Source of the DNA: an uncultured Prevotella sp.
Lineage (GTDB): Bacteria > Bacteroidota > Bacteroidia > Bacteroidales > Bacteroidaceae
Reading direction: 5' to 3'
Length of the DNA: 64,000 bases
Assembly: GCA_946627325.1 (NCBI GenBank)
Contig: CAMOVK010000004.1
Coordinates: 1-64,000, forward strand
Shown: positions 1 to 64,000 of the stretch, piece by piece
Layout: each line of letters starts with the position of its first letter
Position numbering within the stretch: position 1 is the stretch's first letter
The notes under the pieces: generated by a model
Told to the model about the DNA's origin: nothing
The model's input: the letters and a program-made list of their open reading frames with translations, nothing else
The model's database searches: none
Position numbers and translations under genes: made by a program

Positions 1-16
1 CAATTTATAGAAGAGT

Positions 17-46
17 AAAAAGCGAGGCCAAACGGCTTCGCTTTTT
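17..46 (+). terminator. Rho-independent-like terminator of a gene upstream of the window
   Basis: aaaaagcgaggcc-aaac-ggcttcgcttttttt: 13-bp stem with one G-U pair, 4-nt loop, T-tract. Confidence 0.7.
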
Positions 47-131
47 TAGTGGTTGTATCTTCGGTATTTATCGTCGATGGCTTTTGCTACGACGGCGACA
101 AATAGCTGACTATTGGGATACCTCTATAAGG

Positions 132-1085
132 TCATAGACTCACGTTGCTGATGTCAACCAGATTATTTACTATTGCATAGATGGTCAATCCTGCGGGGCT
201 GTGTATTTGGAGTTTTTTTGCTATGTTTCGCCGGTGGGTAATTACAGTATTGATAGAGATAAACAGGTGGTCGGCTATCTCCTTATTTGTCATTCCCTGT
301 ACAACAGCCACCACTACGTCTTTTTCTCTCTGACTCAGCGTTTCGGTATTACCTGTGGGGTTTATCATGCTTGATATCTTCGCAGATACATCGGTCTGCT
401 TTGAGCGTCGCTCAAGCCTTTGTATGGCAGGTATAAATAGGTGGTCTTCCACTTCGGCATGTGCTGCGAGCCATTCTTCGTTGTTGTAGATATCGTAGAG
501 AGTTGCCGACAATTGATTGTTGCGCAGTCCGTCGGAAGGTAGGTATTTTATTATAATACTCTTTAGTTCGCGCAGTTTTTCATCTATTTTTCCATGATGT
601 CGCGAGAAGGTTTCTATATCGTAGGTTTCTGATGTTTCTCCTTCGAGCAGTTTATTAACGTAAGGGAAGACTGTCTTCTCTTCGTACTGCATATGGCTTC
701 TTATTGATTGAGCATATTCGTCGTAGAGTTTCATTATCAGTCGTGCGAGATTGTCGTGTTTGTCAAGAGCTTCTTCGAGTTCTCTACGTATAAACGGCAG
801 TTGGAAACCGATATAGTATTCGTGGCTTGCACGCAGGTATTGCATGAGTGTTGAGACTGATAGTTTGTCAATGTCGTCAACGTTTCTATATCCGTTTATT
901 GTGAAATTTACCACTGCGAGGAATGTGTATGTATCCACGTTGTTGTCGTCGCACACTTCCCTCACGGTCTTATCGCCAAAGCCAAGACTTATTCCGAAAC
1001 TGCCAAGACTTTGTAGCAGATTGTAGTTATCCCTAATGAGCGAAATCATTTTATCGCTCGATTCATACATTTTCTGGTGTTTCAT
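132..1085 (-). CDS. Hemerythrin-domain protein fused to a C-terminal LuxR-type HTH (putative diiron-sensing regulator)
   Basis: N-terminal DUF542/RIC-like segment, His/Glu-rich four-helix hemerythrin region (SHMQYEEKTVFPYV, RHHGKIDEKL, AHAEVEDHLFIPAI), C-terminal LSQREKDVVVAVVQGMTNKEIADHLFISINTVITHRRNIAKKL. Confidence 0.8.
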   Translation of the reverse strand: MKHQKMYESSDKMISLIRDNYNLLQSLGSFGISLGFGDKTVREVCDDNNVDTYTFLAVVNFTINGYRNVDDIDKLSVSTLMQYLRASHEYYIGFQLPFIRRELEEALDKHDNLARLIMKLYDEYAQSIRSHMQYEEKTVFPYVNKLLEGETSETYDIETFSRHHGKIDEKLRELKSIIIKYLPSDGLRNNQLSATLYDIYNNEEWLAAHAEVEDHLFIPAIQRLERRSKQTDVSAKISSMINPTGNTETLSQREKDVVVAVVQGMTNKEIADHLFISINTVITHRRNIAKKLQIHSPAGLTIYAIVNNLVDISNVSL

Positions 1086-1134
1086 TGCGGTATCAAAGGG
1101 TTAAAGGGTTAATCTATTACATAGTGTTAAGGTA

Positions 1135-2406
1135 TTAGAGGAATGGTGCGAGCAGGTGTGCGAACCATCCTCTGAATCGTTGCCATGGTGTGCGAAACTT
1201 CCGCCATCGTTCCTGTGTAAGTAGGAATGATTTTTTCTTATCGCGTTGGAATAGTTGTATTAGTTGGTCGGTTGTGCAGCGGTCTATTATCACTGCGTTT
1301 TCTTCGAGGTCGAACCGCAGGCTTCGTGAGTTGAGATTTGCACTTCCTATGGTACAGAATCGCCCATCGACCATAATGATTTTAGTGTGATGAAATCCTG
1401 GTTCATATATCCAGACATCTACCCCATGTCTCATTAGTCGATGCACGTTGTATAGAACGCAGTCTGGAGTTAGTGGTATGTCGCTTTTTGCCGAGACCAT
1501 TACCTCTACCTTCACACCCCTTTCGCTTGCTCGTCGTATGGCTTTTTTTAGTTTTCGGTTGAGTGTCAGGTATGGATTTATTAGTTTGATGCTGTCTTTT
1601 GCAGCATTGATTGCTTCGAGGTAGAAATCCCTTATGATAGAGTTCGATGTTCTTGGTTCTCTATTGATTATGCCTACTGTCTTTGCATAAGCCGTTGAGC
1701 AGGTGTCTCTCTTAAGATTTTCTGATGGTTGTTTTGCTATTCTGCCTTGATAATATTTTTCTCCTTGTACTTCTTGATTAGTCAGTTTGTTCCACGTTCG
1801 GATAAATATCTTCTGCAGTGTGTTTACCTCTGTGCCTTCTATTCGGCAGTGCATATCGCGCCATTCGCCTACTTGCTGTGTTCCTTTGATATAATAGTCA
1901 GCTACGTTCATTCCGCCAGTGTATGCTATCTCTCCATCGATAACTACTATTTTTCTGTGGTCGCGACATAACACATGGTTAATCCATGGGAATCTAACTG
2001 GGTCGTATTCGTATATTTCAATACCTTTTTGGCGTATTTCCGTCAGGTGTCGTTTTTTTAGAGGTCGGTTGTTAGAGTCGTTGCCAAATCCGTCGAAGAT
2101 TGCCCTGACCTCCACTCCTTCTTCAACTTTCTTTCCTAACAGGTCGAAAAGCAATGATGCTATAGAGTCGTTTCGGAAATTGAAGTATTCGAGGTGGATG
2201 CTGCTTTTTGCCTGACGGATAGCTTCAAACATATCATCGAACTTTTCCTGTCCGCTCATAAGCAGTGTCACTGAATTGTCGTGACTGAAAGTCACGCCTT
2301 TTTCCCTCATCTTCTCAACTATAATAGAGTCGGAAGTGAGTGTGTCGGTTTGTGCCCAAAGTAGTAAGGGCATAATGGCGAGGACAATCAGGAGAAGTTT
2401 TTTCAT
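1135..2406 (-). CDS. cls: Phospholipase D-family protein / cardiolipin synthase-like, with signal peptide
   Basis: Two HKD motifs (HRKIVVIDG; HTKIIMVDGRFCTIGSANLNSRS); N-terminal signal peptide MKKLLLIVLAIMPLLLWAQ. Confidence 0.85.
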   Translation of the reverse strand: MKKLLLIVLAIMPLLLWAQTDTLTSDSIIVEKMREKGVTFSHDNSVTLLMSGQEKFDDMFEAIRQAKSSIHLEYFNFRNDSIASLLFDLLGKKVEEGVEVRAIFDGFGNDSNNRPLKKRHLTEIRQKGIEIYEYDPVRFPWINHVLCRDHRKIVVIDGEIAYTGGMNVADYYIKGTQQVGEWRDMHCRIEGTEVNTLQKIFIRTWNKLTNQEVQGEKYYQGRIAKQPSENLKRDTCSTAYAKTVGIINREPRTSNSIIRDFYLEAINAAKDSIKLINPYLTLNRKLKKAIRRASERGVKVEVMVSAKSDIPLTPDCVLYNVHRLMRHGVDVWIYEPGFHHTKIIMVDGRFCTIGSANLNSRSLRFDLEENAVIIDRCTTDQLIQLFQRDKKKSFLLTQERWRKFRTPWQRFRGWFAHLLAPFL

Positions 2407-3380
2407 CAGACAACGCAGCTATAACTATCTACAATACCGAGCAGATGATGTTCTTCATCAGTGACGAGGACCGAGTGTATTTTGTGTTTGTGCATTAATT
2501 TCTGCACTTCAGCGATTTTCATCGTTGTTGGAATACATTTCGGTGTTGTTGTCATCACGTCGCTTACTGTTTTGTCGAAGAATTGTGCCTGCCATCGTTC
2601 CATTGCTCGTCGTATGTCGCCGTCGGTTATAAGTCCTGCCACTCGTCCATCGCTCATAGCCACTCCCATTCCGAGTTTTCCTTTCGATACGTGTATTATT
2701 GCTTCTCCAAGGTGCATTTCTGGCGATATTATCGGCAGGTCATCTGTGTGCATCACGTCGGCAGCTGTTGTCAACAGTCTGCGTCCGAGCGATCCTCCTG
2801 GGTGGAATTGTGCAAAATCGCGCTGTTCGAAGCCGCGCACTTCCATAAGTGCTATTGCCAGTGCGTCGCCCATTGCGAGTGCTGCGGTGGTGCTACTTGT
2901 AGGTGCAAGATTAAGCGGACAAGCCTCTTTCTTAACATATACGAGTATGTGGGCATCGGAGTACTTAGCTAACAGGGAGTCGGCATTGCCCGTCATGGAT
3001 ATAATTGGTATGTTGGAGTGTTGCAACATAGGTATAAATCGTAGCAATTCGTCGGTCTGCCCTGAATTGCTCATGGCTAACACCACATCGTTAGGAGTCA
3101 TTACGCCGAGGTCTCCATGAAACACATCGAGTGGATTGATGAAGAACGATGGTGTACCTGTGCTCGAAAGTGTGGCTGCAATCTTTGCTCCTATGTGTCC
3201 GCTTTTGCCCACTCCTGTGACGATTATCTTTCCTTTGCAGTTGAACATTAGTTCTACTGCTTTGTCGAATCCTTCGTCGAGTTGTGGTATGAGTTCGAGC
3301 AAGGCATCGGCTTCTTCTCGTATGCATCGTTCGGCATATAGTCTCACGTTGCCGAGTCGTCTCGTATCGGTATGGCTCAT
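2406..3380 (-). CDS. kdsD: D-arabinose-5-phosphate isomerase (SIS + CBS domains)
   Basis: GVGKSGHIGAKIAATLSSTGTPSFF, SNSGQTDE, CBS pair; next to kdsA. Confidence 0.9.
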   Translation of the reverse strand: MSHTDTRRLGNVRLYAERCIREEADALLELIPQLDEGFDKAVELMFNCKGKIIVTGVGKSGHIGAKIAATLSSTGTPSFFINPLDVFHGDLGVMTPNDVVLAMSNSGQTDELLRFIPMLQHSNIPIISMTGNADSLLAKYSDAHILVYVKKEACPLNLAPTSSTTAALAMGDALAIALMEVRGFEQRDFAQFHPGGSLGRRLLTTAADVMHTDDLPIISPEMHLGEAIIHVSKGKLGMGVAMSDGRVAGLITDGDIRRAMERWQAQFFDKTVSDVMTTTPKCIPTTMKIAEVQKLMHKHKIHSVLVTDEEHHLLGIVDSYSCVV

Positions 3381-3387
3381 GATGAGT

Positions 3388-4149
3388 TTAGTCTTTTAGT
3401 ATGTTTTCTATTACGGATTGTAGTTTGTCGAGTTGCAGCATATTTGCGGCATCGCTCAATCCCATGTCTGGGTTTGGATGCACTTCGAAGAAATATCCTG
3501 TTGCTCCGAATGCTTTTGCTGCCATTGCCATTGATGGCACAAATCGTCGGTCGCCTCCGGTTTTTCCATTTGCTGCTGATGGTCGTTGGACGCTGTGGGT
3601 GCAGTCCATTATCACTGTTGGTACGATTTCGAGCATATCGGGTATATTGCGGAAATCGACAATCAGATTGTTGTATCCGAAGCTGTTGCCACGTTCTGTT
3701 AGCCACACTTCGCTTGCTCCGCTTTCGAGTGCTTTCTCTACGGGATAGCGCATATCTTGTCCGCTGAGGAATTGCGCTTTCTTAATGTTTACTATCTTTC
3801 CTGTTTTTGACGCGGCTATCAGCAGGTCGGTCTGCCGGCATAAGAATGCCGGTATCTGAACCACATCTACTACCTCTCCTGCTGGCTGTGCCTGCCAAGC
3901 CTCGTGTATGTCGGTAAGTAATCGGAGTCGGTACTTTTGCTTTATTGCAGCGAGCATTTCGAGTCCTTTTTCTATGCCTGGTCCGCGAAAAGAGTGCAGG
4001 GATGTTCGATTGGCTTTATCGAAGGAGGCTTTGAAGATTATATCTATCCCGAGCGATTGATTGATTGCCACGAGTTGTTCTGCCACTGTTTCGAGTAGCT
4101 CTTTCGACTCTATCACGCATGGACCTGCTATGAATACGGGGTTCGTCAT
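3388..4149 (-). CDS. kdsA: 3-deoxy-8-phosphooctulonate synthase
   Basis: FIAGPCVIES, FKASFDKANRTS, QIPAFLCRQTDLL, FFEVHPNPD. Confidence 0.93.
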   Translation of the reverse strand: MTNPVFIAGPCVIESKELLETVAEQLVAINQSLGIDIIFKASFDKANRTSLHSFRGPGIEKGLEMLAAIKQKYRLRLLTDIHEAWQAQPAGEVVDVVQIPAFLCRQTDLLIAASKTGKIVNIKKAQFLSGQDMRYPVEKALESGASEVWLTERGNSFGYNNLIVDFRNIPDMLEIVPTVIMDCTHSVQRPSAANGKTGGDRRFVPSMAMAAKAFGATGYFFEVHPNPDMGLSDAANMLQLDKLQSVIENILKD

Positions 4150-4703
4150 GGCATATCCTCCTCTTGCGATGTGGTGTCGATTGTTGTTGCTCTTGAAACC
4201 GAGATTTGTCCTTGTCGGTTTATTGAGATAACCAGTGGTATAAAGTTTTCGCTCATGGCATCGGGTGAGCCTACACTTCCTTCAAAGACGAGGCTTCCGG
4301 CTTCAGTTTTTGACGGCATCAGTCCGAGCAATGCTCCTGTTTTGCGGGTGTTTTCGTCGAGATATTGGTTGAAATCACTCTTGTGGAATGTGCGGTTGAA
4401 GAATGTAGAACCGTCTTGTCGCAGCACTTTTACAGTGATGCTGTTGTCGTAATACTCTATTCCCGTTTCGTCGGTTGCCTTATTCAGACTTGTATCCACA
4501 CGACGCTGAATTTGCACGGTGTAGCGCGAATCGTTCCATTCGATGACATCTTCGTAGTCGGTGTCTTCCATCCGCTGTGTCTCCATTTGCTTTACAGGCT
4601 GGGGGTCGGGTGGCAGAATTATGTCGTCGGTAGTTTGTTTCTTCCCACACGAGGCGAGCATCATCACTGCCGACAGTGCTAAAAGCATTGTTAGGTTTCT
4701 CAT
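4146..4703 (-). CDS. Lipoprotein (DUF4738-like), first gene of the kdsA-kdsD-cls run
   Basis: Lipobox LSAVMMLASCGKK; 4-bp ATGA overlap with kdsA. Confidence 0.7.
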   Translation of the reverse strand: MRNLTMLLALSAVMMLASCGKKQTTDDIILPPDPQPVKQMETQRMEDTDYEDVIEWNDSRYTVQIQRRVDTSLNKATDETGIEYYDNSITVKVLRQDGSTFFNRTFHKSDFNQYLDENTRKTGALLGLMPSKTEAGSLVFEGSVGSPDAMSENFIPLVISINRQGQISVSRATTIDTTSQEEDMP

Positions 4704-4775
4704 TTCTAAAGTGTTTAATTATTCCGCAAAGTTACAAAAACAGATTGAATGGTTCAAAAAAATAGCCTTTCTCTT

Positions 4776-4807
4776 TTTGATTAAACAAACTAAAGTGACT
4801 ACATTTG
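4776..4807 (+). promoter_or_regulatory. Bacteroidetes-type housekeeping promoter for the DUF4230 pair
   Basis: TTTG (4776-4779) - N20 - TACATTTG (4800-4807); start codon at 4834. Confidence 0.65.
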
Positions 4808-4833
4808 CATGATTGGAATAACTAAAAATTAAA

Positions 4834-5514
4834 ATGTTTCGACCGAAAAACTTTATTTTTACGTTCATCGTCATTAGTTCTGTTGCTCTGTTAGTCGGTT
4901 GCGGCAATGGCAAGCAGACTGCTGACGAAGGTATCGATGTTGACACTTTCGGAGTACTCATCAACAAGATAAGCAACTGCTCACGGCTTTACACGTCGGA
5001 GTATCACGTCAGAAAAATCATAACCCACGACGACCAACTAAAGTTACAGGGCAAGATTCTCTCGCAATCGTTCGACGTAAATCTGCCGTTGGGCGAACGC
5101 AAAATAGCCATACCGATTGATGGAGTGGTAAAGGGATATATTGATTTCAGCCAGTTCGACGAGAAAAACATCAGGCGTCGGGGGCAGAAAATAGAGATTA
5201 CTCTTCCCGATCCAGAGATAATACTCACAAGCACCAGCATCGACCACGATGCCATCATGGAGCATGTGCCTCTGCTTAGGTCGGATTTTAGCGATAGAGA
5301 GCTATCGGCATACGAGCAGAAAGGGCGGCAAGCCATCATCAGAAGTATTCCGAAAATGGGCATTGAGCAGCAGGCAAGGCAAGCGGCTGCAAACGTGCTG
5401 ATACCCATCATTGCTCAAATGGGATTTAAGGAGAGCGACATAACCATTACCTTCCGTCGCGACTTGGACATAAAGAGCCGAATAGTACGATTAAGTGAGA
5501 ATAAAGCAAGTTAG
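4834..5514 (+). CDS. DUF4230 lipoprotein
   Basis: Lipobox ISSVALLVGCGNG; VKGYIDFSQF..ITLPDPEI..AAANVLIPIIAQMGF. Confidence 0.75.
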   Translation: MFRPKNFIFTFIVISSVALLVGCGNGKQTADEGIDVDTFGVLINKISNCSRLYTSEYHVRKIITHDDQLKLQGKILSQSFDVNLPLGERKIAIPIDGVVKGYIDFSQFDEKNIRRRGQKIEITLPDPEIILTSTSIDHDAIMEHVPLLRSDFSDRELSAYEQKGRQAIIRSIPKMGIEQQARQAAANVLIPIIAQMGFKESDITITFRRDLDIKSRIVRLSENKAS

Positions 5515-5545
5515 TTCTTTATCGAATAAAAGCAATCAGAAAATC

Positions 5546-6130
5546 ATGAAACAACCTCCTTTCCGACGCCATATAATCGTTGTTGCCGCGACAGTCGTAA
5601 TCATTGCAGCCATAGTCGCTATTGCCCGATGCACCGAAAACGAAGCGCACCTGACAACGCCAAAAACCATCAGTGCCAGTCCTACGCAGATAAAACAAAT
5701 AAGAGACATCGGACAATGGGAATTTCTTTCCATCGACATGGAGGAACTTGTAGATACTATCGACAAGAAAATGATAGGCAGCCGCCGACTGGCGCGAATT
5801 TACTACGGCACCATGCGACTCGGGTTCGACACCAGAGCAATAGGAAAGAAAGACATCGCTGTGCATGGCGACACTGTCGAGATGACCATTCCACCGATAA
5901 CATTGCTCGACCGCAACTTCATCGACGAGGCACGTACAGTGAGTTTCTTCGAGGCTGGCTCATGGTCGCACACCGAACGAAAGCAACTCAGACGTCGTGC
6001 ATACAGCAAGATGTATGCACGCGGTATGACGCGGAAAAACATAGAAAACGCGCGAAACAACGCTGTCATTCAAATGCGACAATTGCTCCGCGCAATGGGA
6101 TTTAATACCATAGAAATTCGGACACGTTGA
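5546..6130 (+). CDS. DUF4230 protein, tandem paralogue
   Basis: Start at MKQPPFRRH (5546) preferred over 5495; N-terminal membrane segment; VEMTIPPITLLDRNFIDE..MRQLLRAMGFNTIEIRTR. Confidence 0.7.
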   Translation: MKQPPFRRHIIVVAATVVIIAAIVAIARCTENEAHLTTPKTISASPTQIKQIRDIGQWEFLSIDMEELVDTIDKKMIGSRRLARIYYGTMRLGFDTRAIGKKDIAVHGDTVEMTIPPITLLDRNFIDEARTVSFFEAGSWSHTERKQLRRRAYSKMYARGMTRKNIENARNNAVIQMRQLLRAMGFNTIEIRTR

Positions 6131-6141
6131 CTGTAGATTTC

Positions 6142-6224
6142 GGAAAGACGTGCTTTCCACTGCGAAAAGATATGCTTTCCAACTCGAAAAGGTATGCTTT
6201 CCGCAGTGGAAAGCATACCTTTTC
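6142..6224. repeat. 22-bp periodic palindromic array A (4 units, 83 bp)
   Basis: (GRAAAG N5 CTTTYC) at 6142, 6164, 6186, 6208; last two units form a 19-bp perfect hairpin (6184-6226) with loop GCAGT; lies between convergent genes. Confidence 0.9.
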
Positions 6225-6277
6225 GAACTCTTTGTATATGAGATAGTTAGCGAGGAGGCTAAACAGCCTTCGCCACT

Positions 6278-7774
6278 TTAATACTTCTTCTTGACAGACT
6301 TGCTCTCGTTGCTCATTCTGTCGAGTGCCGTCACCACATAAGTAGCACGTCTGCCAGGCTGATATTGAGGCAATCGGAAGAACGTATTGCGAGTGATTGC
6401 TACGATTTTCGACGGATTGGAAGTGTCAATACGCTCACCCTTTTCGAAACGATAGACCACATACTGCACCGCCTCATCAAGCCACGATTTACCCTTAGGA
6501 GCTGTCCAGAACAACACATTACCGTCTTCCATTGGAAGTATCTTCAGCCGTTTGGGCGCTTTGGGTGCTTTCCCATCGATGAATGGCATAAGCGGTTGGA
6601 GGGCTGGAGTGCGCCAATAGTCGTTGCGCAGAGCAGTCCCGTAATTGCCCACGTTATCGACAACAGCCTTTGCATACCAGAGAACAGTGCCGCTCACGTT
6701 TTGCATTTCTGCATGGAGGCGACGCTTGGCTGGGAGTTGATGGCTGTTAGGATTAGCAGGGTCGGCATGTTTCACTGTGCGCTCCACATCCTCGCCAATA
6801 TACAAAGGACGTTTCGAAGCATAGCGATTCCACCATCGGATAAGTTCTTCGTAGTCTGCCGCACGATTGCCAATCTCCCAATAGATTTGCGGAACACAAT
6901 AGTCTATCCAACCATTATTAACCCATAGCAACACATCGGCATAGAGGTCGTCGTAGTTTTGCAAACCATTAGTCTGGCTACCTATCTCCGGAGCACTTTT
7001 CTTATTGCGATAAATGCCAAAGGGCGACACTCCAAACTTAACCCAAGGCTTACGGCGATGAATTGTTTCGGATAGTTGCTTGATAAACACGTTCACGTTA
7101 TCACGACGCCAGTCGGCTATATTGCGAAAACCATTCGACGAGAGGCGGAACTCGCGCTCATCGGGTATAGCCACTCCACTGACGGGATATGGATAGAAAT
7201 AGTCGTCGATATGCAAACCGTCAACATCGTAACGAGCAACAATATCATCTACTACTTGACAAATATAATCGCAGTTTTCCTTCATTCCAGGATTGAGTAT
7301 AAACAACCCATCGTATGAAAAAACGCGCTCGGGATGTCGGATAGCAATGTGGTTTTGAGCCAAATCGGAAGTGTTTTTCGTTTTTGCACGATACGGATTT
7401 ATCCATGCGTGCAACTCCATTCCTCGTGCATGACATTCGTCAATCATCCATTGCAGCGGGTCCCAGTAGGGCGATGGCGCCTTGCCCTGCCTTCCGGTAA
7501 GAAAGCGACTCCATGGTTCAAGACTGCTCTCGTAAAGCGCATCACACTCGGGGCGCACCTGAAAGATAATAGCATTGACACCATCGCGCTGCAACTCGTT
7601 GAGCTGATAGCGAAGAGTCTGCTGCATCTTCTCGGTGGTCATGCCAATGAACTGTCCGTTGACGCATTGTATCCACGCTCCGCGAAACTCACGCTTGGGA
7701 GCAGCAACAGTGGTAATGGTAGCACATAGGGCTATCAACAAAAGGCTAAAATACTGACACGCTCTTTTATTCAT
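6278..7774 (-). CDS. Glycosyl hydrolase-like family 10 (DUF187/YngK-type) secreted protein
   Basis: REFRGAWIQCVNGQF, DGVNAIIFQVRPECDALY, HAWINPYR, GLHIDDYFYPYP; start placed at MNKRACQYF (7774) with signal peptide. Confidence 0.85.
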   Translation of the reverse strand: MNKRACQYFSLLLIALCATITTVAAPKREFRGAWIQCVNGQFIGMTTEKMQQTLRYQLNELQRDGVNAIIFQVRPECDALYESSLEPWSRFLTGRQGKAPSPYWDPLQWMIDECHARGMELHAWINPYRAKTKNTSDLAQNHIAIRHPERVFSYDGLFILNPGMKENCDYICQVVDDIVARYDVDGLHIDDYFYPYPVSGVAIPDEREFRLSSNGFRNIADWRRDNVNVFIKQLSETIHRRKPWVKFGVSPFGIYRNKKSAPEIGSQTNGLQNYDDLYADVLLWVNNGWIDYCVPQIYWEIGNRAADYEELIRWWNRYASKRPLYIGEDVERTVKHADPANPNSHQLPAKRRLHAEMQNVSGTVLWYAKAVVDNVGNYGTALRNDYWRTPALQPLMPFIDGKAPKAPKRLKILPMEDGNVLFWTAPKGKSWLDEAVQYVVYRFEKGERIDTSNPSKIVAITRNTFFRLPQYQPGRRATYVVTALDRMSNESKSVKKKY

Positions 7775-7832
7775 AATGCTTAAAAAATCTATTGTTGTAA
7801 TTATATGTGTTCGTTTCACTATATTATTCCGT

Positions 7833-10388
7833 TTAGAAAGAAAGGTCGAAAGCAAATCGAATGCCGTGCTTGTGAGCCGTCGGCAAATTGTTGTAACTCA
7901 TGCGGCGCACATAGTCAATCTGGAAAAACTTAAAGACGTTGTGCACACCTACTATGATTTCCCAATAAGGCTGGTCTTTCTGCATCAGACTCGTACCCTC
8001 TGGAAAATAGAAAAGCTCGTTAGAATTGGCATTTGAGAGAGCAAACGGATTGTTTTTCTCCGTCAGATAGCCCATCATTCCCTTCACACCAATAAACTCA
8101 CGCCACTTCAATCGGCGTAGGAAAGGAATACGATTGAAAATCTTACCGTTCATATCCCACCCCACATCGAGCATGGCATAGCGGTCGGTCAGAAACTCCA
8201 TGTTGTTCATGAGAGCAAACGTACCCGATTCAGAGATGAAACTCAGGTTGGTCGGAGGCATGATAAGCAATGGGAAAGGCACAGTGTTCCATTGAGCACC
8301 AGCTTTAATTCGAGCATCAATCTTGCCCCAACTCTTCATCCAAAAGCGCTTATAGACACCCGCTTCAGTGTAGTTGTAACGATAACGGCCACCAAACAGT
8401 CCGTCGAAGCCCATCGTATGACTTATAGAAAACTCTGGATTGTCGAAGTTTGTAGGGAACCTATTTTGTTTAGTGTTAACATAAGTGCGCCCCGGACACA
8501 AAATAAAGCCCAACGTAGCCTCCGTCGTTCGGATTTTGTTAACGTAATCTCCGCTCGCTACACGCTGGAAAAAGAGTTCGCCTTTGGGCTCGTTGCTCTC
8601 CATTTTCAATCTAAAGAGCGTGCGGAAGCCCCAATCTGTCTCCCAATCAAACTTCAATTGCTGACGATTATACAGATACATCTGATTGACCGAAGTCCAT
8701 CGGAAAGCCGTGAAAACATTATCCTTGTCTGTTACGAGGAACTTATCCGAAGGCGACATTACATCGTAGCTCGTCTCGAAAGAAATAATTCGCGACGGAA
8801 ACTCTGACGGCTGATATTCTTTCTTGTTGAAAGAGTAGGTCAAGAGACTGCTATAGTAGTGGTTTTTCGACTTTGTTCCATAGGCATAATACCCCTTCCA
8901 AAAGAGATGGGGATTGAGTGCAGCAGTCGTTTGACCAGATGCACGGAGACGAATGTTATCGACAAAGTTTCGAGAAACTATCGTATTGATCGGTCCGATA
9001 TCGAATTTACTCTTCGTAGCAGGCGTTCCCGACTCTATGAAATTCTCTATTACGGCACGAACACCCACCATAATCCACTTAAAACCCTTCGTCTCTTGCA
9101 TTCGTTGGAGAAATGTTGACATCGAAGACTCACTCTTTGTCAATTCTACCTTTCTATTCTCTGCCCAGAAAGCATCGTCTTTTATCTTCGCATCGGAATG
9201 ATAGCGCAACTTGGCTTTACCCTTAAACAAACGCTCATCAATAGGTTCGAAAGAGTAATCGTGGAGTCTCGTTGTACGAATGGCTACCGCCTTAGTAAGG
9301 AAACTAGTGAGCGACAGTTCAACAAGCATATCGTCAATAGTCAGAACCCACTCCCCATTAGGCTGCAACTCATATTCCTGCTGTATCTTTAGATTTTCAA
9401 CAAAATTTACATCACTGCGCTTTGGAATAGTGATGTTTGCCTTGCGCAAATGCAATGTGCTGTCGGCAAGAACATAAATCTCACCCCTGAAACCAAAATC
9501 TTGCTGATTGTTTGGGAAAAATTGCAAATGAAAACACTTGTCTTTGCCGACAAATGTCGTGTCTTCAATGTAAAAACGATAGAAAGCGATAGCATCTTTT
9601 CCTATCGGACTGGTGAAAGGATACTGCAAAAGACGCACCTGATCATCGTACAAATCAACATCGGTAAACACGTCTTTGAGCATCGTATTGATGAGTTCGC
9701 CTGTCTCAATTAGTTTGTTTATACCATTGCTACGCTGTCCTATAATGATGTCTTTCTCCGATTTAGGCGATTTTCTGTAAATGTGTCGAGTTATGGTTTC
9801 ATCGACAGTGAGTGGCAATATCAGCTTGTCATTCCAGTCACAGAACTCCACTTGGTCAATAAACCAATCACGCTTTTTTGACTCTTCGATTACTTCATCA
9901 GGCGAAACGTCGTTGACTGCGAATGTAAGTTTCTGGTATTTTTCATACTCGAAGAAGTCGTAATTTGTCAAATCGGAGCGTTTTTTAGCTTCGATAACTC
10001 TCTGCATTAACTCCACCGCAGGATTGTTTTTACGGCTATACTTGCTCTTTTTCTTCGACTTAACAACTACTTCATCAAGCCTTCGAGTATCGGGCTTTAA
10101 CTTATAGACCTGCTCTTCGGGTGTGTCTTTTCTTATATTAAACTTCTGTGACTTGTATCCTACGGCACTAATGGTTATCTGGTCGCCTTCTATTCGCTCA
10201 ATAGAAAAGCGCCCTTCCTCACTGCCTACAATGGTAATGCCATGCTCTTTGTACTTCACTGTTGGTGAGGTAACGGCTTCGCCCGAGTAGGTATCTATAA
10301 CAATGCCCTTGAGTTGGGCACTTACAGAAAGCGTAACTACCCAACTCAAGAAAGTCAATATAATATGTTTTCTAATCGATTTCTTCAT
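7833..10388 (-). CDS. DUF5686 / carboxypeptidase-like regulatory domain outer-membrane protein
   Basis: Signal peptide, N-terminal CarboxypepD_reg-like domain (GIVIDTYSGEAVTSPTVKYKEHG), long beta-rich C-terminus; start at MKKSIRKH. Confidence 0.75.
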   Translation of the reverse strand: MKKSIRKHIILTFLSWVVTLSVSAQLKGIVIDTYSGEAVTSPTVKYKEHGITIVGSEEGRFSIERIEGDQITISAVGYKSQKFNIRKDTPEEQVYKLKPDTRRLDEVVVKSKKKSKYSRKNNPAVELMQRVIEAKKRSDLTNYDFFEYEKYQKLTFAVNDVSPDEVIEESKKRDWFIDQVEFCDWNDKLILPLTVDETITRHIYRKSPKSEKDIIIGQRSNGINKLIETGELINTMLKDVFTDVDLYDDQVRLLQYPFTSPIGKDAIAFYRFYIEDTTFVGKDKCFHLQFFPNNQQDFGFRGEIYVLADSTLHLRKANITIPKRSDVNFVENLKIQQEYELQPNGEWVLTIDDMLVELSLTSFLTKAVAIRTTRLHDYSFEPIDERLFKGKAKLRYHSDAKIKDDAFWAENRKVELTKSESSMSTFLQRMQETKGFKWIMVGVRAVIENFIESGTPATKSKFDIGPINTIVSRNFVDNIRLRASGQTTAALNPHLFWKGYYAYGTKSKNHYYSSLLTYSFNKKEYQPSEFPSRIISFETSYDVMSPSDKFLVTDKDNVFTAFRWTSVNQMYLYNRQQLKFDWETDWGFRTLFRLKMESNEPKGELFFQRVASGDYVNKIRTTEATLGFILCPGRTYVNTKQNRFPTNFDNPEFSISHTMGFDGLFGGRYRYNYTEAGVYKRFWMKSWGKIDARIKAGAQWNTVPFPLLIMPPTNLSFISESGTFALMNNMEFLTDRYAMLDVGWDMNGKIFNRIPFLRRLKWREFIGVKGMMGYLTEKNNPFALSNANSNELFYFPEGTSLMQKDQPYWEIIVGVHNVFKFFQIDYVRRMSYNNLPTAHKHGIRFAFDLSF

Positions 10389-11700
10389 CTGCCTCGTAGC
10401 CACCCATTTCTCTTATGGCATTCTTCAGCATGGTGTACTGCTGATATAGATTGTTTATCGGTTCTTCGCCCTTTGTATAATCGTGCATTGGGCTCTTGAG
10501 ATAGAAACTTAGGAAGCGTTGTATTCCATATCTTCCAGCACGCGCTGCAAGGTCGGAAAGCAAGCAAAGGTCGAGCACGAGTGGTGCTGCGAGTATTGAA
10601 TCGCGGCAAAGGAAATTGATTTTTATCTGCATAGGATAACCCATCCAGCCGAAGATATCAATGTTGTCCCATCCTTCTTTATTGTCGTTTCGTGGTGGAT
10701 AGTAATTTATTCTCACCTTATGGAAGTACTGGGTGTCTTCATCGTTGCCGTGACCATATAGGTCGGGTTGTTGTTCGGGCTTTAGAATGGTTTCCAATGT
10801 AGATAGTTTGCTTACTTCTTTTGTACGGAAATTCTCTGGTACATCAAGCACCAGTCCGTCTCGATTGCCGAGAATGTTTGTCGAGAACCATCCGCTCAGT
10901 CCTAAGCATCGTGTTCCTATAATGGGAGCAAATCCGCTTTTGACGAGTGTTTGTCCTGTTTTGAAGTCCTTTCCAGCTATTGGCATTTGTGTTTTCTCTG
11001 CCAATTCCCACATTGCAGGTATGTCAACGGTTGTGTTTGGTGCTCCCATCACGAATGGAGCGCCTTCTGCGAGAGCTGCATAGGCGTAGCACATTGAAGG
11101 AGCTACGTGTTCTTTATCGTCATCGCGCATTGCTTTTTCGAGTGAAGCGAGTGTTCCGTGAACTGGTTCATATACAGGAACGTAGATTTCTGTTGATGCT
11201 GCCCATATCACTACGATGCGCTCTACTCCGCTGTTTTGTTTGAAATTTCGTATGTCTTGACGTAGTTGTTCGACCATTTCCCATCGTGTTTTGCCTTTCA
11301 TTACGTTGTCTCCGTCAAGGCGTTTGGCGTAGTTCTTGTCGAAAGCTGCTGGCATTGGTTTGATTTTCTCGAGTTCTTCGCGCACTGGTTCTATGTCTTT
11401 CTCCTTCAATACTTCTGCATACATTGCTGCTTGATATGCATTTTGCGGATAAACGTCCCATGTAGCGAATTCGAGGTCGTTGAGTTTTGCCAAAGGTACG
11501 ATGTCGTAATAGGACAGGTATTGCTTGTCGTTGCCTTTTCCTACGCGTATTTTGTCGTATTGTGTCATTGACCCGACAGGTTTTGTAAGACCTTTTCTTG
11601 CCATCATAACACCTGTAAAGAATGTTGTTGTCACTGCTCCGCAGCCTACAACCATTATTCCTAATTTGCCCGTTGCGGGCTTAACGTCTGTTTGTTTCAT
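10372..11700 (-). CDS. ino1: Inositol-3-phosphate synthase
   Basis: VVGCGAVTTTFFTG, GAPNTTVDIPAM, GKDFKTGQT, LGNRDGLVLD. Confidence 0.9.
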   Translation of the reverse strand: MKQTDVKPATGKLGIMVVGCGAVTTTFFTGVMMARKGLTKPVGSMTQYDKIRVGKGNDKQYLSYYDIVPLAKLNDLEFATWDVYPQNAYQAAMYAEVLKEKDIEPVREELEKIKPMPAAFDKNYAKRLDGDNVMKGKTRWEMVEQLRQDIRNFKQNSGVERIVVIWAASTEIYVPVYEPVHGTLASLEKAMRDDDKEHVAPSMCYAYAALAEGAPFVMGAPNTTVDIPAMWELAEKTQMPIAGKDFKTGQTLVKSGFAPIIGTRCLGLSGWFSTNILGNRDGLVLDVPENFRTKEVSKLSTLETILKPEQQPDLYGHGNDEDTQYFHKVRINYYPPRNDNKEGWDNIDIFGWMGYPMQIKINFLCRDSILAAPLVLDLCLLSDLAARAGRYGIQRFLSFYLKSPMHDYTKGEEPINNLYQQYTMLKNAIREMGGYEADEEID

Positions 11701-11755
11701 CTTTTTACTTTGTTGTTTTTATTATATTAACGTATTATTTTCCACATTATTGTAT

Positions 11756-12451
11756 TTAGGGATTTGTCTTCAATGTTTGTTCGAGTTGTTCTATATTGTA
11801 GATAATTTCATCTGCGAGTGTTTCGTCTTCTGGTGTTTCGTTCCATGCCATACCTTTTATCCATATTGTTTTGAATCCTAACATTTTTGCAGGTCGTATG
11901 TCGTTTTTGATTGAATCGCCTATTACTATGGTTTGTTCTGGCGTGGTTTTCATCTGTTGGATTGTGAGTCGGAAAATGTTTGGGTCTGGTTTTCTTATTC
12001 CCACTACAGCCGATTCGATTACCAGGTCGAACAGGTTGTCGAGCTGGAATTCTCTCAACACGGTTGTCAGGTTGCCGTAGAAGTTGCTGACAAGTGCAGT
12101 TGGGTAATTATTTTTCAGTCGTGTTATCACTTTCCGGCTGTGCTCGGTCTGCTCTTTTGTGTGCTGATAGAGTATTTCTACCATCTCATTTGCTCTGTTC
12201 ATATCAGCTCCGAGCATCTCTATCTGTCGTGTTATTTTCTCTTGGAGCACTTCTCGAAAAGTTGTTTCAGGTTTTATTATTGGTTCTCTTCCCAGCAATT
12301 GTTCTGTTTTTACGTATGCTTTTCGATATTGCTGGTAATCGACCTTAATTTGTAGTTGTTCGTATGCCTGCCAGATTACTTGTCCCCAATGGTGTCCACC
12401 TGTGTCGAGTGTGCCTCCATAGTCGAAAAGTAGCGTATGTTTATTGTTCAT
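11756..12451 (-). CDS. HAD-family hydrolase, candidate phosphatidylinositol-phosphate phosphatase
   Basis: LLFDYGGTLDTGG, ALVSNFYGNL, KPDPNIF, IVIGDSIKNDIRPAK; embedded in inositol cluster. Confidence 0.8.
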   Translation of the reverse strand: MNNKHTLLFDYGGTLDTGGHHWGQVIWQAYEQLQIKVDYQQYRKAYVKTEQLLGREPIIKPETTFREVLQEKITRQIEMLGADMNRANEMVEILYQHTKEQTEHSRKVITRLKNNYPTALVSNFYGNLTTVLREFQLDNLFDLVIESAVVGIRKPDPNIFRLTIQQMKTTPEQTIVIGDSIKNDIRPAKMLGFKTIWIKGMAWNETPEDETLADEIIYNIEQLEQTLKTNP

Positions 12452-13406
12452 ATTTGAATTCAGAGTTGCTTGTAATCGTATTATAGATTTTGAGGCAGAG
12501 TTGCTCGTGGTGTCTGTGCATATAGATATACATTATCTGCAGAATTGTTATCTCTATGATTGGATAAATCCATGGCACGTCTGCAAGGCAAGTGATATAG
12601 ATTGTTATGGCTCTTAGATTGAATGTAAGGAGGTTTGTCAGTGGCATTAGCGGTTTGCTTCCTGTTATGAATTGCTGTCGTATGTCAGCTGGTAGGTTTT
12701 CTATTCCTCCATATTTATTTTCGATTATTGCATATAGTTTTTGGAAAAGTGGTGTTCTATGCTCTTGACTTCGGCAGTATGCGGTATAGTTATAGTAGAA
12801 CACTCGGTGCCAGAACGCTCCTTTTCGTGGCAGCGATTTGTAGATTTCTTCTTGTTGACGAGAGGTGTTCAACTCTGCTCCGTCTTTGCCTTTAAGGAGC
12901 CATAGGTGTATCTGTCGATAGTAGTCAGCCAAAGAACTTTGTGGTGAGTGACACAACACGCCTGCGCAGACTACAAGTATCAGTCCGAATATGCCCCACG
13001 TTACATCGGTTGCGAGCATTGGTTGGTTCCATAGGCGTATGGCTATTGCGAGATAAATCGCGAAGAACCACACATCGCCCGAGAAGCCATCGAGCATGCG
13101 TCCGATGAGTGTTTTCTTTCCGGAGAGTCGTGCCATTTGTCCGTCGGTGCTGTCGCAGAAGTTGGCAATCATGAGCATTAGTATGCCGCAAATGTTGTGC
13201 AGGGTGTCTGTATAGTGGAAAAACCATCCTGCTGCCACGCCGAAAAATATCGAGACTATGGTTATTACATTGGGGTGGATGCCCATTTTGTTCCACAGTA
13301 GTGCGAAAACCAATCCTATGGGTCGTGTGAACCACACATCGAGCCATTCTTCTGTGTCTTTCGATTTCATCGAACTTCGCAAGATGTCTCTAAACGATTG
13401 TTTCAT
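12441..13406 (-). CDS. CDP-alcohol phosphatidyltransferase, candidate PI-phosphate synthase
   Basis: DSTDGQMARLSGKKTLIGRMLDGFSGD (D-x2-DGxxAR-x8-G-x3-D-x3-D); start at MKQSFRDIL (13406) gives ATGA overlap with upstream gene. Confidence 0.85.
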   Translation of the reverse strand: MKQSFRDILRSSMKSKDTEEWLDVWFTRPIGLVFALLWNKMGIHPNVITIVSIFFGVAAGWFFHYTDTLHNICGILMLMIANFCDSTDGQMARLSGKKTLIGRMLDGFSGDVWFFAIYLAIAIRLWNQPMLATDVTWGIFGLILVVCAGVLCHSPQSSLADYYRQIHLWLLKGKDGAELNTSRQQEEIYKSLPRKGAFWHRVFYYNYTAYCRSQEHRTPLFQKLYAIIENKYGGIENLPADIRQQFITGSKPLMPLTNLLTFNLRAITIYITCLADVPWIYPIIEITILQIMYIYMHRHHEQLCLKIYNTITSNSEFKYEQ

Positions 13407-14236
13407 GTTGTTTGGCATTTTGGCATTCTTTGTGTGTCTTCTATTTCTTGTGCTACTGCTTCGGCTGCTTTGTCTCGGCATCGTCGGAAACTTGGCCAGT
13501 CGTTGAAATCGATGAAATACCATTTTCCTTCGCTTGTGATGATTGCGTCGCCGCCATAGACGATTGTTCCCGTCAAATGGCTGATGCGTTGAGCATCGGA
13601 TGTGAAACGCTGTCGGTCGAAGTCATAATGGTTTGGCTTTCCGTTAATTTGTTCGTTTCCAAACTTCGAAAAGCCATCGTTGTCGGGATAGTATATTTCG
13701 AAAAATCGTGATTGTCCGACACCGTAGAATTTCACGAGGTCGCCCTCAATGTGTGTCTGCACTACGATGTCTGTCACTCCTCGTGCGGCGAACAGCTGTC
13801 GTTGCTTATTGAGTGCGTCTTTGTCGGGGCAGAACACTACGTCGTCGGGGGTTTGTGCTGTCTGGTCGCCACGCTTTATCCAGAATCTCTCGCCTTCTTG
13901 TTCCGAAGGTATGGGTATTGAGTTTTCGCGCAGTATGTGGTTGAGTCTGCTGCGGCTGCATGAGCGTATTGCTGATGGTGAGTTCACTATTGAAATGCCT
14001 CTTTTAGCCATTTCGTCGAGTTGGGACAGTGCTTCTTGGCTTCGTGCCATTGTCAGAACGATGTCGGAAGGGTGTATAAGGTCGGCTATGATGCTTATCT
14101 GGTCTTCACCGATATTAAGGTTCTGGTATCCTTTCGCTGCGAGTTGCTTCCCTACTGCCTGCATAATGGCTCTGTCGGCTTCCTCCGACGAGGGCGAATA
14201 TCGCTCTGCCCGATAGATAAGAACTGCCTGTTTCAT
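13403..14236 (-). CDS. ATP-grasp (RimK-like) protein
   Basis: HILRENSIPIPSE, VQTHIEGDLVKFYGVG, GTIVYGGDAIITSEGKWYFIDFNDWPSF. Confidence 0.75.
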   Translation of the reverse strand: MKQAVLIYRAERYSPSSEEADRAIMQAVGKQLAAKGYQNLNIGEDQISIIADLIHPSDIVLTMARSQEALSQLDEMAKRGISIVNSPSAIRSCSRSRLNHILRENSIPIPSEQEGERFWIKRGDQTAQTPDDVVFCPDKDALNKQRQLFAARGVTDIVVQTHIEGDLVKFYGVGQSRFFEIYYPDNDGFSKFGNEQINGKPNHYDFDRQRFTSDAQRISHLTGTIVYGGDAIITSEGKWYFIDFNDWPSFRRCRDKAAEAVAQEIEDTQRMPKCQTT

Positions 14237-14955
14237 CGCGTCATCTCCTCTGCTCGTGTTATATCGCTGGCATGGTCGATGTCGATTACCTTTCCCATGT
14301 CGAAGGCACGCAGTCTGACACCATCTGCAATGAGTGCGCGCTGGAAGTTGCGCATACGGCTTTCGCCTCGCTCCAGACAGCGTTGAAGAGTGGGAAAGGA
14401 GCGCGAGGTCAGACCATAGATACCTGCGCTGATATAACTACTACTGGGATTGTCGGAAAATCCTTTTATTGCAAGTGTCGATTCGTCGATATCGACATAC
14501 AGAGGTTTTTCGTCTTCGATATATTGAGTAACGCCCATCAATCCATCAGCCTCATCGCTTGCGAGAGCACTACTGAATGCATCGACGTACTGGACGAAGC
14601 GTTTTTCAGAAAAAACAGTGTCAACAGTAGTGACAATAAACTTACTATCACTACCCATCATCTTACTTATTTCGGCAAAAGTGTGCATACTACTTGGAGT
14701 AGTCTTCACCTCGAAACGCAACGGGACCTTACCATTTTCAAGTCCTCGTATAGCCATTGCTTCCAGATGGTCGCTAACCTGATGAGTAAGGGCATTGCAA
14801 ACAACGCAGATTTCCTCTGCACCACAGTTACAGAAAATGCGCAACAACCTATCAATAAGCGGCTCACCATTAATCTCTACCAACGGTTTGGGCTTGTCAA
14901 CACCATCTTGTAAGAGGCGCGAACCCTCGCCTGCGGCAATAATCCCGAATTTCAC
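14233..14955 (-). CDS. Sugar/alcohol-phosphate nucleotidyltransferase
   Basis: FGIIAAGEGSRLLQDGVDKPKPLVEINGEPLIDRLL. Confidence 0.85.
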   Translation of the reverse strand: MKFGIIAAGEGSRLLQDGVDKPKPLVEINGEPLIDRLLRIFCNCGAEEICVVCNALTHQVSDHLEAMAIRGLENGKVPLRFEVKTTPSSMHTFAEISKMMGSDSKFIVTTVDTVFSEKRFVQYVDAFSSALASDEADGLMGVTQYIEDEKPLYVDIDESTLAIKGFSDNPSSSYISAGIYGLTSRSFPTLQRCLERGESRMRNFQRALIADGVRLRAFDMGKVIDIDHASDITRAEEMTR

Positions 14956-15093
14956 GAATTTTTCTCTCTATTATAAATAATGTGCAAAGGTAAGTAATAA
15001 TGCTGAAAACAATCACTTTTTCACTAAAAAAAATGCACCTTTCCGACACAGCACTTTATCATCGCCAAAACGATATCTATCCACAACCGATTT

Positions 15094-15176
15094 GGAAAGC
15101 ATACCTTTCCGACTCGGAAAGCATATCTTTTCAGCTCGGAAAGCATATCTTTTCAAAGCGAAAAGGCATGCTTTCC
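15094..15176. repeat. 22-bp periodic palindromic array B (4 units, 83 bp)
   Basis: Units at 15094, 15116, 15138, 15160; divergent intergenic region. Confidence 0.9.
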
Positions 15177-15244
15177 AAATCACACCGATAACCTACTGAT
15201 TTTCAAACAATAACACTTTTGCTCCGAAAACAACGAATAATTAT

Positions 15245-15275
15245 TTTGTTTTTCTCCCACTTAGTCGTAACTTTG
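15245..15275 (+). promoter_or_regulatory. Upstream copy of duplicated miaA promoter
   Basis: TTTG (15245-15248) - N19 - TAACTTTG (15268-15275). Confidence 0.7.
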
Positions 15276-15311
15276 AATAAGTTACTCACGCTCGAAAAAG
15301 AAAAAAAAATT

Positions 15312-15342
15312 TTTGTTTTTTACTCACTTAATCGTAACTTTG
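15312..15342 (+). promoter_or_regulatory. Downstream copy of duplicated miaA promoter
   Basis: TTTG (15312-15315) - N19 - TAACTTTG (15335-15342); miaA ATG at 15361. Confidence 0.75.
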
Positions 15343-15360
15343 CCATATATACAAATTGTA

Positions 15361-16295
15361 TGACCGACAAGAAACGATTGATAACAATACTCGGACCGAC
15401 AGCAAGCGGCAAGACTTCGGTGGCAGTGGCACTCGCCAAAGCCGTCGATGGAGAAATCATCAGCGCCGACTCACGACAAGTATATCAACGAATGGACATC
15501 GGAACAGGCAAAGACTTAGCTGACTACAATATCGAAGGAACACACATACCATACCACCTAATCGATATATGCCAGCCTGGCACACGTTACAACCTATACG
15601 AATACCAACGCGACTTCCTCGATGCATACAACGACATAACATCGCGACAACGGCAACCAATACTATGCGGAGGAACAGGACTATACATAGAATCTGTACT
15701 GAAAGCATACAACCTATCAACAGTGCCACAAAACAATAAACTAAGAAAAGAACTCGAAGGAAAAACTCTCGAAGAACTAACAACAATACTCAAAAAACTA
15801 AAAGTAGAAAACCAATCGACAATGCACAACACAACCGATGTCGATTCTGCAGGAAGAGCAATCAGGGCAATTGAAATAGAAACCCACAACAAAAACAACC
15901 CAATGCCAAAAAGAGAGTTCCCAGAAATACCACACATAATCTTCGGAATAAACATCAGTCGAGAAATAAGACGCGACAAAATAACAAAACGACTCAAACA
16001 ACGACTCGACAACGGAATGATCGAAGAAGTCAGGAAACTCATTGAAAGCGGCATAAAACCAGAAAACCTCATCTACTACGGACTGGAATATAAATACCTA
16101 ACCGAATACGTCATAGGAAAACGAACATACAACGACATGGTCAGCAAACTTGAAATAGCAATACACCAGTTCGCAAAACGACAAATGACATGGTTCAGAG
16201 GAATGGAACGAAGAGGATTTACAATCAACTGGATAGACGCAACAATGACAACACAACAAAAAATAGAAACAATACGCAACATAGCACACATATAA
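15361..16295 (+). CDS. miaA: tRNA dimethylallyltransferase
   Basis: ITILGPTASGKTSVAVALA, IISADSRQVYQRMDIGTGK, GGTGLYIES; start at MTDKKRL. Confidence 0.93.
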
Positions 16296-16328
16296 AACAA
16301 CAACAACCAACAGTAACAACCCAAGAAA

Positions 16329-17261
16329 ATGGACCACACCAACAACAATAAATGGGGCATAATATACTGCCCACGAACAAACGGACAACGACAAAAACGA
16401 CTTTGGCAACGAATAGAACGAAGCCTAAAAGCCGAAAACATAGAATATAATCACGTCGAAAGCAACGCAATAGAAAACGTAAAACCACTAATGAAAACGA
16501 TGATTGAAAACGGATACCAAACAATAATCATCGTAGGAGGAGACTCAGCACTAAACAACGCCATAAACTACCTGACAAAAACCGACTTCCAAACACAACA
16601 AAAAATACAACTCGGAGTCATACCCAACGGATGGAGCAACGAATTCGCACACTTCTGGAACTTCAGCGAACACACACCAGAAGAAACAATACGACGACTC
16701 AAACTCAAACAAACAAAAAAAATAGACCTCGGATATATAACATACAAAAACAACAACGGAGAACAATGCAGAAAGTATTTCCTCAACTGCATAACAATCG
16801 GACTGGCAACATCAATCATCGCACTAAGACGAAAAGCAAAACGAATGGGAGGACTAAAAACAATATCATACATCTACGACTCAATAAAAATGATACTGAG
16901 ACGACTCGAATACAAAATGAAAATGCAAATCAATGAAGACGAAATAAGCGGAAAAGTAATGACAGTAAGCATAGGAAACGCTAACGGATACGGACTAACA
17001 CCAAACGCAGTACCATACAACGGATTTCTCGACGCATCAGTCATACACCACCCAAAAATAACACAACTAATCGAAGGACTATACCTACTCTACAGCGGAA
17101 AAATACTAAACCACAAAGACGTACTGCCATTCAGAACAAAAAAAGTAATCATAAAAGACACAGGAAAAGCACCAATAAGCATCGACGGAAGACTCGTTAA
17201 ACTGCCAAAAAGCGAATACGAAATAGGAATAAGACAAGAAGCAATAAACTTCCTAATGTAG
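16329..17261 (+). CDS. Diacylglycerol/lipid kinase family protein
   Basis: YQTIIIVGGDSALNNAINYL, LGVIPNGWSNEFA, ISIDGRLVKLP. Confidence 0.8.
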   Translation: MDHTNNNKWGIIYCPRTNGQRQKRLWQRIERSLKAENIEYNHVESNAIENVKPLMKTMIENGYQTIIIVGGDSALNNAINYLTKTDFQTQQKIQLGVIPNGWSNEFAHFWNFSEHTPEETIRRLKLKQTKKIDLGYITYKNNNGEQCRKYFLNCITIGLATSIIALRRKAKRMGGLKTISYIYDSIKMILRRLEYKMKMQINEDEISGKVMTVSIGNANGYGLTPNAVPYNGFLDASVIHHPKITQLIEGLYLLYSGKILNHKDVLPFRTKKVIIKDTGKAPISIDGRLVKLPKSEYEIGIRQEAINFLM

Positions 17262-17275
17262 ATAAAACAAAAAAC

Positions 17276-19327
17276 ATGAGCTATCTGAGATTCGACAAAG
17301 CACCGATGACCAACCTCGAAGAGGCACTGCAAAGAGAAATACTCCGAACAAACCGCTCCGGAGCATACTCATGCTCAACGGTAGTCGATTGCAATACAAG
17401 AAAATACCACGGACTACTAGTAGTACCAATACCAGAACTCGACGACGAAAACCACGTACTACTCTCATCACTCGACGTCACAGTACTACAACACGGAGCA
17501 GAATTCAACCTCGCACTACACAAATACAAAGGAGGACACTTCAGCCCACAAGGACACAAATACATAAGAGAATTCAACTGCGACAAAGTACCAACAACAA
17601 CATATAGAGTCGGAGGAGTAATCCTGAAAAGAGAAATCGTATTCCAACACTACGAAGACAGAATACTAATCAGATACACACTCGACGAGGCACACTCACC
17701 AACAACACTCCGACTAAGACCATTCCTCGCATTCAGAAGCGTAAGAGAACTAACACACATAAACCCACACGCATCGCAAGAATACAAAACAATCGCAGGA
17801 GGAATAAGCACACGAATGTATGAAGGATACCCATACCTATACATGCAACTATCAAAAAGAAACGAATTTATATCAAAACCCGATTGGTATCGCGACTTCG
17901 AATACCCCAAAGAAACAGAACGAGGACACGATTCAAACGAAGACCTATACACACCAGGATACTTCGAGACAACCATACGAAAAGGAGAAAGCATCGTTTT
18001 CGCAGCATCAACATCGGAAAGTAAAACAAGAAGCCTACTGAAACTATTCACTGACGAAATCAATGACAGAACTCCACGCGATAGTTTCGAAAGATGCCTG
18101 AGAAATGCAGCACATCAATTCCATCGCAGAGAACCAAACGACGACAGATACTTACTCGCTGGTTACCCATGGTTTAAAACAAGAGCACGCGACACATTCA
18201 TAGCCCTACCAGGACTAACACTTGCCATCGGTGAAACAAAATACTTCGAATACGTAATGCAAACAGCTGAACGAGGACTGAGAGAATTCATGAATAGAAA
18301 GCCTCTGACAGCTAAAATCTACGAGATAGAACAACCCGACGTAATGCTTTGGGCTGTTTGGGCTATTCAACAATATGCCGCCGAAGAAGGAATAGACAAA
18401 TGCCACAAACAATATGGACAACTCGTAGAAGACATACTACAATTCATCTGCGAAGGCAGACACCCCAATCTCTTCCTTGAAGACAATGGCCTGCTACGTA
18501 CAGAAGGGCGAAATCGAGCCGTAACATGGATGAACTCCACCATCGCCGGACGACCTGTAGTACCACGAACAGGCTACATCGTAGAGTTCAACGCACTATG
18601 GTTCAATGCCCTCTCGTTTGCTCTCGAATTAAAAAAGCACGAACAGCAAACCGCTACAAACAGTCAGCAGGCTTCTGTTCACAAACCATATACATTCAAC
18701 ATAGACAAAATTCAAGAACTAATCTCGCGCTGCCACCAGTCGTTTGCAGCGACGTTCTACAATCAGTACGGCTACCTTTTCGACTATGTTGGCGGTGAAA
18801 TGCAAGACTGGAGTGTTCGTCCAAACATGATATTTGCCTGTGCTTTCGACTATTCACCACTGACACGCGAACAAAAACGAAGTGTCATCGATTTTACAAC
18901 TCGCGAACTTCTGACACCGAAGGGTTTGCGTTCGCTGTCGCCGAAGAGCTGTGGCTACAAACCATTGTATATCGGCAGACAAGAAGAGCGCGACCTCGCC
19001 TATCATCAAGGCACTGCTTGGCCATGGCTCGGAGGGTTCTATCTCGAAGCTTGCCTTAAGCTTTACAAACGCTCGCGGTTGAGTTTCGTTGAGCGGCAGA
19101 TGGTTGGCTACGACGACGAGATGTATTATCACTGTCTTGGAACTATAAGCGAGTTATTTGATGGCAATCCTCCTTTTAGGGGGAGGGGTGCTATTTCGTT
19201 TGCAATCAATGTGGCTGAAATTCTCCGGACGAAGCATTTGCTTGAGAAGATTCGTAAGAAAGAAGTCGTTGGAAATGATGCTCTTAACAAGGATGACGTT
19301 CGCCAAAAAGAAGGGAGGGGTGCATAA
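17276..19327 (+). CDS. Glycogen debranching enzyme (amylo-alpha-1,6-glucosidase family)
   Basis: NRSGAYSCSTVVDCNTRKYHGLLV, LAGYPWFKTRARDTFIALPGLTL, YHQGTAWPWLGGFYLEA. Confidence 0.9.
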   Translation: MSYLRFDKAPMTNLEEALQREILRTNRSGAYSCSTVVDCNTRKYHGLLVVPIPELDDENHVLLSSLDVTVLQHGAEFNLALHKYKGGHFSPQGHKYIREFNCDKVPTTTYRVGGVILKREIVFQHYEDRILIRYTLDEAHSPTTLRLRPFLAFRSVRELTHINPHASQEYKTIAGGISTRMYEGYPYLYMQLSKRNEFISKPDWYRDFEYPKETERGHDSNEDLYTPGYFETTIRKGESIVFAASTSESKTRSLLKLFTDEINDRTPRDSFERCLRNAAHQFHRREPNDDRYLLAGYPWFKTRARDTFIALPGLTLAIGETKYFEYVMQTAERGLREFMNRKPLTAKIYEIEQPDVMLWAVWAIQQYAAEEGIDKCHKQYGQLVEDILQFICEGRHPNLFLEDNGLLRTEGRNRAVTWMNSTIAGRPVVPRTGYIVEFNALWFNALSFALELKKHEQQTATNSQQASVHKPYTFNIDKIQELISRCHQSFAATFYNQYGYLFDYVGGEMQDWSVRPNMIFACAFDYSPLTREQKRSVIDFTTRELLTPKGLRSLSPKSCGYKPLYIGRQEERDLAYHQGTAWPWLGGFYLEACLKLYKRSRLSFVERQMVGYDDEMYYHCLGTISELFDGNPPFRGRGAISFAINVAEILRTKHLLEKIRKKEVVGNDALNKDDVRQKEGRGA

Positions 19328-20592
19328 TGAGAGTCTTGATGTTTGGTTGGGAATATCCGCCTCATGTCTATGGTGGGTTGGCAACTGCCAATTTCGGTAT
19401 TGCTGAAGGTCTGAAATCTCAGGGCGATGTTGACACTTTGCTTTGTTTGCCTCATCCTTTTGGCGACGAAGACCGCAATGCTGCTCATATAATAGCCATG
19501 AATGCTGTGCCGATGCAGTGGAGGAACGTAAGCCGCGAGTATTTAGAACAGCGTGTTGGTAACATCATGAGTGCAGATGACTATTTCAGATACCGCGACA
19601 ATATATATTCTGATTTTTCTCGAATAGCCACTAACGATATTGGTTGTATTGAGTTTGCGGGTGGCTATCCTTCAAACCTTTTGGAGGAAATCAACAACTA
19701 TTCAGCCATTGCTGGTGTTGTTGCGCGTAGTGAGGAATTTGACATTATACATGCTCACGATTGGCTTACCTATCCTGCAGGTATTCATGCCAAGCAGATT
19801 TCTGGTCGAAAGCTGTGCATACATGTTCATGCTACCGATTTCGATCGTTCTCGCGGGAGGGTAAATCCTGTTGTTTTTGGTATTGAAAGAGATGGTATGG
19901 AGCATGCTGATTGCATTATGTGCGTTAGTGAGCTCACTCGTCAGACGGTCATCAATCATTACCATCAAGACCCTCGCAAGGTGTTTACCGTCCACAATGC
20001 TGTATATCCATTACCTCAAGAGATTGCTGAGATGCCTCGTCCCGACCATAGCAAGGGCGAAAAAACTGTTACCTTCCTTGGTCGAATAACCATGCAAAAG
20101 GGTCCCGAATACTTTGTCGAGGCTGCTAATTTAGTGCTGAAACATACTCGTGACGTACGGTTCTGCATGGCTGGTTCTGGTGATATGATGAACCAGATGA
20201 TACAACTTGTTGCCGAGAGGGGCATTGCCGACCGTTTTCATTTCCCAGGATTCATGCGTGGTGAAGATGTTTATCGCTGCCTGAAAGCGTCTGACGTTTA
20301 TGTGATGCCATCGGTAAGCGAGCCTTTTGGCATATCCCCACTGGAAGCGATGCAGTGTGGCACACCTACGATAATCTCGAAACAGAGTGGCTGTGCCGAA
20401 ATTCTTCATAATTGTTTCAAAATCGATTATTGGGATATTCATGCCATGGCGGATGCTATTTATTCTATCTGCCATCGCCCGTCGCTTTTTAATTTCCTTC
20501 AGATGGAGGGCAAGCGCGAGGTTGACCAGATTACATGGGAGAAGGTTGGAGCGAGAATCCGACGACTTTACGATATGACACTAAACTTTTGA
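19327..20592 (+). CDS. Glycosyltransferase family 4 (glycogen/starch synthase-like)
   Basis: MFGWEYPPHVYGGLATANFGIAEGL, HAHDWLTYPAGI, FLGRITMQKGPEYFVEAA, PSVSEPFGISPLEAMQCGTP. Confidence 0.9.
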   Translation: MRVLMFGWEYPPHVYGGLATANFGIAEGLKSQGDVDTLLCLPHPFGDEDRNAAHIIAMNAVPMQWRNVSREYLEQRVGNIMSADDYFRYRDNIYSDFSRIATNDIGCIEFAGGYPSNLLEEINNYSAIAGVVARSEEFDIIHAHDWLTYPAGIHAKQISGRKLCIHVHATDFDRSRGRVNPVVFGIERDGMEHADCIMCVSELTRQTVINHYHQDPRKVFTVHNAVYPLPQEIAEMPRPDHSKGEKTVTFLGRITMQKGPEYFVEAANLVLKHTRDVRFCMAGSGDMMNQMIQLVAERGIADRFHFPGFMRGEDVYRCLKASDVYVMPSVSEPFGISPLEAMQCGTPTIISKQSGCAEILHNCFKIDYWDIHAMADAIYSICHRPSLFNFLQMEGKREVDQITWEKVGARIRRLYDMTLNF

Positions 20593-20618
20593 CGAACAAC
20601 TAAATCCGAACGATAATC

Positions 20619-21920
20619 ATGAAAACTATCTGTCTTTACTTTGAGATACATCAGCCGGCTCACGTCAGGAGATATCGTTTCTTCGACATTGGCACTGATC
20701 ATTTCTACTTCGACGACTTTGAAAACGAGCGTCTTATGAGTGATACTGCACAGCGTTCGTATGTGCCTGCTCTTGACACTCTGCTTGAGATGAGCCGCGC
20801 CAGCGAGGGGCGATTTAAGGTTGCGCTGTCGATTTCGGGAGTGGGAATGGAGCAATTGGAATTGTATGCACCAGAAGTAATCGAGCGATTGCAAGCCTTA
20901 AATCAGACTGGATGTGTTGAATTTCTTGCCGAACCATATTCTCACGGTCTGTCATCTCTCGTTGACGGCGATGCTTTCCAGATTGAAGTGAAGCGACAGA
21001 CAGAGAAAATCCATGATTATTTCGGACAGAAGCCCACCATTCTTCGCAATTCATCGCTCATTTATAGCGACGAAATAGGTACGATGGCAGCCAGCATGGG
21101 ATTTAAGGCTATGCTTACGGAGGGAGCAAAACAAGTGTTAGGCTGGAAGTCGCCACACTATCTGTACCACAATCCTCTCGTACCAAGTTTGAAACTCATG
21201 CTTCGCGACATCACTATGAGCGACGACATATCGCTGCGTTTCTCCAATCCGCAGTGGTCGGGATATCCGCTCTTTGCCGATAAGTTTGCCGAGAGAATTG
21301 CAACCTTGCCAGAGGAAGAAGAGATAGTAAACATTTTCATGAACCTATCTGCATTGGGCATAGCACAACCGCTCTCGTCGAACATTCTCGACTTCTTTAT
21401 GGCTCTTCCAGCACAAGCCGAGAAGCGAGGTATAAAGTTTGCCACTCCTTCAGAGATTGTCAAGACACATAAATCGGTGGCTCCTCTACACGTTCCCGAC
21501 ACCATCTCGTGGCTCGACGAAGAACGCGACACAAGCAGCCTTATAGGGAACAATATGCAGAAGGAGGCTTTCAACAAATTATATAGCGTGGCAGAGCGCG
21601 TGAGAATAGCAAACGACTCGCATCTCAATCAGGATTGGGACTACTTGCAAGACACATTCCACTTCCGCGCCATGACGACTAAGCCTTCACACGTTGGACT
21701 CGACAGAGGATTCTACGACTCGCCCTACGATGCCTTTACCAACTACATGAACATTCTGGGCGACTTCATCTGGAGGGCAAACTCAATCTATCCTTCCGAC
21801 ATAGATAATGAAGAACTCAACTCATTGTTAACTACCATACGCAACCAAGCAAAGGAATTGGCAAAGAAAGACCGCGAAATAGCGCGTTTGAAGCGCAAAC
21901 AAGACAAACACAAGGAATAG
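20619..21920 (+). CDS. Glycoside hydrolase family 57 alpha-amylase-like
   Basis: ICLYFEIHQPAHVRRYRFFDIG, FLAEPYSHGLSSL, NSSLIYSDEIG. Confidence 0.87.
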   Translation: MKTICLYFEIHQPAHVRRYRFFDIGTDHFYFDDFENERLMSDTAQRSYVPALDTLLEMSRASEGRFKVALSISGVGMEQLELYAPEVIERLQALNQTGCVEFLAEPYSHGLSSLVDGDAFQIEVKRQTEKIHDYFGQKPTILRNSSLIYSDEIGTMAASMGFKAMLTEGAKQVLGWKSPHYLYHNPLVPSLKLMLRDITMSDDISLRFSNPQWSGYPLFADKFAERIATLPEEEEIVNIFMNLSALGIAQPLSSNILDFFMALPAQAEKRGIKFATPSEIVKTHKSVAPLHVPDTISWLDEERDTSSLIGNNMQKEAFNKLYSVAERVRIANDSHLNQDWDYLQDTFHFRAMTTKPSHVGLDRGFYDSPYDAFTNYMNILGDFIWRANSIYPSDIDNEELNSLLTTIRNQAKELAKKDREIARLKRKQDKHKE

Positions 21921-22041
21921 AATTTCAGAAAATTCAGAAGTCTATTCGGATAACAGAACCGACATTATTCAATCTCTTAAAACAAACATTCGAAAATCAG
22001 CAATTCATGTATCGAAAATCGATAGTTGAGACATCGAATTC

Positions 22042-22124
22042 GGGGAGATATGCTTTTCGGCTCGGAAAGGTATGCTTTCGGAGTCGGAAAGATATGCTTT
22101 TCACGGCGAAAAGACATGCTTTCC
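22042..22124. repeat. 22-bp periodic palindromic array C (4 units, 83 bp)
   Basis: Units at 22042, 22064, 22086, 22108; upstream of menE. Confidence 0.88.
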
Positions 22125-22182
22125 AAACTCTACTCTTAACCCCTTGAAATCAAACCACTTAACAACAGCAAATCAATCACGA

Positions 22183-23223
22183 ATGACAATAGACGAATTT
22201 CTCAGCGAATGGGAGTCGGCAGACCGATTTATTCGCGTAACGACAAGCGGCTCTACAGGAGCTCCAAAAAGACTTTTAGCTGAGAAAAGCCGCATGATAG
22301 CAAGTGCGGAGATGACCTGCGACTTTCTACAACTAAAACCATCCGACACGGCACTGCTCGCCATGCCCTTGGAGTATATAGCCGGCAAGATGATGGTGGT
22401 TAGGGCTATTGCTCGTCAGCTACGGCTCATCTGCGTTGAACCATCAGCTCATCCACTGGAAGACAACTCGCTCAAAAATGCTATTTGTCTTGAAAACAAT
22501 AGCCTGCAACACATTGATGCCATAGACGAGAAACACCATTTCGACTTCATTGCCATGACTCCAATGCAAGTATCAACAACGCTCGAGAACGATACCGAAG
22601 CTCACCGACTGCGCTGTTGTAGGCGATTGCTCATAGGCGGAGGCGCCATAAGCGAGCGTTTGGAAGAGAAACTGAAAGAGTTCCCCCATGAGGTGTGGAG
22701 CAGTTACGGCATGACCGAAACCCTCTCACACATCGCCTTGCGACCGATAGGCTCACCTTGGTACAGACCGATGAAAGGTATCGGCATCGGGCAAGCCCCC
22801 GACAACTGTCTGACGATAGATGCTCCTATGCTCGTTGATGGCATACTGAAGACCAACGACATTGTGGAAATGAACTCCGACATGACTGCCTTCAAGGTCG
22901 TCGGACGCAAAGACAATGTGATTTGCTCAGGTGGAATAAAAATTCAAACAGAGGAACTGGAACGTATCCTTTATCCTTACACACGCGCTCCTTTTCTAAT
23001 AACAAAACGCAAGGACGACAAATATGGCGAGATAGTTGTCATGCTCACAGAGCGAGGCAATCCTTTCTGCGGAGACAACAATAGCCCTTTCGACTTCACA
23101 CGTATAGATTCGCTGCCGCGCTACTGGCAACCGAAACTCATAATAGAGGTAGAAAAAATCCCACTCACAGGAACAGGCAAACCCGACCGCGCTGCAGCCC
23201 TACGTCTCGCGAATGAAGTCTAA
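22183..23223 (+). CDS. menE: o-Succinylbenzoate-CoA ligase (AMP-binding)
   Basis: TTSGSTGAPKRLLAEKSRM, SSYGMTETLSHIALR, VVGRKDNVICSGGIKIQTEELE; start at MTIDEFLSEWES, ORF start at 22072 lies in array C. Confidence 0.87.
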   Translation: MTIDEFLSEWESADRFIRVTTSGSTGAPKRLLAEKSRMIASAEMTCDFLQLKPSDTALLAMPLEYIAGKMMVVRAIARQLRLICVEPSAHPLEDNSLKNAICLENNSLQHIDAIDEKHHFDFIAMTPMQVSTTLENDTEAHRLRCCRRLLIGGGAISERLEEKLKEFPHEVWSSYGMTETLSHIALRPIGSPWYRPMKGIGIGQAPDNCLTIDAPMLVDGILKTNDIVEMNSDMTAFKVVGRKDNVICSGGIKIQTEELERILYPYTRAPFLITKRKDDKYGEIVVMLTERGNPFCGDNNSPFDFTRIDSLPRYWQPKLIIEVEKIPLTGTGKPDRAAALRLANEV

Positions 23224-24183
23224 AGCCTCTTTTATCGCTTCGTCGCCAACCGAACAATTGATAGCAGGACTGCCAATATCGTCGAGAAGAGTAAAAAGCA
23301 CATCGTTGGCACAGTTCTTCTTGTCGTGATGAATTAGCGAAAGCAAGGCTGGATAATCGTTACAGTCGATTGGCGCACGACCATAATGACGATTAATGAA
23401 TTCCACTGTCTGATACATTCTCTCACGAGGGAAATTCCTTTCTACTACACTGAGATACAAAGCCCCAACCAACCCGTATGCCACACATCTGCCATGCGAC
23501 ATCTGTCCAGAATGGCTCTCTATGGCATGACCTATGGTATGGCCGAGATTGAGTGCCTTGCGCAGCCCTTTCTCTCGAGGGTCTGAAGCAGTATAGCGAT
23601 GCTTTACGGATATAGAGCATTCAATCTGAGATTTCGACGGATGCAAAGCATCGTCGAGAAGAAGTCCCGACCAATGACATACATCATCGAGCAAAGCGTG
23701 TTTGAGCATCTCGGCATAGCCCGAAAGCACTTCTTCGTCTGACAATGTATTCAGGAAAACGTCGTCAATGATTGTTTCTTTAGGATTGGCAAACACACCA
23801 ACCTCGTTTTTCAGACCTCTAAAGTTGATGCCCGTCTTACCGCCAGATGAAGCATCGACCATCGCAAGCAACGAAGTGGGCACGTTCACGAAATCTACTC
23901 CGCGCTTAAAAGTGGCTGCTGCAAACCCACCAAGGTCGCAAACCATGCCCCCACCAACGTTTATCAAGCACGAATAGCGAGTAGCTCCACCTTCAGTAAG
24001 CGACTGCCACACACTTGTCAACCCCTCTATCGACTTCGATTGTTCACCATGAGCAACGGTTATCACCTGCACATCAGCAGGAAGATACTTACTCATAACA
24101 ATGGGCAAGCACAAACGCTCGGTGTTGTCGTCGCACAGAACGAACAAGCGGTCGTAGTCTTTAGTCTGAAAAATCGTGTCCAT
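23200..24183 (-). CDS. aroB: 3-dehydroquinate synthase
   Basis: VGGGMVCDLGGFAAATFKRGVDFVNVPTSLLAMVDASSGGKTGINF, NLGHTIGHAIES. Confidence 0.93.
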   Translation of the reverse strand: MDTIFQTKDYDRLFVLCDDNTERLCLPIVMSKYLPADVQVITVAHGEQSKSIEGLTSVWQSLTEGGATRYSCLINVGGGMVCDLGGFAAATFKRGVDFVNVPTSLLAMVDASSGGKTGINFRGLKNEVGVFANPKETIIDDVFLNTLSDEEVLSGYAEMLKHALLDDVCHWSGLLLDDALHPSKSQIECSISVKHRYTASDPREKGLRKALNLGHTIGHAIESHSGQMSHGRCVAYGLVGALYLSVVERNFPRERMYQTVEFINRHYGRAPIDCNDYPALLSLIHHDKKNCANDVLFTLLDDIGSPAINCSVGDEAIKEALDFIRET

Positions 24184-24201
24184 AATCGTCTCGGTATGGT
24201 A

Positions 24202-27018
24202 TCAGTACCACTCAATCATATTAGAGAAACTGCTGCGTTTGTCGTATTTAAGCGCATCGGTAAGCGTCGAGGCATTGGCACGGAAAGTGAAATTATAACT
24301 CATATATGGAGCCAGCACCACTTGGCACGACATATTGAAACAGTGCAAATCGCGAGAGATAGAAGCCGTAGTCATTGATGCTTTATGATTTTCGAAATCG
24401 TAACCCGTAGAGAAACTTATATTCCACGAATCACTGATGCGAATGTTTCCACTAATGTTAAGCGTCTGCGTGAACTTATAAGGGTAACGCATCGTACGAG
24501 TATTGAACTTGCCAGAAGTGTTTTCACGCATCGTAATGCCATAGCCGAAAGTCAGCGACCAAGGTATGGAATACTTCATATAGCCGTCTTCATCAGTCTC
24601 TGCTTTAGTGGCTTTCTTACGTGCAGAATGTTTACCACGTTCCATATCCTCGTCGATATTAGACTCCCTCTCGGTGTCGATACCTTCTTCGTCATCGACA
24701 TACTCGTCATCGTCGTCATATTTCTCACCCGTAAAAAGTTTCTTTAGTTTCTCGGGAGTAATCGTATAAGAAATGTTTTGCGACATTCCCTGAAAGCGTC
24801 CGAACCGCCCACGACCCCATTCCGTGTGCGTTCCAACGTAAGGTCGCCCCGTATCATCAAGCTCGTAAGCATAAGTAGCAAACACCGCGTTAAGATTGAA
24901 CGTATAGTTTTTCCACCATTTCAATCGTATATCCATGCCAAGGTCGCTCCACGGACGTTCTTTTGCCGACATATTGTAGCTCATACGCAAGCCTAAATTG
25001 TCGATTATACTTATCTTTTTGTACCCTGTAGAATCTTCTTCACTTCGAAGTTTCATCTCTATGTTGTTCTGAAGCGACAAGGATATATTGCCACTCTTAC
25101 CCTTTCCTGGTGCTCCATACAGCGAACCGGCATACGGAGAATACTCCACTAGCGTCACATTGCCATCAGCATCAGTCTTCTGATACGTCTCCCAATAACC
25201 ATATCGCGACGAACCGAAATCGGGAGCATAGTTGAACGACACCGTTGGAGTAACGACATGGCGCACAGTCTGTATCTTATCACCAAAAATTTTGCGGTTG
25301 GGAGTGTAAAAAACATATGCCTTTGTCGATGCAGAGAGATTGAGACTCCAGTTATAAACATTGTTGAAACCATTGATTGTATCTACTCTTTCGGTTTGAG
25401 TAGCCTCATCCCAACTACGCCGAGTCTTATTTAGATACATTCGGTCAGTAAAATCAAACGATGGTGTAATATTGATATACTTCCACAAGTTAAACTGCCC
25501 GCTAATTGGAATATGATGACGGAACCCGTTTTTCCAATCTTTCGACAGATTAGAGTGCAGCAATTTGTCTTCCTTTGTAGTTAACTGATTACTGAATTGT
25601 CCATCATACCCCACAGAAATCTTTTCATACCACCTGCTGCCCACACGACCTTTCTTTCTGAAAGGATAGAAACGCGAGATTGAAACATTCAAGTCGGGCA
25701 GCGTCAAACTAATGGTAGAGTCGCGCATATTCTGTGTCAAATTGGCTGTAGAACTAAGCGACATGCCAATACTCGAGAACGTAGTGCTCCACGATACCGA
25801 TGAGGTACGAGTCGATTGCGTCAGCGATTGAGGGTTATACATACTCGTTAGATTGTTGCGTTCGTAGCTCGTCGATGCGAAATTGACACTTGCCGACAAC
25901 CTACTGTATGGGTTTGCCTTTGCATCCTGACTGTGACTCCACTGGAATTTGAAACTTTCTTGTTCTTGAAAGTCGGGCATACCCTTATCGCCAGTCTTCG
26001 TTTTCTGATAGCTTAAGAACACATTTCCTCCGAATCGGTAACGTTTCTTATAGTTACTTGCAGCAGATACGCCCCAAGAACCTTTAGTATAGATTTCACC
26101 GAGCAGTTTCAAGTCCCACAAATCGCTCATCGCGAAATAGTATCCACCATCTCTCAGATAGAAACCGCGAGAGTTTTCATCGCCATAGGAAGGCATAATG
26201 AAACCCGAAGAGTATTTTTTTGTAAATGGGAAGAAGCCATAGGGTATTGCAAGAGGTAGCGGAACGTTTGCTATTACGAGGTAAGCAGGTCCGAAAATGA
26301 CGCGCTTATTAGGTATTACCTTAGCCCTCGAGAGCGCGATATAGAAGTCTGGTTCAGGGTCATCACAGGTTGTATAACGTCCGTGTTCAAGATATAGCGT
26401 TCCATCTTCATTGCGTTTCGATCGTTCGCTGAAAAGGAATCCGTCCTGTTGTTCTGTCTCTACGTTTTGGATAAGTCCACGTTTCGATTTGAAATTAAAT
26501 GCTATCGAATCGCTTTCATACTGGTCACTACCCATAGTAAACAGTGGTCTGCCTTTCATTCCATTATCGGCTGTAGAGTCGGGAGTGCCTACTGCACGCA
26601 CAAGGTTATCGTCAAGGCGTATGGATATACGGTCGCTCTTTAGTTTCATGCTTTGATATTCCACTTCTGATGCGCCGTAAAGATATGCCATCTTTGTTGT
26701 TGCGTCGTAAACGAGAGAGTCTTTTGATGAATATACTACGGGGGCTTCAATGCTATTTGGTTTGGCTTTTTCAATAGAATCGCGCCTAAGCGAATCGTCA
26801 ACCATTTTGTTATGAGCCTCTATTGCTCGTTGCAGCGAGTCGTCGATTAGACTTATTGCTGTGTCACTTTGATGATTTAGGTTGTTTGTTTTATTGCTAT
26901 CATTGGGAAAACTCAGATGTCGCACCTTTTGCCCAGTAGCGATATCTGCGTGCCCAGCCGACATAAACGTCAGCATGAGCGTCCCCATTAGAATTGATAT
27001 GACAAACCATCTGCGCAT
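24202..27018 (-). CDS. LptD/OstA-like outer-membrane LPS-assembly protein
   Basis: OstA-like N-terminus (YDATTKMAYLYGASEVEYQSMKLKSDRISI), VIANVPLPLAIPYGFFPFTKKYSSGFIMPSYG, beta-barrel repeats; start placed at MRRWFVIS. Confidence 0.8.
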   Translation of the reverse strand: MRRWFVISILMGTLMLTFMSAGHADIATGQKVRHLSFPNDSNKTNNLNHQSDTAISLIDDSLQRAIEAHNKMVDDSLRRDSIEKAKPNSIEAPVVYSSKDSLVYDATTKMAYLYGASEVEYQSMKLKSDRISIRLDDNLVRAVGTPDSTADNGMKGRPLFTMGSDQYESDSIAFNFKSKRGLIQNVETEQQDGFLFSERSKRNEDGTLYLEHGRYTTCDDPEPDFYIALSRAKVIPNKRVIFGPAYLVIANVPLPLAIPYGFFPFTKKYSSGFIMPSYGDENSRGFYLRDGGYYFAMSDLWDLKLLGEIYTKGSWGVSAASNYKKRYRFGGNVFLSYQKTKTGDKGMPDFQEQESFKFQWSHSQDAKANPYSRLSASVNFASTSYERNNLTSMYNPQSLTQSTRTSSVSWSTTFSSIGMSLSSTANLTQNMRDSTISLTLPDLNVSISRFYPFRKKGRVGSRWYEKISVGYDGQFSNQLTTKEDKLLHSNLSKDWKNGFRHHIPISGQFNLWKYINITPSFDFTDRMYLNKTRRSWDEATQTERVDTINGFNNVYNWSLNLSASTKAYVFYTPNRKIFGDKIQTVRHVVTPTVSFNYAPDFGSSRYGYWETYQKTDADGNVTLVEYSPYAGSLYGAPGKGKSGNISLSLQNNIEMKLRSEEDSTGYKKISIIDNLGLRMSYNMSAKERPWSDLGMDIRLKWWKNYTFNLNAVFATYAYELDDTGRPYVGTHTEWGRGRFGRFQGMSQNISYTITPEKLKKLFTGEKYDDDDEYVDDEEGIDTERESNIDEDMERGKHSARKKATKAETDEDGYMKYSIPWSLTFGYGITMRENTSGKFNTRTMRYPYKFTQTLNISGNIRISDSWNISFSTGYDFENHKASMTTASISRDLHCFNMSCQVVLAPYMSYNFTFRANASTLTDALKYDKRSSFSNMIEWY

Positions 27019-27156
27019 AGCAAGGTGCAAAAGTAAAAAGAAAAACTTAAATATACAATTTTCAAACAGTTTGTTCGGTCTCGCCATGCCATATCATCTC
27101 TGGTTTACATGAAGGCTTTTCCAATTCCACATAACGATAAATTTTGGAAATGTGCG

Positions 27157-28158
27157 TTACTCGTTCTCGTTGAGTTTTATGTTTTCCACGAATAGTTTTC
27201 CTGTTCCCAGTCCTTGTGGAAATGTTATGTTTGGTCCGTATATGTCTGCTGCGAGATTTGCTATTGCATTAAGTCCTACGTTGCTTTCAAGTGCGCTGGT
27301 CAGCCATGAGCCAATTTTTCTTTCTCTTGCGAGTTCTATCCATTCGCGCGAGCCTTGCATTCCGCCGTGTAATGATGGTTTAATGACGATGTATTGTGGA
27401 CGGATTGCATCTAAAAGTTGTGCTTTTTCTTGTGGTTGGTTTATGCCGATGAGTTCCTCGTCGAGTGCTATTGGTAGCGGGGATGTACGACACAGTCGTG
27501 CCATTTCGTTCCAATTTCCTTTTTCTATGGGTTGTTCGATTGAGTGCAGGTTGTATTTTGCGAGTCTTTCGAGTTTTTCTATTGCTTCGTTTGTTTTGAA
27601 TGCTCCATTTGCATCAACGCGTATTTCGATTTCTTTTTCTGTGTATCGCTCACGAATGGACTTAATCAACGATAGTTCGTCGTCCCAGTTTATTGCTCCA
27701 ATTTTTATTTTTATGCATCGGCTCCCCTCTCTTATCTTCTCTTCTACGCGCTTGCGCATTTCGTCGAGAGTGCCCATCCATATCAGTCCGTTGATTGGTA
27801 TTTGTTCTTCTCCTCTCGAATAAGGGGTGTCGAAGAGTCGATATGTCCCTCGTTGTGCGTGTAGCAGGGCTGTTTCAATGCCGAAAGTCATCGAGGGATA
27901 AGGTCTTAAATCTTCGAAATCGGTTCTTCCTAAATGTGCTACTTTATCGCAAAGGCTGTTTAAGACTGCTTCGTAATTGGGCAAATCGTCGCACGACAGG
28001 TTTGGCAGTGGGGCGCACTCCCCCACTCCGACGCGCCCCGTTAGCGTGTCTTCGAACTTCACGAGCCATATTCTCCGTTCGGTATAGACTCCTCGCGACG
28101 TGCCTGCTGGCTGGCGAAACTTCAGCGTATGCTGTTCGATGGTGTATCGATAGCGCAT
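27157..28158 (-). CDS. menC: o-Succinylbenzoate synthase (enolase superfamily)
   Basis: CIKIKIGAINWDDELSLIKSIRERY, IRVDANGAFKTNEAIEKLERLAKYNLHSIEQPIEKG, YIVIKPSLHGG. Confidence 0.9.
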   Translation of the reverse strand: MRYRYTIEQHTLKFRQPAGTSRGVYTERRIWLVKFEDTLTGRVGVGECAPLPNLSCDDLPNYEAVLNSLCDKVAHLGRTDFEDLRPYPSMTFGIETALLHAQRGTYRLFDTPYSRGEEQIPINGLIWMGTLDEMRKRVEEKIREGSRCIKIKIGAINWDDELSLIKSIRERYTEKEIEIRVDANGAFKTNEAIEKLERLAKYNLHSIEQPIEKGNWNEMARLCRTSPLPIALDEELIGINQPQEKAQLLDAIRPQYIVIKPSLHGGMQGSREWIELARERKIGSWLTSALESNVGLNAIANLAADIYGPNITFPQGLGTGKLFVENIKLNENE

Positions 28159-28161
28159 TGT

Positions 28162-28971
28162 TTAGCGTTTTCGGAAATTTGGTTTGCGTTTTTCGAGGAA
28201 AGCCCTACCGCCCTCTTGTGCTTCATCGAGATAGTAGTAGAGCATTGTTGCGTCGCCTGCGAGTTGTTGTATTCCAGCCTGACCATCTAATTCGGCATTG
28301 AGTCCTGCTTTTATCATGCGTAGTGCTATGGGGGAGCGTTCAAGCATTTCCTCTGCCCAAGCCACACATTCGTCTTCGAGTTTGTCGAATGGTACCACCT
28401 TATTAACCAGTCCCATTCGCTCTGCTTCGCGTGCATCGTACTGACGGCAGAGGAACCATATCTCTCGTGTTTTTTTCTGTCCGATGCATCGCGCCATGTA
28501 GCTTGCTCCAAATCCAGCATCGAACGAGCCCACTTTTGGTCCTGTCTGTCCGAATATTGCGTTTTCGCTACATATCGTAAGGTCGCATACGAGGTGCAAG
28601 ACGTGTCCACCTCCGATGGCGTATCCGTTGACCATTGCTATCACGGGTTTAGGCAACCTTCGTATTTGCATCTGCACATCGAGCACGCTCAACCGTGGTA
28701 TTCCTTCCTCGTCGATATATCCTCCGCGCCCTTTCACGTTCATGTCGCCTCCCGAACAGAATGCTTTATCTCCTGCACCTGTTAGTATTACCACTCCTAT
28801 GTGCAGTGCTTCTCGGCACCAGTCGAAGGCTTGCGAGAGTTCCCATGTTGTTTTTGGTGTGAAAGCATTGCGGTATCGCGGTCGGTTGATAGTTATTTTT
28901 GCTATTCCTTCCCACTGTTCAAGCAAGATTTCCTCGAAATCCCGCACGTTTGTCCATTGTCGATTTGTCAT
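28162..28971 (-). CDS. menB: 1,4-dihydroxy-2-naphthoyl-CoA synthase
   Basis: [66 protein letters not shown]. Confidence 0.95.
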
Positions 28972-30668
28972 TATTGTTGTTTATTATAGATTTTCATATA
29001 CATTTCAGCGTCATTTTTCGGGTCTGTAAATACCTCGAGCAACATAGGTCGTTGGCTATCGGCATTGACGAGTGTTTGTATTCCTTCGATTAGTTCTTTC
29101 TCGTTGTTCGCAGTCAATCTTACCACGTCGTTTTGCAAGCAGATGCCCTCGGCTGTGGCTTGATGTGTTGCTGCAAATAGTTTATCGCGCACGGGAGAGT
29201 TCTCCATGCCTTGCAAGGTTTGGAAGATTCCTCCTCCTCCATTGTTCAACAACATTATGCGCAGGTTTCCTTTCAGTTCCGACTGCCAAAGTGCATTGCT
29301 ATCGTAGAAGAACCCGAGGTCGCCAACGATGCAGAATATGCGGTCGTTGGTTGCTATCGAATGTCCGCTGGCGGTAGATACTGTGCCTTCTATGCCGTTC
29401 ACTCCTCGATTGCAATAGACGTAGTGACGGGCATAGAGCAATGCCATACGGACAGCCATACCATTGCCATAGTGGAATGCTGTCTCACGATAGTATTGTT
29501 TGTCGTTGCTGTATTGTTGGTTTATTTCTTCTTCGAAGGTCTTCACTGCGAGCATACTTGAATAGGCTGGCTGATATTCGTCGATGCGGTTTTCTGCGTT
29601 CTTGAGAAGCGAGTGCCATCGCTCGGCAAACTGTTGCTGTTCGTTGCCAATCTTTGTTTCTTTGAAACTCTTCGCCGCGTTGAGTATTATTCTCAGGCTA
29701 TCGGTGCAAACTATAGTATTGAGATGCTTGAACAAGTCGCTCACTTCGCCTCCGCTTCCATCGTATGCCACTTGTGCATTGTTGCATCTGCGCAGGAATT
29801 GCTTCAGGCGTTTGCTGACAATGTCGCCACCGGAATAGATAATCAAATCGGGCTGGTATGACTCTTCGTCTTCCATCATCGACAGAGCGAGGTCGAGCCC
29901 TCTACTACCATTACTACCGACGAGGGCGTCGTAAAGGAATACAAAATGGCCGTTGGTTTGTTCTTCCACCATTTTTGCGAAATTGGCGTCGCTCCTTTGC
30001 CCTACTACCACAAGCACCCGCCTGTCGTTACTTACATAATACGATAGGTTCAGGAGATTGTTTTCGAGTTGCTCCATGCACGTCGGGGCTAATATTTTCT
30101 GCGCCTTTGGCAGTTCGGGTTCGTCGAAATCAAAGAGAGGCTCACTTATCGGCACATTGATATGCACTGGTGCCAATGTAGGATATTGGCTTCGTATCAT
30201 GGCTTCGCACACTAATCGTGAGCAAAACCATCGCTCGTCGTCATCGTGTGGTTCAGGCAGTGTGACTGTTTTTGCCACGAAATTTTGCAACGCGCCATGC
30301 TGTACCATCGTCTGCCCATCGCCCTGCCCAATCCATTGCGCAGGTCGGTCGGCACTAATCACTATGATTGGCAAATGTCGATAATATGCTTCGACTATTG
30401 CAGGGGATAAATTCATCAACGCACTGCCTGAGGTAACGCATATAGCCACAGGCGACTTTGGATAAATGGGGTTTGACAAACAAAGTCCTATGGCATAGAA
30501 ACCAGCCGAGCGTTCGTCGGTAACGGGATGACAAAGCAACTGTGGGTGCTCTGCAAAATTATGAACTAATGGTGCGTTTCGGCTACCCGGGCACACCACA
30601 ACATGCTTCACTCCGTATGCTACCAGCTGAGAAGTGAGAATATTTACATTTGTTTTTGAAGAATACAT
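28971..30668 (-). CDS. menD: 2-succinyl-5-enolpyruvyl-6-hydroxy-3-cyclohexene-1-carboxylate synthase
   Basis: [57 protein letters not shown]. Confidence 0.95.
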
Positions 30669-30817
30669 AGTATATTAAGACAAAACAATACTGCAAATTT
30701 ACGTAATTCTCTCTGATACTGACGAAGAGTGAAACCTAAAAATTTCCTCTTTTCTAAAACCACTTCTGTGTAAGGCGACTCTTCGTCTTCTGTATCTACC
30801 TGAACGTCAACGAGTTC

Positions 30818-30900
30818 GAAAAGGTATCCTTTTCGAGTTGAAAAGATATGCTTTCCGAGTTGGATAGATATGCTTTTCGCATCGGAAAGATATGCTCCCC
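30818..30900. repeat. 22-bp periodic palindromic array D (4 units, 83 bp)
   Basis: Units at 30818, 30840, 30862, 30884; between menF stop and menD start. Confidence 0.85.
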
Positions 30901-30912
30901 AAATTCTGCAGA

Positions 30913-31932
30913 TTACCTGTCGATTATCATTCGCATTGCTTCCATCTTCTGACAGGTCTCTTGCCACTCCTCGTCCTCATTGCTTGCCTCAATCAGTCCA
31001 CCACCAGCATAAAGGCGAATAGTGCTACCAGCGAGTTGCATACAGCGAAGTGAAACAAACAGATTGCTACGATATTCCACGTCAAGAAGTCCACAAAAGC
31101 CACTATAATACAGTCGTGGCGAATTTTCGTTGGCAATGATAAACTTTCTTGCCTCGTCCTTTGGCAGTCCGCAGACGGCAGGAGTAGGATGAAGCGCGTC
31201 TAACAATCGCACTATGTCGCTGTTGCTTTTCAACGAAAAGCGGATATCTGTCCGCAAATGCATCACGTTGGCTGCACGTACGGTTTGCGGCTTACCAACA
31301 CACACTTCAGCTGCGAAAGGATCTAATTGCCGCCTGATATAATCGGCTACAAGCGCCTGTTCCTCCTTGTTCTTATCGCTCCAAACAGGTTTATCGGTCG
31401 CTAAAATCGTTCCTGCCAACGCCATCGTATATCCGTCGCCAGCCGACATCTGCAACAAGACTTCAGGGGTTGACATTAGCCAAATGCCATGATTTGGGGT
31501 ATTGACAAGTGATATAAATGCAGCGGGATAGGCTCTACATGCGCGGAAAAACAATTCGTCGGCTACAACATTGCCATCCACTGCCCACTCGCTGCTGCGC
31601 GAAAGCACCAGTTTCTGGAAGTCGCCAGCCGTCAACAAGCGATGAAACCGACGAAAATCGGCAGCATACAGACTGCGTTCATCATCGCTCAAAATAGTCT
31701 TACGCAGACAAAATTCAGGTTGTTTTGGCTCAGGTAAGTCGCACGTTTCGGCACCATCTACATTGTATAATAATATAGGTGTAGCCTGACTGGCAACAAA
31801 CGGAGCAAAGACAAACCCTCGTTTGCCATCTAATTGGCTAATATCCGACAACTTTTCGGGAGCAGTCTCGATGCCTCCAACCCGCACATATTGCCGCTCT
31901 CCAGGCAAGCGGAACATCACTTGGCACTTCAT
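30913..31932 (-). CDS. menF: Isochorismate synthase
   Basis: Chorismate-binding signatures KLVLSRSSEWAV, LHPTPAVCGLPKDEARKFI, YYSGFCGLLD, AGGGLIEASNEDEEWQET. Confidence 0.9.
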   Translation of the reverse strand: MKCQVMFRLPGERQYVRVGGIETAPEKLSDISQLDGKRGFVFAPFVASQATPILLYNVDGAETCDLPEPKQPEFCLRKTILSDDERSLYAADFRRFHRLLTAGDFQKLVLSRSSEWAVDGNVVADELFFRACRAYPAAFISLVNTPNHGIWLMSTPEVLLQMSAGDGYTMALAGTILATDKPVWSDKNKEEQALVADYIRRQLDPFAAEVCVGKPQTVRAANVMHLRTDIRFSLKSNSDIVRLLDALHPTPAVCGLPKDEARKFIIANENSPRLYYSGFCGLLDVEYRSNLFVSLRCMQLAGSTIRLYAGGGLIEASNEDEEWQETCQKMEAMRMIIDR

Positions 31933-31943
31933 CTCGACTCAAA

Positions 31944-32378
31944 TCACTGCTTCTTCGGAGAAATAACATAGTTGGTCACCTGCACCGTAGAAATCAATTC
32001 GCCTGCAGAGTCGCGAACATCGACTGTCCAAACATGCAGTTTCCTACCTTTCTGAACCAACTTTGCGGTGGCTGTGACAGTGTCGCCCTCAACGACTGCC
32101 TTAACATGAGAGCCGCTAACATTGATGCCTACGCATATCTTGCCAGGACAAATCGCCGACGAACCCACACCGGCAAGGTTCTCTGCCAATGCCAATGAGG
32201 CTCCACCACTCAAAAAACCGAAGGGCTGACGATTGCGCTCGTCAACCCGCATACGCGCCATACACATATCATCGTCAGGCGTAGAGATAAACTCCATGCC
32301 GAGTGCAGTAGATAGATTAGGCGACGACTCGATTATTTTTTTTATTTCTTCTACGTTCATGTCCCGACTACTTTTCAA
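31944..32378 (-). CDS. Hotdog thioesterase (PaaI family; candidate DHNA-CoA thioesterase)
   Basis: PFGFLSGGASLALAENLAGVGSS, ...VGINVSGSHVKAV; head of men operon. Confidence 0.8.
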   Translation of the reverse strand: MKSSRDMNVEEIKKIIESSPNLSTALGMEFISTPDDDMCMARMRVDERNRQPFGFLSGGASLALAENLAGVGSSAICPGKICVGINVSGSHVKAVVEGDTVTATAKLVQKGRKLHVWTVDVRDSAGELISTVQVTNYVISPKKQ

Positions 32379-32847
32379 CCATGATTATCGTCTTCTGTGC
32401 GTTTGCTGCAAGGAATTGTTCTAAATCAGCAGCAGGAACTTCTTTCTCAAACTTTTCTGCACCAGTCTTGACTCCTATTGACGGACGATAAACCTCATAC
32501 TTGCTTTCGTAGCCAAACGTATAATTATCGCTTGTATAAGTCGGTCTCTCCGCTTTCAGACGTGCCGTAACTTGGCAGAAAAATTTAGCATCTACAGGTC
32601 CGTCACTAAGGTTTTTTACCCACTGCATGCCATCTACTGACTCATTATGCAACTGACCATCAAGGTCGAAATAGGAAGCACTGATATCGTAGAAAGCCGT
32701 CATATCGGCAGTGATACTACTCACTTCATAGCGTGCATTCGACTTTTGCGGCAGCGGCATCACACCATCATCATCACCGCAACTGGTAGCAACAAATGCT
32801 ACACTAATCATCATCAATACCGATGCTAATAAAAAAAGGTTTTTCAT
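32368..32847 (-). CDS. Hypothetical lipoprotein
   Basis: MKNLFLLASVLMMISVAFVATSCGDDDG lipobox. Confidence 0.7.
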   Translation of the reverse strand: MKNLFLLASVLMMISVAFVATSCGDDDGVMPLPQKSNARYEVSSITADMTAFYDISASYFDLDGQLHNESVDGMQWVKNLSDGPVDAKFFCQVTARLKAERPTYTSDNYTFGYESKYEVYRPSIGVKTGAEKFEKEVPAADLEQFLAANAQKTIIMVEK

Positions 32848-32864
32848 GTTTGTAAATTATGGTT

Positions 32865-33545
32865 TTAGTTTGTTTTCTTCAAAAATGTTTCTAATTCCTT
32901 CATATTCCCAAACACCATGTCGGCACCCTCACGAGTGAGTGCTTCGGAAGGTAGAGGTCCCGTATTTACGGCAATGACAAATGCACCAGCGGCTTTGGCT
33001 GAGCGCACTCCAAGAGGGGCATTCTCTACTACTATGGTCTCGTCAGCACTCGCGCCCGCCTTCTCCATGCCCTTAAGATAGGGCTCAGGATGTGGCTTAC
33101 CATGTTTTACATCGAAACTCGTGACCATCATTTTCGAATCAATCAGACCTGGGAAACGACGCTCAAGGTCGTCGAGCAACGAACGATGGCCACTGCCTGT
33201 GACAACGACTATAGTCATACCTGCATCCTTCATCCAGCGGAGAACGCTGGCAACTCCTTCCATCGCAGGCGGTTTGCCTGCGGCATCAACAAGTCGCGAC
33301 TTCTCGGCATACATCTCTTCAGCCTCAGCATCGGTAATCGACCTGCCGAATTGCTCAAGTGCCTTCATCTTGCATATCTCCAACCCACGCATTCCCTCGT
33401 AACGATAGGTCTCCTCTTCGGGCATACTAATACCGAATTTTGCCATCGACTCACGCCAACAACGAGCATGAATAGCCATCGAGTCGAGAATAACTCCGTC
33501 CATATCGAAGAGAACGGCACGGGCGCGCTGGAATATATCGTTCAT
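32865..33545 (-). CDS. HAD phosphatase (beta-phosphoglucomutase-like)
   Basis: AVLFDMDGVILDSMAIHARCWRESM, VVVTGSGHRSLLDDL, KPHPEPYLKGMEKAG, VVENAPLGVRSAKAAG. Confidence 0.85.
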   Translation of the reverse strand: MNDIFQRARAVLFDMDGVILDSMAIHARCWRESMAKFGISMPEEETYRYEGMRGLEICKMKALEQFGRSITDAEAEEMYAEKSRLVDAAGKPPAMEGVASVLRWMKDAGMTIVVVTGSGHRSLLDDLERRFPGLIDSKMMVTSFDVKHGKPHPEPYLKGMEKAGASADETIVVENAPLGVRSAKAAGAFVIAVNTGPLPSEALTREGADMVFGNMKELETFLKKTN

Positions 33546-33632
33546 GAATATGTTTTTGTTTTAATATGATTTTCAGACTCGTACGAACCTAAACGAAATG
33601 GTTTGTCGCTCGCTTCGTCTGTTTTTAGATTT

Positions 33633-34964
33633 CTATTGCAACTTTCTTCTTATCTCTTCACTCTCTTTCTCATAGCCAGGCTTATTGAGAAGAGCAAACA
33701 TATTGCGCTTGTATGCCTCTACACCTGGTTGGTCGAACGGATTGACACCTTGCATCACACCACTTATTCCGCATGACAGGAAGAAGAAATAAATCAACTC
33801 GCCAAGGTAGAACTCATTGAGCTCAGGCATCAGTATGCGCATATTTGGCACACCACCATCAACGTGGGCAAGACGAGTGCCAAGCTCTGCCATCTTGTTA
33901 ACCTCATCGATACGCTTTCCAGCAAGGAAATTCAGTCCGTCAAGATTATCGTCATCGGCAGGGAAACTTAACACTTTTCGAGGGTGTTCGATGCTTATTA
34001 CGGTTTCAAAAATGGTGCGTTCGCCGTCTTGTATCCATTGTCCCATAGAATGAAGGTCGGTTGTAAAGTTGCACGAAGCAGGGAAAATGCCCTTCGACTG
34101 TTTGCCTTCGCTCTCGCCAAAGAGTTGCTTCCACCATTCAGCCACATAATGGAGCTTCGGGTGATAGTTGACTAATAGTTCTATCTTCTTACCTTCTCCG
34201 TAGAGCATCTGCCTCATAGAGGCGTACTGCTCGGCTATGTTATCATTGAAACTAACCTCACTTGAGCATAATTTCTCCATCTCTCTCGCTCCTGTGATGA
34301 GTTGTCGGATATCAAAACCAGCACAAGCTATAGGCAATAAACCTACTGGAGTGAGTACGGAAAAGCGTCCGCCTACATTATCGGGAATAACGAATGTCTT
34401 ATATCCCTCTATCTCTGCGACCTTACGAGCTGCACCTTTCTGAGCGTCGGTTATAGCCACTATCACTTCGCGAGACTCTTCCTTACCTCGTTGGCTCTCG
34501 CACTGCCGCTTCAGAAGACGAAAGGCAAGAGCAGTCTCTGTAGTAGTACCGCTTTTTGAGATATTGATTACTCCGAAGCGTTTGTCCTTCAAATAGTCGG
34601 TCAACTCAGCAAGATAGTCCTCACTGATGTTGTTTCCTGCAAAGAGTATCTCTGGCGAACAAGGACGGAACTGATTTTTCAGCGCCTCAATCACCGCCTT
34701 TGCTCCAAGATAGCTACCACCTATTCCTGCAACAACGATGGCATCGCAACGACTACGAAGATTGTCGGCTGTCGCAATGATATCATCGAGGAGAGCCTCA
34801 TCAGTTTCTGAGGGAAGACGGAGCCATCCCAAAAAGTCGTTTCCTTTGCAAGTGGACTGTTCCAAAGACAAGTGTGCCACTTTGACTCGCTGACCTATAG
34901 TGGTCATCTTTTCATGATGAAGAAAACCCAAAGCGTGGGCTGTGTCGAGAGTAATATGTTTCAT
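33633..34964 (-). CDS. pgi: Glucose-6-phosphate isomerase
   Basis: [59 protein letters not shown]. Confidence 0.93.
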
Positions 34965-35022
34965 ATGGATTGTATTAATTGATTGTTATTGAGGGGGTTC
35001 TTTTTTTGTTTCACTGTTTAGT

Positions 35023-35772
35023 CTATTCAAAATAGAACGTCAGGGCAATCATTTTCGACCGTGCGTCACTGACGGAATTAGTGTACTGAAGCATGGTTTT
35101 GTCGCGAAGATGCTTACCATGCTCTGTGTCAAGACTATTTATAAGTCCATACATGAATTTCAGTTCGGTGCGAAACTTAACATAGGGAAGGTAAAAATCA
35201 CAACCCAAGCCTGCTTCGAGATAAGCATCGTAGCGTTTAAGTTTTAGGTAATCATCGTCCTTAGGAGTTAAATTGAGCATCGGATTGACACCCAGCATTA
35301 TGTATGGGCGATGATTATTAAATCTCGGACCAGCAAAAATCAAGTCTGAAGCCACCGAAATATACGCCGATTTCATCTCTTGACGTTCTTCCGTAGGGCT
35401 ACCGTCAGACAAGGGCAAACTGAAGTTGCGAAACGTAAAATGGCGCGTACCAAAATACATCGTTGGTGCTACGCGAAACTGGAAATTCTCCGATAGTCGC
35501 AATTCACCAAGCACACCAACGGTAAAGCCAACGTCCCAGCGATCTTGATCTACGGTAACAAGCCGCTCCGACGTAGTGCCATCATCGAGAGTAAGCATCG
35601 TAGGACCAACGTTTTTGAACTCTATATCCTGAACATGAGTACCTACAAGAGCACCAAAATGGAATGGTCGCAAATCGGTATAAGGACGATTCTGAACCTT
35701 ACGGCTCTGAGCAAAAACTCCTATCACCGACAGAACCATATAGAAATATGTAAATAGAATAAGACGTCTCAT
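35023..35772 (-). CDS. porT: PorT-family outer-membrane beta-barrel protein (T9SS-associated)
   Basis: Signal peptide; NRPYTDLRPFHFGALVGTHVQDIEF..; C-terminal beta-strand ending in aromatic (ALTFYFE). Confidence 0.75.
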   Translation of the reverse strand: MRRLILFTYFYMVLSVIGVFAQSRKVQNRPYTDLRPFHFGALVGTHVQDIEFKNVGPTMLTLDDGTTSERLVTVDQDRWDVGFTVGVLGELRLSENFQFRVAPTMYFGTRHFTFRNFSLPLSDGSPTEERQEMKSAYISVASDLIFAGPRFNNHRPYIMLGVNPMLNLTPKDDDYLKLKRYDAYLEAGLGCDFYLPYVKFRTELKFMYGLINSLDTEHGKHLRDKTMLQYTNSVSDARSKMIALTFYFE

Positions 35773-35813
35773 TATATCATATAACGATTTTATCGGTATT
35801 TTATTGTAGAAGA

Positions 35814-35845
35814 TTTGGCTTTTTCATAACCATTCGTTACATTTG
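35814..35845 (+). promoter_or_regulatory. Bacteroidetes-type promoter for the M6 peptidase
   Basis: TTTG (35814-35817) - N20 - TACATTTG (35838-35845). Confidence 0.65.
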
Positions 35846-35915
35846 CAGCCCTAAAACTTTAATATTAAAAGAGAAAAATCAACAAAAAATTAATAGTAAG
35901 AAACTTATTACAACA

Positions 35916-38030
35916 ATGAAAAAGACACTTATTACATTCGCTCTAATACTCGCCACTGCGACTGTTTGGGCTATTCCTGCAAAACGCGGAATATGGAAAT
36001 CTATCACATTGGCTGACGGAACGACAGTCAAGGTGGAACTTCGTGGCGACGAACATGCAAATTGGTTACAGGCAGCAGACGGTAAAATCTACATACCGAC
36101 AGCTACTGACGACATCTATCAAGAAGTAAACAAAGAAACCATAATGACTCGGGCAAAAGCCAGAAAGGTTCAATCGGAAACGATAAGACGCTCACGTTTG
36201 AACGCTATGAAACGAGTTGGCGGCTTCTTTGGAATGAAAAAAGCATTGGTGATACTCGTAGAATTTGCCGACAAATCATTCCGCGAATCCAACGACTTGG
36301 CACGCTATAAACGCATAATCAACGAAGTTGGCTTTAAGGACGGCTCGTTCTACGGAAGCGTTCGCGACTATTTCCTCGCACAAAGCAGTGGACAATTCGA
36401 CCTTAACTTCGACGTAGTAGGTCCTTATAGCTTAAACAACAACTACTCATATTACGGAGGAAACAGCACCAATGGTGACAGACGACCTGGAGCAATGATT
36501 GCCGAAGCCCTGATATCAGCCGATGAAGATGTTGATTTCTCACTCTATGATTGGGATGGCGACGGAGAAGTGGAACAGGTTTACATCGTATATGCAGGTC
36601 AGGGAGAGGCTGACGGAGGTAGTGCAAACACTGTGTGGCCTCACGCATGGGCTCTCAGCGCAAGCGATTATGGGCAAACACTTACGCTTGACAACGTAAC
36701 ACTCGACACTTATGCTTGCGGAAACGAAATCAATGGTTACAACCAAACAACAGGAATAGGCACAATGTGTCACGAATTCTCACACTGTATGGGCTTCCCC
36801 GATTTCTACGATACCAGTGATTATGGCAATAATTTCGGTATGGGAGACTGGGACTTGATGTGCTCGGGTAGTTATAATGGCAACGGATATCAACCAGCGG
36901 GTTACACAAGCTATGAACGAATGGTGTGCGGATGGATTGAACCAAAGGTGTTAGAAAACGACACTATCGTTAGCGATATGCAACCATTGAGTGAAGGCGG
37001 AGAGGCATTTATTATTTACAATAAGGCTTATCCCGACGAATACGTCATGCTCGAAAATCGTGCAAAGACAAATTGGGACAGCAGTCTACCAGGCGAAGGA
37101 ATGCTTGCATTATATGTAGATTATGACGAATTGATATGGGAATACAATTATCCTAACGCTTACGTTGCATATCAAGGATTGCCTTCAAACACCTACGAAC
37201 GCATGACAATCTTCCCTGCTAACAACTACAAGAGCAATTATTATCAGTCAGGCAACCCTTATCCATATAACAACAACGACTCGCTGACAAACACTTCGCG
37301 TCCTGCACTCAAGCTCAACCATGCCAACACTGATGGAAAGAAACTGCTAAACGTAGGCATTCTTAATATCAGACTAAGCAGCGACAACGTTGTTTCATTC
37401 AATTTCAGAGGAGCAAAAGAAACTATTGTAATCGATGATGAGCGCCCTGAAAATGCTATTTTCTACGAATCGTTTGACCAATGTGCAGGAACAGGTGGCA
37501 ACGACGATGTTTGGAGTGGTGCTACAACAGCTTCAGCTTCCTTCTTGCCCGATATGACTGGATGGAGTTATGTTAACGCCGCAGGGGCTAACAAGTGCGC
37601 CAAGTTTGGCTCAGGCTCAAAGAGCGGCGAGGTGACAACACCACAATTCACCGTTGAAGGCGAAGCCGACTTCTCGTTCCGCGCTGCTCCTTGGGGTGCA
37701 GACGACACAGCACTGACACTTAGCATCAGTGGCGATGCAACGATTGAACCATCCGAATTGACGATGACATCGCAGCAATGGACAGAATTCAAAACCAAGA
37801 TTGTGGGCAATGGACCTGTTACCATAACCTTTACTCCTGCAAAACGATTCTTCCTCGACCATGTAGCAGCAGTGAGTCCAGAGAATGTAGGAATAAACGA
37901 AACAATCTACGGAAAGACAGACTATATGCCTGCAGCTATCTACAGCATAGACGGACGATATCTGGGCACCAACTTCGATGCACTCGGACGAGGCATATAC
38001 ATCGTCAATGGCAAAAAGATTGTGAAGTAA
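35916..38030 (+). CDS. Secreted M6-family metalloprotease with T9SS-type C-terminal sorting segment
   Basis: Signal peptide; zinc site GTMCHEFSHCMGFPDFYD; C-terminus AIYSIDGRYLGTNFDALGRGIYIVNGKKIVK. Confidence 0.88.
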   Translation: MKKTLITFALILATATVWAIPAKRGIWKSITLADGTTVKVELRGDEHANWLQAADGKIYIPTATDDIYQEVNKETIMTRAKARKVQSETIRRSRLNAMKRVGGFFGMKKALVILVEFADKSFRESNDLARYKRIINEVGFKDGSFYGSVRDYFLAQSSGQFDLNFDVVGPYSLNNNYSYYGGNSTNGDRRPGAMIAEALISADEDVDFSLYDWDGDGEVEQVYIVYAGQGEADGGSANTVWPHAWALSASDYGQTLTLDNVTLDTYACGNEINGYNQTTGIGTMCHEFSHCMGFPDFYDTSDYGNNFGMGDWDLMCSGSYNGNGYQPAGYTSYERMVCGWIEPKVLENDTIVSDMQPLSEGGEAFIIYNKAYPDEYVMLENRAKTNWDSSLPGEGMLALYVDYDELIWEYNYPNAYVAYQGLPSNTYERMTIFPANNYKSNYYQSGNPYPYNNNDSLTNTSRPALKLNHANTDGKKLLNVGILNIRLSSDNVVSFNFRGAKETIVIDDERPENAIFYESFDQCAGTGGNDDVWSGATTASASFLPDMTGWSYVNAAGANKCAKFGSGSKSGEVTTPQFTVEGEADFSFRAAPWGADDTALTLSISGDATIEPSELTMTSQQWTEFKTKIVGNGPVTITFTPAKRFFLDHVAAVSPENVGINETIYGKTDYMPAAIYSIDGRYLGTNFDALGRGIYIVNGKKIVK

Positions 38031-38092
38031 CACGTTTGAAGACCACAGCATATCTTCAACAAAAGACAAGAACTAAACAAACTATAAGACTA

Positions 38093-38359
38093 TTGAAACG
38101 ATATAGATGCCGACTACCATTAGCCCTAACATCAGCACTTATGACGATGTTAGGGCTTGGTGGTTGCAACACAAAGAAGGCAGCTATCGAACCTGAACAA
38201 CGCCAAAAAGCCGAGCAATCCATGAGAGATAGTATCGAAAAGGATACCGACATGGAACGCATCGGTCGGAGTGTGCTACTCTATGGAGTACCAAACATGA
38301 AATTCCGCGAAATGGTAACAGATAGCCTGCCTGAACAATCTTCCACCACCGATGAGTGA
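38093..38359 (+). CDS. Small lipoprotein paired with radical SAM enzyme (rSAM/lipoprotein system type), likely TTG start
   Basis: In frame from TTG 38093: LKRYRCRLPLALTSALMTMLGLGGCNTKK..VLLYGVPNMKFREMVTDSL; lipobox LGLGGC; 8-bp overlap with rSAM ORF; ORF track starts the frame inside the upstream gene at 37778. Confidence 0.6.
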   Translation: MKRYRCRLPLALTSALMTMLGLGGCNTKKAAIEPEQRQKAEQSMRDSIEKDTDMERIGRSVLLYGVPNMKFREMVTDSLPEQSSTTDE

Positions 38360-39461
38360 AAGGATAGATATTCGCAAGCGGTTGGGTCTGGAATTGCAAC
38401 GCAGCATACACAAGCGACTGATAGAAGAGCATCCGCTTTATCAGTTGTTTTGGGAGTGTACGCTGCGTTGCAATTTGCATTGTCAACACTGCGGCAGCGA
38501 TTGCAAAACATCGGCATCAACGCCCGACATGCCCTTAGACGATTTCCTTCGTGTTCTCGACAGCATCAGCCGACAATACGACCCACACAAGGTGTTTGTC
38601 ATTATCACAGGAGGAGAACCTCTGATGCGACAGGATTTAGAGTTATGCGGAAGAAAAATCTACGACAAAGGATTTCCTTGGGGAATGGTCACCAATGGTT
38701 TTGCACTGACAGGGGAACGCCTACGTGGACTTGTTGAAGCAGGGCTGCACACAGTGAGCATCAGTCTCGACGGAATGGAAGAGGCACATAATTGGATGAG
38801 AGGCTCGCAAGAAAGCTTTCAAAGAGTGTCTGAAGCTATCGATCTGATGGTCAAAGAGAAATCAATCTTGTTTGACGTTGTCACTTGTGTAACTGAGAAA
38901 AACATTGACCAGCTCGACAATCTTCGTGATTTCCTTGTCCACAAAGGAGTACGTCGCTGGCGATTACTAACTGTTTTTCCCGTAGGAAGAGGTGCTACGA
39001 ATCGTCATCTACAACTCTCTCATGCACAATTCCGCCAGCTTATGGAGTTTATAAAAAAGTCTAACATAGCACAAACACACACACCATCAGGGCAAGCGAC
39101 TGGAAAGGATATACAAATCGAATATGGTTGCGAAGGTTTTTTAGGCAACTACGAGTTCGATGTCCGCAACGATGCGTTCTTCTGCAAAGCGGGCATTACC
39201 GTTGGCAGCGTCCTTGCAGATGGCTCTATTGCCGCCTGCGCATCGATTAGAAGCGATTATAATCAAGGCAATATCTACTGTGATGATTTCCTCGAGGTTT
39301 GGGAAAATCGCTATTCTGTCTATCGCGAGCGGAAATGGATGAAGCAAGGAGAATGTGGGGAGTGTAAGGTTTGGCGATATTGCCATGGTGGTGCATTGCA
39401 CCTTCGCGATGATAAAGGCAATATGTTGGCTTGCAACTATTTGAGAATTAATAAAAACTAA
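38352..39461 (+). CDS. Radical SAM/SPASM protein of an rSAM/lipoprotein pair
   Basis: CTLRCNLHCQHCGSDC (CxxxCxxC), GGEPLMRQDL, SPASM cysteines CKAGITVGSVLADGSIAACASI..CGECKVWRYCHGG..C. Confidence 0.88.
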   Translation: MSERIDIRKRLGLELQRSIHKRLIEEHPLYQLFWECTLRCNLHCQHCGSDCKTSASTPDMPLDDFLRVLDSISRQYDPHKVFVIITGGEPLMRQDLELCGRKIYDKGFPWGMVTNGFALTGERLRGLVEAGLHTVSISLDGMEEAHNWMRGSQESFQRVSEAIDLMVKEKSILFDVVTCVTEKNIDQLDNLRDFLVHKGVRRWRLLTVFPVGRGATNRHLQLSHAQFRQLMEFIKKSNIAQTHTPSGQATGKDIQIEYGCEGFLGNYEFDVRNDAFFCKAGITVGSVLADGSIAACASIRSDYNQGNIYCDDFLEVWENRYSVYRERKWMKQGECGECKVWRYCHGGALHLRDDKGNMLACNYLRINKN

Positions 39462-39484
39462 AGTATAATCTTGTCTTATAAACT

Positions 39485-39521
39485 AATTCGAGCCGAAAGC
39501 AGTATCGCTTCGGCTCGAATT
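39485..39521. terminator. Bidirectional terminator-like hairpin between convergent genes
   Basis: AATTCGAGCCGAA / TTCGGCTCGAATT 13-bp perfect stem followed by TTTG. Confidence 0.7.
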
Positions 39522-39579
39522 TTGTTTGGTATTTTTCTTGTTAAAAAAGCTGTGAAAATACTTATTTGTTGTTCACTTG

Positions 39580-41568
39580 TTATGCGCTTTTTCTTGTGGC
39601 GCGTATGAAGTAAGATATCAGAATTAGGTATGCTCCGAGTGCTAAAAGTTCGGAAAGTGAATTTGCTATCCACTCTTCGTTTATGAAGTTGAGGTTTGCG
39701 AATCGCATGATTGCACTGACAACTCCCATCAATGCTCCTCCTGCAATGAAACCAGAGGCTATCAATGTGCCCTTCTCACCGCGTTCTTTGTTGACAGCTT
39801 CATCCTTGCTTCGTGTTGTTACGAACCAGTTCACAGCACCTCCTATGAGCAGAGGGATGTTAAGCTGTATTGGTATAAACATACCTAAAGCAAAAGGCAG
39901 TGCTGGTATCTTGCAAGCAGTAAGTACTATTGCTATTACTGCACCTATGGCATACAATTCCCACGGAGCACCGACACCATTCATCAAGGGGTCGATAACC
40001 GCAGCCATGGCATTAGCCTGTGGCGCAGCGAGTTCGCCCGATGTAAAGCCATAGGTCTCATTGAGAAGCATCATAACACCACCAACTGTTGCAGCAGACA
40101 CGAGAGTGCCGAGGAATTTCCATGTTTCTTGTTTCTTTGGAGTACTTCCGAGCCAATAGCCTACCTTAAGGTCGGTGATGAATGCTCCAGCCATCGAGAG
40201 GGCTGTGCACACAACTCCGCCCATTATCAGTGCTGCTACCATACCGCTTGTACCCTTCAAGCCTACAGCGACCATAACGACAGATGCCAAAATGAGAGTC
40301 ATCAGCGTCATTCCCGACACAGGATTAGAACCCACTATGGCTATGGCATTTGCTGCTACGGTGGTGAAGAGGAAAGCAATGACTGTCACAAGCAATATGC
40401 CAACAATGGCATGAAGCAGGTTTCCGTCCATCACTCCAAGCCAGAAGAACAAGAAAGTAACCAATATAGTCACAATGCTTCCTACGGCTATTACTTTGAA
40501 AGCGATATCGCGCTGTGTGCGTTTCAGTTGTTTATCAACTCCGCTCTTTCCTTTCATCTCATTGGCTGCAAGCGAAACGGCATCCTTGATGATACCCCAC
40601 GACTTGATAATACCAATAATTCCAGCCATTGCAATACCGCCGATACCTATGCTTCGACCATAGTTCATGAAAATCTCTTCTGCCGACATTTCGCCAACTT
40701 TTTGAGTAATTGCTGGATTCCAGAGGTTCAAGACTGTGTCGTGGAACAGCAGATTCATGCCCGGCACCACCAACCACCATACAGCCAACGAGCCGAGACA
40801 GATTATCAGAGCATATTTCAGACCTATAATAAAGCCCAGACCAAGAACGGCTGCACTTGTATTTATCTTGAAAACGAGTTTTAGTTTGTCGGCAATGGTC
40901 TCGCCGAATGAAAACATTCGCGTTGTCACTTGTTCGTTCCATAGTCCGAAGGCACTGACAGCAAAATCATAAAGACCTCCGACTAAACCTGCCAGCACAA
41001 GCGGTTTTGCTTGGTCTCCACCCTTGCTTCCATTCACCAGCACTTGCGTTGTGGCAGTAGCTTCAGGGAATGGATACTTTCCGTGCATATCGCTGACAAA
41101 GTACTTGCGGAAAGGTATTAGGAAAAGAATACCTATTATTCCTCCGAGTGCAGACGCAATAAATATCTTCATGAATGATGCACTCATGTCGGGATACTTT
41201 GCTTGCAGTATATATAGCGCAGGCAACGTGAAGATTGCTCCAGCCACCACTGCTCCCGAGCATGCTCCGATGCTCTGAATGATTACGTTCTCTCCCAGCG
41301 CTTTTGAGCGTTTCGTTGCTGTTGAGACACCAACGGCAATAATAGCAATAGGAATAGCAGCTTCGAACACTTGACCTACTTTCAGTCCGAGATATGCTGC
41401 TGCGGCAGAGAACAATACTGCCATGAGTATTCCCCACGTCAGCGACCATGCGTTTACTTCTGGGTAAACCTTGTCGGGCGACATCACGGGTTCGTATTCC
41501 TCACCTTTTTTCAACTCCCGAAAGGCATTTTCGGGCAACTGAATCATGTCTTTTTCTTTATCTTCCAT
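39580..41568 (-). CDS. OPT-family oligopeptide transporter
   Basis: AFRELKKGEEYEPVMSPDKVYPEVNAWSLTWGILMAVLFSAAAAYLGLKVGQVFEAAIPIAI; many TM segments. Confidence 0.88.
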   Translation of the reverse strand: MEDKEKDMIQLPENAFRELKKGEEYEPVMSPDKVYPEVNAWSLTWGILMAVLFSAAAAYLGLKVGQVFEAAIPIAIIAVGVSTATKRSKALGENVIIQSIGACSGAVVAGAIFTLPALYILQAKYPDMSASFMKIFIASALGGIIGILFLIPFRKYFVSDMHGKYPFPEATATTQVLVNGSKGGDQAKPLVLAGLVGGLYDFAVSAFGLWNEQVTTRMFSFGETIADKLKLVFKINTSAAVLGLGFIIGLKYALIICLGSLAVWWLVVPGMNLLFHDTVLNLWNPAITQKVGEMSAEEIFMNYGRSIGIGGIAMAGIIGIIKSWGIIKDAVSLAANEMKGKSGVDKQLKRTQRDIAFKVIAVGSIVTILVTFLFFWLGVMDGNLLHAIVGILLVTVIAFLFTTVAANAIAIVGSNPVSGMTLMTLILASVVMVAVGLKGTSGMVAALIMGGVVCTALSMAGAFITDLKVGYWLGSTPKKQETWKFLGTLVSAATVGGVMMLLNETYGFTSGELAAPQANAMAAVIDPLMNGVGAPWELYAIGAVIAIVLTACKIPALPFALGMFIPIQLNIPLLIGGAVNWFVTTRSKDEAVNKERGEKGTLIASGFIAGGALMGVVSAIMRFANLNFINEEWIANSLSELLALGAYLILISYFIRATRKSA

Positions 41569-41570
41569 TT

Positions 41571-41900
41571 TTATTTAGTTTGATTGTTATCTTTCATTAG
41601 CCATGCGTAATGTCTGCGTCGGTTGAGATAGTCGAGGTCGTCTTGATGAAGATAAGCCTCGCGCTCAAATCTCAACTGCCGATAAGCATTCCCCTTACGA
41701 AACAATCGGATTATCCATTCTACGACATACCATAGATAGAACCCTACTACAGCCATTTCGAGTATCTGCGCTGTATGGATGCGTTCGTGATTTATCAACT
41801 CTGGAGTAATCTTCACTCCGCGCCTCACAAACAGCAGTCCGAGAAGATTGATTGCATTGAACCGACGAAAAGGCAACAGGCTGTTTCGAATGATTAGCAT
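41571..41900 (-). CDS. Small membrane protein with HERIH motif, function unknown
   Basis: FNAINLLGLLFVRRGVKITPELINHERIHTAQILEM followed by hydrophobic segment. Confidence 0.55.
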   Translation of the reverse strand: MLIIRNSLLPFRRFNAINLLGLLFVRRGVKITPELINHERIHTAQILEMAVVGFYLWYVVEWIIRLFRKGNAYRQLRFEREAYLHQDDLDYLNRRRHYAWLMKDNNQTK

Positions 41901-42100
41901 GCGGCAAATGTAGAAAAATTATATATAAATAATGTATTATGTCGTGAAAAAATCCCCAAAAGCGTTCTCTTTTATGCCGATTTGTCAGCAACAACAGCCA
42001 TTTTGTCATAAAATATTATTGGGGCATAACATTTGGAAACTCTTATTTTAGAAACTGAAAACATGAAAAACAACATAACATTTAGAAAGGAGAAACAAAC

Positions 42101-44704
42101 ATGACATTAGACAAATTCACAATCAAGGCACAGGAAACAGTGCAGGAAGCCGTAAGTCAGGCTATGCGTCATGGCCAGCAGGCGGTAGAACCCGCACACT
42201 TGCTGAAAGCCATTCTGACGAAAGGTAAGGATGTGTTCCACTATGTTGCACAAAAAGTTGGAGCCAATCCTGCACAGATTGAAACTCTCATTGACCAAGA
42301 AATAGCTCACTTTCCACGAGTAGAAGGTGGTCAGCAGTACCTTTCCAACGATGCTCAACGTGTCTTGCAAGAGGCTGCACAGATTTCGGCTAATATGGGC
42401 GATGAGTTTGTTGCTGTTGAGACTATACTCCTTGCGCTATTGAAGAGCAAAAACACAGCATCGCGAATACTCAAGGATGCGGGCATTAGCGAGAAGGAAA
42501 CGCTGGCTGCCATCAGCCAGTTGAGAGGTGGCAACAAGGTCAATTCTCAATCAGCCGACGAGAATTATCAATCGCTTGAGAAGTATGCCAAGAACCTAGT
42601 CTCTGCTGCTCGACAAGGAAAACTTGACCCTGTAATCGGGCGCGATGATGAGATAAGACGTGTATTGCAAATTCTCTCACGCCGAACGAAAAACAACCCG
42701 ATACTCATTGGTGAACCAGGAACAGGAAAGACCGCAATAGTTGAGGGGCTGGCACAACGTATAGTACGTGGAGATGTGCCTGAAAACTTAAAAAACAAGC
42801 AAATCTATTCGCTTGACATGGGACAACTCATCGCTGGTGCGAAGTATAAGGGCGAATTTGAAGAGCGACTGAAGAGCGTCGTCAGCGAAGTGACAAAGGC
42901 TGAAGGAGAAATAATCCTTTTCATCGACGAGATACACACCCTTGTCGGTGCTGGTGCGGGCGAAGGTGCCATGGATGCCGCAAACATCCTGAAGCCTGCC
43001 CTTTCACGAGGTGAATTGAGAGCCATCGGAGCAACCACGCTCAACGAATATCAGAAGTATTTCGAAAAGGACAAGGCTCTTGAACGACGCTTCCAGACGG
43101 TCATGGTTGATGAGCCAGATGAGCTATCTGCCATATCCATTCTGCGAGGATTAAAGGAGCGATACGAAAATCATCATCGTGTGCGTATTCAGGACGATGC
43201 CTGCATAGCTGCAGTGCAACTATCCGAGCGATACATCTCCGACCGTTTCCTCCCCGACAAGGCCATCGACCTTATGGACGAGGCTGCAGCCAAACTACGA
43301 ATGGAGCGCGATTCACTGCCCGAAGAGCTTGACGAAATAACACGACGACTGAAACAAAAGGAGATAGAACGCGAAGCTATCAAACGCGAAAACGACAAGC
43401 CTAAAATCGAGAAAATAGAGAAAGAGATTGCCGAGCTGCGTGAAGAAGAACAGCGTTTCCGTGCTAAATGGGAAGGAGAACGCGAACTAATCAATCACAT
43501 TCAGCAAAACAAGCAGGAGATAGAGTCGCTCCGCGCTGAGGCTGAACGCGCCGAACGCGAAGGCAACTACGAGCGAGTGGCTGAAATCAGATATGGAAAA
43601 CTACAGCAAATAGAGGCTGACATAGAAGCAACTCAAAAGAAACTCCACGATGCGCAGGACGGCAGCAACCTTGTAAGAGAGGAAGTTACAGCCGACGACA
43701 TAGCCGAAGTGGTTAGCCGATGGACTGGTATTCCTGTGGCAAAGATGTTGCAGAGCGAACGTGAGAAACTGCTCCACTTGGAGGAAGAACTTCATCGGCG
43801 AGTCGTAGGTCAGGAAGAAGCCATTCGTGCCGTAAGCGATGCCGTCAGGAGAAGTCGCGCTGGGCTGCAAGACCCTAAACGCCCTATAGCTTCGTTCATA
43901 TTCTTGGGAACGACGGGTGTGGGCAAGACCGAATTGGCAAAAGCCCTCGCAGAATATCTATTCAACGACGAAACGATGATGACTCGTATCGACATGAGTG
44001 AGTATCAGGAGAAGTTCAGCGTCAGCCGACTGATAGGTGCTCCTCCGGGATATGTAGGCTACGACGAGGGTGGACAACTCACAGAGGCTGTACGACGCAA
44101 GCCTTACTCGGTAGTATTGTTCGATGAAATAGAAAAGGCTCATCCCGATGTGTTCAACATACTGCTGCAAGTGCTCGACGATGGTCGTCTGACGGATAAC
44201 AAAGGGCGAACTATAAACTTCAAGAACACTATCATAATCATGACGTCTAACCTCGGTAGCAGTCTGATACGCTCGTTTATCGAAGAAAACAGCACAGGAG
44301 ACGATGATGCCACGCTGTCGGCAGAGAGCGAAACAACGCTTAAAAACAAGCTTATGGAAATGCTTAAGCAGACCATCCGACCAGAGTTTCTCAATCGAAT
44401 TGACGAGACCATCGTCTTCCGTCAGCTTACAAAGTCGCAGATTAGCGATGTTGTCAAGATGCAACTCAACAACGTAGCCAAAGTGCTGCACGAGCAAAAC
44501 ATAACGATAGAGTTCACTCCAGAAGCCATCGACTATATTGCTGAAATGGGTTACGACCCTGAATTCGGTGCTCGACCAGTGAAACGCGCTATTCAGCGAC
44601 TGCTTCTCAACGACCTGTCAAAGCGAATTCTCAGCGGAGAAGTGACAAGCGAAAAGAAAATACTCGTCGATTCGTTTGGCGAAGGACTGGTGTTCAGAAA
44701 TTAA
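42101..44704 (+). CDS. clpB: ATP-dependent chaperone ClpB
   Basis: Two Walker A motifs ([34 protein letters not shown]), M-domain coiled coil, [20 protein letters not shown]. Confidence 0.97.
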
Positions 44705-44745
44705 AAGTTATTGAGCTGATTTCTAACAATTTACAAAATCAATTT

Positions 44746-44828
44746 GGAAAGTATGCCTTTTCGACTCGGAAAGCATATCTTTCCAACGCGAAAAGCATAC
44801 CTTTCCAAAGCGAAAAGGTATGCTTTTC
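44746..44828. repeat. 22-bp periodic palindromic array E (4 units, 83 bp)
   Basis: Units at 44746, 44768, 44790, 44812; convergent intergenic; a degenerate unit-like string follows at about 44839-44855 off register. Confidence 0.9.
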
Positions 44829-44884
44829 AATTTCAATCTGATAGATACGCCTTTCAGAATGAGTACGAAAGAGGTTTTTTCTGC

Positions 44885-46048
44885 TTATTCTATCTTTCGC
44901 GCACCATTGCTGATTACAACATCAATAATCTTCGGTTCGATATTGAACTTTGATTTATAATCAGCTTTTACGATATCTGTAAACTTATCGTAAAGGTCGT
45001 TTTTTACTAAGTTTATCGTGCATCCTCCGAAGCCACCGCCCATTATTCGTGAGCCAGTGACACCGCATCGACGTGCGACATCTACAAGGAAGTCGATTTC
45101 TTCACACGACACTTCGTATTCTTTCGACAATCCCTCATGGGTCTCATACATCATTTTGCCCACTGTTTCGTAGTCGCCTGCATTGAGTGAGTCGCACACT
45201 TTCAGCACGCGGTCTTTCTCTCCAAGCACGAAGTGAGCACGGGTGTAATCTTCCTCGCCTACTATCTGACGCACATCTTCAAGCTGTTCCCAATTGCAAT
45301 CGCGAAGGGTTTCGAATTTGCCGTCGCCATTCTTCTCTGCAATAGCTTTGACTACGCGCTCACAGGAGTTGCGGCGGTCATTGTAAGGCGAACCTACGAG
45401 TTCGTGTTTGACACAAGAATTGACGAGTAAAAGACGGTAGCCCTCAGGATTAAATGGGAAGTATTCGTACTCACGAGAGCGACAGTCGAGGCGGATAAGC
45501 TTGCCCTCCTGACCGAAGATACTTGCAAATTGGTCCATAATACCACATTTCACACCACAATAATTATGCTCCGTAGCCTGTCCGGCAAGAGCCATTTCCC
45601 ATTTGTCAACCTTGTTTTCGCCAAACAAATCGTTTATGGCAAAAGCAAAACAACTCTCCAAAGCAGCCGACGACGACATTCCTGCACCAAGCGGCACATC
45701 GCCCGAAAAGGCTGTATTGAAACCTTTAACATCTACGCCACGCTTGCGCATCTCCTGAACAATACCATAGATGTAGCGTGCCCATGACGTGCGTGGTCCC
45801 TCAGGGTCATCGACTTTGAACTCCACTTGGTCTTTCATGTCGATAGAATAGCATATCACAGTGTTAAGCCCATTGGGACGAACCTCTGCCATGATGCCAC
45901 AATCAACAGCTCCCGGAAAAACAAAACCACCGTTATAATCGGTATGTTCACCTATAAGATTGATACGTCCAGGAGCGAAATATATATTACCAGTCTGTCC
46001 ATCAAAATGCTTGATGAAACGACTTCTCACGTGTTCTATTGTTGTCAT
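44885..46048 (-). CDS. galK: Galactokinase
   Basis: APGRINLIGEHTDYNGGFVFPGAVD, GDVPLGAGMSSSAALE, VTGSRIMGGGFGGCTINLV. Confidence 0.95.
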   Translation of the reverse strand: MTTIEHVRSRFIKHFDGQTGNIYFAPGRINLIGEHTDYNGGFVFPGAVDCGIMAEVRPNGLNTVICYSIDMKDQVEFKVDDPEGPRTSWARYIYGIVQEMRKRGVDVKGFNTAFSGDVPLGAGMSSSAALESCFAFAINDLFGENKVDKWEMALAGQATEHNYCGVKCGIMDQFASIFGQEGKLIRLDCRSREYEYFPFNPEGYRLLLVNSCVKHELVGSPYNDRRNSCERVVKAIAEKNGDGKFETLRDCNWEQLEDVRQIVGEEDYTRAHFVLGEKDRVLKVCDSLNAGDYETVGKMMYETHEGLSKEYEVSCEEIDFLVDVARRCGVTGSRIMGGGFGGCTINLVKNDLYDKFTDIVKADYKSKFNIEPKIIDVVISNGARKIE

Positions 46049-46112
46049 ATATGGTTAATACTATTAAAAGGTTAAACTATTATTCACATAAAAATGTAAC
46101 ACAGGCTTTTAT

Positions 46113-47414
46113 TTAAGCAGCTTTGCTATTCGAAGGCTTGCATCCTACAAGCGCATAGAACAAGAGGAAAGCAAGCATAGCTACTATTAGCCAATAACTA
46201 TTGATATCGCCAACCGTTCCTGCCATGAGGTTTTGAATGAGCGGCATGATGCCACCACCAACCACCATAGTCATAAACAGACCTGATGCAGCAGCCGTAT
46301 ATTTACCCAATCCCTCAGTAGCAAGATTGAAAATGCCACCCCACATGATTGAGGTGCATAGTCCGCAAAGTACAAGGAAAACACATTTGGTAGGAATTTC
46401 GCCACCTGCGAACTTGAAAATCGCCAAATCTACAGGGTCTGCCTCACTGCCTGGCAACGCAATCTTTGCACTTTCAGGCATGACAATGGCAACCAAAACG
46501 AGCGCAAGAGCTACAATGGTAACGACGAGAAGCTGAGTGCGCGATGACACTTTGCCACTGATAAACGAACTGGTGAACCTTCCTACAAGCATAAGCAACC
46601 AATAAATAGCAGCAATCGTACCTGCAATAGCAACGCTACCAAGCACACCACCATCAGCAACAGGCTGACTTAAATAGAAAATCATTTGTCCTGGAATACC
46701 CACTTCGATACCTACATAAAAGAAGATGGCAATAATTCCGAGAACAAGATGACGATAACCAAGTGCGCCCTTTATGCTCGAAACGACATCGGACTTTTCT
46801 GTTTCGGGCTCAACAATAGTCGTCAATAAAATGATTAGAAAAGAAAACGCAAACACTCCCATTGCTATCAACAAGAGAGGAGCCACGTCTGTCATTGAAG
46901 TCTGCTTAGTTATCGTTCCAATCATTGAACCAGCGAGCAACGGTGTCAATGTGGCTGTAAGCGAATTGAGCGAACCGCCAGTCTGAATAAGCTGATTACC
47001 CCTATTGCCTCCACCACCGAGAAGATTCAACATAGGATTAACTACGGTGTTGAGAATACACACGCAGAAACCGCAGATGAAGGCTCCAAGCAAATAGACA
47101 ACATAAGTCGAAATGGCATCAACCGACATCGTGCTCGACAAATACTGCACGCATATACCGATAAAGCCAAGAGCAAGAGCCACAAGAGCAGTCTTCTTGT
47201 AACCAATCTTGGTAATCATCATTCCTGCTGGAATACCCATAAAAAGATAGGCAGCAAAGTTCATCATGTTGCCCATCATACCAGCCCACTCGTATTGGTT
47301 CTTCCATATCGTACCAAAAGGGGCTGCCATGTTGGTCACGAACGAAATCATTGCAAAAAGAAACATCATTGCCACTATGGCAATAGTCGTTCCATTGTTT
47401 TTGGATTGTGTCAT
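46113..47414 (-). CDS. MFS sugar transporter (glucose/galactose type)
   Basis: 12-TM MFS pattern; MGIPAGMMITKIGYKKTAL; between galK and galM. Confidence 0.8.
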   Translation of the reverse strand: MTQSKNNGTTIAIVAMMFLFAMISFVTNMAAPFGTIWKNQYEWAGMMGNMMNFAAYLFMGIPAGMMITKIGYKKTALVALALGFIGICVQYLSSTMSVDAISTYVVYLLGAFICGFCVCILNTVVNPMLNLLGGGGNRGNQLIQTGGSLNSLTATLTPLLAGSMIGTITKQTSMTDVAPLLLIAMGVFAFSFLIILLTTIVEPETEKSDVVSSIKGALGYRHLVLGIIAIFFYVGIEVGIPGQMIFYLSQPVADGGVLGSVAIAGTIAAIYWLLMLVGRFTSSFISGKVSSRTQLLVVTIVALALVLVAIVMPESAKIALPGSEADPVDLAIFKFAGGEIPTKCVFLVLCGLCTSIMWGGIFNLATEGLGKYTAAASGLFMTMVVGGGIMPLIQNLMAGTVGDINSYWLIVAMLAFLLFYALVGCKPSNSKAA

Positions 47415-47465
47415 AAGTCTATTTTTAAGTGTGTAGTTATTGATTATTATCTACTATTTTTTCCC

Positions 47466-48521
47466 CTACTCTTTCAGTCCGAAGTGATATTTTGTGATTT
47501 GCTCATACTTCTCTTCTGGTCGCAAAATCACCGATGGGAAGTATGAACGATTAGGGCTGTCGGGGAAATGTTGTGCTTCGAAACATATCGCCGAGCGCCG
47601 TGGGAATGTTGCTCCATGCCATCCAGCAAAGCCATCTGCCCAGTTATCGGTATATACTTGCAGACCAGGTTCAGTTGTATAGACTGCCAAGGTACGTCCT
47701 GTTTGTGGGTCTTCAAGCGATGCTGCAAGAGAAAGTTCGCCCTCTTCACGTTTGTTTAACACGAAGCAGTGGTCGTAACCTGCACCATTGCGTATCTGTT
47801 CGTCGTCGGCATCAATATCTTTGCCTATTGCTTTCATTTGACGGAAGTCGAAAGGCGTACCTCTGACGAAACGTATTTCGCCAGTGGGTATTGACGTTTC
47901 ATCGATGGGCAGGTAATAGTCGGCATTGATAAGACACTGCTGTTGCTCTATGGTAGGCGTAGGATTAGCCACCCCAGAGAGTGAGAAAAATCCGTGACTC
48001 GTAAGGTTTATGATGGTTTTCTTATTGGTAGTAGCCCTGTATGCGATAGTTAGCGTATTAGTATTGTCGAACGTATAGACTACACTTATCCTAAGTTCCC
48101 CTCTAAATCCACCATCGCCATAAGCCGAAGTAAGTTTCAGCACAAGGCGATTATCACCTATTTGCTCTGCGTCCCACACTTTTTTATGAAAGCCTTGTGA
48201 GCCTCCGTGAAGTGCATTTGGCCCGTTATTTATTTCAAGTTGATAGTATTTCCCATCAAGACAGAACTGTCCTTTTGCTATTCGATTTGCATATCTACCT
48301 ACGAGAGTTGACAGAAAGGGTTCGGGCGAGTTTATTAATCCATCTAAAGTGTCATGGCTTTGAATTACGTTTGCAATGTTACCATTGCGGTCGGGCACCA
48401 TTATCGCTATGATTGCACCTCCGTAATTGGTTATAGAAACTTCACACCCATTATTGTTTTTCAACGTAAAGAGGTCGGTCTGCTTGCCATCAATGGTCTT
48501 CTGAAAATCTTCACGACGCAT
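47466..48521 (-). CDS. galM: Aldose 1-epimerase
   Basis: NYGGAIIAIMVPDRNG, NGPNALHGGSQGFHKKVWD, NLTSHGFFSLSG, GLQVYTDNWADGFAGW. Confidence 0.92.
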   Translation of the reverse strand: MRREDFQKTIDGKQTDLFTLKNNNGCEVSITNYGGAIIAIMVPDRNGNIANVIQSHDTLDGLINSPEPFLSTLVGRYANRIAKGQFCLDGKYYQLEINNGPNALHGGSQGFHKKVWDAEQIGDNRLVLKLTSAYGDGGFRGELRISVVYTFDNTNTLTIAYRATTNKKTIINLTSHGFFSLSGVANPTPTIEQQQCLINADYYLPIDETSIPTGEIRFVRGTPFDFRQMKAIGKDIDADDEQIRNGAGYDHCFVLNKREEGELSLAASLEDPQTGRTLAVYTTEPGLQVYTDNWADGFAGWHGATFPRRSAICFEAQHFPDSPNRSYFPSVILRPEEKYEQITKYHFGLKE

Positions 48522-48602
48522 AGAATATATTTTATTAAGTTGTTAGAAAATGTTTTCAAATGTAATAAAATATCCTCGCGTATGCAAATTTCCACATAAA
48601 AA

Positions 48603-48635
48603 ATATCCCAGTCACTGCATTGATGACTGGGATAT
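48603..48635 (-). terminator. Terminator-like hairpin downstream of the 48673-50127 gene
   Basis: ATATCCCAGTCA - 9 nt - TGACTGGGATAT, 12-bp perfect stem; T-rich run on minus strand (plus-strand cacataaaaa). Confidence 0.65.
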
Positions 48636-48672
48636 GTTGTTAATTGTTTCGAAAATGCTTCGAAAAGCGGAT

Positions 48673-50127
48673 TTACTTTCTTACGCTCTTCTTGCCATTT
48701 ACGATTACTATGCCTTTATAGTTGTCGTTAACTCGCTGTCCAGCGATGTTATATACAACAGCAGTTGCAGTCTCTTCTGTGTTGATATCATTGATGCCTG
48801 TTGTTTCAGAAATACCATCCTCTACTGGGCAAAGCTCATAAGAAGATTTGTAAGCCTCGATGATACCAGATATAGTGTATGTCTTTCCTACAAATGGAGC
48901 TAAATCTTCATATTCTGCGATGTGGAACTTATTGTAGATTTGAATCTGCTCCTCGCCTAATTTTCCGTAGTATTTAGGATTGTCAGCGCCATCGGTTGTA
49001 AACTCAAGACCAACGATTGTAACGAGGTTTGATACGTTGTCTGCAACTTCTGCGATGGTAATTACTTTTGGAGTAGCAGCCTCTCCAGCCTGGCAGAGCA
49101 TGTTATCCATGTTTGTTGCATCGCAAACACCAGCTTGGATATTTCCGTTGTATTCGTCGCGTTTTACAATAATTGTTCCGTTGAGGTCATCGTTGTTTGC
49201 TATGTCTTTCAGCGAATTGTAGAACATGAGTTCACCTGAAGCGTCGCGAACGTAGGTTGATGTGTTTCCGTTGTTTGTTGTCCATGTGTAGAGAACCTTT
49301 GCGTTTGTGAGTTGAAGGTTAACTATTTCGCCTTTCTCCAACGCTTTGAAAGCTGCGATACCATCAACTACTTCAGCCTCATTCTTTGTGAATTCCATAG
49401 AGGCAGAAGCTCCTGAGATTTCGTCGTAAGCGCGTACATTGCAGCTCTCGGTAATAGTGAACGCACCCTTATACTGCTCTGCTGCGTCGTTGGTTGCTGG
49501 GTCTGAACCGTCGAGAGTATAGTATATGTCGGATGTTTCCTTGTTGATTGTGATTGTAACTTGAGTTGATCCAATGAATGGATTTGTTCCGCTGATTTTG
49601 ATTTCAGCTGGTGCTTCTTGACCAGAGGCTACGACTGTAAGTGTAATTGATGCGATTTGAGTATTTCCGGCTACGCTCAACACTACTTCGTGTGCTTGAC
49701 CTACCCATGAAGCATTCTTTCCATCGTCTGCTGGACTGATATTTCCTGCATCTACAGTATTACCTGCATTCCATTTTGCACCGTCGAAAACCATTTCGGT
49801 TATATCCATGTCGGCTGGAGCAGTAATGGTTAATGTACCACTGTAAAGACGCAGGCGTCCTTTACCTGTGCTTTGGATATTCCACAGACGATTGGCATTA
49901 TTGCCTGATGTCTTTGGCGAAACGGTCACTGTTGCTCCGTTAACAGGAGCTGAAGTGGTTGTTTCCAAGAAGTCGCCATCGTGGCTTTCATTTGACGATA
50001 GTCCCGTGATAGTTGGGAAGATTGTTGCGTAATCGTTGTCGAAATCGAATTTAATCTCATCGGCAAACGCTACATTGCACATTGCTGCGAGCATTGCAAC
50101 AAGAGAAAAGCGTAAAATTTTTTTCAT
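48673..50127 (-). CDS. Secreted protein with chitobiase-type C-terminal-like domain and T9SS-type C-terminus
   Basis: Signal peptide; TITINKETSDIYYTLDGSDPATNDAAEQYKGAFTITESCNVRAYDE; C-terminus AVVYNIAGQRVNDNYKGIVIVNGKKSVRK. Confidence 0.8.
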   Translation of the reverse strand: MKKILRFSLVAMLAAMCNVAFADEIKFDFDNDYATIFPTITGLSSNESHDGDFLETTTSAPVNGATVTVSPKTSGNNANRLWNIQSTGKGRLRLYSGTLTITAPADMDITEMVFDGAKWNAGNTVDAGNISPADDGKNASWVGQAHEVVLSVAGNTQIASITLTVVASGQEAPAEIKISGTNPFIGSTQVTITINKETSDIYYTLDGSDPATNDAAEQYKGAFTITESCNVRAYDEISGASASMEFTKNEAEVVDGIAAFKALEKGEIVNLQLTNAKVLYTWTTNNGNTSTYVRDASGELMFYNSLKDIANNDDLNGTIIVKRDEYNGNIQAGVCDATNMDNMLCQAGEAATPKVITIAEVADNVSNLVTIVGLEFTTDGADNPKYYGKLGEEQIQIYNKFHIAEYEDLAPFVGKTYTISGIIEAYKSSYELCPVEDGISETTGINDINTEETATAVVYNIAGQRVNDNYKGIVIVNGKKSVRK

Positions 50128-50321
50128 AATCTGCTTGTTTTTAGAGTTTTTAGTTTATTAATTATAGGTAATTATTCTCACATTTTCTACAATGTTTTGA
50201 AAAGTATGCAAAGTTAAGTATTCTTTTTTTTCTTACAAATTATTCATAAGTTTTTTATTCTTTGCCTGCTTAGTTTGTCAGGAATATCTTTCTTTTGTTG
50301 GTTTGATTATTTACGAACACT

Positions 50322-50771
50322 ATGTATTCTTACGATTATCCTCATCCTGCTGTGACTGTTGATGCAGTTGTTTTTGCCCGCTGCGAACGAGGAGTCAAGG
50401 TTCTTCTCATTGAGCGTCGGCATGAGCCTTTCAAGGGTATGTGGGCTTTTCCTGGTGGGTTTATCAACATCGACGAGACGGCAGAATCGGCTGTTCGACG
50501 TGAATTAGAGGAAGAGACAGGTTTGCGTCTTCACGGACTGAGACAGATTGGTGCGTTCACAGCTGTTGACAGAGACCCTCGCGAACGTGTAATTACTATT
50601 GCATTTTATACCATTATCGACCATATTCCAACTGTTTGTGCGGCAGACGATGCAGCCAAAGCTCAATGGTTCGACTTTGACCGATTACCTCCGCTGGCAT
50701 TCGACCATGCTGACATTCTTCGACGGGCTCGGCAAGTGGCAAAGTTTCTGCTGATGAATGAAAATCTATAA
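50322..50771 (+). CDS. NUDIX hydrolase
   Basis: GGFINIDETAESAVRRELEEETGL Nudix box. Confidence 0.92.
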   Translation: MYSYDYPHPAVTVDAVVFARCERGVKVLLIERRHEPFKGMWAFPGGFINIDETAESAVRRELEEETGLRLHGLRQIGAFTAVDRDPRERVITIAFYTIIDHIPTVCAADDAAKAQWFDFDRLPPLAFDHADILRRARQVAKFLLMNENL

Positions 50772-50838
50772 AACTTCTTTTGCTGAATTATTCCTAATGA
50801 TACGACTAAATATGTTTAACATAACAACGATTATGACA

Positions 50839-51300
50839 ATGAAAAATTTCTTTCTAACTATTGCCTTCCTTTCGATGAGCATCGTAGGTATGGCACAGTC
50901 GGCTAGCGACATCGTAACAGAATTAAAAAACGAACAAGGTGTAGAGTCGCAGGTGCTGAACAAGTTGATGCTCCGTATGCAGTTTTCACAAGCTCCCGAT
51001 GAGAAGACCAAGGCTCTCGGACAGAAGATGGATGGCATGACTGTCATGTCGCTCAGTAAGGCTTCTGACGAAGTGAAGCAGAAGTTTGAGGAGCGCGTCG
51101 GCAAACTGTCTGAGAATGGTTACCTCCAAGAAGAGGTTGTTGAAGAGATGGGCGTGAAGGCTCGCACATTCATTAAGAAAGACGGCGAGTTGATTACAGA
51201 AATCGTAAACGTCGTTGAAAGTCAGGGCGAGACAGCTCTTATCATCATCATGGGTAAGTTTACGAAAGACGACCTTGAGGCTCTTGCACAAGGAATGTAA
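50839..51300 (+). CDS. DUF4252-like small exported protein
   Basis: Signal peptide MKNFFLTIAFLSMSIVGMAQS; VVESQGETALIIIMGKFTKDDLEAL; start at 50839 preferred over 50758. Confidence 0.65.
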   Translation: MKNFFLTIAFLSMSIVGMAQSASDIVTELKNEQGVESQVLNKLMLRMQFSQAPDEKTKALGQKMDGMTVMSLSKASDEVKQKFEERVGKLSENGYLQEEVVEEMGVKARTFIKKDGELITEIVNVVESQGETALIIIMGKFTKDDLEALAQGM

Positions 51301-51438
51301 TAATTAGACAATCTTATTTTGTCAAAGCCCGCTCTTGATTGTCGCTTTTTTAGAGAAAGGCGAGTTTTAAGAATGTTACTGGGCAGGATATTGATAGATA
51401 TAAGTTTTTGAATTGTTCAACAGCTAAAAGAGTTTATA

Positions 51439-52659
51439 GTGGATAGACAGGAGCGTCTTTGGAATTCCAATTATTGCAAGGTGATGGCAGCAAACTTCTT
51501 GTTGTTCTTCGCTTTTTACGTCATGACGCCGCTCCTACCACTGTATTTGAGCGAACATTTCAATGCGAGTAAAGACGTGATAGGTATGGTCTTGTCGGGC
51601 TATACCGTCACTGCTTTATTGTTCCGTCCCTTTTCTGGATATGTAGTAGATTCCTTTCCTCGCAAGCAGGTGCTGATGATTTGTTTCGGGGCATTTGCAA
51701 TTTTCTTTGCCGGATACCTTGCAGCATCTACCTTGCTCATTTTCACTATTGTCAGAACGCTGCACGGTGGACCTTTCGGAGCACTTACCGTATCGAACTC
51801 AACGGTTGCTATCGACGTTCTGCCGTCATCGCGCCGAACAGAAGGAATAGGTTACTACGGACTGAGCAACAATCTGGCTATGGCAATAGCACCTACGATT
51901 GGTATTTTTCTTTATCAGCTGACCGACAGCTTTGAGTTGCTTTTCTGGATTGCTCTTATCACTGCCATGGCTGGGTGGATGGTTGATGCCACTGTCAGTG
52001 TGCCAGAGAAGGAAATCGTACGCAACCGTTCTAAAATTTCTCTCGACCGCTTTTTCCTTATGCGTGGATGGTTGTTGGGTGCAAACATGGTGGCTTTTGG
52101 CTTCTGCTTCGGCGTGTTGAGCAATTATTTGGCTATCTACGGCAAAGAGACTTTGGGCATTACTGGTGGCACAGGTTCCTACTTCATGCTGTGCTCCATA
52201 GGCTTAATGCTCAGCCGACTGCAAGGAAGCCGAGCGTTAAAGGCTGGCAGACTGACCCACAACGCAGGCGAAGGCATGGTCATTTCGCTCGTAGGATACA
52301 CATTATTTATTCTCATGCCAACGCTTATGCCACATAACATGACTGCCATTCTGATTGGCTACTATGGGTCGGCTCTTCTCATCGGACTTGGCAACGGACA
52401 TATGTGGCCTGCTTTTCAGAACATGACTATCAGTGTAGCACAAAACAATCAGCGCGGTACTGCCAACTCGACCATACTCATCTCGTGGGACATTGGTATG
52501 GGTCTGGGCATATTATTGGGCGGAATCATCGTTGAGCACGCTGGCTATGGGGCTGCTTTCTGGGCGATGGCTGCGGTGAATTTCATAGGAGTGGCTACCT
52601 ATTTCCTCGCTACCAAATCATTCTTCCTCAATCGAAACCTTAACCCAACGGCGAGGTAG
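51439..52659 (+). CDS. MFS transporter (GTG start)
   Basis: 12-TM MFS; GYTVTALLFRPFSGYVVDSFPRKQVL; annotated start codon is GTG. Confidence 0.85.
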   Translation: MDRQERLWNSNYCKVMAANFLLFFAFYVMTPLLPLYLSEHFNASKDVIGMVLSGYTVTALLFRPFSGYVVDSFPRKQVLMICFGAFAIFFAGYLAASTLLIFTIVRTLHGGPFGALTVSNSTVAIDVLPSSRRTEGIGYYGLSNNLAMAIAPTIGIFLYQLTDSFELLFWIALITAMAGWMVDATVSVPEKEIVRNRSKISLDRFFLMRGWLLGANMVAFGFCFGVLSNYLAIYGKETLGITGGTGSYFMLCSIGLMLSRLQGSRALKAGRLTHNAGEGMVISLVGYTLFILMPTLMPHNMTAILIGYYGSALLIGLGNGHMWPAFQNMTISVAQNNQRGTANSTILISWDIGMGLGILLGGIIVEHAGYGAAFWAMAAVNFIGVATYFLATKSFFLNRNLNPTAR

Positions 52660-52787
52660 GACATAATCAAAAAGCGAAACAACATTTTGTTAAAAATTGT
52701 ATAAACAACATGTTCTTACACAACAGAATGTTAATTTACCCTCGATTTATTTGACTTTGTTTTTGTAGGAAATAGAGATTGAAAGCG

Positions 52788-52935
52788 GAAAAATCATCGT
52801 TTTCAAATCGAAAAATATCGATTTTTTTTCGGAAAGATATGGTTTTGGACTTGTAAAGTTAGTGTTTCCGAATCGGCGAGGTATCATTCCCGAGTCGGAT
52901 ATGCCATCTTTTCAAAGTCAAAAGATATGTTATTC
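52788..52935. repeat. Decayed 22-bp periodic array F (about 7 diverged units)
   Basis: Unit-like 17-mers at 52788, 52810, 52831, 52853, 52875, 52897, 52919: 22-bp steps with a single 21-bp step. Confidence 0.65.
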
Positions 52936-53120
52936 ACCCTAATTATTCACTTCAAACAATTGCACACAATGCGACTTTTTTTTATGAGTCCCTGTCTGTC
53001 AACAACTTAGAATTGCACACTCAAAAATCGTTTAATTTTAAAAAATCTTACGACTATTGAGAAGTCTGGCAATTTTCAGCACAATAAAATTAACGATTGC
53101 AACAGTTTTTAAGGTCTATA

Positions 53121-55037
53121 TCACTCCTTACTGTCCACTTGTCGCAGCTTTATTAAGCCATCCTCAACCACTGCCTCCTCCTCTTCAACCATCTGACGGA
53201 GAGCCTCATCGACAAGTTCCGTATCGAGAGAGAGAGAGTACAATACAGAGGAATGATGACGTTTGCCGTCGGACAGCAATTCGCGTATAATCTTTTTGGC
53301 ACTTTCGGTTTTTTCAATATCATTCTCCGACGAGCGGTTTACGCACACGTCACACAGGCGGCAATCGGCAGAGTCGGTCTCACCAAAATATTCAAGCAGA
53401 AGACAGCTACGACACTTATCTTCGCACTCGGCATAATTGAGTATTGCTTTTATACGTCGGCTGTATTGCTCCTGTCGCTCCTCGTAAATGCTCGACGGGA
53501 TTACTACGTTTTCGTGTAGCACCCTGTCGCGGGTATAAGTCACTGCAGGCAAACTGCGATGAGGAATAAAACTAATCACTCGTTCTCGCGAAAGCATTTT
53601 CAAGATAGTATAGACTTGGTCGCGACTGATGTCGCACACCGACGCTATAAGAGCTTCGTCGATATTGACATAATCAACAAAAAGCCCGCCATAATTACGC
53701 AACAGGGCTTCAATCACTCTCTCCACAGTTGGCGGATATTCGTCGAGCCGATAGAGTTCGTGGCGCATAAGAAGGAATTTCACACGCGAACGATTATCGG
53801 GTTCCTGATCGTAACGAATGTAACCAGCACGGTCGAGAAACAGAAGGGCAGAGTTCACCGTGAGCGGAAAGAAATGATAAACCTTGCAGAATTTGTCTAT
53901 ATCGAACACCATCGACTTTCCTTTGCCCGAATTGACACTAATCTCGAAGAAGTAAGCCAAATGCTCATAGATTTCGGCAATGAGTTGTTTAGAAGGGAAA
54001 GTATCGTTGACGCGATGCTGGAGTTTGCGCCTATCTTCGGGGTTGTAAAGCATCACGGCATACGATTTTTTCCCATCGCGACCTGCACGTCCTGCCTCTT
54101 GGAAATAAGCCTCAATAGAATCGGGCAAGTCGAAGTGGATTACCATCCTCACGTCGGGCTTATCAATACCCATACCAAAGGCATTTGTCGCTACCATGAC
54201 ACGCACTTTGTCGTCATGCCATTGCATCTGACGGATCGTTTTCTCATGAGGCATGAGCCCTGCATGATAGAACGTGGCTGAGATTTCATGAGCATTAAGA
54301 TACTCAGCCACCTCTTTGCAACGCTGCCGGGAACGAACATAGACTATTGCACAACCGCCCACAGAACGCAGAATATGAACCATTTCATCGGGTTTATTCT
54401 CCGTTTTGCGAACTACATAAGCAAGATTTTCACGACGGAAGCTCATGCGTAAAACGCATTTTCTGCGAAATTCGAGCTTTTCCTGTATGTCATCGACTAC
54501 CTCTGGAGTAGCTGTAGCAGTCAGGGCAAGCACAGGAGCATCGGGATGGAGATGCCGAACAGACGCTATTTCGAGATAAGTCGGACGGAAATCATAACCC
54601 CACTGACTGACACAATGAGCTTCATCAACAACGAAAAAACTCACCTTCATGTGGGAAATCTTCTTCTGGCAGACGGTCGATTGCAGACGCTCGGGCGAAA
54701 GATAGAGTATCTTCACACCACCAAAAATGGCATTGTCAAGAGTTTTAAGAATGTCGTCAGAGGTCATACCCGAATAAACAGCCGAAGCGAGGATATTCTT
54801 CCTGCGGAGATTAAGCACCTGATCCTGCATTAAAGCTATGAGAGGAGTAATCACGATGCACACTCCCTCCATAGCGAGGGCAGGCACTTGAAAGGTTATC
54901 GACTTGCCTCCGCCTGTGGGCATAAGCCCAAAAGTGTCGTTTCCCGACACGATACTTTCAATAATCTGACGCTGAACTCCTCGGAAATCATCGTATCCGA
55001 AGACGTCATGGAGTATCTCTTGATATTTATCAGCCAT
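53121..55037 (-). CDS. recQ: ATP-dependent DNA helicase RecQ
   Basis: [81 protein letters not shown]. Confidence 0.95.
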
Positions 55038-56755
55038 TATTCATCGTGGCGAATATCTTCGATATGGAGCTGGATGGCACCGTGCTTGAACGTGTTGTCT
55101 TCGATGGTATAAGCTATATCGAACGCCCTCTTCGACTTGATATATCTGGCAGCACCACTCTGTCCAAAAGCTATACCGTTCATGACGTTATTCGATTTAG
55201 AATCGACAAGCTCAAGTTTGATATGCTCTTGAGCACGCCCTACGACCTTGCTCGTTCCGAAATCATACACTCCATTAGTCGAGAAGATTGGCTTCGGATT
55301 GCATGGTCCAAAAGGAGCAAGACGTTTCAGCTCGTTATGAAGTTTCTTCGTGATATCCTTGAAATCAATTATCGCATCAATATCAAGCGTAGCTTCGCGC
55401 TGGTCGGGAATAATATGCTGATCGACATACTGCTGGAAACGCTCACGAAAAGCCTTAATGTCGTCCCAACGAAGGGTAAGACCAGCAGCGTAGGTGTGAC
55501 CACCAAAATTCAGAAGGAGGTCGCGACAACTCTTAATAGCCGCGTAAACATCGAAGCCGGCAACGCTCCGCGCCGAACCAGTAGCAAGGTTTTCGTTGCG
55601 AGTAAGCACCACCGTCGGGCGGTAATAGATTTCCGTCAGGCGTGAAGCAACAATTCCTACAACACCTTTCTTCCAATTCTCGTCGTAGAGAACAATAGCC
55701 GACTGATGACGTTGGTTCTCAAGTTTCTCCACAATCTGGTTAGCCTCGTCGGTCATCTGCTTGTCAATATCCTTGCGCTGCTCGTTGTATTCATTGATGA
55801 GAATGGCTTTCTTCATAGCGGTGTTGTAGTCGCGCTCAATCAGCAAATCAACAGTTTCTTTTCCACTCTCAACACGTCCAGAAGCATTTATACGAGGACC
55901 AATCTTGAAGATAATGTCGCTCATGGCAATGTCTCTACCCGTCAGGCCACAAATATCTATGATAGCCTTCAAGCCGATGCTTGGATTCTGATTGAGTTGC
56001 TTCAATCCATGGAAAGCAAGAATACGATTTTCGTCAACCACTTCGACAAGGTCAGCGGCAATACTGACAGCACAAAAATCAAGGAGAGGTATCAAACGGG
56101 CAAAGGGTATGCCATTGTTCTTTGCAAAAGCTTGCATCAGTTTGAAACCAACACCACAGCCACAAAGTTCCTTAAAGGGATAGTTATCGTCTGGACGTTT
56201 AGGATTTAGAACAGCTACAGCTGCGGGAATCTGCTCGTCGGGCACATGATGATCGCAGACAATGAAGTCTATACCAAGAGCTTTGGCTTGCTCGATTTCG
56301 TCAATAGCTTTAATTCCACAATCGAGAATAATTATCAACTTCACACCAGTCTGTTTTGCATAGTCAAGCCCCTGCTGGCTTATACCATAGCCTTCTTCAT
56401 ATCGATCGGGTATGTAATAATCGATATTGGAATAGAATTGCTGCAGGAATTTATATACTAAAGCCACTGCCGTGCAGCCATCCACGTCGTAATCGCCATA
56501 AACAAGTATGCGTTCCTTGCGTCCCATGGCATCGTTCAGACGATCAACAGCGCGATCCATATCCTTCATAAGAAACGGATCAATCAGGTCGGAAAGCTGC
56601 GGACGGAAGAATCTCTTTGCAGCTGACTCCGTTGTAATGCCCCTGCGGATAAGCAACTGAGCAATAATAGGGCTCATGTTGATTTTCTCCGCAAGTTCAT
56701 CAGCCGCCTTCAGAACATCTTGCGAGGGTGGTTCGTATTTCCATTTGTATTGCAT
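55037..56755 (-). CDS. recJ: Single-stranded-DNA-specific exonuclease RecJ
   Basis: [76 protein letters not shown]. Confidence 0.95.
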
Positions 56756-56908
56756 TTATATAGTGTATTTTGTTTTCGTATACGCATATTCGGTCGTAAA
56801 ATTAGAAAAAAATACGCAATCGATATATAAACAATTCTGTTTTTTAACAAAAATTAGTCATTTATTGCGATTATGTTTATATTTGCAATAGAATTATACC
56901 TAATTATA

Positions 56909-58489
56909 ATGGCAATAAAAACAAAGAACATCTGCCTCTTCTTCGTGGTTTTCTGCATCAACGCGGCTACAGTTTTTGCAACAAACATCAGGGTGAAACA
57001 TGCCTTTCAGACCACAGGTGCGGGCAACAAATGCGTAGCTTTATGCCGCATAGACATAGATTTCGATACTGAAAAAGATTTCCATATTGAGTCTGCGGAG
57101 ATAGAACTCAACCGCGAAACGGCGCAAAACATCGAACATCTAATGATTTGTTCGACGACAACAGATGAGTTCTACGCCGACAATTCGCCCATTATTCATG
57201 GCAAAAAGAAAGCTAAGCAGGGGGCAAATACATTAAAATGGAATCTTAATGGACAGTTCAATAGTCAACGCTCTCTATGGATTGCGGCTGATATAAACCC
57301 AAAAGCGAAAGAAGGTACGACTATTTCTCCGTATCTGAAGCAAATCATTCTAATTGCTGGAGGACAGCGACAGACCATTAAACCGACACCTGCAAGCGAT
57401 GAATCCGATAAAATATCGATGAAGATATTCAAGCAACAGGCATTTCTTTTCATACCTACCACACAAGAATGTCGGTTCTATCGTATTCCTGCAATGGTGC
57501 TCGACCAACATGGGAACATCATAGCTGCTTCCGACCGACGATATGAAAGCAATGGCGACCTTGGCAACCACAGGATTGACGTTGTAATCCGGCGCAGCAA
57601 TGACAATGGTAAAACTTGGACGCCACAGCTATATATTGCAGAGGGAGATACTTCTTCTGCCAGCACTTATGGGTATGGCGATGCTGCAATGGTACGAACG
57701 GCAACAGGAAGAATTGTTTGTCTTCTGTCGGCAGGAAAGAATAATTTCTTTCGTGGCATGCACAATATCGGTCTGACATATAGCGACGACGATGGCAAGA
57801 CATGGACAGCACCTCGCGAGCTAACCACTTCTAATTTTCGCGACGAGCCCCATCAGTTGACTGATTCGCTGGGGTTCTGGAGTATTTTTCCGACATCGGG
57901 GAAAGGATTACTACTACCCAATGGGCGCATTATGTTCGCTGCCAATTGCATAGATCAACCTGACACATATACTATTGATTGTTATATGCTTTTCAGCGAC
58001 GATAATGGCGAGTCGTGGACGATAGGCAAACAGTGTGCTTTTCATGGTAGCGACGAGTCGAAATTATGTTTAACTAACGAAGGGCAGTTGCTTCTTTCCG
58101 TTCGGCAAGACGGCAAGCGAGGGTTTAACCTTTCTCCCGACAATGGTGAAAATTGGCTCACGCAATGTCATACCGATGATATGCAGGGCAATGCTTGCAA
58201 TGCCGACATACTTTATTACAGCCGTTCTACAGAAGGCGAACGCGACATTTTGCTCCACTCTCTCATCAATGATAAAGACCGAAAGAACCTCTCTGTCTTT
58301 CGAAGCACTGATGGCGGCAAGTCTTGGCACGAGTTCATCAATGTTCAGCCAGGCGGTTCTGCCTACTCTACGATGCTCAAACTTGCTAACGGCGATGTTG
58401 CCCTTCTCTTTGAAGACGAATCCTATTCGGCTGGTAATGGCTACCACCTGAATTTCATAGTCATATCGAAGGAACAAATTACTCTATAA
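56909..58489 (+). CDS. Exo-alpha-sialidase (GH33, BNR repeats) with N-terminal extra domain
   Basis: YRIPAMV motif; five Asp boxes (SNDNGKTW, SDDDGKTW, SDDNGESW, SPDNGENW, STDGGKSW); start at MAIKTKN preferred because TATATTTG (56878-56885), a -7-like box, overlaps the earlier ATG. Confidence 0.88.
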   Translation: MAIKTKNICLFFVVFCINAATVFATNIRVKHAFQTTGAGNKCVALCRIDIDFDTEKDFHIESAEIELNRETAQNIEHLMICSTTTDEFYADNSPIIHGKKKAKQGANTLKWNLNGQFNSQRSLWIAADINPKAKEGTTISPYLKQIILIAGGQRQTIKPTPASDESDKISMKIFKQQAFLFIPTTQECRFYRIPAMVLDQHGNIIAASDRRYESNGDLGNHRIDVVIRRSNDNGKTWTPQLYIAEGDTSSASTYGYGDAAMVRTATGRIVCLLSAGKNNFFRGMHNIGLTYSDDDGKTWTAPRELTTSNFRDEPHQLTDSLGFWSIFPTSGKGLLLPNGRIMFAANCIDQPDTYTIDCYMLFSDDNGESWTIGKQCAFHGSDESKLCLTNEGQLLLSVRQDGKRGFNLSPDNGENWLTQCHTDDMQGNACNADILYYSRSTEGERDILLHSLINDKDRKNLSVFRSTDGGKSWHEFINVQPGGSAYSTMLKLANGDVALLFEDESYSAGNGYHLNFIVISKEQITL

Positions 58490-58511
58490 CCAACAGGAGC
58501 GTTGGTAAAAG

Positions 58512-58546
58512 AAAGATGCGATTTGCAGTGTGCAAATCGCATCTTT
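58512..58546. terminator. Bidirectional terminator between convergent genes
   Basis: AAAGATGCGATTTGCA - GTG - TGCAAATCGCATCTTT: 16-bp perfect stem, 3-nt loop, T-tract. Confidence 0.85.
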
Positions 58547-58579
58547 TATGTTGTCATTCCTATTTTTAGAATGTTTGTA

Positions 58580-59773
58580 TTAGATTCCGAGTTTCTTTCG
58601 GATGTCTTTTGGTATGGCGTTTTTGTTTACCATATAGTCCATTGTGTTAGCAGCGATGAAGTTCTTTGTCATGTACCAGATGCCTTTGTATTCACCTGTT
58701 TCGCCCCATGAGTTCTTCACCATGTAGTACTCTTTACCATTTTGGTCTTTTGCTATTCCGAAGATAAGCATACCATGGTCGTCTGTCAGTTCCCAGTTAT
58801 CGAAACGCTCTTGACGTTGTGCTTGAGTTGGTGTAATCTCTGGCACAGTGCATCCGAGTGAGTCGATGAGGTTTGTTTTTTGTACACGAGAGAGTTTAAG
58901 CCATCTTGCCATATCGCTACCTGCGAGCGATTGAGCTGCTTTTCCGTCAATCATGTATGCCAATCCTTGACGTGTGAAACCTTCTTCCGATACGTCTCCA
59001 CCCCATGCTACGGTGTAACCTTTGTCGATAGCGTTGTCGATAATACGCATCATTTCATCCATAGGTACGTTGTACGACAATTCGAAGCGCCAGTTGTCTT
59101 GTACTTCCACTGGGAACGCTGTGTAGAATGGGTGGTGAGTGTAAGATGTTATTGACACGTAGTCGTCCATATTGATGCCAAGCGACTTAACGAATGACTG
59201 TGGAGTGTATGTCTTTCCTTCGTATTGGAATGACTCTGGACATTCTCCGAGATATGCGTCGAGTATGCCTTGCAGACCTTTCTTCCATTGTCCTGAAATT
59301 TTCTGAGCCTTGTTTTTTGCTATTGCTGCAACGTAAGGTTCGAGCAATGAGAAGAATTCGTTAAAGTTATTGAGAGAGTCTCCATAAAGACTTCCTGGGA
59401 AAGGCATTGCATCTTCTGGGCAGATACCATAGTGCTTCATAACGTAGTGTACGTCGCTGGCTGCTCCACCTTGTGCGAACTGGCAGTCGCCATGATAGCG
59501 TACTACTTGCACAGCGCGGTCCATGTAGTCTTTGTTAGCCACGAATGATTCGCATAGGTCGTAGGTCTTACCTGTTGCTTTGAGGATTTCAGCCTCGAAG
59601 AACGACAGTGTTGAGTAAGCCCAGCACGTGCCTGAACGATTTTGGTCTTTGATACTTGTGATAGGAATTTCCTTCACCGTAGTGAACACAGGCTTGTTTT
59701 TGTTTTCTTTTGCCTGCGCGTTAGCACCGATAGCCACTACTGCCATCAGGGCAATCATTAAGATTTTCTTCAT
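58580..59773 (-). CDS. C1-family cysteine peptidase (aminopeptidase C / bleomycin hydrolase-like), exported
   Basis: SIKDQNRSGTCWAYSTLSFFEAE, DHGMLIFGIAKDQNGKEYYMVKNSWGE; signal peptide. Confidence 0.9.
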   Translation of the reverse strand: MKKILMIALMAVVAIGANAQAKENKNKPVFTTVKEIPITSIKDQNRSGTCWAYSTLSFFEAEILKATGKTYDLCESFVANKDYMDRAVQVVRYHGDCQFAQGGAASDVHYVMKHYGICPEDAMPFPGSLYGDSLNNFNEFFSLLEPYVAAIAKNKAQKISGQWKKGLQGILDAYLGECPESFQYEGKTYTPQSFVKSLGINMDDYVSITSYTHHPFYTAFPVEVQDNWRFELSYNVPMDEMMRIIDNAIDKGYTVAWGGDVSEEGFTRQGLAYMIDGKAAQSLAGSDMARWLKLSRVQKTNLIDSLGCTVPEITPTQAQRQERFDNWELTDDHGMLIFGIAKDQNGKEYYMVKNSWGETGEYKGIWYMTKNFIAANTMDYMVNKNAIPKDIRKKLGI

Positions 59774-59856
59774 GTTGAAATTATTGATTTTGGTTGTATA
59801 AATGTGTATTTTCTTTAGATACTTTTCTTGTTCTCACGCGGTTTGTTTTGGATTTC

Positions 59857-61260
59857 TCAGATAGCATTCGCCATAAAGTCTTCCATTTCTTTTGGTTTGT
59901 ATGGGATGAGTTCGTTTCCTATAAATCGGCATCCATCGTCGGTGATAAGCACGTCGTCTTCTATTCGTATTCCTCCGAAGTCTTTATATAGTTCTATCTT
60001 GTCGTAGCATAGGAAGTCTTTGTGCAGTCCTCGTGAGCGCCAGTCGTCGATAAGGTCTGGTATGAAGTATATTCCTGGTTCGTCGGTCACCACAAATCCT
60101 TTTTCGAGTCGTCGTCCCATGCGGAGTGCATTTGTTCCGAACTGGTCGAGTCGTGGCTGTGTTTCTGCGTCGAAGCCTACATATCGCTGGTCGAGTCCTT
60201 CCATATCGTGTACGTCCATGCCCATCATGTGTCCGAGTCCGTGTGGCAGGAAAAGTGCGTGTGCTCCGGCTTCCACTGCTGCATCGGTGTCGCCCTGCAT
60301 CAGTCCGAGTTCTTTCAGCCTGTCGGTCATCAGTCGGCAAACGGCAAGGTGTACGTCCATGTATTTCACTCCTGGTCGAGCCACTTCGAGCACGTAGTCG
60401 TGGCACGCTTCAACTATGGAGTATATCTCCATTTGTTTTTGTGTGAATCGTCCGTTTACTGGGTATGTTCTTGTATGGTCAGAGCAGTAATGATTGATGG
60501 TTTCTGCTCCGCAGTCACATAGTGCGAGTCTTCCGTCTTCGAGTTCTGCCATCGATGGGTTGCCGTGTAGTATTTCGCCGTGCTGGGTGAAGATTGTTGC
60601 GAAACTTGGCATTGCTCCGTAAGAATATGCTATGCCGTTGACTTGTCCACCGATATATTTCTCTGTTACTCCGGGACGGGTCAGTTCCATGGCTGTTGTA
60701 TGCATCTTATAGCCTATGAGTGAGGCGCGTTCGAGTTCTTCGATTTCCTGTTCTTCCTTTACCGAACGCATTTTCACGACGCTCAGTATCAGTTCCATCG
60801 AAGCTGCTTCTTTCTGTTTCGATGGGTGAATACCGAGCAAATCCATTATCTGTATTTTGGTGTCGTGGCGATAAGGTGGCAGGAAATGCACTTTTTGTCC
60901 ATGCTTGACTGCTTGGTCGCAGAGTGTTTTGAGTTGCGCCATAGGTGCCGTCTGCTCCACTCCCACTTGTGCAGCCATGTCAGCGATGGTATCTACTGAG
61001 CCATACCAAACGATGTCTTCTATATCAATGTCATCGCCTATGAACCACTCTTTGCCTGTGTCGGCATCGATTACGCCTACCAGTCCGTCGCGTTTCTGGC
61101 CGAAATAGTATAGAAACGATGAGTCTTGGCGGAAAGGATAGTATGCGTTTGCAGGATAGTTACATGGCGACTCATTGTTGCCAAAAATGATTATTAAGCC
61201 GTTGCCTACGAGTTTGCCGAGCTCTTTGCGACGACGGATATAAGTGTCTTTACTAAACAT
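59857..61260 (-). CDS. pepP: Xaa-Pro aminopeptidase (aminopeptidase P family)
   Basis: DCGAETINHYCSDHTRTYPVNGRFTQKQ, LPHGLGHMMGMDVHDMEG, VTDEPGIYFIP; start at MFSKDTYIRRR (61260). Confidence 0.92.
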   Translation of the reverse strand: MFSKDTYIRRRKELGKLVGNGLIIIFGNNESPCNYPANAYYPFRQDSSFLYYFGQKRDGLVGVIDADTGKEWFIGDDIDIEDIVWYGSVDTIADMAAQVGVEQTAPMAQLKTLCDQAVKHGQKVHFLPPYRHDTKIQIMDLLGIHPSKQKEAASMELILSVVKMRSVKEEQEIEELERASLIGYKMHTTAMELTRPGVTEKYIGGQVNGIAYSYGAMPSFATIFTQHGEILHGNPSMAELEDGRLALCDCGAETINHYCSDHTRTYPVNGRFTQKQMEIYSIVEACHDYVLEVARPGVKYMDVHLAVCRLMTDRLKELGLMQGDTDAAVEAGAHALFLPHGLGHMMGMDVHDMEGLDQRYVGFDAETQPRLDQFGTNALRMGRRLEKGFVVTDEPGIYFIPDLIDDWRSRGLHKDFLCYDKIELYKDFGGIRIEDDVLITDDGCRFIGNELIPYKPKEMEDFMANAI

Positions 61261-61377
61261 ATTGTGTTGTTTTCTATTGTTGATTTTCCTTTTCGGCGAC
61301 AAAAATAATTAAAATGTTTCATATTATCATAATTATGTGATAATTATTTGATATTTAATATATTTTTTAATGATTTT

Positions 61378-61460
61378 GAAAAGATATGCTTTCCGAGTTG
61401 GAAAGATATGCTCCCCAACGTGAAAAGGCATACTTTCCGAGTTGGAAAGCATACCTTTTC
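61378..61460. repeat. 22-bp periodic palindromic array G (4 units, 83 bp)
   Basis: Units at 61378, 61400, 61422, 61444; between pepP and hppA. Confidence 0.9.
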
Positions 61461-61538
61461 GAACTTGTTGTTTATCAGACAGTTATTGACTTCCTTTAAT
61501 CGCCGATTTCTGTCTGTTGCTTTTTGGCTTTTAATTTT

Positions 61539-63725
61539 CTAAATAAACGCCACTGTCAGACCAGCCATTACAATGCTGACCATCGACATAAGCTTAATGA
61601 GAATGTTGAGCGATGGTCCGCTGGTGTCTTTGAATGGGTCGCCTACTGTATCACCCACGATTGTGGCTTTGTGAGCAAAGGAACCTTTTCCTCCGAAGTT
61701 GCCTTCTTCGATATTCTTCTTTGCATTATCCCAAGCACCTCCAGCATTTGCCATAAACACTGCGAGAGTAAATCCGCCAGCCAGTCCGCCTACGAGCAGA
61801 CCCAGCACACCAGCCACTCCGAGCACACAACCCACTACGATTGGAATAACTATTGCGAGTATCGAGGGGAATATCATCTCGTGCTGAGCAGCGCGTGTGG
61901 ATATTTCTACGCATCGTCCGTAGTCGGGGGTTGCTTTTCCTTCGAGAATGCCTGCTATCTCCTTAAACTGTCGGCGTACCTCAACCACCATTTTTTGTGC
62001 TGCTCTGCCGACGGCTTCCATTGTCAGACCGCAGAACAAGAAGGCTGCCATAGCACCAATGAATGCACCAACGAGCACCTTAGGATTCATCAAGTTGACT
62101 TGGAAATAATTCATAAAGTCGGGGATAGTAGCATCTGCTGCATTGATAGTCTCACCAGCAAGGTTCTGCAGTTCAACTCCAGTGCGTGCCATAGCTATCT
62201 TTATCTCTTCAATATATGATGCCAACAGTGCCAAAGCCGTCAGCGCAGCCGAGCCAATGGCAAAGCCTTTACCCGTGGCAGCGGTTGTATTGCCCAAAGC
62301 ATCGAGCGCATCGGTGCGGTGGCGCACTTCCTCGCCGAGTTCGCTCATCTCAGCATTGCCTCCCGCATTGTCGGCTATCGGACCATAAGCATCAGTAGCA
62401 AGAGTGATGCCAAGCGTAGAAAGCATACCCACGGCTGCTATTCCAACACCATAAAGACCATGAGCCAGACTTGACGACGACATACTCAAATCGAAGCCAT
62501 TAGCACATAAATAACTCAACATGATGGCAACACCTATCGTTATAACAGGTATGCAAGTAGAAATCATACCTGTCCCAATACCTTTTATAATCACCGTTGC
62601 AGAACCTGTCAGTCCGGCTTCGGAAATCTTCTGGGTAGGTTTATATGAGTGAGATGTATAGTATTCTGTCGCTTGACCTATTATCACGCCTGCGGCGAGT
62701 CCCGTTATAACAGAGAACGAGAGTCCCATCCAATTTTCTACTCCAAGCAGATACAATATGGCAAATGTGGCTATCGCTATGAGGACTGCACTCACGTTGG
62801 TACCTAACGACAGCGAGCGGAGCAAGTCGCGCATGCTGGCACCCTCTTTAGTACGCACAAGAAAGATACCAATAAGCGAAAGGAACACTCCGACGGCTGC
62901 TATCAGCATGGGCGCAATGACAGCCTTCAACTGGGTTTCTCCACCCACAACGGCGTAGGCGGCTGCACCAAGAGCTGCCGTAGAAAGCACCGAACCGCAA
63001 TAGCTCTCATAGAGGTCGGCTCCCATTCCAGCCACATCACCAACGTTGTCGCCAACATTGTCGGCAATAGTTGCAGGGTTACGCGGGTCGTCTTCGGGAA
63101 TGTCTGCCTCTACTTTGCCCACGATATCGGCACCTACATCGGCTGCCTTAGTATAGATACCACCTCCTACACGAGCAAACAAAGCCTGAGTTGAAGCTCC
63201 CATACCAAACGTAAGCATCGTAGTAGTGATAGAAATCAGACCGTCGGTGTCGAAGATATTGAGTACGACAAACCATATAGCGATGTCGAGAAGACCCAAA
63301 CCAACCACCGTCAAGCCCATTACCGCACCTGAACGAAAGGCTATCTTCAGACCAGCATCAAGACTCTTGCGAGCAGCATTAGCGGTTCTGCCACTGGCAT
63401 AAGTAGCGGTCTTCATTCCAAAAAAACCAGCCAAGCCAGAGAAAAAACCACCTGTAAGGAATGCAAAAGGCACCCACGGATTCTGAACCTTCAGCACATA
63501 AGCCATGAAGGCAAAGATAATAGCAAGGGCAATGAACACATAGGTCACCACCTTGTACTGCTGCTTAAGATATGCCATAGCACCATCTCGAACATATTTG
63601 GCTATCTCCATCATGCGAGGAGAGCCCTCTTCTTCTTTCATCATCTGGCAGAAGAAAAACCAAGCCATGCCCAGTGCAACGACAGAAGCTATCGGCACGA
63701 GCCAAAACTCTACTGGAATTGTCAT
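61539..63725 (-). CDS. hppA: Membrane-bound ion-translocating pyrophosphatase
   Basis: DVGADIVGKVEADIPEDDPRNPATIADNVGDNVGDVAGMGADLYESY, DALGNTTAATGKGFAIGSAALTALAL. Confidence 0.96.
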   Translation of the reverse strand: MTIPVEFWLVPIASVVALGMAWFFFCQMMKEEEGSPRMMEIAKYVRDGAMAYLKQQYKVVTYVFIALAIIFAFMAYVLKVQNPWVPFAFLTGGFFSGLAGFFGMKTATYASGRTANAARKSLDAGLKIAFRSGAVMGLTVVGLGLLDIAIWFVVLNIFDTDGLISITTTMLTFGMGASTQALFARVGGGIYTKAADVGADIVGKVEADIPEDDPRNPATIADNVGDNVGDVAGMGADLYESYCGSVLSTAALGAAAYAVVGGETQLKAVIAPMLIAAVGVFLSLIGIFLVRTKEGASMRDLLRSLSLGTNVSAVLIAIATFAILYLLGVENWMGLSFSVITGLAAGVIIGQATEYYTSHSYKPTQKISEAGLTGSATVIIKGIGTGMISTCIPVITIGVAIMLSYLCANGFDLSMSSSSLAHGLYGVGIAAVGMLSTLGITLATDAYGPIADNAGGNAEMSELGEEVRHRTDALDALGNTTAATGKGFAIGSAALTALALLASYIEEIKIAMARTGVELQNLAGETINAADATIPDFMNYFQVNLMNPKVLVGAFIGAMAAFLFCGLTMEAVGRAAQKMVVEVRRQFKEIAGILEGKATPDYGRCVEISTRAAQHEMIFPSILAIVIPIVVGCVLGVAGVLGLLVGGLAGGFTLAVFMANAGGAWDNAKKNIEEGNFGGKGSFAHKATIVGDTVGDPFKDTSGPSLNILIKLMSMVSIVMAGLTVAFI

Positions 63726-63868
63726 AATCGTTTAGTTATAGTTTATAAATTCGCGACAAATATACAACTCTTTTCTATTAATCATTAAATTTCGTTAAAA
63801 TAATTGCACTACTGCAAAAATTATTATGGAGAAGAATAAAAAAAGTACTCAACGAGGGATTTTATCAC

Positions 63869-64000
63869 TCATCGTTTACTACCAACAGGCAGTTCAGATA
63901 TGTCAAGGTGCATCCTGTAAGCCCAATGGTTGGAAGGATTGGCTGGATTGTTGATGCGCTCACTATCGACGTCAGCTCGCCGCAGGTCGGGATAGGCTGC
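63869..64000 (-). CDS. malQ: C-terminal end of a 4-alpha-glucanotransferase-like protein (truncated by window edge)
   Basis: Reverse-strand reading AAYPDLRRADVDSERINNPANPSNHWAYRMHLDISELPVGSKR*; ERINxPAxPxxxWxYRMH resembles the MalQ C-terminus. Confidence 0.6.
   Translation of the reverse strand, partial: AAYPDLRRADVDSERINNPANPSNHWAYRMHLDISELPVGSKR

Follow-up and report, generated by a model that had tools for sequence, protein, structure and literature searches.

A short Tyr-Gly-x-Pro lipoprotein encoded in overlap with a TIGR04133 radical SAM/SPASM enzyme in Prevotella, a candidate substrate for splicease-type modification

The window, a 64,000-nucleotide stretch of a contig from an uncultured Prevotella sp., contains on its forward strand a small gene (38093..38359) that probably begins with TTG, ends with the stop codon at 38357-38359 and encodes an 88-aa lipoprotein, which its sequence and aligned relatives mark as a probable pro-substrate. 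Its lipobox (LGLGGC) places the lipid-bearing cysteine at residue 25 (codon at 38165..38167, + strand), leaving a mature part of about 64 residues from that cysteine onward, and this includes a YGVP motif (Tyr64-Gly65-Val66-Pro67; 38282..38293, + strand) that Leu63 completes to X-Y-G-x-P. The stop codon region is overlapped by 8 nt by the ATG start of a 369-aa radical SAM/SPASM enzyme gene (38352..39461, + strand), behind which lies a terminator-like hairpin with a T-run (39485..39527, + strand; z = -6.0), so that by sequence the two genes appear to close a single transcript. Upstream stands an M6 metalloprotease gene (35916..38030, + strand). The first-pass annotation had placed a short frame with a lipobox and a YGVP segment upstream of, and overlapping, a radical SAM gene; the coordinates were right and the frame is present, with 88 residues in place of the roughly 89 it gave. 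It had also noted that the ORF track merges this frame with an unrelated one, and in the track it is indeed joined to a frame whose ATG, at 37778, lies within the M6 protease gene.

A TTG start at 38093 had been called probable, and the three nearest relatives of the enzyme (loci L003/L060, L004 and L005, about 63% identity) bear on this directly: each has an alignable short lipoprotein at the equivalent position, its Met-Lys start falls on the TTG-AAA of the window, and all share with the window lipoprotein the lipobox and a ..GR(S/A)..LYG(V/G)PN block. Weighing on the other side are the rarity of such a start (among 188 partner lipoproteins 187 begin with ATG and one, at L193, with TTG) and an alternative in-frame TTG 19 codons further upstream (38036..38038, + strand). 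Starting there, the signal peptide would run to about 44 residues up to the cysteine; since the corresponding length is 21-26 residues in the three nearest relatives, the upstream TTG is less likely, and the alignment leaves 38093 a plausible start. The signal peptide falls just under the hydrophobicity threshold of our strict lipobox test, no Pfam domain was found in the lipoprotein, and no convincing second copy was found in the window genome, where there was a weak match to a long frame (E=0.006). Taken with the overlap into the adjoining gene and the joining of the frame to one in the M6 gene by the ORF track, the TTG start could be read as the mark of a spurious ORF; the homologous short lipoproteins at L003/L060, L004 and L005, alike in start position, lipobox and motif block, make that reading extremely improbable.

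The enzyme scored 537.6 bits against TIGR04133 over residues 7-366, above the cut-off of 425 bits, in keeping with the family to which it had been provisionally referred. Members of TIGR04133 are described as encoded beside a putative lipoprotein, which here is the overlapping 38093 gene. The CxxxCxxC motif of the radical SAM cluster (C40, C44 and C47; 38469..38492, + strand) is followed by G48 and S49, and the SPASM region (39183..39434, + strand) contains C278, C296, C335, C338, C344 and C361, the SPASM cysteines being invariant in the family alignment. Both PF04055 and PF13186 match the enzyme.

The lipoprotein had likewise been likened to TIGR04134, and this did not hold: the window lipoprotein gave no TIGR04134 match at E<=1, and none was found across the window genome. 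What it has in common with TIGR04134 members is the lipobox and YGxP, features that the TIGR04134 model itself does not state. That model matched 28 of 58 diverse partner lipoproteins encoded beside TIGR04133 enzymes and missed 30, the window one included, and thus covers about half of this sample; CarboxypepD_reg matched 10 of the 58.

Lipobox ORFs within 1.8 kb were picked, blind to the motif, at 202 distinct loci of relatives of the radical SAM enzyme. YG.P occurred in 179 of these 253 ORFs, where shuffling of the mature sequences predicts 4.3, and permuted or substituted motifs occurred 0-15 times; as many of the 202 loci are related, the occurrences are not independent events. Together with the aligned lipoproteins of the three nearest relatives, these counts show that the window frame is no chance occurrence. 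Across the 58 diverse partners in our alignment, only the Tyr and Gly of the motif are invariant, only M1, the lipobox Cys and the Pro otherwise reach at least 90%, and mean column identity is 14%. All 58 rows were chosen as motif carriers, which explains the conservation of the motif itself there, not the absence of other conserved positions. The scaffolds that carry YG.P differ widely, from a beta-sandwich or a coiled coil to a minimal or very short tail, with 1-75 residues between Cys and Tyr and 2-234 residues behind the motif. Such variation in spacing, tail and column identity indicates that selection acts on the motif and not on a domain.

So small a common sequence could serve for docking alone, in which case YGxP would be a recognition tag, the lipoprotein an adaptor or carrier, and the chemical change would fall elsewhere in it or on another molecule; that TIGR04133 scores on heme-modifying radical SAM models as well as on TIGR04103 would suit this. 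We consider it unlikely, because the 58 partners conserve only M1 and the lipobox Cys besides the motif, which leaves no second target in the lipoprotein, and because the motif is found in up to 3 copies per partner protein, and up to four lipoproteins stand in tandem at some loci, which look like multiple substrate sites. Two-copy YGxP lipoproteins and four-lipoprotein tandem YGxP arrays beside one enzyme were seen at L054, L048, L122, L105, L062 and L064.

Both flanks were available for 174 loci: 137 have an ORF with a strict lipobox and YGxP/YGPxP, about 14 more, the window included, have another YGxP/YGPxP ORF, and about 23 loci, a good number of which are divergent, lack such an ORF in both flanks. 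The loci that have no nearby YGxP lipoprotein would suit a reading in which enzyme and lipoprotein are mere operon neighbors, with, for example, a joint envelope or redox function and no enzyme-substrate relation. In 251 genomes of the family, however, TIGR04134 was above cut-off in 29, and 27 of these also have TIGR04133. One of the two exceptions (G102) has a run of N directly behind the lipoprotein, where the enzyme would lie. The other (G177, a single genome, 94% complete) gave no TIGR04133 match even at 1e-5, and its TIGR04134 homologue (L280/L285) reads PEHGTPSIRYQVTGSVTDEAGNPLKGI, with HGTP for YGTP, so that Gly and Pro are kept and Tyr has become His. With the exceptions amounting to an assembly gap and a lost Tyr, and with the motif kept across unrelated scaffolds, simple neighborhood is very unlikely. 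Elsewhere, a distal TIGR04134 homologue in G261 (L284), away from any TIGR04133 gene, has lost the motif, and two enzyme-unlinked TIGR04134-type copies in enzyme-bearing genomes (L271 and L274) retain YGCP. The HGTP of G177, the loss in G261 and the retained YGCP copies are few cases, and their sequences fit a Tyr that would be the reacting residue. The earlier suggestion that YGVP is the modified or recognised site is thus strongly supported by the 179 of 253 ORFs, the invariance across the 58 partners and these natural cases in TIGR04134.

Some pairs are built or placed differently. The YGxP partners at L067, L109 and L111 have a transmembrane N-terminus or one without a lipobox, and at L102/L273 (G174, 1405-3048) enzyme and YGTP lipoprotein lie in a single 548-codon open frame, either a fusion or read-through. 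A TIGR04133 enzyme with a CYGMP lipoprotein is encoded outside Bacteroidota, on plasmid pTS1 of Treponema saccharophilum (L230, 2613-4089), where it adjoins an invertase-family recombinase gene; horizontal transfer is likely for this pair.

The kinship of the enzyme narrows the chemistry to be considered. Outside TIGR04133, its best models were TIGR04053, heme-type radical SAM enzymes and TIGR04103; the heme-type models score at least as high as TIGR04103, which is the best-scoring of the peptide-maturase models. The TIGR04103 score is 113.6 bits, below the cut-off of 725 bits, and the window enzyme belongs to a sister family of TIGR04103, not to TIGR04103 itself. Conversely, for three sister-group enzymes TIGR04133 comes third or fourth among the models. 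In a 38-row tree built with IQ-TREE under a mixture model, which has few outgroup families and leaves out PqqE for its long branch, TIGR04133 and the TIGR04103/TIGR03913 group are sisters with support 98/96, and NirJ, AhbD-like and TIGR04053/4347 enzymes stand apart from the two; an earlier tree that included long branches gave 83/69 for the same relation. Among the residues that TIGR04133 shares with the TIGR04103/3913 group, and that the outgroups used lack or seldom have, are CxxxCxxCGS (G48-S49), W203, G262, E268 and S298.

Peptides with YG also lie beside 6 of 10 sister-clade enzymes, with none found nearby for the other 4. At a TIGR04103 locus on a Nostoc plasmid the Nif11 precursor ends ALYGLPPELF, the peptide beside an Azospirillum sister-clade enzyme has RPYGPAM, and DUF1843 peptides beside sister-clade enzymes have PYG or LYG. 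We take IPR026482 to be TIGR04103, which would assign the splicease PlpX to that family. PlpX belongs to IPR026482 (PMC11002830), and PlpXY excises tyramine from X-Tyr-Gly, the leader not being needed and a tag of roughly ten residues sufficing, with splice tags that include PIRPLYGLPI and PIRPGYGLPI (PMC10533398). One LYGLP tag was not accepted by PlpXY at two FtsZ sites and several tags failed at particular FtsZ sites (PMC10533398), so YGxP alone is insufficient for PlpXY and context matters. The window lipoprotein has an X-Tyr-Gly site of its own in Leu63-Tyr64-Gly65. From the sister relation in the tree and the YG peptides beside the sister clade, TIGR04133 enzymes would act at the X-Tyr-Gly site that PlpXY uses, most likely by the same excision.

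Two more of these YG neighbors adjoin TIGR04103-like enzymes. An unannotated small ORF ending GPVMYGTGVRM immediately precedes a TIGR04103-like radical SAM gene on an Agathobacter rectalis plasmid (L231, 2701-2913), and in a genome of the window's own family a KYGYPC/KYGYPG repeat protein (L222, ORF 2949-3596) follows a TIGR04103-like enzyme.

We propose that the overlapping radical SAM/SPASM enzyme has the small lipoprotein as its dedicated substrate, and would act in the cytoplasm on the pro-lipoprotein before Sec export and lipidation. Instead of a RiPP leader it would read the short X-Tyr-Gly-x-Pro site Leu63-Tyr64-Gly65-Val66-Pro67. Excision of tyramine in the manner of a splicease (about -135 Da) would remove most of Tyr64 from the backbone, and the product would be a membrane-anchored lipoprotein showing one reactive ketoamide, an alpha-keto-beta-amino residue. 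The gene pair, the enzyme family, the conservation of the motif across scaffolds, the sister relation and the YG peptides beside sister-clade enzymes are computed here. From them we hold with considerable confidence that window enzyme and lipoprotein stand as enzyme and substrate, and consider it probable that Tyr-Gly is the site of reaction; for excision of tyramine as the reaction the balance is about even, and the explanation as a whole, from dedicated substrate through YG site to most likely tyramine excision, has about an even chance of being right.

YG with a nearby Pro is a short motif, and other radical SAM chemistries also use Tyr. The main rival to excision is another radical reaction at Tyr-Gly-x-Pro, in which Tyr64 would be cross-linked to Pro67 or to an aromatic residue at +7 (Phe71 in the window lipoprotein), or would be oxidized or decorated. 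SuiB, SkfB and PqqE were some of the nearest solved structures in a fold search with the window enzyme model (pLDDT 91.5), all of them remote relatives, and no splicease structure was among the matches listed; these best structural neighbors, which form cross-links or thioethers, favor such a reaction, as does the Y or F that 59% of motifs have at +7. The YGGPN coiled-coil class, however, is without the +7 aromatic, and the nearest enzymes in the tree are those of the TIGR04103/3913 group, whereas structural neighbors are limited to solved structures. E, M, V, L or C predominate before the motif Tyr, and position +2 is occupied by T, V, G, S or P; Gly there, in 13% of motifs, lacks the beta carbon that a 3-residue cyclophane would need, and a triceptide-type cyclophane is disfavored by so frequent a Gly. 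Overall we regard another reaction at the Tyr as rather improbable.

The M6 metalloprotease gene is an upstream partner in the window's own subclade only. It lies directly upstream of the lipoprotein at L003 (2510-4651), at L004 (2486-4621) and, as a tandem, at L005 (842-2551 and 2571-4685), and no M6 gene was found upstream at the other loci examined. The protease as a general partner of the system was therefore rejected. Four M6 domains are present in the window genome in all, and the tail of the window protease, judged by eye, resembles a T9SS sorting signal (GIYIVNGKKIVK). PMC10373908, in summarizing Scott et al. 2022, attributes protease inhibition to alpha-keto-beta-amino residues. By analogy it is conceivable, as a speculation for this subclade, that the anchored lipoprotein inhibits or controls the co-encoded M6 protease.

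TIGR04133 is entered in NCBIfam as a hypothetical equivalog, and both the family and its pairing with a lipoprotein were already catalogued. Our literature search found no paper on TIGR04133/TIGR04134 or on YGxP with radical SAM enzymes, though the subject may already be treated in Scott et al. 2022; a survey of Bacteroidales RiPPs has no mention of lipoproteins (PMC10352776). The first-pass annotation had called the chemistry of the system unknown, which agrees with the outcome of that search; from the tree and the motif, tyramine excision of the splicease type now emerges as a specific candidate. New here are the window lipoprotein as a scaffold outside TIGR04134, the reduction of the element common to the partners to YGxP, and the placement of the TIGR04133 family beside spliceases. 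A bolder reading, less likely than not, is a lipoprotein splicease system in Bacteroidota, in which TIGR04133 enzymes would excise tyramine at YGxP and the envelope would display backbone-edited, electrophilic alpha-keto-beta-amino residues, perhaps with inhibition or control of M6 in the window subclade. The lipoprotein gene is tiny and easily missed, and besides the lipid anchor only Tyr-Gly-x-Pro is widely common to the partners. Splicease kinship and a tetrapeptide substrate make the proposal directly testable, with one predicted residue and one predicted mass change. If it is true, backbone splicing extends to the exported lipoproteins of Bacteroidales that live in host-associated communities, and the many short YGxP lipoproteins that lack annotation can be recognised.

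Set against known systems, the window pair resembles TIGR04133/TIGR04134 pairs in having an enzyme above the family cut-off and an adjoining lipoprotein with lipobox and YGxP, and differs in that its lipoprotein lies outside TIGR04134, has no beta-sandwich domain and probably starts with TTG. With the GDL-motif/DUF1843 systems (TIGR03913) and the TIGR04103-like enzymes of Bacteroidota and Clostridia it shares the larger clade and YG peptides (PYGxA, MYGTG and KYGYPC repeats), but those are soluble peptides or repeat proteins, not lipoproteins. The spliceases PlpX/PlpY act on a precursor with a Nif11/NHLP leader peptide, whereas the window precursor is an exported lipoprotein; and PlpX works with PlpY, whereas no PlpY- or RRE-like partner was seen at the window locus, where no small ORF lies between the radical SAM gene and the terminator. 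Yet the splicease and window enzymes belong to sister clades of radical SAM/SPASM enzymes and share an X-Tyr-Gly site, YGxP itself also occurs on the splicease side, where one natural precursor of TIGR04103 and a published tag for splicing carry it, and leaderless recognition is possible for spliceases as well.
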